Source: a virus. Taken from it: a DNA stretch of 32,389 nucleotides. The notes below the pieces were generated by a model, which saw nothing but the letters and a program-made list of their open reading frames with translations, was not told the DNA's origin and did no database searches. Where the stretch lies: the IMG/VR virus record IMGVR_UViG_3300043436_002150, positions 1 to 32,389 of that record; one strand, given 5' to 3'. The first letter of the stretch is position 1, and each line of letters begins with the position of its first letter. A program made the translations under genes and the position numbers. Shown in pieces: positions 1 through 32,389 of this stretch.

Positions 1-800
1 CGCCAGCTACTTCGGCTGTTCTTCTTGCTGCACAGCAGAAGCTGAACGAAAACGCTGCCGTGATGTCGCCACGTTATGCCACTGTCAACCCAGCCGCAAA
101 CGCTGGTTTGGTCGAAGGCATGAAGGGTCTCTTCAACCCAACCGACACTGTCAGCAAGCAGTTCAAGAACGGCATGATGGGTACAGGCGTACTTGGTTTC
201 GAAGAAATCAATATGTCGCAGTCCATCAAGCAGTTCACTTGCGGTACGCGTACTGCAACTGGCGGCACGACTTCGGCTGCTGTCACTGCTGAAGGTGCAA
301 CCACCATCGCCATCACTGGCGCTGGCGCGGCTGCTACTGTCAAGGCCGGCGACGTGTTCACTGTAGCTGATTGCTATGCAGTCAACCCACAGACCCGTGA
401 AAGCACTGGTTCGTTCTTCCAGTTCGTTGCGTTGGCTGACGTCACACTCAACGGCTCAGGCGCTGGTAACATCACTGTTGCACCGATCTATTCGGCTGCT
501 CACGCACTTGCTACCGTCAATGCTCTGCCAGCTACCAGCAAGGCAGTTGTGTTCGTCGGTGCTTCGGGCGGTCAGTACGCGCAGAACCTCGTATACCACA
601 AGGATGCTATCACCTTCGCAACAGCCGACCTTCTGCTCCCACAGGGCGTAGATATGGCTTCGCGTCAGGTACACAACGGCATCTCGCTTCGCGTTGTTCG
701 TCAGTACGACATCAACAACGACCGTATGCCTTGCCGTATTGACGTTCTGTATGGCTACAGCACAATCCGTCCGCAGATGGCCGTCCGGATGTGGGGTTAA
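1..800 (+). CDS. Major capsid (coat) protein, P22 gp5-like, 5' truncated by window edge
   Basis: The reading frame is open from the first full codon at position 3, so the true start lies before the window; the GTG at 60 and ATG at 63 are internal. The visible C-terminal 265 residues contain the stretch KLNENAAVMSPRYA followed by NPAANAGLVEGMKGLFNP, which I recognise from P22-type coat proteins, then a threonine/alanine-rich insertion-like segment and a C-terminus ending in RPQMAVRMWG. Coat protein of this family has the HK97 fold and builds the icosahedral head. Position just before gp4/gp10-like genes fits the P22 morphogenetic order. A terminator hairpin follows directly, as expected for a highly expressed gene. 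The family call rests on recognition of conserved segments, not on a search. Confidence 0.85.
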   Translation, partial: PATSAVLLAAQQKLNENAAVMSPRYATVNPAANAGLVEGMKGLFNPTDTVSKQFKNGMMGTGVLGFEEINMSQSIKQFTCGTRTATGGTTSAAVTAEGATTIAITGAGAAATVKAGDVFTVADCYAVNPQTRESTGSFFQFVALADVTLNGSGAGNITVAPIYSAAHALATVNALPATSKAVVFVGASGGQYAQNLVYHKDAITFATADLLLPQGVDMASRQVHNGISLRVVRQYDINNDRMPCRIDVLYGYSTIRPQMAVRMWG

Positions 801-809
801 TCTAATAAC

Positions 810-843
810 GGCCCCCGGTTCGCTGGGGGCCACATTTTTTTTT
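810..843 (+). terminator. Rho-independent terminator after the coat gene
   Basis: A perfect 7-bp GC stem, GGCCCCC (810-816) with GGGGGCC (825-831), closes an 8-base loop and is followed by a run of nine T (835-843). It lies 10 bases after the coat stop codon. It probably limits read-through into the following small virion genes or stabilises the coat mRNA 3' end. Confidence 0.85.
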
Positions 844-857
844 GAAGGATTTTTACA

Positions 858-1256
858 ATGGCTATTCTACCTAATGGCGCCGGCGGTTACCAAGTTGGTG
901 ACGGCAATCTTGGCGAAGCTACACTTTCAATCTCTAACATTCCTACCGCGTACACCGCAGCAGCTACCCTGACCACTGCCGAATTGGCTGGTGGCCTTGT
1001 TGTCTACACTTCGTCTAGCACGGCAGACCTTACACTCCCTGCGGTCACCGTTGTTAACACTGACCTTAGCAGCGCAAAAGTAAACTCATCGTTTGATGTT
1101 GCTTTGGTTGCTACCAGCACTGGCGTGCCTACTATCGTAGTTGGCACAGGCTGGACGCTGGTTGGTTCAGGCGCTGGCGTTGCTTCTAAGAGCGTATTGT
1201 TCCGCGCTGTTAAAACTGGCGCTGAAACGTACAACCTGTACCGTATCGCTGGCTAA
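858..1256 (+). CDS. Small virion-type protein (decoration/head-fibre candidate)
   Basis: A 132-residue protein rich in Thr, Ala, Val and Gly with alternating beta-prone segments, no cysteine and no membrane segment; it reads like a small beta-rich capsid or head-fibre protein. AAGGA at 845-849 provides a ribosome site 8 bases before the ATG. It sits between two terminator hairpins right after the coat gene, a place where decoration proteins are common, and this is the main reason for the suggestion. I do not recognise a named family. A second protein of similar size and texture follows at 1305, and the two may have related roles. Confidence 0.6.
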   Translation: MAILPNGAGGYQVGDGNLGEATLSISNIPTAYTAAATLTTAELAGGLVVYTSSSTADLTLPAVTVVNTDLSSAKVNSSFDVALVATSTGVPTIVVGTGWTLVGSGAGVASKSVLFRAVKTGAETYNLYRIAG

Positions 1257-1263
1257 TAGGTTC

Positions 1264-1291
1264 GCCCCGGCTACGGTCGGGGCTTCCTTTT
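1264..1291 (+). terminator. Terminator-like hairpin with a C(UACG)G tetraloop
   Basis: GCCCCG (1264-1269) pairs with CGGGGC (1278-1283); a G-T wobble and a C-G pair extend the stem to 8 bp and leave the loop TACG, i.e. the extra-stable UNCG-type tetraloop in RNA. TTCCTTTT follows, a weaker T tract than at 835. The hairpin starts 8 bases after the stop codon of the 858-1256 gene. Confidence 0.7.
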
Positions 1292-1304
1292 CAGGAGAAA
1301 ACTA

Positions 1305-1718
1305 ATGGCTAATACAAAATCTATTGGCGTTGCTTTCCTCGACCAAGATATTATTGGTGCTCAATATCTCTTGGCTGACGAGCAAATCGGCTACACCGCC
1401 GCAGCACAAGGTACAGTCACGCAAGCGACAGATAAGTCAACTGCCGTTACGCTGAACAAACCTGCTGGCCGTATCACCATGAACAACGCGTCTTTAACCA
1501 CTGCAACTAACGCTACGTTCACGCTGAACAACAGCTTCATTTCTGCAAATGACACTGTTATTCTGACTATCTCTGGTGGTCAAGCGACCGCCGGATCGTA
1601 CAACGTGTTTGCAAACAATTTGGGCGCTGGCTCTGTCAGCATCAGCCTTCGCAACATTTCTGGCGGTACGCTGTCAGAAGCAGTAGTGATTAACTTTGCA
1701 ATCATCCACTGCGCTTAA
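1305..1718 (+). CDS. Small virion-type protein, beta-rich
   Basis: A 137-residue protein with an N-terminus MANTKSIGVAFLDQDIIGA and a Thr/Asn/Ser-rich beta-type body (repeated T-hydrophobic-N patterns, e.g. NATFTLNNSFISAND). AGGAGA at 1293-1298 is a strong ribosome site before the ATG. There is no transmembrane segment or obvious catalytic motif. Its place between hairpins in the coat-proximal cluster suggests a capsid-associated or fibre protein made in high amounts. Function not recognised; this is a structural guess from composition and context. Confidence 0.6.
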   Translation: MANTKSIGVAFLDQDIIGAQYLLADEQIGYTAAAQGTVTQATDKSTAVTLNKPAGRITMNNASLTTATNATFTLNNSFISANDTVILTISGGQATAGSYNVFANNLGAGSVSISLRNISGGTLSEAVVINFAIIHCA

Positions 1719-1725
1719 CTAATTT

Positions 1726-1751
1726 GGGCGGCTTTCGGGCCGTCCATTTTT
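1726..1751 (+). terminator. Rho-independent terminator
   Basis: GGGCGGC (1726-1732) pairs with GCCGTCC (1739-1745), with one G-T wobble, around a 6-base loop, and is followed by ATTTTT (1746-1751). It is the third stem-loop in about 900 bases, each one after a single small virion gene. Confidence 0.75.
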
Positions 1752-1762
1752 AAAGGTTTTTT

Positions 1763-1942
1763 ATGGCTGCTATATATCTTGTTCACGAAGTCCACGGCGC
1801 AAAAGTCGCTATTTCAGAAGAAGAAGCGATTTCTGATGAATATTTTGGTTGGGAACGCTATAACCCCAACGCGCCTGTAGAGACGCCAGTAAACGAAATG
1901 CCGGCAGCCAAAGGCCGCCGCCGCACAACGCAGGAAGACTAA
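1763..1942 (+). CDS. Conserved 59-aa phage protein upstream of tail accessory genes
   Basis: An ATG at 1763 opens a 59-codon frame ending in TAA at 1940-1942, with AAAGG at 1752-1756 as ribosome site. The product starts MAAIYLVHEVHGAKVAISEEE, continues with an aromatic segment EYFGWERYNP and ends in a basic tail AAKGRRRTTQED. Similar short proteins with a Y-L-x-H-xx-HG-x-KVA opening are common just before head-completion genes in podophages, from memory. It could be a small head-tail joining or assembly factor. The gene stops 3 bases before the gp4-like gene. Confidence 0.65.
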   Translation: MAAIYLVHEVHGAKVAISEEEAISDEYFGWERYNPNAPVETPVNEMPAAKGRRRTTQED

Positions 1943-1945
1943 TCA

Positions 1946-2656
1946 ATGGATACGGCTGGGGACATCATTAACGGATCGCTTAGACTACTAGGTGTTCTGG
2001 CAGAAGGCGAAGTTCCATCGGCTGAGACGTCGCAGGACGCATTGCGCGCCATGAACCAGATGATTGATAGCTGGAACACTGAGCGCCTTGCGGTCTTCTC
2101 GACACAAGACCAAGTATTCACATGGCCTGCGGGCCAGCTATCGCGCACGTTGGGACCAACCGGCAACTTCATCGGCAACCGTCCCGTGCTGCTCGACGAC
2201 AGCACCTATTTCAAAGACCCCGGCACTGGCGTCAGCTACGGCATCAAATTCATCAACCAGCAGCAGTATAACGGTATCGCGGTCAAGACCGTCACATCGA
2301 CATACCCGCAAGTTATCTTCGTCAACATGACGTTCCCCGACATTGAGATGTACATCTATCCGCGCCCGACGCGCGAACTGGAATGGCACTTCATTTCGGT
2401 CCAAGAACTGACCCAGCCTGCAACGCTGGCGACAGTGCTGCATTTCCCGCCCGGCTATCTGCGTGCGTTCCGTTATAACTTGGCGTGCGAAATGGCACCT
2501 GAGTTTGGCGTCGAGCCTTCGTCGCAAGTCCGCCGTCTGGCGATGGCGTCGAAGCGTAACATCAAGCGCATCAACAACCCTGATGACATCATGTCGATAC
2601 CGTACAGCCTCATCGCTTCACGTCAGCGGTTCAACATCTACGCAGGCAACTACTAA
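1946..2656 (+). CDS. Tail accessory factor / head completion protein, P22 gp4-like
   Basis: A 236-residue protein with the N-terminal helical pattern typical of P22 gp4 relatives (GDIINGSLRLLGVLAEGE, then DALRAMNQMIDSWNTERL), followed by a beta-rich part and a C-terminal helix around CEMAPEFGVEPSSQVRRLA. In P22, gp4 is the first factor to bind the portal after packaging and starts closure of the DNA channel; it also has muralytic activity in P22, which cannot be judged here. The gene overlaps the gp10-like gene by one base (TAATG), so the two are probably translated together. Confidence 0.8.
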   Translation: MDTAGDIINGSLRLLGVLAEGEVPSAETSQDALRAMNQMIDSWNTERLAVFSTQDQVFTWPAGQLSRTLGPTGNFIGNRPVLLDDSTYFKDPGTGVSYGIKFINQQQYNGIAVKTVTSTYPQVIFVNMTFPDIEMYIYPRPTRELEWHFISVQELTQPATLATVLHFPPGYLRAFRYNLACEMAPEFGVEPSSQVRRLAMASKRNIKRINNPDDIMSIPYSLIASRQRFNIYAGNY

Positions 2657-4086
2657 TGAAGACGCCGATCCTTGGGTCGGCGTATGTCGCTAGAAGCGTC
2701 AACGCCGCCGACAACCGCATGGTTAACCTGTTCCCTGAGATTGTCCCTGAAGGCGGCAAGGAGCCTGCGTTCCTTCAGCGTGCGCCGGGGCTGACCCGTT
2801 TGGCAACTGTTGGCATTGGTCCTATCCGCGGTATGTGGACATATGGCGATTACGGTTACGTCGTCTCTGGCCCGACACTGTTTCAGATTGACAGTAGCTG
2901 GACCGCGACCGCTAAAGGCACTGTGGGCGGCTCTGGCCCTGTCAGCATGGCTGACAACGGCACGCAGCTATTCATTGCAGCTAACCCATTGGGTTACATC
3001 TACAACGCCAACACTGACGTGTTCCAGCAGATCACCGATCCTGACTTCCCCGGTGCAGGCACGGTCGGTTACATCGACGGCTACTTTGTGTTCAACGAAC
3101 CCAACAGCCAAAAGATTTGGGTGACATCGCTGCTCGACGGTCTGTCTGTTGACCCGCTGGAGTTTGCCAGCGCCGAAGGCAACCCCGACAATGTGGTTGC
3201 TATCTTTGTGGACCACCGCGAAGTCTGGGTGTTCGGCACAAACTCTACCGAAGTCTGGTACGACGCAGGGCTGCTCGACTTCCCGCTGACACGTATCCAA
3301 GGTGCGTTCAACGAACTAGGCTGCGCGGCGCCGTACAGCATCGCCAAGATGGACAACCAAGTCTACTGGCTAGGCAAGGATGCACGCGGTCAAGGGATTG
3401 TCTACAAGGCCGCTGGCTACATCGGCCAGCGCGTATCGACGCACGCTATCGAATGGCAGATGCAAGAGTACCCCGACATCTCAGATGCGACCGGCTACAC
3501 ATACCAGCAGGACGGCCACAGCTTTTACGTCCTGAACTTTCCCAGCGCCGACACCACATGGGTGTACGATGTTGCTACTGGCGCATGGCATGAACGTGCG
3601 TCGTTTGCCAATGGCAATTTTAGCCGCCACCGCGCCAGCAGCCAGATGTTCTTTAACAACACCACCGTCGTTGGCGACTACCAGAACGGCAAGATTTACG
3701 AGTTTGACCTGAACGTGTATGCTGACGACGGCCAACCGCAGAAATGGCTGCGGTCGTGGCGCGCGCTGCCTACAGGCGCTAATAACCTCGCGCGTACTAT
3801 CCAGCACTCCATGCAGCTTGACTGCGAGACAGGTGTTGGCCTGAACACCGGCCAAGGCAGCGACCCGCAAGTCATGCTGCGCTGGTCAGATGATGGCGGC
3901 CATACATGGTCCAGCGAACACTGGAAGTCGATGGGGGCTATCGGTAGGTTTGGCAAGCGCACCATCTGGCGCCGCCTTGGCGCGACGATGAAGATACGCG
4001 ACCGCGTCTACGAAGTGTCAGGTACAGACCCTGTACGGATTTACGTCATGGGTGCTGAACTGCTACTCAGCGGGACGAGCGCCTGA
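2656..4086 (+). CDS. Packaged DNA stabilisation protein, P22 gp10-like
   Basis: A 476-residue protein, close to the length of P22 gp10. Recognisable segments are NMVNLFPE near the start, QRAPGLTRLATVG, and repeated beta blades rich in W/Y-x-hydrophobic (GDYGYVVSG, DGYFVFNEPNSQKIWVTSL, DHREVWVFGTNSTEVWYD), consistent with the propeller-like fold of tail hub proteins. In P22, gp10 binds gp4 and forms the site to which tailspikes and needle attach. It shares one base with the gp4-like gene before it and TGATG with the gene after it. Confidence 0.8.
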   Translation: MKTPILGSAYVARSVNAADNRMVNLFPEIVPEGGKEPAFLQRAPGLTRLATVGIGPIRGMWTYGDYGYVVSGPTLFQIDSSWTATAKGTVGGSGPVSMADNGTQLFIAANPLGYIYNANTDVFQQITDPDFPGAGTVGYIDGYFVFNEPNSQKIWVTSLLDGLSVDPLEFASAEGNPDNVVAIFVDHREVWVFGTNSTEVWYDAGLLDFPLTRIQGAFNELGCAAPYSIAKMDNQVYWLGKDARGQGIVYKAAGYIGQRVSTHAIEWQMQEYPDISDATGYTYQQDGHSFYVLNFPSADTTWVYDVATGAWHERASFANGNFSRHRASSQMFFNNTTVVGDYQNGKIYEFDLNVYADDGQPQKWLRSWRALPTGANNLARTIQHSMQLDCETGVGLNTGQGSDPQVMLRWSDDGGHTWSSEHWKSMGAIGRFGKRTIWRRLGATMKIRDRVYEVSGTDPVRIYVMGAELLLSGTSA

Positions 4087-4688
4087 TGGCACTGGCACCA
4101 ATCAACCCCACCCAATTAACGCCGCCGCGCGTCGCCTTTATTGACGAGCGGTCGGGGGCGATTAGCCGTGAGTGGTATCGGTTCTTTCTATCGCTGTTGA
4201 CCGCGACGCAGGCCAACCAAGAAGAAGTCGAGTTAGCGCCAGACACAGCATCGCTGCTGGCGACCTATGACGCTATGTTGGAGACGCTGTCGTATGCGTT
4301 TGAAGTTACCCCACCTGATCTTGGCGGGACCGTTACCTCTGTGAACGCAAGCGGCGGTACAACAGGTCTGACGTTTACTGGCGGTCCTATCACAACGTCG
4401 GGGACTTTGGTTCTTGGCGGTACGTTAGCGACCGTTAACGGCGGCACGGGGCAGACTACATACACTGACGGCCAGCTTCTGATTGGAAGCACCTCGGCCA
4501 ATTCGCTTGTCAAAGCTGTTTTGACGCCCGGCGCTAACATTAATATTACCAACGCAGCCGGGGCAATTACCATAGCTGTCACTGGGCTTGGAACAATGGC
4601 TGCTAAAAATATAGGTGTGTCAGGTTCTTTTACGGCGGGCGCTAACACCGTCACAGTGGTTGACGGCATTATCACCAGCATTGTTTAA
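4086..4688 (+). CDS. Tail needle/fibre-like protein
   Basis: A 200-residue protein with a two-part layout. Residues 15-37 (RVAFIDERSGAISREWYRFF) form the helical N-terminal piece often seen at the start of small phage fibre proteins; after a short coiled-coil-like helix, residues 75-200 are Gly/Thr/Asn-rich and beta-repetitive, with the fibre-type motif GGTGQTTYTDGQLLIGS around residues 118-135. It occupies the position of the needle gene gp26 in the P22 order, right after gp10. Either a needle or a short fibre is likely; receptor binding cannot be shown from sequence. Confidence 0.65.
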   Translation: MALAPINPTQLTPPRVAFIDERSGAISREWYRFFLSLLTATQANQEEVELAPDTASLLATYDAMLETLSYAFEVTPPDLGGTVTSVNASGGTTGLTFTGGPITTSGTLVLGGTLATVNGGTGQTTYTDGQLLIGSTSANSLVKAVLTPGANINITNAAGAITIAVTGLGTMAAKNIGVSGSFTAGANTVTVVDGIITSIV

Positions 4689-4699
4689 GGAGAATACCA

Positions 4700-5035
4700 A
4701 TGGCCGTTTCTATCAGTAACATCATCCCCGCCAAGACCGCGGAGAACACGCAGACGACGCAGTACACGTCGAACGGCGTGCAGACGATCATCGACAAGTT
4801 TACTGCGACTAACTACAGCGCGACCGCTGCAACGATCAGCGTCAACCTGATTACGGTTGCTGGTTCTGCGACTAACGACAACTTGATCGTCAAGTCGAAA
4901 ACGCTTCAAGCCAGCGAGACGTATACGTTTCCTGAACTGGTCGGCCATGTGCTGCCTAACAATGGCTTCATCAGCACCATCGCTGGTACGGCGTCGGCCA
5001 TCAACATCCGCGCGTCAGGTCGTCTGGTTAGCTAA
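4700..5035 (+). CDS. Small virion-associated beta protein
   Basis: A 111-residue protein of Thr/Ser/Ala/Asn-rich beta character (KTAENTQTTQYTSNGVQTIIDKFTATNYS, then SASETYTF-like strands and a C-terminal INIRASGRLVS). Similar small proteins are found in tail modules of podophages; from memory they are annotated only as hypothetical or structural. GGAG at 4689-4692 is the ribosome site. The stop overlaps the next start (TAATG at 5033-5037), so it is coupled to the oxygenase gene. No enzyme motif is visible. Confidence 0.6.
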   Translation: MAVSISNIIPAKTAENTQTTQYTSNGVQTIIDKFTATNYSATAATISVNLITVAGSATNDNLIVKSKTLQASETYTFPELVGHVLPNNGFISTIAGTASAINIRASGRLVS

Positions 5036-5577
5036 TGAAGTATTTTCTGCGCCTTGCAGACAATGTGGATACTGTTCCGGTCATGCGCGAACTGGCTACG
5101 CAGCCTGAGTTGTGGGACCAGAACACGCTGCGGACGCAGCACCCTGACACGGCGCACGCTGAAGTCAGCGACATCTGGCTTTGGTTCAATGAAGTGCCGA
5201 CAGACCCTGAAGCGGTTGTCAACGACATCCAGACGATAGCATATCCTGCGTGGACGCAGTTGCCGTCGCTGCGCCGGCTGGTGCTAGACCTTATGCGCCG
5301 CGTCGATGGTGTGCAGTTGGGCCGCTGCATCGTGACTAAGCTGCCGCCGGGCGGCGTCATCACCCCGCACGTTGACGGCGGTGCGCCAGCAGAGTTTTAC
5401 ACCCGCTATCAGATCGCGCTTCAGTCGCTGCCCGGCGCGCTGTTCCATTCCGGTGACGAAACGATGAACTTCTATTCCGGCGAAGTCTGGTGGGTCAACA
5501 ACCGTGTACAACATTCTGTTGTAAATAACAGCGCCGATGATAGGATTGTCTGCATAGTGGACATCAGGAGCGCATAA
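5035..5577 (+). CDS. 2-oxoglutarate/Fe(II) oxygenase, aspartyl/asparaginyl hydroxylase-like
   Basis: A 180-residue protein with the metal triad of 2OG-Fe(II) oxygenases in order: H112-V-D114 within GGVITPHVDGG, then H160 in NNRVQHSVVNNS, and R170 (DDRIVCIVDIR) ten residues later as the likely 2-oxoglutarate carboxylate anchor. The surrounding R/K-x-x-PGG...PHxD...W-x-NN...HSV-x-N pattern is that of the Asp/Asn beta-hydroxylase (Asp_Arg_Hydrox) branch. Such enzymes hydroxylate protein side chains or small substrates. The gene lies inside the tail module, overlapping its neighbours by one base on both sides, so it is expressed with virion proteins. Target unknown; modification of a virion protein is one possibility. 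Confidence 0.75.
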   Translation: MKYFLRLADNVDTVPVMRELATQPELWDQNTLRTQHPDTAHAEVSDIWLWFNEVPTDPEAVVNDIQTIAYPAWTQLPSLRRLVLDLMRRVDGVQLGRCIVTKLPPGGVITPHVDGGAPAEFYTRYQIALQSLPGALFHSGDETMNFYSGEVWWVNNRVQHSVVNNSADDRIVCIVDIRSA

Positions 5578-6032
5578 TGATTACGGCACAAGTCGAACCG
5601 TACAGTAAATGTTTGCCAGAATTGATGGAGTGTTACGACCTTCACTGGGAAGAGTTGGCGCTGAACAAAGATAAAGTACCGCTTGATCCGCAGTATGATC
5701 TGTACGAAGCGCGCGACGACGCAGGGCAACTGTTGCTGGTTACGCTGCGCGAAACTGGCCGTTTAGTGGGATATTTCATCGGTTTTATTGCGCCGGGGTT
5801 CCATTACAAGACGTGCCTGACGTTGACGATGGACATCTTTTGGACGCACCCAGATGTGCGTGGTGGATTTAGTGGCGTAAAGCTCTTTCGTTTAGTTGAA
5901 AAAGAAGCTAAAAGGAGAGGCGTGCATCGTATGTTCTACGGTTCCAAAATGCACAAAGATGCCTCACGGCTGTTTGAGTTTTTAAAGATGGAACCGGTAG
6001 AAATATATTATAGCAAGTGGATCGGGGATTAA
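5577..6032 (+). CDS. GNAT-family N-acetyltransferase
   Basis: A 151-residue protein, a single GNAT domain in length. The beta-alpha core is visible: LLVTLRETGRLVGYFIGFI (strands 2-3 region), the acidic/aromatic strand LTLTMDIFWTHPDVRGGFSGVKLF with the R-G-G-x-x-G acetyl-CoA pyrophosphate loop, then the helix RLVEKEAKRRGVHRMF and a C-terminal KMEPVEIYYSKWI strand. GNAT proteins transfer acetyl groups to amines on proteins or small molecules. It overlaps the oxygenase stop by one base (TAATG) and ends one base before the ejection gene. Substrate unknown. Confidence 0.75.
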   Translation: MITAQVEPYSKCLPELMECYDLHWEELALNKDKVPLDPQYDLYEARDDAGQLLLVTLRETGRLVGYFIGFIAPGFHYKTCLTLTMDIFWTHPDVRGGFSGVKLFRLVEKEAKRRGVHRMFYGSKMHKDASRLFEFLKMEPVEIYYSKWIGD

Positions 6033-6033
6033 C

Positions 6034-6795
6034 ATGGTCGCAGCAGCAGTAACAGCAGCCGCCGCAATAGGCGGTGCGGTAATTTCCGGTAAGGCGTCTA
6101 AGAAAGCGTCTAAAGCACAGGTTCAAGCGTCGCAGGACGCTAACGCTGCACAGGAGCGCATGTTCCAGAAGCAGATTGAATTGCAAGAGCCGTTTCGCCA
6201 AGGCGGGATGACGGCGCAAAATGAGATTATGCAGTTGTTGGGCATCGGAGGAGACAAGACCGCGGCTGGTTACGGCAGCATGGCGAAAGCCTTTGGTACA
6301 GATCAATTCCAACAAGACCCCGGCTATGCTTTCCGCCAAGCGGAAGGCATGAAGGCGCTAGAGCGGTCGGCAGCCGCGCGCGGCAATCTGTTGTCCGGCT
6401 CAACCTTGAAGGGTGTGCAGCGTTTCGGCCAAGACTTAGCCAGCCAAGAATATCAGAACGCATTTAACCGTTATCAGGTCGAGCGGTCGGCGCGCCTTAA
6501 TCCATTGCAATCGCTGATGGGTTCAGGTCAGTCAGCGACCAACGTAATGACCGGCGCTGCTGGACAGATGGGCCAGAACCAAGCGTCGAATATCTATAAC
6601 GCAGGCCAAGCCCGTGCGTCTGGTTACATCGGCTCTGCTAATGCGCTGACAAACGCGTTGGGTCAGATAGGTGGATACGCATCTAACGCGCCTATGAACA
6701 ACGCTATTATGCAATATTATAGAAACAGAACGCCCGGTAGCGGCGGCGGCGTTGGCGGCGGAAATCCTTACATACCCCTTTCAGACGACGGATAA
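6034..6795 (+). CDS. Ejection/DNA transfer protein, P22 gp7-like
   Basis: A 253-residue protein with an Ala-rich hydrophobic N-terminus (residues 1-20), a helical Gln/Lys-rich part, and the conserved block DPGYAFRQAEGMKALERSAA at about residues 95-114 followed by RGNLLSGSTLKG and YQNAFNRY. This block is widespread in phage DNA-transfer proteins (gp7 type). The C-terminus is Gly-rich. In P22 such proteins leave the head with the DNA and help form the conduit across the cell envelope. It is the first of three consecutive ejection-type genes. Confidence 0.75.
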   Translation: MVAAAVTAAAAIGGAVISGKASKKASKAQVQASQDANAAQERMFQKQIELQEPFRQGGMTAQNEIMQLLGIGGDKTAAGYGSMAKAFGTDQFQQDPGYAFRQAEGMKALERSAAARGNLLSGSTLKGVQRFGQDLASQEYQNAFNRYQVERSARLNPLQSLMGSGQSATNVMTGAAGQMGQNQASNIYNAGQARASGYIGSANALTNALGQIGGYASNAPMNNAIMQYYRNRTPGSGGGVGGGNPYIPLSDDG

Positions 6796-6798
6796 ACC

Positions 6799-8442
6799 AT
6801 GGCAAACCAGATGATAGCACTTCAAGCGCGCAGCCCACAGCTTCCCGATCCGTCGCGGCGCACGGCGCAGTTCGTGAACATGATGAACATGGCGCGGCAG
6901 CAGGAAGCTGCACAGCGTCAAGCGGCGCAAGCGCAGCAGGCAATGGATATTAACGCAGCGGAAGAAGCGCGCGCAGTACGTTTGGCTGAACCTCAGTTTG
7001 CTAAAGCGCAATCAGAAGCTACGGCGGCAGACCTTAAAACCAAGTTAGAATTTCAGGCTTTTGTCTACACGGCGCTGAAGAACGCCGACAACGCCCCCCA
7101 AGTAGTTGGGTTTGCAGAGCGTATTGCCGCGGCGCCGCAATTTCAAGACCCTCTGTTTCAAGGTGCTCTGGCAGACGCCGTGGCTTCTATGCCAACTGAT
7201 CCTGCACAGTTTGACGCATGGCGAAGAAATACCGCAGCTAAAACGCTGACAGGCGCGCAGCAGTTAGAGCAAGATTACATAAAGCAAACCACCGGCACTG
7301 AAGAACGACTAATAAGCGTACCGAAATTTGGTGGTGCCGGCGCGGCTGAAGTCCCCGGCTCACGTATTCAAGTCGCTCAAGGTATGCAGTATATCACAGA
7401 CGACCAAGGTAACGTCAGGGCCGTACCTAAAGAAACTGGCGGCAGCTTCGGCACGCCGACATCGTCCGCTGGCGCACCCGGTAAAGGCGGCGTCGCTGCC
7501 GCATTGCAGACCAATCCCGGCGCTCTCAAGGACGGCGCGTTTGCTAAATCGCAGCCCGGTTACACTGGTGCAAGCGGCGGCTTTGCCACCTTTGATACGC
7601 CGCAAGCCGGTATCGCCGCGCAAGAAAACTTGCTACGCGGCAGCTACGTCAACAAGGGCTTCAACACGGTCAACAAGATCATTGACCGCTATGCACCGCA
7701 AGGGCCAGAAAACAGCGCGGCGTCTGTCAGCAACTACAAGAAGTACGTCGCACAGAAAGCGGGCGTAAATATTAACGCGCCTATAACCGCAGCGCAAATC
7801 CCTGCGGTGGCGAAGGCCATGCGCGAGTTTGAGACAGGAAACACAAGCGGCGGCGGCGCAGCCGGTGGCGGTGCACCAATAGTGGTTAAAGGATCGGGTG
7901 CAAAAGCTAAGCCATCGACGGAAGGTGAGCGTCGGTTTGGGACAGTTTCCCAGAACATGACGGACTCAATGAAAGAGGCGACCGATGCGCTGCTTGAGTC
8001 ATCCGCCGCTGCGGCTCCCAGCGGAACCGAATACGCAGCGTCATTAATTCCGTTTTACGGAGATGAAGCCCGTAAGTTTGCCCAGAGTGGCCCGCGTCAA
8101 CGGTTTGAAGGCGCGCTTCTGGCGCTGTTGGACGGCGTTACATTTATTAACACGGGTGCGGGTACGTCTAAGACGCAGGAAGCCAACTACAAAAACACAT
8201 ATGTCCCCACATACCAAGACACACCGAAATCGCGCAAAGCAAAGCTGGACCGCGCTATTCGCTTTATTGAAAACTCCAAGGCTGCTGCCGGCGTCATGTG
8301 GACGCCAGAGATAGACCGCGAGCTACAGCGACTTAAAGCAACCGTAGCCAAGATCGACTTCGGTGGCGGCGCGACTAAACGAAGCACGCCAGTGCAACGC
8401 AAGGCAAGTGGTGGATTTACGGTTGTAAAGGTTGAAGACTAA
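6799..8442 (+). CDS. Virion ejection/internal protein with a muralytic-type domain
   Basis: A 547-residue protein. Residues 1-110 are Gln/Ala-rich and helical (coiled-coil-like MARQQEAAQRQAAQ). Residues about 230-346 form a compact domain beginning ALQTNPGALKDGAFAK and including GGFATFDTPQAGIAAQENLL, GFNTVNKIIDRYAPQ and IPAVAKAMREFETG. I have seen this block in phage internal virion proteins and cell-wall-active proteins, where it resembles a lysozyme/transglycosylase-type fold; no catalytic residue is certain here. The C-terminal 190 residues are unassigned. It abuts a gp7-like gene and overlaps the 803-aa gene by one base, so it is probably a head-internal protein that works on the peptidoglycan during DNA entry. 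Confidence 0.65.
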   Translation: MANQMIALQARSPQLPDPSRRTAQFVNMMNMARQQEAAQRQAAQAQQAMDINAAEEARAVRLAEPQFAKAQSEATAADLKTKLEFQAFVYTALKNADNAPQVVGFAERIAAAPQFQDPLFQGALADAVASMPTDPAQFDAWRRNTAAKTLTGAQQLEQDYIKQTTGTEERLISVPKFGGAGAAEVPGSRIQVAQGMQYITDDQGNVRAVPKETGGSFGTPTSSAGAPGKGGVAAALQTNPGALKDGAFAKSQPGYTGASGGFATFDTPQAGIAAQENLLRGSYVNKGFNTVNKIIDRYAPQGPENSAASVSNYKKYVAQKAGVNINAPITAAQIPAVAKAMREFETGNTSGGGAAGGGAPIVVKGSGAKAKPSTEGERRFGTVSQNMTDSMKEATDALLESSAAAAPSGTEYAASLIPFYGDEARKFAQSGPRQRFEGALLALLDGVTFINTGAGTSKTQEANYKNTYVPTYQDTPKSRKAKLDRAIRFIENSKAAAGVMWTPEIDRELQRLKATVAKIDFGGGATKRSTPVQRKASGGFTVVKVED

Positions 8443-10853
8443 TGCCTACATATACGGTCCGCGCGCCAAACGGTAAGACTTACAAAATCACTGGCCCTGC
8501 CGGCGCTACCAACGCGCAGATTGAAAAGGCGGTCCTTGAGGCATACCCAGATGCCGGTGGAGCGGCGTCGCGGTCAACCGCGCAACGCGCGTTAGCCAAT
8601 GCTAAGACAGACGCGCAGGCACGCCTAGCGCAAGCGCGGCGGTCTAACGACAAGTCGGCGGAGCAAACTTACTCCCGCGAAGTTGCTCGGCTTAATAAAA
8701 TGACCCCCGCGCAGTTTTATAAAGCGCCCGGCAGGGCTGAAAGTTTTGTAGGCGGTTTGGTCGAAGGCGTTACAGAACCCATTGAGTTGGGGCTAAACCT
8801 TTTTGGTATCGGCGGCGACAAGGCACAGCGCGAACGCGGTAAGTTCCGCTTACGTGAGTCGCAGCAACAATTCCCCGGCACAACAACCGCGGGCGAAATC
8901 ACAGGTAACATACTTGCAACTGCGCCGGGCGTAGCGGGAGCGGGCCGACTTATTGGCGCCGGCGGCAAATTGCTGACCAAAGTATTGCCGAAAGCAGGGG
9001 CTTCTGTCCAGCGTGTTGGCGCAGCAACAAGCACCGGCGGCCTTGGTTCTGGCCGCACGGCAGCTCAAACGGCGGCGCTGACGCGGGGGCAGCGCGGGTT
9101 GCAGTTAGCTGAACGGTCTTTAGGTGGTGCCATAGGCGGCGTTACCGCCGCCGCGCAGACGGGTGACGATTTGACTGAAGCAGCAACGTTCGGCGCAGGG
9201 TTGCCAGTAGTAGCGAATGTCTTAAAACGTCTTGGCGGAAAGGTCGTAGACCTTAGGCGCATGTCTAAAGTCAAGGCTGGACAAATTATCCGTGAGGCGC
9301 TGGGCGAAGACATTGAAGCAGCGAAAGCGGCTTTCCGTGCGTTGTCGCCCGACGATCAACGTCTGGCACAGCAAGTCTTAGTTGAAGCTGACGTTGAGCC
9401 TAGCCCTTTCTTTGGTTTGGGCAAGATCGCCACTAGCCAAATGGACCCCGACACTAGCGCGCGTATATTGGCGCAGCAAGAAGCGGCGCGTGCAGGGCGG
9501 CTGGCTGAAGCGGCTGGCGGCAGTACAATGGAAGATGTGCGCGCCGCAGTGCGCGGTGGACGGGCAGCGGTCACTGAAGAATTGGCGCCTTTACGCGAAG
9601 AGATGTACCGGCGTGCGGGATACGCCGGCGAGTTTGTTCCTGCTAAATTAGATGAAGCTGCGGAACTAGAAAGATTAGCCGCAGAACAGTCGGGCCTTAA
9701 CCGTCGCATGGTTGAGGGGGCGCTAGGCGCTGAAACTCGGTTGGGCCAGATGGATGATTTGGGCGATCCTTTTGCAGCGGAAGCGATTAACCGTCAACGC
9801 GGCATTGCCGGCGCGATGACGCAACGCGGCGAAAAAGCTGGATTAACAGCCATAACCGCGCGCGAACGTGCTGGCGACATATTCGACGAAATCGACGACT
9901 TAGCTGCTGAAGGCATGCAGCCTATGCGCGCCGCTGATCTTATAGCCTCGTTGCAGCGCAAAATGGCAGACCCCGAAATTCTGCGCGGCTCGGTAGAAGA
10001 AGGCGCAATAAAAGGCGTCATCAGGCAGCTTGAAAAAGCCACCGACGCAAACGGTATGCTTAACCCTAAAGCATTAGGTAAAATTCGCCGTTCAGGCATT
10101 AACACCCTTGTTAACCAAATGTCCGTGAGAATGGGTGGTGTCCCTTCACGCACAGGTACACCTGAAGAAGCGCAAGGAACCGTGTTAGAGTTGCGTTCGT
10201 TAATCGACAATACGTTGCGGCAAGGCGGCGGCGGCGATCTTGTAGATGAATTTTTACAAAAATCAGAGCGAGGCTATGCTGCCGTTAACCGCGGTGAGTT
10301 GGCGGGTGAGGCATTACGTCTGTACAAAGAAGACCCTTCAGGGACACAGTTCCGCGCTTTAGTTGGCGGCGATTTACCTAAGACAGTCGGAAAAATTATG
10401 CAAGGTGGGCCTGAAAGCGAAAAGTTTCGCCCCGCTTTCGCCGGCGACCCAAGACGTTTGATGGCTCTTGAACAATCGGCGGCTGAATTGGAGACGCTGA
10501 ACAAGATGGCGCAGCTTGGCGCGCGCGGTGAACCGCGGGCGCAAAATATATTGATGGAACAGCGCCCCGGCTTAATGTCAAGGGGTATAAGTGGCGCAAC
10601 GCGTTCTATGTTTCCTTCCGCCGCGTTTGCAGGCGCCGGAGCGCAAAACATTCAAAGCGCGCTTGTGACACCCGGCGCGCAACGCGAAATCGCTAACGCA
10701 TTTACCAGCGGTCAAGGCGCGTTGGGGGCCATAGAACAATATCCAACTGCGGCTCAGTTTTCTGCATATCTCAGCACGCTACCGTCGCCGGTGCGTAACG
10801 CATTTGCTCAGGCAATGCGCGCATACGGCACGCAAAATTCTTCTAACCAGTAA
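8442..10853 (+). CDS. Large DNA ejection/injection protein
   Basis: An 803-residue protein. The N-terminus TYTVRAPNGKTYKITGPAGA (residues 3-22) followed by TNAQIEKAVLEAYPD is a small domain common at the start of phage internal/ejection proteins. Residues 150-177 and 228-245 are Gly/Ala-rich hydrophobic segments that could insert into membranes; the rest is largely helical and charged (e.g. residues 350-470). Size, order and composition match the gp16/gp20 type of P22 ejection proteins, although I cannot say which. It overlaps the preceding gene by one base and is followed directly by the lysis cassette. Confidence 0.65.
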   Translation: MPTYTVRAPNGKTYKITGPAGATNAQIEKAVLEAYPDAGGAASRSTAQRALANAKTDAQARLAQARRSNDKSAEQTYSREVARLNKMTPAQFYKAPGRAESFVGGLVEGVTEPIELGLNLFGIGGDKAQRERGKFRLRESQQQFPGTTTAGEITGNILATAPGVAGAGRLIGAGGKLLTKVLPKAGASVQRVGAATSTGGLGSGRTAAQTAALTRGQRGLQLAERSLGGAIGGVTAAAQTGDDLTEAATFGAGLPVVANVLKRLGGKVVDLRRMSKVKAGQIIREALGEDIEAAKAAFRALSPDDQRLAQQVLVEADVEPSPFFGLGKIATSQMDPDTSARILAQQEAARAGRLAEAAGGSTMEDVRAAVRGGRAAVTEELAPLREEMYRRAGYAGEFVPAKLDEAAELERLAAEQSGLNRRMVEGALGAETRLGQMDDLGDPFAAEAINRQRGIAGAMTQRGEKAGLTAITARERAGDIFDEIDDLAAEGMQPMRAADLIASLQRKMADPEILRGSVEEGAIKGVIRQLEKATDANGMLNPKALGKIRRSGINTLVNQMSVRMGGVPSRTGTPEEAQGTVLELRSLIDNTLRQGGGGDLVDEFLQKSERGYAAVNRGELAGEALRLYKEDPSGTQFRALVGGDLPKTVGKIMQGGPESEKFRPAFAGDPRRLMALEQSAAELETLNKMAQLGARGEPRAQNILMEQRPGLMSRGISGATRSMFPSAAFAGAGAQNIQSALVTPGAQREIANAFTSGQGALGAIEQYPTAAQFSAYLSTLPSPVRNAFAQAMRAYGTQNSSNQ

Positions 10854-10864
10854 AAGGCATCGCC

Positions 10865-11035
10865 GTGACTTCTATCGACCAGACCCAAGCACAACTCAAC
10901 ACGCACGAACAGGTCTGCGCCTTCCGGTACGAGAGTATCTGCGCGCGGTTGAAGCGTCTGGAAACCATCGGCATGACTGTAGCTGGCACAATCATTATGC
11001 TGTTGGTTGGCATACTGATGCGCGGTTCTTTATGA
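10865..11035 (+). CDS. Small one-TM protein of the lysis cassette (holin-like)
   Basis: A GTG at 10865, 7 bases after AAAGG (10854-10858), opens a 56-codon frame whose TGA (11033-11035) overlaps the endolysin ATG as ATGA. The product has a soluble helical N-terminus (HEQVCAFRYESICARLKRLE, residues 14-33) and a single membrane segment at about residues 35-52 (IGMTVAGTIIMLLVGILM). This layout (short heptad helix plus C-terminal TM, before an endolysin) matches XhlA/holin-associated small phage proteins. It could be a holin, antiholin or endolysin partner. The ATGA overlap supports both this gene and the endolysin start. Confidence 0.7.
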   Translation: MTSIDQTQAQLNTHEQVCAFRYESICARLKRLETIGMTVAGTIIMLLVGILMRGSL

Positions 11036-11424
11036 CTATTATCCTCGGACAGCGCAGTCTGTCGCGGCTCGAAGGCGTCCACCCTGATCTGGTGCGCGTC
11101 GTCAAGAAAGCCGCCGTGCTGTCCGACCTCGACTTCACGGTGCTGGAAGGCTTGCGCGCCGTCGAGCGCCAGAAGCAGTTGGTCGCCCAAGGCGCGTCGA
11201 AGACGATGAACTCGCGGCATCTTACCGGCCACGCTGTCGATCTGGCGCCGATGATTGGTGGTAAAATACGTTGGGATTGGCCGCTGTATCACAAGCTGGC
11301 TAAGATAGTTAAGGCCGCTGCGGCGGATGAGAAAGTCCCGCTCGTATGGGGCGGTGATTGGCGTGCTTTCAAGGACGGCCCGCATTGGGAACTGCCTTGG
11401 AAGTTTTATCCGAAGGGAAAATGA
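11032..11424 (+). CDS. Endolysin, M15-family (VanY/L-Ala-D-Glu type) peptidase
   Basis: A 130-residue protein with the M15 zinc peptidase signature: S61-R-H63-L-T-G-H-A-V-D70 (ligands H63 and D70) and D115-G-P-H118-W-E (catalytic acid D115, ligand H118). The N-terminal LEGVHPDLVRVVKKA and EGLRAVERQKQLVAQGAS are also typical of phage M15 endolysins, which cut peptide cross-links in peptidoglycan. The frame extends upstream to 10804, but the ATG at 11032 is preferred because it overlaps the stop of the preceding membrane protein gene and gives the family's usual length. No signal peptide, so export needs a holin. Confidence 0.85.
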   Translation: MTIILGQRSLSRLEGVHPDLVRVVKKAAVLSDLDFTVLEGLRAVERQKQLVAQGASKTMNSRHLTGHAVDLAPMIGGKIRWDWPLYHKLAKIVKAAAADEKVPLVWGGDWRAFKDGPHWELPWKFYPKGK

Positions 11425-11425
11425 T

Positions 11426-11602
11426 ATGAAAATCGTATCTTGGTTAGTAAACCGTTTGAAAGAACCGAGTACCTACGCTGGGTTCGCCGGCGTTGCGCTG
11501 GCGCTTGGCCTGTCTGACGCTGAGTGGGCTACCGTTTCCACAGCGGTAGCTGGTTTGGCAGGTGTCGTCGCCATGTTTCTAGCTGAAAAACCAGCAGCAT
11601 AA
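11426..11602 (+). CDS. Small holin candidate, 58 aa
   Basis: The ATG at 11426, one base after the endolysin stop and with AAGGG at 11413-11417 as ribosome site, gives MKIVSWLVNRLKEPSTYAGF as the start. A basic amphipathic N-terminus is followed by one or two hydrophobic segments (residues 17-28 GFAGVALALGLS and 36-52 VSTAVAGLAGVVAMFLA) and a short AEKPAA tail. The LKEPSTYAG...AGVVA pattern is familiar from small phage holins. Its place between endolysin and spanins makes a holin role likely; whether it or the 56-aa protein makes the lethal hole is open. Confidence 0.75.
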   Translation: MKIVSWLVNRLKEPSTYAGFAGVALALGLSDAEWATVSTAVAGLAGVVAMFLAEKPAA

Positions 11603-11814
11603 TGAAACTCCTGTCGGCCCTGCTGGGTATCATTAACAAGCTGTTAGGGCTTTGGAATGAGAACCGTTGGAAGCAGCGGGGCCGTCAGGAAACCATTAAG
11701 GAAATCAACGATGCCATCAATGAGCAGATTGAACTTGGCGCGACTGCTATCAGCGTCCCTGATCCTGAGCGTGACGAACGGTTGCGCGACCGTTTCGACC
11801 GTTCCCGTAAATAG
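11602..11814 (+). CDS. i-spanin (Rz-like) inner-membrane lysis protein
   Basis: A 70-residue protein with an N-terminal hydrophobic segment (MKLLSALLGIINKLLGLW, residues 1-18) and then a charged helix (RWKQRGRQETIKEINDAINE) suited to a coiled coil in the periplasm, ending in a strongly charged DPERDERLRDRFDRSRK tail. Spanins bridge the inner and outer membranes and complete lysis of Gram-negative hosts. The membrane segment is weak for an i-spanin. An o-spanin-like lipoprotein is encoded in another frame within and beyond this gene, the classic Rz/Rz1 overlap, and that is the strongest argument for the call. Start overlaps the holin stop (TAATG). Confidence 0.65.
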   Translation: MKLLSALLGIINKLLGLWNENRWKQRGRQETIKEINDAINEQIELGATAISVPDPERDERLRDRFDRSRK

Positions 11815-11944
11815 CTATTGTGCTATTACGAAACCCATCAGTTACGATGCAACAAAAGATACATCGGAAACTGTCAAGGAAATAGAGGCGCATAACAGCG
11901 TCTTTGTTTGTGTCTGCGAAGCGGACTGCCCGAAAGGCTCCTAA
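11720..11944 (+). CDS. o-spanin (Rz1-like) lipoprotein overlapping the i-spanin gene
   Basis: In a different frame, an ATG at 11720 (alternative 11711) starts MSRLNLARLLSASLILSVTNGC, a short basic/hydrophobic signal ending at Cys22. The lipobox is imperfect (V-T-N-G-C rather than L-A-G-C). The mature part includes NSYCAITKPISYDATKDTSE, TVKEIEAHNSVFVCVCEADCP, a pattern I recognise from outer-membrane spanins of phages (xSYC-x-x-x-KPI-x-x, ETxxxIExHN). The first 95 bases lie inside the i-spanin frame; the remainder extends past it and ends TAATG with the phosphoesterase gene. 74 residues. Confidence 0.75.
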   Translation: MSRLNLARLLSASLILSVTNGCATVSTVPVNSYCAITKPISYDATKDTSETVKEIEAHNSVFVCVCEADCPKGS

Positions 11945-13137
11945 TGCCTAGAACTATAAGTGTAGACGAGAAGCTCTTTGACTATTGCACACCGAACCAA
12001 CGCAAAGTCCTTGACGCAATAATTTTCTACGGGGGGGCCAAAAAGGCCGATGAAGTCCTTGGTATGTATAAGGGCGGCGCATCGGAAATATACAACAACG
12101 TCAAGAACAAGGCCGCGAAGATGGGTTACGCCCCTGAGCATGACTTCACTCGGCCAGTGCCGGATGGGTATGTCGCTAAGGGGGTGTCCACTTATTATAA
12201 CTCCGAAGGCAAGCCGTCGGGCCAGTGGGTTAAAGCATCGCTATCACATGAGGCGCTCATTGACGCCATGCGTGAGACGGTCGCAGGCTTCAAGGACCAG
12301 ATACAGCCAGCGGATATCGTCGCTGCTCCCGCCGCTTCTGACGAGCGTCTGTGCAATCTATATACCTTTACCGACTACCACCTTGGTATGCTGGCATGGC
12401 ATCAGGAAGGTGGCGCTGATTGGAATGTAGCCAAAGCAGAACAAACTATCATTGCTGCGCTGGTACAGATGGTCAACCAAAGCCCTAGCGCACACACAGC
12501 CGTACTCAATATCCAAGGTGACTTCCTGCACACTGACGGCAAGATGCCTGTGACACCAGCATCCAAGCACGTTCTGGACGCCGACAGCCGCTTCCCCAAG
12601 ATACGCCGCGCTGCAATACGGATCATCCGCTCACTAATGGCAATCTGTTTGCAGCGGCATCAGGAAGTGTATCTGATTATTGCTGAAGGTAACCACGACG
12701 AAGAGAGCAGCGGCTGGTTGGCCGACCTGTTCGCGGTGCATTACGAAGAAGACCCGCGCGTCACTGTCAACGACAGCGTCCTGCCGTTCTACGTGTTCGA
12801 GTGGGGCAGCACCATGCTGGGCGTTCATCACGGCCACAAAGTCAAGAACGAAAACCTACCGTTGCTATTCGCCGCGCAGTTTCCGCAATCGTGGGGCCGC
12901 ACTACCCGCCGCGAAATACACTGCGGTCACCGACACCACAGGGATGAGAAGGAATATAATGGTGTCACTGTGGTGCAGCACCCAACGCTGGCCGCGAGAG
13001 ATGCCTATGCTGCGCGCGGCGGTTGGATTGCAGACCGTGCAGCTTGGGCCATCACGTACCACAAAGAGTACGGCGCAGTTGGCCGCGTCATGGTAACAAC
13101 GGAAATGCTAGGTGCGCCTAGCCATCAGGCGGCCTAG
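11944..13137 (+). CDS. Calcineurin-like metallophosphoesterase with N-terminal HTH-like region
   Basis: A 397-residue protein starting at the ATG that overlaps the o-spanin stop. Residues 10-65 look like a DNA-binding or winged-helix region (LFDYCTPNQRKVLDAIIFYG, SEIYNNVKNKAAKMGY). The catalytic domain carries the full two-metal phosphoesterase set: D144-x-H146 (FTDYHLGM), G192-D193, G249-N250-H251-D252, H295-H296 (GVHHGHK) and G328-H329-R330-H331. Phage enzymes of this type act on phosphodiester or phosphomonoester bonds, possibly nucleic acid ends; the substrate is not predictable. It is the last + strand gene before a convergent cassette, and its 3' end overlaps the 43-aa - strand gene by 30 bases. 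Confidence 0.8.
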   Translation: MPRTISVDEKLFDYCTPNQRKVLDAIIFYGGAKKADEVLGMYKGGASEIYNNVKNKAAKMGYAPEHDFTRPVPDGYVAKGVSTYYNSEGKPSGQWVKASLSHEALIDAMRETVAGFKDQIQPADIVAAPAASDERLCNLYTFTDYHLGMLAWHQEGGADWNVAKAEQTIIAALVQMVNQSPSAHTAVLNIQGDFLHTDGKMPVTPASKHVLDADSRFPKIRRAAIRIIRSLMAICLQRHQEVYLIIAEGNHDEESSGWLADLFAVHYEEDPRVTVNDSVLPFYVFEWGSTMLGVHHGHKVKNENLPLLFAAQFPQSWGRTTRREIHCGHRHHRDEKEYNGVTVVQHPTLAARDAYAARGGWIADRAAWAITYHKEYGAVGRVMVTTEMLGAPSHQAA

Positions 13138-13239
13138 TAGTATCACCGCCTCGCCTAAGTCTTCTGGTGCATGGCCTGCCCGCAGTAACGCAAGTATCTT
13201 TTCCAATGCTTCAACGGTCGCCGCTGCATGGTCTGTCAT
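13108..13239 (-). CDS. Unrecognised 43-aa protein
   Basis: An ATG at 13239 overlaps the stop of the upstream 63-aa gene as ATGA and opens 43 codons to a TAG at 13108-13110. The product is a single helical, Ala/Leu-rich chain (VEALEKILALLRAGHAPEDLG, then EAVILLGRLMARR). It is the last gene of the - strand nuclease/helicase cassette and runs into the end of the convergent phosphoesterase gene. No function can be assigned; the coupling to the gene before it is the evidence that it is real. Confidence 0.5.
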   Translation of the reverse strand: MTDHAAATVEALEKILALLRAGHAPEDLGEAVILLGRLMARRT

Positions 13240-13427
13240 TTCTTCAACCCTTTCAAAAGTTCGTCGCGCTCCCGCGCCGTCCGCATCGCGGAGTAACGCT
13301 GGTGCAACCGCCGGGCGAGGGCGGGTCGCTTGTGCGTCTTCATTTCAGCGTCCAGCGCATCCTTTAGTTCGCCTTCCGTAAGGTCGGACAGCACGGCGAT
13401 CATCGACCGCCAGTTTAGTTTACTCAT
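13236..13427 (-). CDS. Conserved small phage protein, 63 aa, unknown function
   Basis: A highly charged, all-helical protein: MSKLNWRSMIAVLSDLTEGE, then LKDALDAEMKTHKRPALARR, then LHQRYSAMRTARERDELLKG. The pattern of a Leu/Asp-rich helix followed by a K/R-rich helix is familiar from small proteins near phage replication genes, but no activity is known to me. It overlaps the upstream and downstream genes by 4 bases (ATGA), so it is translated together with them and probably works in the same process as the helicase and nuclease. Confidence 0.6.
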   Translation of the reverse strand: MSKLNWRSMIAVLSDLTEGELKDALDAEMKTHKRPALARRLHQRYSAMRTARERDELLKGLKK

Positions 13428-13627
13428 TTGTCAAGTCCTACAATCTGCCTAGCCGTTGCGGGCTGTTCAAGATACGAGATGGAGATTTGGTCGCCTTCTT
13501 TAATTCCGGCGCCTTTAATCATCATCGCTGGCGGTCGGTCGGCGGCGTCCTTATCATAATAGCCGGCCAGCCACGCGCCTTCGGCATTAACATACCGGCA
13601 GACGTAAGGGAAAAACTTAGTTCGCAT
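13424..13627 (-). CDS. Unrecognised 67-aa protein of the helicase cassette
   Basis: Starts at 13627 inside the end of the helicase gene (11-base overlap), with GAGGAA within the helicase coding sequence as ribosome site. The product looks like a small beta-type domain (KFFPYVCRYVNAEGAWLAGY, later MMIKGAGIKEGDQISISYLE, ending PATARQIVGLDK). The KxGDxIxVxYL pattern resembles small beta-barrel folds, but this is only an impression. Two cysteine-free halves and one Cys (C10) argue against a zinc finger. Function unknown. Confidence 0.55.
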   Translation of the reverse strand: MRTKFFPYVCRYVNAEGAWLAGYYDKDAADRPPAMMIKGAGIKEGDQISISYLEQPATARQIVGLDK

Positions 13628-14933
13628 CTTTCAATTCCTCTAAGGCTATGTCGGACACTGCACGCTTGTCGTGCAGCGCCGCCCATATGCGTTCATCAAT
13701 ACTTTTCTCGGTCAACATTACGTAGACCCAGACATCCTTGGTCTGGCCGCTGCGGTGCAGGCGCCCGACCGTCTGCTCATACAACTCCAGCGACCACGGC
13801 AGCGACAGGAACACCATGTGGCAGCCGCCATGCTGTAGGTTCAGGCCATGCCCCGCCGACTTAGGGTGCGCCAACAGCAGTTCGACCTGTCCTGCGTTCC
13901 AGTGTTCAATGACGTTGGGGTCATCCATCGTCTTTGCGTGCGGGAAGCGGCGCTTCAGTTCTGCCAACTCTTCCTGATACGTGTAGGCAATGATGGTGTT
14001 GGCCCGCTGGTTCTCCGCCAGCAGTTCTTCCAGCCGGTCGAACTTGTGGCTGCTGAACCAGATGGACGGCGTGCCTGCGTCGCGGTTGTAGACAAAGCCT
14101 GACGCCATCTGTTGCAGCTTAGTCGTCACCGACGCTGCGTTCTGCGCTACGATCTGGTCGTCGCCGAAGCGCACGACGTAATCCCGCTTCATCTTGTCGT
14201 ATGGCTTGCGGTCGTCCAGCGGCACCCGCACCTCTGTGACATGGCACGGCGGCAGCTTGTCTTTGTATTCGCCCGGCTCCAGCACGAACGTCGCAGGGCG
14301 GATGCGCTTCATGACTTGCTCAAGCGCACCGGCTGCTGGTACCCACTGACCAAACTCTCGGTTGGTGCAGATGAAATACTGCTGCATGAACGCACCCTTG
14401 GCGCGGCCCAGCAACCCTTGGTCAATTATCTTGCACTGGCCGAAGACATCTTCCAGCCCGTTTGATGTGAACGACCCTGTCAGTCCCCACCGTATCTTCA
14501 TTGTAGACATTATTTTCTCCAACGCTTTATAGCGTTTGCCTGACGGGTTCTTCAGCCGCGTCAGTTCGTCAAACACTACCCCATCAAAACTTGATAAATC
14601 CACTAGCTTATCTAGGTTATCATAGTTAATGACAACCACACTGGCGTCGCTCTGCAACGCACCCACCCTTTGCACTGGCGTGCCGACAGCCAGAGCAGGG
14701 ACGACGCCAGACCACTTCGGTGCTTCCACCGGCCACACGTCCGTGCAGACACGCTTCGGCGCCACCACCAGCCATCGGTTGACAACGCCATCGCGCAGCA
14801 TCTCATCCATTGCCGTCAAGGTAATGGCTGTCTTGCCCGCGCCGACAGGCGCAAGGATCATGGCGCGGTCGCGTTCGTACAGAAACGTCGCCGCCTCTTG
14901 CTGATATGGCCTTAGCTGAAGCGTTTTATCCAT
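13617..14933 (-). CDS. SNF2/DEAD-like DNA helicase
   Basis: A 438-residue superfamily 2 helicase. Q-motif-like LQLRPYQQEAA (residues 6-15), Walker A A28-P-V-G-A-G-K34-T35, Walker B V-F-D122-E123 (DELT), motif III-like GLTGS, and the second RecA domain with motif VI QTVGRLHRSGQ (residues 387-397, arginine finger region R391/R394). SF2 phage helicases of this size act in replication or recombination. The frame is open back to 15056, but the ATG at 14933 is chosen because it gives a normal Q-motif start and leaves only a 22-base overlap with the nuclease gene upstream. Nuclease plus helicase side by side suggests joint DNA processing. Confidence 0.85.
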   Translation of the reverse strand: MDKTLQLRPYQQEAATFLYERDRAMILAPVGAGKTAITLTAMDEMLRDGVVNRWLVVAPKRVCTDVWPVEAPKWSGVVPALAVGTPVQRVGALQSDASVVVINYDNLDKLVDLSSFDGVVFDELTRLKNPSGKRYKALEKIMSTMKIRWGLTGSFTSNGLEDVFGQCKIIDQGLLGRAKGAFMQQYFICTNREFGQWVPAAGALEQVMKRIRPATFVLEPGEYKDKLPPCHVTEVRVPLDDRKPYDKMKRDYVVRFGDDQIVAQNAASVTTKLQQMASGFVYNRDAGTPSIWFSSHKFDRLEELLAENQRANTIIAYTYQEELAELKRRFPHAKTMDDPNVIEHWNAGQVELLLAHPKSAGHGLNLQHGGCHMVFLSLPWSLELYEQTVGRLHRSGQTKDVWVYVMLTEKSIDERIWAALHDKRAVSDIALEELKDAN

Positions 14934-15187
14934 GCGTCCACATCCTCTACTGACCATAAGCAAGCGTAATGCTGCTTCGTGTGCGTCATCTCGTCTGCAA
15001 AAATACGTTGCAACGCCGACAGACGCCCGCCAGCTTTCTTCAGTTCGATGAACCAAGCCTCACCGTTGGGCATACAGGCGATGCGGTCGGCCACACCGAT
15101 CTGCGTAACGCTGCGGAACTTGTAGGCAAAACCGCCCACCGCACGCACGCGTTTACAGAAATACCGCTCTATCTCTTTCTCAGTCAT
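14912..15187 (-). CDS. VRR-NUC domain nuclease
   Basis: A 91-residue stand-alone VRR-NUC domain of the PD-(D/E)xK superfamily. Key residues: E4/E6 in the first helix, G31-V-A-D34-R (the metal-binding Asp), then E48-L-K50-K in the strand WFIELKKAGGRLS, and the Q60 helix. Stand-alone phage versions are thought to resolve branched or flap DNA in replication/recombination. No clear Shine-Dalgarno precedes the ATG at 15187. It is the first gene of the - strand cassette and diverges from the DUF2800 gene. Confidence 0.85.
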   Translation of the reverse strand: MTEKEIERYFCKRVRAVGGFAYKFRSVTQIGVADRIACMPNGEAWFIELKKAGGRLSALQRIFADEMTHTKQHYACLWSVEDVDAWIKRFS

Positions 15188-15202
15188 GACGAAGGGCTAC
15201 TA

Positions 15203-15253
15203 CAAAATTTTTTGCATTTCAAGGCTTGCATCAAATTTTGTTGTCTGTATTAT
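15203..15253 (+). promoter_or_regulatory. Divergent control region: sigma70-type promoter with operator-like dyad
   Basis: For the + strand replication genes, TTGCAT (15226-15231) and TATTAT (15248-15253) are spaced by 16 bases, a plausible -35/-10 pair about 30 bases before the DUF2800 ATG. Overlapping the -35 is an inverted repeat CAAAATTT (15203-15210) and AAATTTTG (15233-15240), and two TTGCAT-like direct copies (15212-15217, 15226-15231). The 97-base gap between the divergent starts at 15187 and 15284 must hold promoters for both directions; I see no good -10 for the - strand. Inferred, not tested. Confidence 0.5.
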
Positions 15254-15283
15254 GGCCGTTCAAACAATAGAGTGAGGTAAGAT

Positions 15284-16405
15284 ATGCAACATAGTAAGAT
15301 AGTCGGCGGTTCGACCGCAAAACGCGTCATCGCCTGCCCCGGCAGCGTGGCGCTGGTGGACACCATGCCGCCAAAGCCCAGCAGCAGCTACGCCGACGAA
15401 GGCACGCTCCTGCACGATACTATAGCCACCATATTAGAGCGCGACATTGACCCGTACAGCATGGTCGGCACGACCTACGAGAAGACAGTGCTGACTGAAG
15501 CGTTGGTCGATGATAAGCTGATACCGGCGCTGCGTGCGCTGGACGAGATAGACCCCAAGGGGGAGATGGAATATGCGGTTGAAAGCAGGGTTGGTTTTGG
15601 TGATTTTCTGCCTGACGTTTTTGGTTCTACCGATCTTCTTGGTCGCCTTGGTGATCGAGCGATTGTTTTGGATTGGAAGTTTGGCGATGGTGTGGCTGTC
15701 GAAGTCGAGGAAAACAGCCAGCTACTCTTCTACGCTGCGGCGGCTAAACGCACGGCGGATACGGCTTGGGCTTTCAAAGGCGCAAAAGAAGTCGAACTAA
15801 TCATTGTCCAGCCGCCCTACGTCAAGCGTTGGGTGACAGACCTTGCCCGCGTTGACGCGTTTGAGAAAGAACTTGCCGCTGCCGTCAAGATTGCGAAGCG
15901 GCCAGACGCGCCGTTGGCGTCGGGCGACCATTGCAAATGGTGCGCGGCAAAGCCGATTTGTCCCATCATGACCGGCGCTGTAGACCGCGCACTGAAGGCC
16001 AAGCTGGAAGCGTTGCCGGTCGAACAGATCGCACACTATCTGGAACAGGCGCCGCTGATTGAAGGGTTCATTAAGGACTTGCAGCAGTTGGCGCATGGGC
16101 TTCTGGAAGAGGGGCAGAAAGTCCCCGGCTGGAAGCTGGTCAACAAGCGCGCCACAAGACAGTGGACAAATGAAGACAAGGCTGTAGCCTTCCTGACCAG
16201 TGTTGGTGTAGAAGCATGGGGCGACCCCAAGCCGCTGTCACCAGCCCAAGCGGAAAAGGCTTTGAAGAAAGCCAAAATAGAATTGCCGGCGGACTTAATT
16301 GTCGCCGTCTCCAGTGGCTCTACCCTTGCGCCGGAAAATGATTCCCGGCCAGCGGTTTTGCAAATCGGACAGACGCTTACCAAAGCTATGTCTAAAATCC
16401 AGTAA
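15284..16405 (+). CDS. DUF2800 protein: Cas4/RecB-like PD-(D/E)xK nuclease with Fe-S cysteines
   Basis: A 373-residue protein. The opening HSKIVGGSTAKRVIACPGS is the DUF2800 start. Nuclease residues: E39-G-x-x-x-H44 (ADEGTLLHD), D117 (FGSTDLL), D130-W-K132 (IVLDWKFG). Four cysteines, C18 near the start and C217, C220, C226 (HCKWCAAKPIC), are in the arrangement that binds a 4Fe-4S cluster in Cas4/AddB-type nucleases. Known relatives sit beside phage PolA genes and are taken to process DNA ends in replication/recombination. GAGGT at 15274-15278 is the ribosome site. First gene of the replication operon. Confidence 0.85.
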   Translation: MQHSKIVGGSTAKRVIACPGSVALVDTMPPKPSSSYADEGTLLHDTIATILERDIDPYSMVGTTYEKTVLTEALVDDKLIPALRALDEIDPKGEMEYAVESRVGFGDFLPDVFGSTDLLGRLGDRAIVLDWKFGDGVAVEVEENSQLLFYAAAAKRTADTAWAFKGAKEVELIIVQPPYVKRWVTDLARVDAFEKELAAAVKIAKRPDAPLASGDHCKWCAAKPICPIMTGAVDRALKAKLEALPVEQIAHYLEQAPLIEGFIKDLQQLAHGLLEEGQKVPGWKLVNKRATRQWTNEDKAVAFLTSVGVEAWGDPKPLSPAQAEKALKKAKIELPADLIVAVSSGSTLAPENDSRPAVLQIGQTLTKAMSKIQ

Positions 16406-16423
16406 ACAGAAAGGTACAATACA

Positions 16424-17086
16424 ATGTCGAATATCACTACTTTTGGCGGCGCTAACTTGCCGTCCGTTCAGTCCCTCTCAGGCGCGCTGCGCTCCATCCA
16501 ATCGGAAGTTGCGCCGGGTGGCACAGTCATCCTGAAGATGGACAAGACAGGCCATTGGGTTTTCGGTGCAGACCAGACCGAAGTTGAGGACGGCAGCCTG
16601 TGGGCCGCTAATCCGTTCTCGTTCGTGCATGGCTACATCGCATGGGGCAAAGGCGAAGTGCTGGCTGAAAAGCTGGTGCCGGTGTCAGAGCCGCTGCCAC
16701 AGCTTGACCCTGCGCCATCGGGTGCAGAACGCGGCTGGGAAATGCAAGTCGGCATGATGCTGGTTTGCACGAACGGTGAAGACAAGGATATGCAAGCACG
16801 TTTCACGGCTACGTCAGTCGGCGGCAAGCGTGCAGTGCAGGCTTTGGCGGTTGCCATCGCCGATCAGGTGGACAAAGACCAGAATAAGCCTGTGCCTTTG
16901 CTCTCGCTATCGTCAGAGCATTACCAGCACAAAACCTATGGCCGTATCTATACGCCTATCTTTGACATTGCCGATTGGGTGTCAATGGATACAGCTTCGG
17001 TTGAAGAGACAGAGGACGCGGAGTTGGAAGTCGCCGCGGAACCTGAAGCCGCTGATGGTGCGCGTCGTCGTCGTCGCGTAGTTTAA
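16424..17086 (+). CDS. Conserved replication-module protein, possible ssDNA-binding role
   Basis: A 220-residue protein with segments I recall as strongly conserved in phages next to DUF2800 and PolA genes: ILKMDKTGHWVFGADQTEVE, NPFSFVHGYIAWGKGEVL, TATSVGGKRAVQALAVAIA and HYQHKTYGRIYTPIF. The function is not established to my knowledge. The C-terminus is acidic (residues 190-212, EETEDAELEVAAEPEA) and then ends in an arginine run (ARRRRRVV). An acidic tail is usual for phage SSBs, which together with position suggests ssDNA binding, but the terminal arginines are unlike them. AAAGG at 16411-16415 is the ribosome site. Confidence 0.6.
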   Translation: MSNITTFGGANLPSVQSLSGALRSIQSEVAPGGTVILKMDKTGHWVFGADQTEVEDGSLWAANPFSFVHGYIAWGKGEVLAEKLVPVSEPLPQLDPAPSGAERGWEMQVGMMLVCTNGEDKDMQARFTATSVGGKRAVQALAVAIADQVDKDQNKPVPLLSLSSEHYQHKTYGRIYTPIFDIADWVSMDTASVEETEDAELEVAAEPEAADGARRRRRVV

Positions 17087-17097
17087 GTGGTGCGAAA

Positions 17098-17121
17098 GCC
17101 GGGGTGTCCACGCGCCCCGGC
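17098..17121 (+). promoter_or_regulatory. GC hairpin between the DUF2800-linked gene and the polymerase gene
   Basis: GCCGGGG (17098-17104) pairs with CCCCGGC (17115-17121) around a 10-base loop. There is no T run after it, so it is not a simple terminator; it may protect or process the mRNA or set the level of polymerase translation. It lies in the 59-base gap before the polymerase ATG at 17146. Confidence 0.45.
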
Positions 17122-17145
17122 GAGTAGCGGAAGAGTGAGAACTTC

Positions 17146-19101
17146 ATGTCTAAATTATGGGTTGACTTTGAGACGCGCAGCCGTTGCGACCTTCGCAGCC
17201 GTGGCGTGTATAATTACGCGCAGGACGCCAGCACCGACGTGCTGTGTATGTCCTACGCATTTGATGACGAAGACGTGCGGACGTGGCTCCCCAGTGAGCC
17301 TTTCCCGCAAGCCGTCAGGGACCATAAGGGGCTGGTATACGCGCACAACGCAGCGTTCGAGCGCCTGATATTTTGGTATGTCCTTCAAGTCGAGTTCAAG
17401 CTGGAGCAGTTCTACTGCACCGCAGCGCAAGCCCGCGCCAACTGTGCGCCGGGCAGCCTTGAAGATGTGGGCCGCTTTGCTGGCGCGACCATGAAGAAAG
17501 ACCATCGCGGCAGTCAGCTAATCCGTGCGCTGTCCATCCCGCAGTCAGACGGCACGTTCCGTGAAGACGCCGCGCTGATGCAGGAGATGGTCGATTATTG
17601 CGAACAGGATGTCCGTGCTACGCGCGCTATCGCGCAGGCGCAGCGTCCGCTGTCGGCTGATGAGTTGGCCGACTACCACACCAACGAGCGCATCAACGAC
17701 CGTGGCGTCCTGCTTGACAGGCCGTTGGCGCAGGCGGCGGTGCGCTACGCTGAAACTGAATTGACGGAGATACAGTCCATCGTCGCAGAGGTGACGCACG
17801 GCGAGATTAAGTCCGTTCGCAGCCCGAAGATGAAGGATTGGGTGTTAGCTAGGGTAGGGCCGCAGGCGCTTGAACTGGCAACCGTGATGAAGGATGGCGT
17901 CGAGAAGCTGTCCATTGACAAGAACGTGCGCGCCAACTTACTTGTGTTGGCAGAGGAGAACCCAGATGAAGTCCCAGCGGAAGTTGCAGAAGTCATCCAG
18001 TGCGCGGACGATCTGTGGGCATCGTCCGTTGCGAAGTTCCAACGTGCAGAGGCGCTTGCTGATGAGGAGGATTTTCGAGTTAGAGGAGCATTTGTATTTG
18101 CAGGAGGCAGTGCTACAGGGCGTGCTTCATCATTTGGGCTTCAAGTCCATAACTTCCCAAGAAAGTGCGCCGCCGACCCTGCATTAGTGCGGCAGTCTAT
18201 GGTGCGCGGCCACAGCATCGTTCCTGAACATGGTCGCCGTGTGACGGACGTGTTGAAAGGTATGCTACGCCCCGCGCTAATGGCCGACAAAGGCAAGCGG
18301 CTGGTCGTCGCTGACTGGGCCGCTATCGAAGCGCGGGTTACGCCGTGGGCGTCCAACAGCATCTTCGGCGCGAACAAGCTGGACATCTTCGCCAAGGGTG
18401 AGGACGTTTACAAGCACAACGCTATGGCGACCTTCCATGTCGGTTATAACGACGTTGACAAAGACCAGCGCCAGATCGGTAAGGTGCAAGAGTTGGCGTG
18501 CGGCTTCGCCGGCGGCGTCGGAGCCTTCGCCAGCATGGGCCGCATCTACGGCTTGATGATGTCGGAGAGCGACGCAAAGCGCATGGTGGACGCATGGCGC
18601 AGGGCTAACAAGTGGGCCGTGCCTTACTGGTCTGGCCTAGAAGAAACCTATATGCGCGCCATGCGGAACAAGGGGCGTGAGTTTACCATCGGGCGCGTCA
18701 CATATTTATTTGACGGGCTGCATCTTTGGTATGCCCTTCCGTCTGGCCGTGTGTTATGTTATCCTTTCGCCCGCTTCGATGAGAAGGGCGACCTGACCTA
18801 TGCCAAGGCTTCGTGGAAGCCAGCCGCAGACGCTAAGGAATGGCCAAGGGCGCGGCTATGGCGCGGTCTGGCGTGTGAGAACATCACGCAGGCTGTCGCT
18901 AACGACTTGCTGCGCCACGCCTTGCGTCAGTTAGATGATGTAGTTTTGCACATCCACGATGAAATCGTCTTGGAAGTGCCAGAAGATGACGCAGAGGCCG
19001 CCGCAGCGCGGCTGGTGCAGATTATGTGTGAGCCGCCACCTTGGGCGTCGGGGCTACCCCTGAATGCAGAAGTGGCAATTATGGAACGATACGGCAAATA
19101 A
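17146..19101 (+). CDS. polA-like: Family A DNA polymerase with 3'-5' exonuclease domain
   Basis: A 651-residue phage-type PolA. The exonuclease domain starts at once with D7-F-E9-T-R (Exo I) and shows Y-C-x-Q-D-V (Exo III region) near residue 157. Polymerase motif A is D390-W-A-A-I-E395-A-R397; motif B is R442-Q-I-G-K446 followed by L450 and F454-A-G-G; motif C is H604-D605-E606. Aligning motif B to E. coli Pol I (R754, K758, F762, Y766) puts Leu450 at the 762 position and Phe454 at 766. The 5' nuclease domain is absent, as usual in phages. It replicates the phage genome with the primase-helicase that follows 10 bases later. Confidence 0.9.
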   Translation: MSKLWVDFETRSRCDLRSRGVYNYAQDASTDVLCMSYAFDDEDVRTWLPSEPFPQAVRDHKGLVYAHNAAFERLIFWYVLQVEFKLEQFYCTAAQARANCAPGSLEDVGRFAGATMKKDHRGSQLIRALSIPQSDGTFREDAALMQEMVDYCEQDVRATRAIAQAQRPLSADELADYHTNERINDRGVLLDRPLAQAAVRYAETELTEIQSIVAEVTHGEIKSVRSPKMKDWVLARVGPQALELATVMKDGVEKLSIDKNVRANLLVLAEENPDEVPAEVAEVIQCADDLWASSVAKFQRAEALADEEDFRVRGAFVFAGGSATGRASSFGLQVHNFPRKCAADPALVRQSMVRGHSIVPEHGRRVTDVLKGMLRPALMADKGKRLVVADWAAIEARVTPWASNSIFGANKLDIFAKGEDVYKHNAMATFHVGYNDVDKDQRQIGKVQELACGFAGGVGAFASMGRIYGLMMSESDAKRMVDAWRRANKWAVPYWSGLEETYMRAMRNKGREFTIGRVTYLFDGLHLWYALPSGRVLCYPFARFDEKGDLTYAKASWKPAADAKEWPRARLWRGLACENITQAVANDLLRHALRQLDDVVLHIHDEIVLEVPEDDAEAAAARLVQIMCEPPPWASGLPLNAEVAIMERYGK

Positions 19102-19111
19102 GGAGCAAGCG

Positions 19112-21460
19112 ATGAGTGAGGATCGCACGAAATTCATAGAATATATAACTGGCTTGGCGACGGACAACGTCGGCGAGACAGCTCTTGTTGTGCGGCAGAA
19201 GCCGCAGCACGACAGCGACGGCAACCTGATGTATCACGCGGACGGCGCGCCAAGGGCTACGTTCCCTGCGTTCCTGCCAGAAAAGACGCGCATGAAAGAA
19301 GGCGAGGCATGGTATGTCAACACAGGCTCGTTCATCGTTGACCGCTTTGTAGACGGCAAGCCTGCCGCCAAGGCCAGCAACGTCGAGTATGTGCTGTTCA
19401 TGATGCTGGACGACGTTGGCACGAAGTCGAAAGAGCCGCCGCTTAAACCGACATGGGTGTTGGAAACCAGCGAAGGTTCGTTCCAGTGGGGCTACGCGTT
19501 CAGCGAACAGCCACGCAAGGGCGACTTCTGCGCTGCCATCAAGGCCATTGCCGATGCTGGCTACACCGATCCGGGCGCGACAAACGCCGTCCGCAACTGT
19601 CGTATCCCCGGCAGCGTCAACCTGAAACAAGGGCGTAATAACTTTCCCGCGCGGCTGGTCGAGTTCCACCCTGACCGCGAGTATACGCTGGACGAAATTT
19701 GCGAGGCGCTGGATGTTACGCCAGAGGAAGGCGACACAGCCGAATATAAAGCCGTGCATTTGCGCGACAGCGGGATGGATAACGTCCTGACATGGCTTGC
19801 CGACAACAACCTAGTCCTTAGCCATCCTAACGCTGATGGCTGGTGCGGCATCGTCTGCCCTAACCATGACCAACACAGCGACGGCATGATCGAAGCGCGC
19901 TACAAGCCGCTGGATCGTTCGTTCTGCTGCTATCATGGGCATTGCCAAGACCTAGACAGCCGCACCTTTCTTGATTGGGTAGCCAATGAAGGTGGCCCGA
20001 AGGTAACGCCGGGCTTGCGCGATGAGTTAATCGCAGAGCGTTTATCGCTCATGTATGACAAGATTTCGCCGACCGAAGCATTCCCCGACGAAGCCGCAGC
20101 GCGTGTGCGTGAGGTCGAAAAGAAAGAAGCCGGACGGCTGGAACAAAGCGAGTGGTTCGAGCGTTTCGCCTATATCCAGTCCGATGACTGCTACTTTGAC
20201 ATGGTGACGCGTCAAGAGATAGCCCGCAACGTCTTCAACGCATTGTTCCGTCACGTTGACTGCCGCTCCATCCACAAGAAGACGCAGCGCATACAATCGT
20301 CCATCTATTTTGATGAGCGCCGGCAGGATCGCGGTGCGCCTGCATTGGCTGCCGTGACGTTCGCCGCTGGCGATGACGTGCTAGTGACGCGTGACGGGTT
20401 GGTTTACGGCAACCGCTGGACAGACGCACGCCCTGACGTGTCGAGCAGCGATAAGATTGCAGACCATGATGTCGAGCCGTGGCTTGAGCATTGCCGCAAT
20501 CTGGTGTCGGATGATGTCGAGTTAGACCATATCCTTGACGCTATGGCGTTCAAGATACAGCACCCTAACGTCAAGATTAACCATGCAATCCTAATTGGCG
20601 GCGATGAAGGCGCTGGTAAGGACAGTATGTTCCAGCCGTTTCTGTGGGCGCTGGGCGGTAAGCATTGGCGCAACAGGTCAGTCATTGAGGCTGGCGGGTT
20701 GGACAGCCAGTGGGGTTACGCGCTTGAGGCTGAAGTTGTCATCCTGAACGAGTTGAAAGAGCCAGAGGCGCGCGAACGTCGCGCTATGGCTAACAAGCTG
20801 AAGCCGCTGATTGCTGCGCCACCTGAAACGCTGTCGGTCAACCGCAAGGGTATGCACCCTTACGAGTTGGTCAACCGCCTGATGGTGGTTGCCTACACGA
20901 ACGATCCGCTACCTATCACGCTGCCGACGCAGGACAGGCGTTGGTTCTGCGTGTGGACGCACTCGCCGCGTATGTCAGCGCCAGCGGCCAAGGCGCTGTG
21001 GGGTTGGTATGAAAATGGCGGCTATGAGAAGTGCGCCGCTTGGCTGCACCAGCGCGACGTGTCGGCGTTCAACCCTGCCGCTGCGCCGCCAGTGACCGAA
21101 TGGAAGCTGAACATGGTCGAGCATGGCATGAGCGTCGCGGAAAGCTATCTAGTGGACCTGATGCGCGCTCGGTCGGGCGTGTTTGCTGATGGTGTCATTG
21201 GTGGACCTTTCCACCGCATATGTGACGCGCTGGCGATTAACGTGCCTGCTGGCGTGAAGATACCGCAGGCGGCGCTGCTACACGCATTAAAAGAGGCTGG
21301 ATGGGTTGACATGGGACGGATCGGCTCAAGTGAACTGCCGACCAAGAAGCACATCTTTGTCTCGCCTGATATTGTTAAGCTGCACACAAAGTCTGAATTG
21401 CGCCGCATGGCAGACGAATTGCCCAAGTCTGGTTTCATGCCGGCGATTGGCAAGAATTGA
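19112..21460 (+). CDS. Primase-helicase (AEP-like primase plus SF3/D5-type helicase)
   Basis: A 782-residue fusion starting at the ATG with AAGGAG (19100-19105) as ribosome site; an in-frame upstream extension to 19064 overlaps the polymerase and is not needed. The N-terminal half has an archaeo-eukaryotic primase look: FMMLDD (D100, D101), PTWVLETSEGSFQWGY (residues 113-128) and NCRIPGSVNLK. A zinc-binding segment follows (WCGIVCPNHDQHSDG and FCCYHGHC, roughly residues 240-280). The C-terminal half has Walker A G497-D-E-G-A-G502-K503-D504 and a Walker B-like VILNE547, typical of phage D5/DUF5906 helicases, where Asp after the Lys is common. It unwinds and primes DNA for the polymerase. Confidence 0.85.
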   Translation: MSEDRTKFIEYITGLATDNVGETALVVRQKPQHDSDGNLMYHADGAPRATFPAFLPEKTRMKEGEAWYVNTGSFIVDRFVDGKPAAKASNVEYVLFMMLDDVGTKSKEPPLKPTWVLETSEGSFQWGYAFSEQPRKGDFCAAIKAIADAGYTDPGATNAVRNCRIPGSVNLKQGRNNFPARLVEFHPDREYTLDEICEALDVTPEEGDTAEYKAVHLRDSGMDNVLTWLADNNLVLSHPNADGWCGIVCPNHDQHSDGMIEARYKPLDRSFCCYHGHCQDLDSRTFLDWVANEGGPKVTPGLRDELIAERLSLMYDKISPTEAFPDEAAARVREVEKKEAGRLEQSEWFERFAYIQSDDCYFDMVTRQEIARNVFNALFRHVDCRSIHKKTQRIQSSIYFDERRQDRGAPALAAVTFAAGDDVLVTRDGLVYGNRWTDARPDVSSSDKIADHDVEPWLEHCRNLVSDDVELDHILDAMAFKIQHPNVKINHAILIGGDEGAGKDSMFQPFLWALGGKHWRNRSVIEAGGLDSQWGYALEAEVVILNELKEPEARERRAMANKLKPLIAAPPETLSVNRKGMHPYELVNRLMVVAYTNDPLPITLPTQDRRWFCVWTHSPRMSAPAAKALWGWYENGGYEKCAAWLHQRDVSAFNPAAAPPVTEWKLNMVEHGMSVAESYLVDLMRARSGVFADGVIGGPFHRICDALAINVPAGVKIPQAALLHALKEAGWVDMGRIGSSELPTKKHIFVSPDIVKLHTKSELRRMADELPKSGFMPAIGKN

Positions 21461-21518
21461 CATCTGATATCAGTCAATGATATAGGTTGCAGGTCGGTGA
21501 TGCTCCGCTGGCTTGATT

Positions 21519-21554
21519 AAACCCCCGGCGTCCTCACTCCGCCGGGGGTTTTTT
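21519..21554 (+). terminator. Strong terminator between convergent operons
   Basis: A perfect 12-bp stem, AAACCCCCGGCG (21519-21530) with CGCCGGGGGTTT (21540-21551), with a 9-base loop and T run to 21554. It lies 58 bases after the primase-helicase stop and just before the stop of the convergent - strand gene. The three A at the left base give only a short T run in the opposite direction, so it is strong for + and possibly partial for -. Confidence 0.9.
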
Positions 21555-21557
21555 ATT

Positions 21558-21857
21558 TTAGAAAACGCGCCACCTGACGGGGACGCTTTTGCCCGCAGCT
21601 AATGCGGCCAAGTCAGCTTTGTGTTGCGCCATCCACTTTGGTATGGCGGCTGCCCGCTCTATCTCCAATGCAGCCAGCCCATCCGATAACTCATCTTTAT
21701 CGGCACAGTAATTGTCATCGTCCCACGGGCCTTTACCTGTCGCTTCGTCAACCAGCCAGTAACCCCAGAGGCTACCTTCAATCGGGACGCTGAAGCGTTC
21801 CGCTTTAATCTGGATGCCGATGGCTTCAGCGCGCGCGCGTAAGTCTTTTAGTGTCAT
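21558..21857 (-). CDS. Unrecognised 99-aa protein with its own strong promoter
   Basis: The start is placed at ATG 21857, where AAGGAAA lies about 9 bases upstream; an in-frame ATG at 21884 would add nine residues and lies within the leader. Sequence: MTLKDLRARAEAIGIQIKAE, then a middle with GYWLVDEATGKGPWDDDNYC and a C-terminal helix EIERAAAIPKWMAQHKADLAAL. It reads like a small alpha/beta protein with a Trp-rich surface. No family recognised. It is last in the - strand block but is separated from the preceding gene by 160 bases carrying a consensus promoter and a leader hairpin, so it can be expressed independently. Confidence 0.65.
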   Translation of the reverse strand: MTLKDLRARAEAIGIQIKAERFSVPIEGSLWGYWLVDEATGKGPWDDDNYCADKDELSDGLAALEIERAAAIPKWMAQHKADLAALAAGKSVPVRWRVF

Positions 21858-21885
21858 GCTCCACTTTCCTTTTATCAATGTCAAA

Positions 21886-21919
21886 GAACCATCAAGGCGG
21901 TTTCCCGTCTTGATGGCTC
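21886..21919 (-). promoter_or_regulatory. Leader hairpin / dyad at the transcription start of the 99-aa gene
   Basis: On the - strand, GAGCCATCAAGACGG (21919-21905) and CCGCCTTGATGGTTC (21900-21886) form a 15-position stem with one G-T wobble and one mismatch, closed by the loop GAAA, a GNRA tetraloop. It begins within a few bases of the -10 box, so the RNA would start with or inside this structure, or the DNA dyad (CCATCAAG...CTTGATGG) could be a repressor operator. TTTGACATTG follows, not a terminator T run. Confidence 0.6.
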
Positions 21920-21947
21920 ATTATAGCATAGTTTGAGGGTAGGTCAA
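21920..21947 (-). promoter_or_regulatory. Consensus sigma70 promoter with extended -10
   Basis: Reading the - strand: TTGACC (21947-21942), 16-base spacer, TATAAT (21925-21920), preceded by TGC so that the -10 is of the extended TGnTATAAT type. It is the best promoter match in the window. The spacer is TACCCTCAAACTATGC, an element repeated upstream of the - strand gene at 25747. It drives the 99-aa gene. Confidence 0.8.
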
Positions 21948-21948
21948 G

Positions 21949-22011
21949 AACTTTCTTTCCTTTGTTTTCAATGACTTAGAAGAAAGTTATTTTTATTATC
22001 TTTTGTTTTCA
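21949..22011 (-). repeat. Upstream repeats of the 21.9 kb promoter
   Basis: Two 10-base direct copies TTTGTTTTCA (21961-21970 and 22002-22011), 41 bases apart (about four helical turns), and an inverted repeat AACTTTCTT (21949-21957) with AAGAAAGTT (21980-21988). The stretch is A/T-rich and lies directly upstream of the -35 box, so it could be an UP-like element or activator/repressor sites. Confidence 0.45.
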
Positions 22012-22016
22012 GTTAG

Positions 22017-22217
22017 TTACCGCAGTCGGGTAACTGTCAGCTTGTCACCCTTGGAGCGTGTCATGTAGTGGCGCTCCGTCCGCTCGTTTTGATTGTGCGC
22101 TGAACGGCGCAGAATGTCTTTGTCGCGTTCGGTCGGTGTGTCGAACACACGCACCTCACCAACAGCCATTGCGTTTATGCCGTGCTTAGATTTGCGTGTG
22201 TCAGAACCGAATGTCAT
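22017..22217 (-). CDS. Small basic protein, 66 aa, paralogue of its upstream neighbour
   Basis: The ATG at 22217 shares one base with the stop of the preceding gene (TAATG). Key parts: NAMAVGEVRVFDTPTERDKD, ILRRSAHNQNERTERHYMTR, then GDKLTVTRLR at the end. The same skeleton (hydrophobic-x-VGEV, an R/N-rich helix, and TxTRLR as the last residues) is seen in the gene just upstream, so the two probably arose by tandem duplication. The helix plus beta end and strong positive charge suggest DNA or RNA binding, but there is no family match. Confidence 0.6.
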   Translation of the reverse strand: MTFGSDTRKSKHGINAMAVGEVRVFDTPTERDKDILRRSAHNQNERTERHYMTRSKGDKLTVTRLR

Positions 22218-22402
22218 TATCTTAACCTCGTTATGAATGTGACGCCCTCAACAGTGCGGCACTTGAATGCCTTGCCGTTCCTGATGCCATATTGCGAGGC
22301 GTTGCGGCTGGTGCGCTTGGCATCGCCGCGCTTGGCGGCTGGCATGGTGCCAACCTCACCAACTTCTAGCGTTCCCATTGGGTAAATCATCGGGCGGCTC
22401 AT
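22217..22402 (-). CDS. Small basic protein, 61 aa, paralogue of its downstream neighbour
   Basis: The ATG at 22402 overlaps the stop of the 177-aa gene as ATGA; a TTG at 22408 would add two residues and is less likely. Main segments: GTLEVGEVGTMPAAKRGDAK, RTSRNASQYGIRNGKAFKCR, ending TVEGVTFITRLR. Its VGEV motif, central RNA/SxN helix and C-terminal TRLR line up with the next gene. The SRNASQYGIRNGKAFKCR part resembles a short recognition helix. No enzyme motif. Confidence 0.6.
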   Translation of the reverse strand: MSRPMIYPMGTLEVGEVGTMPAAKRGDAKRTSRNASQYGIRNGKAFKCRTVEGVTFITRLR

Positions 22403-22932
22403 TCGCAATTCCAGACTTGTGTTGAGGTGGCGATGTCAGTCGGCCAGCCTGTGTTTTCAGTAAAGCTGCGTTCTTCGAACAACACCATGTTGGTTGGTCG
22501 GATCAGCAGTCGGTCGCCTTCGGTTCGCATAAACATAAATTCCTTTGATTGTTCTGGTGCTGCGCTGAACCCGTCACTGTGCGGGCAAGCGGTAAACAGA
22601 CACGTCGCGCGGTTTTCCGTCCCGTCATAGCGCGCTGTCAGGTCTGCTAGATAGTCGTATTTGATAACGTCGAATTGCGTCCCGTAGCAGTCCCAGACTT
22701 GCGATTGTTGCAGCGTCCATGCAGGGTTGGGGCTGTCGCTAAACGCTAACGCATGGGGCGGCACGTTGCGGTATACCGCGCCGCATTCGAGCATGACGTG
22801 ACAGCCCCAAGCGCGGTTCGGTGTCGAGCGTAACGCAAACCACACGGCTGGCTCGTATCGCGGCTTGCCCTTGCGTATAAATGCGCTGTCAACATAGATA
22901 TATAAATGATGTGGTAGGTTGCGGCTGCTCAT
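22399..22932 (-). CDS. Conserved phage protein, 177 aa, unknown function
   Basis: A compact protein, rich in aromatic residues: LYIYVDSAFIRKGKPRYEPA, then VWFALRSTPNRAWGCHVMLE, YRNVPPHALAFSDSP, and the C-terminal half RATCLFTACPHSDGFSAAPE and MVLFEERSFTENTGWPTD. I recall the same segments (CHVMLECGA, LFTxxxHxDGFS, LFxERSFT..WP) in other phages, always without function. Four or five cysteines are spread out rather than in zinc pairs. It is coupled to both neighbours by 4-base overlaps, so it belongs to the same early message. Confidence 0.65.
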   Translation of the reverse strand: MSSRNLPHHLYIYVDSAFIRKGKPRYEPAVWFALRSTPNRAWGCHVMLECGAVYRNVPPHALAFSDSPNPAWTLQQSQVWDCYGTQFDVIKYDYLADLTARYDGTENRATCLFTACPHSDGFSAAPEQSKEFMFMRTEGDRLLIRPTNMVLFEERSFTENTGWPTDIATSTQVWNCE

Positions 22933-23174
22933 TTCAATAACCCCCGTGCGACGCAGGCTTGGCGCAGATGCTCCGGCCTATAGCCCCAAACGCGGTAGTG
23001 CTGGCCGTAGGTCTGGCAGACGCGTGACAAATGCTGCTCATGTGCGCGCAGTTCAGCCTTGAGGCGCTCGTGCTTTTCAATGGCGCGCGCGGCGACGCGT
23101 AGCAGGTCTAGTTCAGGGTCAATGTCCTTTTCGTCATCATCAATAGACGGGTCGATTACTTTTATCTCAAACAT
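22929..23174 (-). CDS. Unrecognised 81-aa helical protein
   Basis: AAAGGA lies about 8 bases before the ATG at 23174. The N-terminus is acidic (KVIDPSIDDDEKDIDPELDL), followed by a long charged helix (RVAARAIEKHERLKAELRAH, EQHLSRVCQTYGQHYR) and a Trp/Tyr-containing end (VWGYRPEHLRQACVARGLL). An acidic opening plus basic helix could suit a protein-protein adaptor or DNA mimic, but that is only a thought. Overlaps the 177-aa gene by 4 bases. Confidence 0.55.
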   Translation of the reverse strand: MFEIKVIDPSIDDDEKDIDPELDLLRVAARAIEKHERLKAELRAHEQHLSRVCQTYGQHYRVWGYRPEHLRQACVARGLLK

Positions 23175-23187
23175 GGTTTGGTTTCCT

Positions 23188-23520
23188 TTACAGTTCTATT
23201 GTTGTGGTAGGCTTGGGTCGCCTGTCGTTTAGTCGTGCCAGCCAGTAGGCGCGCTCAGGGCCATCTGCCCGCTCGGCATGGTATTTGAACAGCGCAAGGG
23301 CTAGGTCATCATATCCCTGCTTCTGGTGCGTCACAATCAACGGCGACGGGGCCATAGGCTTGAGGTTGGGGCGATAATCCCTAATGCCAGCGCAGGCGGC
23401 TTCTATGTCGCGCAGCGTCAGGTTAAGGTTACGTTCGCGGTTGATATATTGCATAACCGCCGACTTGTCGGTGATGTAGCTGCTTAACTGGCGTATCTTA
23501 GCGCGCAGGTTCCTATCCAT
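23188..23520 (-). CDS. Unrecognised 110-aa protein, possible DNA-binding helices
   Basis: The first 50 residues are helical and basic (LRAKIRQLSSYITDKSAVMQ, YINRERNLNLTLRDIEAACAG), with spacing that would allow a helix-turn-helix (SAVMQYINRERNLNLTLRDIE). The rest (MAPSPLIVTHQKQGYDDLAL, ALFKYHAERADGPERAYWLA) is a further helix ending in RRPKPTTTIEL. It could be an early regulator; among the genes here it is one of few with an HTH-like spacing. The start overlaps the upstream stop by one base (TAATG). Confidence 0.5.
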   Translation of the reverse strand: MDRNLRAKIRQLSSYITDKSAVMQYINRERNLNLTLRDIEAACAGIRDYRPNLKPMAPSPLIVTHQKQGYDDLALALFKYHAERADGPERAYWLARLNDRRPKPTTTIEL

Positions 23521-23720
23521 TAGAAGTCACCCTTGCGCTTATAGCGTCCCGTATCAGGATCGCGCATTAGGGCGTTACGTTTCCAGTAAAGCAATTCGGT
23601 CGCGTCGCGTGTCCACATAGTGCGCCAATGGTCGCTTTCCTTTTTTGTGCTGCATAGCAGGGCAAGCGTTAAGGCTTGCGCGGCTAACATCGCAACGAGT
23701 GCTATTTGTTCATGTGTCAT
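23520..23720 (-). CDS. Small membrane protein, 66 aa
   Basis: One N-terminal membrane segment (residues 5-23, QIALVAMLAAQALTLALLC) followed by a basic, Trp-rich cytoplasmic or periplasmic tail (SDHWRTMWTRDATELLYWKR, later DPDTGRYKRKGDF). No signal peptidase site. Adjacent to the 19-aa hydrophobic microprotein gene upstream (TAAATG junction), so the two may work together at the inner membrane. Function unknown; superinfection exclusion is one idea only. Confidence 0.55.
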   Translation of the reverse strand: MTHEQIALVAMLAAQALTLALLCSTKKESDHWRTMWTRDATELLYWKRNALMRDPDTGRYKRKGDF

Positions 23721-23780
23721 TTAGTCATCCAATAGTAAGGTTAATAGGAATAGGGCGGCGCCTGCTAATAGCGCCGTCAT
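23721..23780 (-). CDS. 19-aa hydrophobic microprotein
   Basis: An ATG at 23780 overlaps the stop of the 80-aa gene as ATGA and a TAA at 23721-23723 abuts the ATG of the 66-aa membrane protein. The encoded peptide, MTALLAGAALFLLTLLLDD, is a single membrane helix with two terminal aspartates. It is far below normal gene-calling limits; the evidence is the exact 4-base coupling on one side, the zero-gap on the other, and the non-random composition. Confidence 0.5.
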   Translation of the reverse strand: MTALLAGAALFLLTLLLDD

Positions 23781-24019
23781 TTGGCGCCGCGTAGGGCGTC
23801 TAATTCATCCATTGCTTCGATCGCCTGCTGCTTCCAGATATCGCACCGGGCGTCTAATTCGTCCCGTTCATTGGTTACGGTCTCTAATTGCGCTTCAACG
23901 TCCAATAGCGCGCTCAGGCGCTCACCTAACACTAGGGCTAGGTCATTGTCGCAATAGCGCGCGGCGTCAGCCAATGCGCTATCAGATAGCATACGAAAAT
24001 ATGTGCGGTCGTTTGTCAT
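23777..24019 (-). CDS. Small coiled-coil protein, 80 aa
   Basis: An N-terminal FRMLSDSALADAARYCDNDL helix pair is followed by a heptad-like helix (ERLSALLDVEAQLETVTNER, DELDARCDIWKQQAIEAMDE), acidic overall, which predicts a coiled coil or helical bundle. No function recognised. Start at ATG 24019, three bases after the stop of the 32-aa membrane protein gene upstream; stop coupled to the microprotein start. Confidence 0.55.
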   Translation of the reverse strand: MTNDRTYFRMLSDSALADAARYCDNDLALVLGERLSALLDVEAQLETVTNERDELDARCDIWKQQAIEAMDELDALRGAK

Positions 24020-24022
24020 TGG

Positions 24023-24121
24023 TTAAGCTTCCTTTATCGTTTTAATGATCGCCCAAATTGATAGGGCACCAACGCCCCAAAAGAACGATATGACGGCTAT
24101 ATGGGATAAATAGGCGATCAT
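24023..24121 (-). CDS. 32-aa single-TM microprotein
   Basis: ATG at 24121, one base after the stop of the 79-aa gene (TAACATG), and TAA at 24023-24025, three bases before the next ATG. The peptide MIAYLSHIAVISFFWGVGAL followed by SIWAIIKTIKEA is one membrane helix (residues 6-27) with a basic C-terminus. It contains an AAGGAAGC ribosome site for the next gene at its 3' end (codons for K-E-A), which ties it to that gene. Function unknown. Confidence 0.55.
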   Translation of the reverse strand: MIAYLSHIAVISFFWGVGALSIWAIIKTIKEA

Positions 24122-24122
24122 G

Positions 24123-24362
24123 TTACCGGGCGCCCTTCAATAGCGTTTTAAGCTCGGCTTTGATCGCGCGCGCGGTTTCACCCTTCCACGAATTGGCATT
24201 GGCTAAAAAATAGCGCACGACGGATTCGGCGTCGTCAAAATAGTACCGATCGCGGATCGATTGCAGGCTATGCATCGCGTCAAGATAGGGAACCGCGCCA
24301 AAATAGGGCTTGGTCCAGTCGCGGCTAATATCGCGGGCAATAACGTCTAGTGTACGGTTCAT
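24123..24362 (-). CDS. Conserved small phage protein, 79 aa, unknown function
   Basis: Sequence segments MNRTLDVIARDISRDWTKPY, FGAVPYLDAMHSLQSIRDRY, SVVRYFLANANSWKGETARAI and KAELKTLLKG are familiar to me from many actino- and proteobacterial phages, always hypothetical. It is helical with a conserved PYLDAM turn and a W-x-G-x-x-A-R-x-I-K-x-E-L end. AAAGGA about 9 bases upstream of the ATG is a good ribosome site. The gene sits just after a long intergenic hairpin. Confidence 0.65.
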   Translation of the reverse strand: MNRTLDVIARDISRDWTKPYFGAVPYLDAMHSLQSIRDRYYFDDAESVVRYFLANANSWKGETARAIKAELKTLLKGAR

Positions 24363-24394
24363 AATATATTGTCCTTTACTGTACTGTTGCTGGC

Positions 24395-24451
24395 ATTAGC
24401 GCCATAAACGCCGCGCGCGGTTAACGATCGCGCGGCTAATATGGCGCTAAT
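24395..24451 (-). repeat. Long two-part hairpin in the early operon
   Basis: Perfect outer arms ATTAGCGCCATA (24395-24406) and TATGGCGCTAAT (24440-24451), then a 4/4 internal loop, then perfect inner arms CCGCGCG (24411-24417) and CGCGCGG (24429-24435) with an 11-base loop. The right arm overlaps the stop of the 54-aa gene. No T run follows on either strand, so it is not a normal terminator. It may be an mRNA processing or stability element. Confidence 0.7.
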
Positions 24452-24611
24452 CGTTTTGCAGATAGCCGCATTTTTTGATCGCGACGCCGCGGTAAAGCAT
24501 ACCGCGTTTGAGAAAATCAAAGCGCCATTTGGCCTGCCCTTGCCTTAGGTTAGGCCAAGCGATCTGTTGCCCGTCGGTTAAGATCGCCCATGCTTTCCAA
24601 TTGTTAGTCAT
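24447..24611 (-). CDS. Unrecognised 54-aa protein
   Basis: ATG at 24611 with AGAAAGG 8 bases upstream (leader AGAAAGGTATATATT). The frame is open to 24698, but that extension lies inside the GP88-like gene and has no ribosome site. The product is small, basic and Trp-rich: MTNNWKAWAILTDGQQIAWP, NLRQGQAKWRFDFLKRGMLY, RGVAIKKCGYLQND. It looks like a compact beta-type domain. No family recognised. Confidence 0.55.
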   Translation of the reverse strand: MTNNWKAWAILTDGQQIAWPNLRQGQAKWRFDFLKRGMLYRGVAIKKCGYLQND

Positions 24612-24639
24612 AATATATACCTTTCTGTTTTGGTTATGA

Positions 24640-25506
24640 TTAGCCGACAACAAAGCCGGATTGATCGCGGCGTGCCTTGCCCTTAGCGTATAGCGCAACG
24701 ACGGCGCCCTTAGGATCCAAATGCCTTACGTCGCTATCGTCACCGTCAACGACGGGCAGGCCTAAGAACGTATCGCCATTGGCAAGCATAGCGTTGACGA
24801 TCGCGCGATCACGAAACACAACCGCTATGCGATCGCCATTAGCGACGGCTTTAGCAACAAACGGTTGATAAGCTTCGACGCCGCTATAGCTAAACGTAAG
24901 ATCATAATTTGCGGGAAGGTTTTTGTTGCGGTTCGCGATCTTAGTATAATCGTAAAATTGGATATCTGGCAAAGCTTGCATAATGTTAGCATATGCATGG
25001 CCGATAGGCTCGTTTTCCCACCGAACGTCGCTAGTACCGTTCAAGCGCACAATAAGCTTATAACCTTTGCGCTTGGCCTTAGCGCGCTCGCGAATAAGCT
25101 CGTTCTGCAATTGCAGCATGAATTGATCGCGATATTGGTTAAAATATAGCGTCTTACGCAAACGCGATAGCATAACGCTATTCATGGCGCCGCGCCCGGC
25201 GGTAAATAGGCAAGCTTTCTCACAACCGGCGGTTTTCGCCATAGGGCACAATTGCGTGCCGCCCTGCTCGGCTGGCATTAGATATAGGATAGCGGTTTTA
25301 ATGCCGTACTGCTCGCCCTTAATCGTTTTCGCGTTTGTATCAATGCCGAGAAGCTTTTCTGGCAGGCGGGCGAATAGCGATCGGTTGTGATCGTTGCCTA
25401 AAATCTGCAATTGGATATCAAGCGATAGCGCGCTGATATCATATGCAAGCGCCGTTTCGGGGAAAGCTTGATTATATGCGAACGGTTGATTGATGAAATG
25501 TAACAT
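24640..25506 (-). CDS. GP88-like phage protein (mycobacteriophage gp88 family type)
   Basis: A 288-residue protein with AGGAG 9 bases before the ATG at 25506. The central block TAILYLMPAEQGGTQLCPMA, KTAGCEKACLFTAGRGAMNS and the following RLRKTLYFNQYRDQFMLQL carry three cysteines (C-x6-C-x3-C) that are the hallmark of phage 'gene product 88' proteins; further on GYKLIVRLNGTSDVRWENEP and LTFSYSGVEAYQPF are also typical. The fold and activity are unknown to me; the spaced Cys suggest a metal or Fe-S site and the later part resembles a TIM-barrel-like enzyme. Family call from memory. Confidence 0.65.
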   Translation of the reverse strand: MLHFINQPFAYNQAFPETALAYDISALSLDIQLQILGNDHNRSLFARLPEKLLGIDTNAKTIKGEQYGIKTAILYLMPAEQGGTQLCPMAKTAGCEKACLFTAGRGAMNSVMLSRLRKTLYFNQYRDQFMLQLQNELIRERAKAKRKGYKLIVRLNGTSDVRWENEPIGHAYANIMQALPDIQFYDYTKIANRNKNLPANYDLTFSYSGVEAYQPFVAKAVANGDRIAVVFRDRAIVNAMLANGDTFLGLPVVDGDDSDVRHLDPKGAVVALYAKGKARRDQSGFVVG

Positions 25507-25531
25507 AGTTTCTCACTCCTATATTGATTGA

Positions 25532-25747
25532 TTAAAGGTGAATTAAGCCGGTGTCGGGCATTAGCGTCGCATAGTGCACCGGGCGCTCGTACAAGCCGGT
25601 AACGCCGTCGCGATAAATCGATATCCAGCGCCCGGCGATCGCAAAGCCGATAGTCGCACCATATGGCACGCTAGCCGTGATAGGCCAAATATCGATCAAG
25701 CTTTCACTATCCAACGCGGCGTTTAACGTTTCAAAGTAGTTTTGCAT
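25532..25747 (-). CDS. First gene of the - strand early block, 71 aa, unknown
   Basis: Start placed at ATG 25747, 8 bases after GAGG; an open extension to 25810 has no ribosome site and runs through the control element. The protein is mostly beta-prone: MQNYFETLNAALDSESLIDI, WPITASVPYGATIGFAIAGR, WISIYRDGVTGLYERPVHYA, TLMPDTGLIHL. No motif recognised. It is the first gene read from the 25.8 kb control region and should be made early if that region holds the early promoter. Confidence 0.6.
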   Translation of the reverse strand: MQNYFETLNAALDSESLIDIWPITASVPYGATIGFAIAGRWISIYRDGVTGLYERPVHYATLMPDTGLIHL

Positions 25748-25783
25748 CTGTTTTGCCTCATATTGTGTTGCAAGACTTCCGTC

Positions 25784-25799
25784 GCATAATTTGAGGGTA
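25784..25799 (-). promoter_or_regulatory. GAGGGTA element upstream of the early block
   Basis: On the - strand this reads TACCCTCAAATTATGC and matches 15 of 16 bases of the spacer of the 21.9 kb promoter (21926-21941). A TTGCAA/TTGTTT -35-like stretch lies just upstream, but no good -10 is present at the same spacing, so it is more probably a protein-binding site than part of a standard promoter. It lies 37 bases before the ATG of the first early gene. Confidence 0.6.
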
Positions 25800-25826
25800 C
25801 TTGCAAACAAAAAAATGCATCGGGCG

Positions 25827-25875
25827 AAAAATAGTCATTTGTTAGGCTATGAAACAAAGCCAAATGACTATTTTT
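25827..25875. repeat. Perfect 15-bp inverted repeat
   Basis: AAAAATAGTCATTTG (25827-25841) and CAAATGACTATTTTT (25861-25875) are exact reverse complements around a 19-base loop that carries one AGCCTAA copy. T runs end both strands, so it could act as an A/T-rich bidirectional terminator or as an origin/binding structure. Confidence 0.8.
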
Positions 25876-26119
25876 AAACGGCTGATTTGCGCGGCTTTGA
25901 GGGGGAGTTAGGCGGTTTAGGCTATTGGTTTTATAGTCACTTACAAATGTAAAAATAAGAGGGTATATATAACCTATACGGTTAGCGTCACTTCACGGTG
26001 ACTTGAAAACCGATAGCCTAAATAGCCTAAATGACCTAACTTACCCTCTAACTTTACGCTAACGTAAAGCAGGCATGGCACGCGGTATCGATCGCCGATC
26101 GCATAGCCTAAACCGCCTA
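25842..26119. repeat. AGCCTAA repeat array with symmetric arrangement (candidate origin)
   Basis: AGCCTAA occurs in - orientation at 25842-25848 and 25917-25923, and in + orientation at 26015-26021, 26024-26030 and 26105-26111, with variants GCCTA at 25909-25915 (-), GACCTAA at 26033-26039 and CGCCTAT at 26114-26120. The three at 26015-26041 are tandem 9-mers (AGCCTAAAT twice, then GACCTAACT). The 17-mer ATAGCCTAAACCGCCTA occurs exactly at 26103-26119 and inverted at 25909-25925. Iteron-like arrays in non-coding A/T-rich DNA are typical of replication origins or multi-site operators. Confidence 0.75.
26052..26069. repeat. Palindrome CTTTACG-CTAA-CGTAAAG
   Basis: Perfect 7-base arms (26052-26058 and 26063-26069) around CTAA, directly following a TACCCTC box at 26042-26048. 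Size and form suit a dimeric repressor operator. No T run, so not a terminator. Confidence 0.6.
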
Positions 26120-26320
26120 TGTTTATTGTGCAGTGCAGCATAGCCAGCCAGCCAATGTGTTTTTCTTAATGCGACCGACTCGCAAAAGAAAAAGGCCAAT
26201 CCAGAATCTGCGCTATAGAACAAAGCCAGAACGCGTCGAGCAGGGGGGTGGGGGTGGCAGGGCCGAGCGCCGCGTGACTGTCACGGTCACATATCGCAAA
26301 CAATTTTTATTTTTTTAAAA

Positions 26321-26329
26321 TGTTATAAC
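26321..26329 (+). promoter_or_regulatory. Extended -10 promoter for the terminase/late genes
   Basis: TGTTATAAC matches TGnTATAAT at all but the last base and follows a long A/T run (26301-26320). No -35 match lies 16-18 bases upstream, which is normal for extended -10 promoters. Transcription would start near 26336, giving a leader of about 50 bases that includes a small GTTGC/GCAAC hairpin (26349-26367). Confidence 0.5.
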
Positions 26330-26385
26330 GCACCCCGCACCAAAGCCTGTTGCATACAGACCGCAACTAGATTATTGTGCGCCCA

Positions 26386-26886
26386 ATGACTTTCTACTCA
26401 CTGCCATTCACACCAGAGCGGACGCAAGCCACCGAGGCGCGGCTGGAGGCAATCTATGAAGCTGCCCGCTACGGCCTAAAGGGTGACAGTCTGGCGATGG
26501 CCGCTGGCCTTACCCCGCGGCAGTTCCGCGTGCTGGCCGACGCTGACCCGCTGGTGGAGATGGCTGAGATCAAAGGTCGCAGCGACGGCGAATACACAGC
26601 GGCTAAGACCATGTACGAAGCGGCGCGCGATGGCGACAGCAAGGCTGCGCTGGAGATACTCAAGCATCAGCACGGCTGGGTAGCCAAGCAGCAGATCGAC
26701 GTAAACATCGACCAACAGATAAGCATTACAGGCGCGCTGGAAAAAGCACAGTCGCGCGTCATCGAGGGGCTGTACACAGACGTGACGCCCCGACTAGAGG
26801 ATAACACACATGCAGCAGCCGATATATTCAGCGCAAGACGAGATGGAGTTGATGGCGCGGCTGTGGTCGCCCAGCCTGAAGGATGA
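26386..26886 (+). CDS. Terminase small subunit
   Basis: A 166-residue protein before the large terminase. Residues about 12-75 contain a helix-turn-helix of the small-terminase kind (RLEAIYEAARYGLKGDSLAM, AAGLTPRQFRVLADADPLVE), followed by the central helices (KTMYEAARDGDSKAALEILK, HQHGWVAKQQIDV) typical of oligomerisation domains. It recognises the packaging site and regulates the large subunit. No Shine-Dalgarno precedes ATG 26386 or the in-frame GTG at 26377, so the start is uncertain by three codons. The 3' end overlaps the large subunit gene by 77 bases. Confidence 0.8.
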   Translation: MTFYSLPFTPERTQATEARLEAIYEAARYGLKGDSLAMAAGLTPRQFRVLADADPLVEMAEIKGRSDGEYTAAKTMYEAARDGDSKAALEILKHQHGWVAKQQIDVNIDQQISITGALEKAQSRVIEGLYTDVTPRLEDNTHAAADIFSARRDGVDGAAVVAQPEG

Positions 26887-28345
26887 CCCACTAGCGTTCG
26901 TATTATATACATTTCCGTGGGGGCAGCAGGGTACGCCGCTGGAACATTTCCCCGGACCGCGTAAATGGCAGCGTCAGATACTTTCCGACCTGCGTGACCA
27001 CATCAAGCAGAACAACGGCAAGGTGGATTTTGACACAGCGCGACTGGCAATTGCGTCAGGCCGCGGTATCGGCAAGTCGGCGCTGGTGTCATGGCTTACC
27101 ATCTGGATGCTGTCGTCACGCATCGGCAGCACGACCATCGTGTCGGCCAACTCTGAGGCGCAGTTGCGCTCCGTCACATGGGCAGAAATTACCAAGTGGT
27201 TGGCGATGTCGCTTAACAGTCACTGGTTCGAGATAGCGGCCACCCGCATCATGCCCGCCAAGTGGCTGACGGAACTGGTCGAGCGCGACCTCAAGAAAGG
27301 CACGCGCTATTGGTCGGTCGAAGGCCGGCTGTGGTCCGAAGAAAACCCTGACGCGTACGCAGGTGTGCATAACTTCGACGGTGTGATGCTGATATTTGAC
27401 GAAGCCAGCGGTATTCCAGACTCCATATGGTCCGTCAGCGACGGTTTCTTTACAGAGAATACGCCGCATCGCTTTCATCTGGCATTCTCCAACCCGCGGC
27501 GGAACACCGGATACTTCTACGAGACGTTCCACAGCAAGCGGGCGTTCTGGCAGACACGCGTCATCGACGCCCGCGATGTCGAGGGTACAGACAAAAACCT
27601 GTATCAGCGCATTATCGACGAATATGGACCTGACAGCTACCAAGCCAGTGTCGAAGTCTACGGTAACTTCCCCAGTGAAGGTGACGATCAGTTCATCGGC
27701 AGCAATCTGGTCGATGATGCCATGAAGCGGCCACCTGTCAAAGATGACAGCGCACCCATCGTGATAGGCGTAGACCCTGCACGCTTCGGGGCGGACGCTA
27801 CCGTCATCGCCATACGGCAGGGCCGTGACATCCTAGAGTTGCGGAGACACCGCGGCGCGGACACTATGGAAGTGGCTGGCTACGTCATCGACGCCATAGA
27901 GCAGTTCAAGCCTGCACTGGTCTGCATCGACGAAGGCGGACTAGGCGCAGGCGTCGTAGACCGGCTGAAGGAACAGCGGTACAAGATACGCGGCGTGAAC
28001 TTCGGCAATAAGGCCAAGAACCAGATCATGTGGGGCAACAAGCGCGCAGAGATGTGGGGCGCCATGCGCGATTGGCTACGCACAGGCCATATACCCAACG
28101 ACAGGTTCCTGAAGACCGACCTTATCAGCCCGCGCACCAAGCCTGACAGCAAGGGGACACTGTTTCTTGAAAGCAAAAAAGACATGAAGTCACGCGGGCT
28201 GGCGTCACCTGACGCAGCGGACGCCATAGCGGTGACATTTGCCTTTCCTGTGGCATCTAAAGACCCACGACAAGGACGCGTTGACAGACGCTCCTCAAGC
28301 GGGTATTCTCCCGCTGGATATTCTACATCTTGGATGGGCAGCTAG
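26810..28345 (+). CDS. terL: Terminase large subunit (ATPase-nuclease packaging motor)
   Basis: A 511-residue protein. ATPase: Walker A S83-G-R-G-I-G88-K89-S90 and Walker B L-I-F-D197-E198. Nuclease (RNase H-like): D322 in IGVDPARFGAD, D374-E375 in VCIDEGGLG, and the third acid in SPDAADAIAVTFA near residue 467. These are the full set of large-terminase residues. It cuts concatemeric DNA and pumps it through the portal. GAGG at 26797-26800 lies 9 bases before the ATG, inside the small subunit gene. The stop overlaps the next start as TAGTG. Confidence 0.92.
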   Translation: MQQPIYSAQDEMELMARLWSPSLKDDPLAFVLYTFPWGQQGTPLEHFPGPRKWQRQILSDLRDHIKQNNGKVDFDTARLAIASGRGIGKSALVSWLTIWMLSSRIGSTTIVSANSEAQLRSVTWAEITKWLAMSLNSHWFEIAATRIMPAKWLTELVERDLKKGTRYWSVEGRLWSEENPDAYAGVHNFDGVMLIFDEASGIPDSIWSVSDGFFTENTPHRFHLAFSNPRRNTGYFYETFHSKRAFWQTRVIDARDVEGTDKNLYQRIIDEYGPDSYQASVEVYGNFPSEGDDQFIGSNLVDDAMKRPPVKDDSAPIVIGVDPARFGADATVIAIRQGRDILELRRHRGADTMEVAGYVIDAIEQFKPALVCIDEGGLGAGVVDRLKEQRYKIRGVNFGNKAKNQIMWGNKRAEMWGAMRDWLRTGHIPNDRFLKTDLISPRTKPDSKGTLFLESKKDMKSRGLASPDAADAIAVTFAFPVASKDPRQGRVDRRSSSGYSPAGYSTSWMGS

Positions 28346-28608
28346 TGGCAGACAAGAAAAAATCAGTGTCGTTGTCCGTTGGCAGAGGCGAGAAATTGCC
28401 TGTGTCGAAGGGCGCGGGCCTGACAGCCGCGGGTAGAGCCAAATATAACGCTGCAACAGGCAGCAAATTGAAGGCGCCAGCGCCCAATCCGAAGACAAAG
28501 GCTGACGCAGGACGCAAAGCATCATTCTGCGCGCGTATGGGTGCAGTAGCTGCTAAGGCTAAAGATGGCGAACGTGCCAAAGCTAGTTTGAAAAGGTGGA
28601 AATGCTGA
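28345..28608 (+). CDS. DUF6321-like small basic phage protein
   Basis: Best start is GTG 28345, overlapping the terminase stop (TAGTG); a TTG at 28330 is the alternative. 87 residues, strongly basic, with the pattern G-x-GLTAAGRAKYNAATGSKLKA and AGRKASFCARMGAVAAKA and a C-terminal LKRWKC that I recognise from DUF6321 proteins next to phage portal and terminase genes. Role not established; a head-associated or DNA-binding protein fits its charge and place. Confidence 0.7.
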   Translation: MADKKKSVSLSVGRGEKLPVSKGAGLTAAGRAKYNAATGSKLKAPAPNPKTKADAGRKASFCARMGAVAAKAKDGERAKASLKRWKC

Positions 28609-28766
28609 TGAAACCCGGTTTATATGCCAACATCCACGCTAAGAAAGCCCGCATTGCCGCTGGATCAGGCGAAAAAATGCGTAAACCGGGTGCTAAAGGC
28701 GCCCCCACAGCCAAGGCTTTCAAAGAAAGCGCCAAAACAGCCAAACCAGCTAAGAAGGGTAAGTAA
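28608..28766 (+). CDS. Small lysine-rich phage protein, 52 aa
   Basis: ATG at 28608 overlaps the previous stop (TGATG); TAA at 28764-28766 abuts the next ATG. The product starts MKPGLYANIHAKKARIAAGS and continues GEKMRKPGAKGAPTAKAFKE, ending in KPAKKGK. The LYANIHAKxxRIAAGSGEKMRKPGxxGAPT pattern is common in phage genomes between terminase and portal, unassigned. Very basic, histone-like in composition. Possibly a head-internal or DNA-associated protein. Confidence 0.75.
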   Translation: MKPGLYANIHAKKARIAAGSGEKMRKPGAKGAPTAKAFKESAKTAKPAKKGK

Positions 28767-29057
28767 ATGCCATCAGGTAAAAAAGATATTTACGGCACTA
28801 AAAGCAAACGCCTTGCCGACCCAAAAGATATACGGGCTGAAATGGGCGCTGAAAGAAACGCTGCTGCTGCCGCCAAGTATGTAAAGCCTAAGCCTGATAT
28901 GCGTGACGGCACAACAAACCCCAGCGGCGGACGCCCAGCGGTCAAAATGCCCGCTAAAGCCGCGCCTGCTAAAATGCTGAAACCTGTACAGAAACCTGTA
29001 CAGGTCACACGCACAACGACCGCCTACCGGCCAACGCCAATGGGCAAAAAGAAATAA
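28767..29057 (+). CDS. Basic Ala/Lys/Pro-rich protein, 96 aa
   Basis: Starts directly after the preceding stop. MPSGKKDIYGTKSKRLADPK, then a helix DIRAEMGAERNAAAAAKYVK, and a low-complexity tail with VKMPAKAAPAKM, two KPVQ repeats (LKPVQKPVQVTR) and a final MGKKK. Mostly disordered and positively charged. No family recognised. Same style and strand as its neighbours, so probably part of one set of virion- or DNA-associated small proteins. Confidence 0.6.
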   Translation: MPSGKKDIYGTKSKRLADPKDIRAEMGAERNAAAAAKYVKPKPDMRDGTTNPSGGRPAVKMPAKAAPAKMLKPVQKPVQVTRTTTAYRPTPMGKKK

Positions 29058-29059
29058 TC

Positions 29060-29200
29060 ATGCCGCTCGTAAAATCGCCCAGCAAAGCCGCGTTCCGCAA
29101 GAACATCAAGGCCGAGGTAAACGCCGGAAAACCTGTCAAACAGGCGGTCGCAATCGCGTATAGTGTGAAGCGTGAATCCGCTAAAAAAGGTAAAAAGTAA
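29060..29200 (+). CDS. DUF6496-like small protein, 46 aa
   Basis: ATG at 29060, two bases after the preceding stop; TAA at 29198-29200. Sequence MPLVKSPSKAAFRKNIKAEV, NAGKPVKQAVAIAYSVKRES, AKKGKK. The pattern (K/S)-x-x-(A/I)-x-x-x-N-I-x-x-E-x-x-x-GKP-x-KQAVAIA matches the DUF6496 family seen in many phages. Four consecutive genes here encode proteins this small and basic. Confidence 0.75.
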   Translation: MPLVKSPSKAAFRKNIKAEVNAGKPVKQAVAIAYSVKRESAKKGKK

Positions 29201-29205
29201 CCACA

Positions 29206-31449
29206 ATGGCTGATCCGACAGGTATTAACAAAGTAGGCGATGTAGCCGACCGCGGTAGCGACCCAGCGAACACGCGTGGCGACCCTGATGTAATGGCAAC
29301 CATGCGTCATCGGTTACAGATGTCGATGGCAGCCTATTCGGACAGCCGTGAGGACGAACTGGACGACCTACGGTTCATGGCCGGCAGCCCTGACAACCAG
29401 TGGCAGTGGCCTGCTGACGTGTTGGCGACCCGCGGTGCGGTGCAAGGCCAGACAATTAACGCACGTCCCTGCTTGACAATTAACAAATTGCCGCAGCACG
29501 TTCGTCAGGTAACGAACGAACAGCGTCAGAACCGCCCTGCGGGTAAGGTAATTCCTGTAGATGATAACGCTGACATTGAAGTGGCAGCAATCTTCGACGG
29601 CGTCGTGCGGCACATCGAGTATATGTCCGATGCAGACGTAGCCTATGATACGGCCTGCGACAACCAAGTCACCTACGGCGAAGGTTACATCCGTCTCATT
29701 ACGGAATACTGCAACGAAGCGACTTTCGACCAAGACGTGCGTATTATGCGCGTTCGCAACTCGTTTAGCGTCTACATGGACCCTACAATCCAAGACCCAT
29801 GCGGCGCAGACGCTGAATGGTGCTTTGTCACGCAGGACATGACGAAAGACGAGTATGAGCGCGAGTTTCCTGACGCGACGCCTATCTCGTCGATCCTGTC
29901 CACCGCTGTCGGCGATGAAAGCATGTCGGCATGGCTTGACGAAGACACTATTCGCGTCGCGGAGTATTTTTACTACAAACGCAAGCGCGAAACGCTGAAC
30001 CTGTACCCAGATAACGTCTCTGCGTTCAAAAATACCGACATGGATAAGCAATTACGCGCCATGTACGGCAAACCTGTCCGCACACGCGAAGTAGACCGCA
30101 AAAAAGTCATGTGGATGAAAACCAATGGCTATGATGTGCTGGACGAACGCGAGTGGCCGGGTAGCTGGATACCTGTGGTACGCGTTGTAGGTAACGAATT
30201 TGAGGTGCAAGGGCAGATTTACGTGTCCGGTCTGGTGCGGAACGCCAAAGACGCACAGCGTATGTACAACTACTGGACCAGCCAAGAAGCAGAAATGCTG
30301 GCGCTGGCACCAAAAGCGCCCTTTATCGCCTATGGCGGCCAGTTCGAAGGTTACGAGAACCAGTGGAAAACTGCCAACACGACCAACTGGCCGTATTTGG
30401 AAGTCAATCCAGACGTCACAGACGGCGCTGGGAACGTATTACCGCTTCCGCAGCGTGCAGCCCCACCGCTGCCCCAAACAGGGCTGATACAGGCTAAAAT
30501 GGGCGCTGGTGAGGACATCAAGTCCACCACCGGCCAGTATGACGCTTCTTTGGGTGCACAGGGCAACGAACGGTCTGCAAAAGCCATCGTCGCGCGCGAA
30601 AAGCAGGGTGATGTTGGCACGTACCACTATGTTGACAACCTTGCCCGTGCGATCCGTCACATTACCCGCCAGCTTGTCGATATTATCCCTAAGATTTACG
30701 ACACACAGCGCATTGCACGCATTATTGGTGTTGATGGCGAAGTCAGCATGGTCAAAATGGACCCAATGCAGGCTGAACCTGTTAAGGAAATTCGCGACCA
30801 AAATGGCGGTTTGATTGAAAAAATCTACAACCCGTCAATCGGCACATACGACGTTATGGTCACAACTGGCCCCGGCTACATGACTAAGCGCCAAGAGGCG
30901 CTCGACGCCATGTCGATGATTCTGCAATCCAACCCGCAGCTTTGGACTGTGGCCGGCGATTTGTTCATCAAGAACATGGATTGGCCCGGAGCGCAGGAAA
31001 TGGCGAAGCGGTTCAAGAAAATCCTTGACCCGAAAGTCTTGGAAGAAGGCGATCAGTCGCCTGAAATCATGGCAGCCAAGCAACAGATCGAAGCCCTGTC
31101 GCAAGAACTTAACCGCGTCTCTGACATCATGGAGAACATCCAAGACAGCGCGGAACAACAGAAAATCTCCATCGACAGGTACAAGGCTGAAGTGCAGGCT
31201 TACGAAGCCGAGACCAAGCGTATCTCTGCGGTACAAAACAGCATGACACCTGAGCAAATTCAGGATATTGTCATGGGTACGATTGCAGGCGCGCTGGATA
31301 CAGGCGACTTGATTGGCGGTTCACCTGAAATGCGCGAAGTACCGCAGATGGACGAGCAGATGCAGCAAGCCCCTGAGATGGGTGAGCAGCCTGAAATGCC
31401 AATGGAAATGCCAGAAATGCCTGAACAAGCCCCTGAAGGAATGATGTAA
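29206..31449 (+). CDS. Portal protein, P22 gp1-like
   Basis: A 747-residue protein, close to P22 portal size. The signature of P22-type portals is visible: NARPCLTINKLPQHVRQVTN, followed by EQRQNRPAGKVIPVDDNAD and AYDTACDNQVTYGEGYIRL; later SLGAQGNERSAKAIVAREKQ and a long helical barrel-like C-terminal part (IMAAKQQIEALSQELNRVSD). The portal forms the 12-subunit ring through which DNA enters and leaves. The last 40 residues are a Met/Glu/Pro/Gln tail (EMPMEMPEMPEQAPEGMM). Stop overlaps the next start (TAATG). Confidence 0.88.
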   Translation: MADPTGINKVGDVADRGSDPANTRGDPDVMATMRHRLQMSMAAYSDSREDELDDLRFMAGSPDNQWQWPADVLATRGAVQGQTINARPCLTINKLPQHVRQVTNEQRQNRPAGKVIPVDDNADIEVAAIFDGVVRHIEYMSDADVAYDTACDNQVTYGEGYIRLITEYCNEATFDQDVRIMRVRNSFSVYMDPTIQDPCGADAEWCFVTQDMTKDEYEREFPDATPISSILSTAVGDESMSAWLDEDTIRVAEYFYYKRKRETLNLYPDNVSAFKNTDMDKQLRAMYGKPVRTREVDRKKVMWMKTNGYDVLDEREWPGSWIPVVRVVGNEFEVQGQIYVSGLVRNAKDAQRMYNYWTSQEAEMLALAPKAPFIAYGGQFEGYENQWKTANTTNWPYLEVNPDVTDGAGNVLPLPQRAAPPLPQTGLIQAKMGAGEDIKSTTGQYDASLGAQGNERSAKAIVAREKQGDVGTYHYVDNLARAIRHITRQLVDIIPKIYDTQRIARIIGVDGEVSMVKMDPMQAEPVKEIRDQNGGLIEKIYNPSIGTYDVMVTTGPGYMTKRQEALDAMSMILQSNPQLWTVAGDLFIKNMDWPGAQEMAKRFKKILDPKVLEEGDQSPEIMAAKQQIEALSQELNRVSDIMENIQDSAEQQKISIDRYKAEVQAYEAETKRISAVQNSMTPEQIQDIVMGTIAGALDTGDLIGGSPEMREVPQMDEQMQQAPEMGEQPEMPMEMPEMPEQAPEGMM

Positions 31450-31811
31450 TGAGTTGCGCTGATTTTGTAGGTACGCTGTTTCTTGCGCGCGATGTGGCTC
31501 ACTCTACGCACCTGAACACACGCAGCTTTGCCAAACACTCTGCTTTGAACGAGTTTTACGACGAAGTCATTGAATTGGCAGACAAATTTGCAGAAGCCTA
31601 TCAGGGCAAATACGGTCTCATCGGGCCTATTTCGCTGATGTCGGCTAAGAAAACCAACAACATTGTCGAGTTTCTTGAAGGTCAAGTAGACGAACTGATG
31701 GAAATGCGGTATAAAGTCGTCGATAAGGATTGCACTCCGATCCAAAACATTATCGACGAGATTTTTGGTCTGTATTACAGCACGCTGTATAAACTTAAAT
31801 TTTTGGCCTAA
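31449..31811 (+). CDS. DUF5856-like helical protein, 120 aa
   Basis: Sequence DFVGTLFLARDVAHSTHLNT, RSFAKHSALNEFYDEVIELA, DKFAEAYQGKYGLIGPIS and a C-terminal helix pair. This is the DUF5856 pattern (FLxRDVAHxxHLxTxSxAxHxALxEFYDxxxxLAD). It looks like a four-helix bundle with His/Glu at ferritin-like positions (H17, H21, H30, E36, D39), so a metal site is possible but untested. It follows the portal gene by a one-base overlap, so it is co-expressed with head genes. Confidence 0.7.
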   Translation: MSCADFVGTLFLARDVAHSTHLNTRSFAKHSALNEFYDEVIELADKFAEAYQGKYGLIGPISLMSAKKTNNIVEFLEGQVDELMEMRYKVVDKDCTPIQNIIDEIFGLYYSTLYKLKFLA

Positions 31812-31820
31812 GGAAAACAA

Positions 31821-32389
31821 ATGGCAGTTAACCTTTCCGCATTAGGCGGCGCAGCCAGCCAGTTTTTTGATAACAACGGAGTTATTTTGACCGGCGGTAA
31901 GATATACACTTACGCTGCCGGCACAACTACGCCACAAGCAACTTACACTAGTTCTTCTGGCGCGACACCGCACGCCAACCCTATTATTTTAGACAGCGCA
32001 GGACGCGTACCGGGCGGCGAGATTTGGCTGACTGATAATCTGGTATATAAGTTTCTTGTTGAAACATCGACGGGCAGTTTGCTCGGCACTTACGATAACG
32101 TACCCGGCATTAACGATATCAACCTTAATGCGGCCAATATAGAATATGACCCCCCGTTTACAGGTGCGCTTACAAGCGGCTATACAGTTGAAGATAAATT
32201 AGCCCAATACATCTCAGTCAAAGATTTTGGCGCTGTAGGCGATGGCGTGGCTAATGATACAGCAGCTATTCAGACCGCGATTAATACGGGAAAAAGTTTG
32301 CTGTTTCCCGAAGGGACATATCTGGCTAATAATCTTACCGGAAGTACAAATTTCCAACGTTTTTATGCCGACGGAAACGTAAGAATCGT
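31821..32389 (+). CDS. Tailspike / tail fibre with pectate-lyase-type repeat domain (3' truncated)
   Basis: AAGGA at 31811-31815 precedes ATG 31821; the frame stays open to the window end (189 codons visible). Residues 1-110 form a head-binding-like domain: FFDNNGVILTGGKIYTYAAG, TTTPQATYTSSSGATPHANP, IILDSAGRVPGGEIWLTDN, as in phage spikes. Residues 134-160 start a beta-helix of the pectate lyase superfamily (KDFGAVGDGVANDTAAIQTA, with G140-D-G142 and N145-D-T). Such spikes bind or cut surface polysaccharide. The enzymatic part lies beyond the window. Confidence 0.82.
   Translation, partial: MAVNLSALGGAASQFFDNNGVILTGGKIYTYAAGTTTPQATYTSSSGATPHANPIILDSAGRVPGGEIWLTDNLVYKFLVETSTGSLLGTYDNVPGINDINLNAANIEYDPPFTGALTSGYTVEDKLAQYISVKDFGAVGDGVANDTAAIQTAINTGKSLLFPEGTYLANNLTGSTNFQRFYADGNVRI

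Follow-up and report, generated by a model that had tools for sequence, protein, structure and literature searches.

A candidate iteron-type replication origin in an environmental phage group, with repeats that covary with a primase-helicase loop

The SaPI initiators Rep and Cch2 read iterons with their C-terminal domain (PMC7581432), and the origin organization of the PICIs was described as known from no other bacterial replicon (PMC6092414). In the PLE satellites, iterons covary with the DNA-binding domain of their initiator, and origin swaps have proved the cognate pairing; a change of origin also counters an origin-directed nuclease (PMC8263062). It has long been asked how an essential origin and its initiator can shift specificity jointly while the replicon survives, a question addressed so far through few pairs (lambdoid O/ori, geminivirus Rep/iterons, and the two PLE types). 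Here we analyzed a 32,389-nt stretch of viral DNA (IMG/VR record IMGVR_UViG_3300043436_002150; "the window" below), in which a preliminary description had noted a symmetric array of AGCCTAA repeats. We consider it probable (roughly 0.84), from sequence comparison, that this array is the replication origin of the phage and that a primase-helicase is its iteron-reading initiator.

Layout and setting of the repeat array

The virus record (32.4 kb) is classed as linear and the contig is probably incomplete, because several relatives have genomes of 37 to 39 kb. The array is noncoding: it occupies the interval separating the small early genes, which run leftward from 25810 to 21558, from the terminase genes, which run rightward (Table 1). 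Five copies of AGCCTAA lie within 278 nt, at 25842 (-), 25917 (-), 26015 (+), 26024 (+), and 26105 (+), in a word count over the whole window. With a sixth copy at 28885, the contig total is only mildly unusual (6 versus 2.7 expected), and the unusual part is the clustering. In 20,000 Markov shuffles of the same 278 nt, AGCCTAA occurred 0.106 times on average and three times at most. The array is the densest 7-mer repeat of the contig, as no other 278-nt window holds a 7-mer five times. The earlier view of the array as real and nonrandom is therefore borne out, and all the parts that had been listed (three tandem 9-mers, a 17-mer present once per orientation, and three variants) were found again. 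A count of AGCCTAA elsewhere in the genome, suggested at the time as a check, gave the single copy at 28885. The cumulative GC skew, suggested likewise, has no extremum near 25.9 kb.

The array consists of two opposed sets of 9-mers (ATAGCCTAA), in minus orientation on the left and plus orientation on the right, with an AT-rich core between them (72% AT, versus 45% for the contig). Several direct repeats far above chance and an adjacent AT-rich region, two features of an iteron-type theta origin, are both present. The two arms formed by the exact 17-mer ATAGCCTAAACCGCCTA, one at 25909-25925 (-) and the other at 26103-26119 (+), are separated by 177 nt. An AT-rich stretch is also found at this position in relatives, and the pattern AACC-N(4-6)-GGTT is present in the array region of 50 of 71 genomes. 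Palindromes resembling CTTTACGCTAACGTAAAG (TTACGTTAACGTAA or TTGACGTTAACGTCAA) occur in several relatives; several also carry a DnaA box on the outer left side in place of the AAAAATAGTCATTTG/CAAATGACTATTTTT inverted repeat. BLASTN searches of the array region against named phages returned only spurious short matches, and neither Rfam families nor tRNAs were found in the window.

Table 1. Features of the array and of the genes discussed in the text (positions in the window)
Feature	Position	Strand	Basis or remark
Primase-helicase, 798 aa, proposed initiator	19064..21460	+	domain searches and covariation
Predicted winged-helix domain of the primase-helicase, codons 691-771	21134..21376	+	low-confidence models
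Wing loop, codons 753-761 (IGSSELPTK)	21320..21346	+	residues track the iteron word
First leftward early gene, 92 aa, no family	25532..25810	-	
Perfect 15-nt inverted repeat AAAAATAGTCATTTG / CAAATGACTATTTTT around the outer left iteron	25827..25875	.	
Outer left iteron ATAGCCTAA	25842..25850	-	word count and comparison with relatives
Inner left tandem 9-mer iteron pair (ACCGCCTAA, ATAGCCTAA)	25908..25925	-	repeat search
Variant 9-mer ACCGCCTAA	25908..25916	-	
AT-rich core between the iteron sets, candidate unwinding region	25926..25985	.	AT content only
Interrupted palindrome AACCTATACGGTT inside the core	25971..25983	.	
Inner right set of 9-mer iterons, three in tandem (ATAGCCTAA, ATAGCCTAA, ATGACCTAA)	26013..26039	+	
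Variant 9-mer ATGACCTAA	26031..26039	+	
Palindrome CTTTACGCTAACGTAAAG between the inner and outer right sets	26052..26069	.	
Outer right iteron pair (ATAGCCTAA, ACCGCCTAT)	26103..26120	+	
Variant 9-mer ACCGCCTAT	26112..26120	+	
Small terminase subunit, first rightward late gene	26377..26886	+	synteny and annotation in OR003940

Some neighboring elements deserve mention in their own right. The motif GCATARTTTGAGGG occurs at 21926-21939 and 25784-25797 (two exact copies versus 0.3 expected at up to 2 mismatches) and is possibly an early-promoter element. Its copy at 21.9 kb falls inside the spacer of a leftward site with good resemblance to a promoter (TTGACC-16-TATAAT, 21947 to 21920); at 25784-25797, the leftward promoter-like motif GCATAATTTGAGGG adjoins the left end of the array. 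A strong GC-rich inverted repeat followed by T's (21519-21551), between the convergent primase-helicase and 21558 genes, is likely a terminator. AT content peaks in the contig at about 21953-22020, downstream of the primase gene; this stretch was considered as an alternative origin and rejected, as it has no iterons and only a promoter-like site and short repeats. Two adjacent genes on the minus strand (22017-22217 and 22217-22408) encode small, paralog-like proteins (63 to 66 aa) with basic C-terminal halves ending in TRLR; no Pfam family was found for either, and the second is highly conserved and present in nearly all relatives. The minus-strand gene at 24640-25506 belongs to the phage-widespread Gene product 88 family (PF17338, phrog_1617), and only some close relatives have it. 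The 92-aa early gene is missing in some relatives in which the array is still there.

Conserved place and changing word in relatives

More than 100 relatives were found in two successive searches, the first with the protein encoded at 24640-25506 and the second with the small terminase, and array comparisons covered about 70 phages. The small terminase gene, which lies 260 to 540 nt downstream of the array, served as the anchor for locating the array in relatives. Exact counts of AGCCTAA were first read as a lack of conservation, a view that was dropped when alignment showed the word to change in concert. In the first alignment, the array was at the same place, and the base preceding TAGGC was chiefly T in the window, C in three relatives (L004, L008, and L011), G in one (L012), and mixed T/C in another (L005). 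Copies within one genome tend to shift jointly, nearly all at once (to TTAGGC, CTAGGC, or GTAGGC), and this concerted change points to one trans-acting reader.

In the larger set, many genomes lacked AGCCTAA; at that place, their arrays repeat a different word (ATAGCCTAG, ATAGCCTAC, ATGACCCAG, ATGACGTCC, or ATGACAACT; also ATGACAACTTGAC and ATGGCAACTTGAC). The small terminases of such different-word genomes are 95 to 99% identical to each other and up to 99% identical to that of the window. Conservation in relatives, on which the preliminary description had let its proposal depend, therefore has two sides: the AGCCTAA word is lost in many genomes, whereas place and layout are kept. The common plan runs from outer left repeats through an inner left set facing left, some 60 nt of AT-rich sequence, and inner right tandem 9-mers facing right to an outer right pair. 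The 9-mer itself joins a constant ATRRC to four letters that vary (CTAA, CTAG, CTAC, CCAG, or GTCC). We divided the arrays into classes with GCCTA words (A), GACCCAG (B), and GACGTC or GACAACTT (N). In class A, 26 of 27 cases have left inner repeats in minus and right inner repeats in plus orientation, pointing away from each other (right side plus in 88 of 90), and class B is less regular. All three classes occur among contigs of a single metagenome, 3300042868 (A, L080 and L118; B, L071 and L132; N, L309).

Perfect DnaA boxes (TTATCCACA) also cluster at this place. Sixteen were found in 44.1 kb upstream of the terminase genes, compared with 2 in 559 kb elsewhere for the same loci, an enrichment of about 100-fold beside the array. 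In a later set, 28 of 71 genomes had the box, and the window has no perfect copy. Host DnaA boxes are common, though not universal, at iteron-type origins. The boxes support the reading of the array as an origin, yet they cannot be required in general.

Two more distant, named phages also have arrays immediately before the terminase genes, with the word GTTTACA in MW202483 (L065, 4900-5020) and TGACCCACTGGGT in OR003940 (L066, 3590-4130). The primase C terminus of OR003940 looks unrelated, and the two arrays suggest that the position of the origin outlives the type of initiator. Other repeats accompany the array in places. L087 (about 284 to 326 nt upstream of the small terminase gene) and L089 have four tandem 14-nt units containing ACGCGATCACCGT beside the usual layout. 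In L120 and L105, GTCATGAC-type repeats (CGCAGTCATGACC) lie between the inner and outer right iterons, about 260 to 370 nt upstream of the small terminase gene; these form a further repeat family, present in some relatives. A contig binned to a Rhodoferax metagenome-assembled genome (L314, 9337-9549) encodes a 56% identical primase-helicase and has GGCCTACATGG-type repeats plus four 24-nt units downstream, a hint that the hosts are betaproteobacterial.

Covariation of the word with the predicted wing of a primase-helicase

The protein that changes together with the repeats is encoded 4.4 kb from the array, and no iterons lie directly 3' of its gene. It has a RepB_primase-like N-terminal part, a DUF5906/VapE-type helicase, and, in low-confidence models, a winged-helix-like C-terminal domain, and it distantly matches a solved protein named primase (6k9c). 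For 64 nonredundant genomes, we compiled a repeat profile of 6-mers occurring at least three times, with no word specified. A 15-aa window was then moved along the primase-helicase and its identity between genomes compared with this profile, with helicase-part identity as the control variable. The partial correlation was highest at aa 747 to 766 (0.67) and 742 to 756 (0.64); it fell to 0.47 at aa 757 to 771, 0.33 at aa 762 to 776, and 0.28 at aa 767 to 781 and lay between -0.24 and 0.23 further from the peak (scan of aa 467 to 798). None of 1,000 permutations reached the value for aa 751 to 775 (maximum, 0.14). Without the helicase-part control, the peak was 0.656.

Among control proteins, the best windows gave 0.17 (polA), 0.21 (SSB), 0.10 (small terminase), and 0.13 (large terminase). 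Five early proteins gave r values of at most 0.15 (g22217, g23188, g23520, and g23777) or 0.28 (g22929, in 28 genomes only). The primase-helicase is the sole tested protein that tracks the word, and it does so at aa 742 to 766 only. Since the protein is otherwise 84 to 94% identical between classes, the signal does not reflect whole-protein relatedness, and linkage is no explanation because genes between and around the two loci do not covary comparably. As loop and repeat change together, this short loop is the putative reader of the repeats. Where the preliminary description saw no obvious iteron-binding initiator, the covariation makes the primase-helicase a strong candidate. Its suggestion that small early proteins bind the array fared less well, their covariation being close to background. 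Those tested, out of a candidate list that included the two 63- to 66-aa paralogs, were ruled out as binders on this ground, and the terminase was rejected as the reader in the same comparison.

Pfam and PDB sequence searches with the C-terminal domain gave no credible match. A model of aa 671 to 798 (pLDDT 63) has the order helix, helix, strand, helix, helix, strand, loop, strand, and in this low-confidence model the covarying residues sit in the loop between the last two strands, i.e., the wing. The full-length model is poor (pLDDT 36) and has the same hairpin (strands 748-754 and 761-766). Foldseek and VIA-align returned weak matches, mostly to winged-helix proteins (Foldseek E values above 0.1). 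About 25 residues of the wing region change, and the rest of the domain is nearly invariant. Because the helix preceding the wing is among the nearly invariant parts and the covarying residues are in the wing, it is natural, though unproved, to suppose that the fixed helix reads the constant half of the 9-mer, ATRRC, and the variable wing the variable half.

Wing residues and words pair in a pattern. GCCTA words accompany GS when the next residue is S, T, V, or K; GACCCAG accompanies HS or AS with V or I next; and NSK is paired with GACGTC or GACAACTT. Wing class equals repeat class in all 62 assignable genomes (34 A, 8 B, and 20 N) of 72, a rule formed on most of the same genomes, with 5 of the 62 fetched after it was noted. 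This out-of-sample test is small (five informative genomes) because four other seeds gave mostly the same genomes. Outside the 62 are three genomes without a clear word and seven with wings beyond the rule (six with ACVDH, and L065). The ACVDH genomes (L206, L203, L205, L133, L250, and L257) have mixed words, GCCTAA together with CCCAG/GCCCAA, and their wing, which the rule does not explain, may be a transitional form or one of relaxed specificity. Within class A, the letter after GCCTA is A in 23 of 23 cases with Ser756, mostly G with Thr756 (104 of 168; A in 56), mostly C with Lys756 (14 of 21), and A or G with Val756, so that a letter rule holds only in part. A tree of aa 331 to 740 requires the repeat class to have changed 14 times or more. 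Wherever branches are well supported, the independent pairs are all concordant (4, 3, and 4 for the three classes); the pairs overlap and are too few for a sign test to reach significance. The genomes are related to each other, and such well-supported independent contrasts are few.

Proposed origin function, alternatives, and known systems

We infer the following mechanism, including the direction of replication and the half-site read by each element. The primase-helicase would use its C-terminal winged-helix domain to bind the iterons. Within each 9-mer, ATRRC would probably be read by the conserved recognition helix, and the variable half (CTAA here) by the wing loop. Oligomers on the two iteron sets would melt the AT-rich core and then load as outward-moving helicases, and the primase part would start synthesis for the family-A DNA polymerase of the phage.

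The preliminary description had left open whether the array is an origin or a multisite operator. Position, AT-rich core, layout, the DnaA boxes of relatives, and covariation favor the former, and an operator role is possible in addition. As the sole function, with the iterons bound by the primase-helicase or another protein to control divergent promoters and replication starting elsewhere, operator activity seems unlikely to us. It would suit an array placed exactly between the divergent early-left and late-right transcription units, with promoter-like GCATAATTTGAGGG abutting its left end. However, the covarying protein is a primase-helicase and no repressor, and the tested small early proteins lack comparable covariation; the DnaA-box enrichment and the conserved AT-rich core between opposed iteron sets are likewise origin traits. 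Autoregulation on top of origin function is quite possible.

The region upstream of the small terminase gene is a frequent place of pac or cos sites, and the distance of 260 to 540 nt would fit a partition, packaging (pac), or recombination site recognized by a terminase or partition protein. We regard this as very improbable, since small terminases that are 95 to 99% identical serve genomes with different words, the word is not followed by small-terminase identity (r = 0.10 in the best window), and no ParA/ParB-like gene was found among the proteins searched. Equally far-fetched is a joint exchange of primase C terminus and array by recombination without physical contact, for although these phages are mosaic and close relatives differ at both loci, 4.4 kb lies between the two, with intervening genes that show no comparable covariation, and only about 25 residues of the wing region change in an otherwise nearly invariant domain, unlike a block replacement.

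If the array is the origin and the primase-helicase its initiator, an environmental phage group without an obvious initiator or origin gains candidates for both. The group may even hold at least five distinct origin-initiator specificities among close relatives in the same samples, switched by few wing residues next to a fixed helix, with origin parasites (satellites, titrating plasmids, or origin-directed nucleases) as a plausible driver; we put this forward tentatively and rather doubt it at present. If true, it would amount to a readable wing-to-iteron code. There are dozens of natural pairs here, differing in the word and within some 10 contiguous residues of a protein that is otherwise nearly constant, in which such a code and its intermediate steps are testable by swaps.

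The best reading by analogy is that this origin works like those of phage P4 and the PICI/SaPI satellites, with the primase-helicase as initiator. P4 (NC_001609) also has short iterons (8-mers spaced 9 to 11 nt, in both orientations) in noncoding DNA flanked by an early operon running leftward and late genes running rightward; some 2 kb away lies the gene of a primase-helicase initiator of similar length (alpha, 777 aa versus 798 aa). In contrast to the single cluster found here, P4 requires a second site (crr) with the same iterons, and its iteron word is GGTGAACAG. A comparison with P4 alpha revealed no sequence kinship (hhalign probability of 0.1 to 0.2%, with a shallow alignment against a single P4 sequence), and the P4 origin-binding domain is absent among the VIA-align matches listed, which excludes nothing. 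Lambdoid O/ori-lambda likewise combines iterons with an AT-rich tract bound by a phage initiator (PMC7466680), as we propose here; there, the O gene itself contains the iterons, and the O protein is no helicase, whereas this array is intergenic. With the PLEs of Vibrio cholerae the locus shares covariation between iterons and the initiator's DNA-binding domain, seen here from sequence alone. The PLEs, however, have a RepA_N initiator, iterons of about 30 bp, and two types, compared with several words and changes confined to the wing loop. That pressure from an origin-directed nuclease of the PLE kind acts here is speculation. The PICI/SaPI initiator is a helicase that recognizes iterons C-terminally (PMC7581432), much as a helicase with a modeled winged-helix C terminus would here. 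Their origin lies directly 3' of rep, whereas this one is 4.4 kb off, past the early genes. The PICIs and SaPIs are satellites, and the layout of two iteron sets around an AT-rich stretch, called peculiar to PICIs, now appears in a phage with its own terminase and portal genes.
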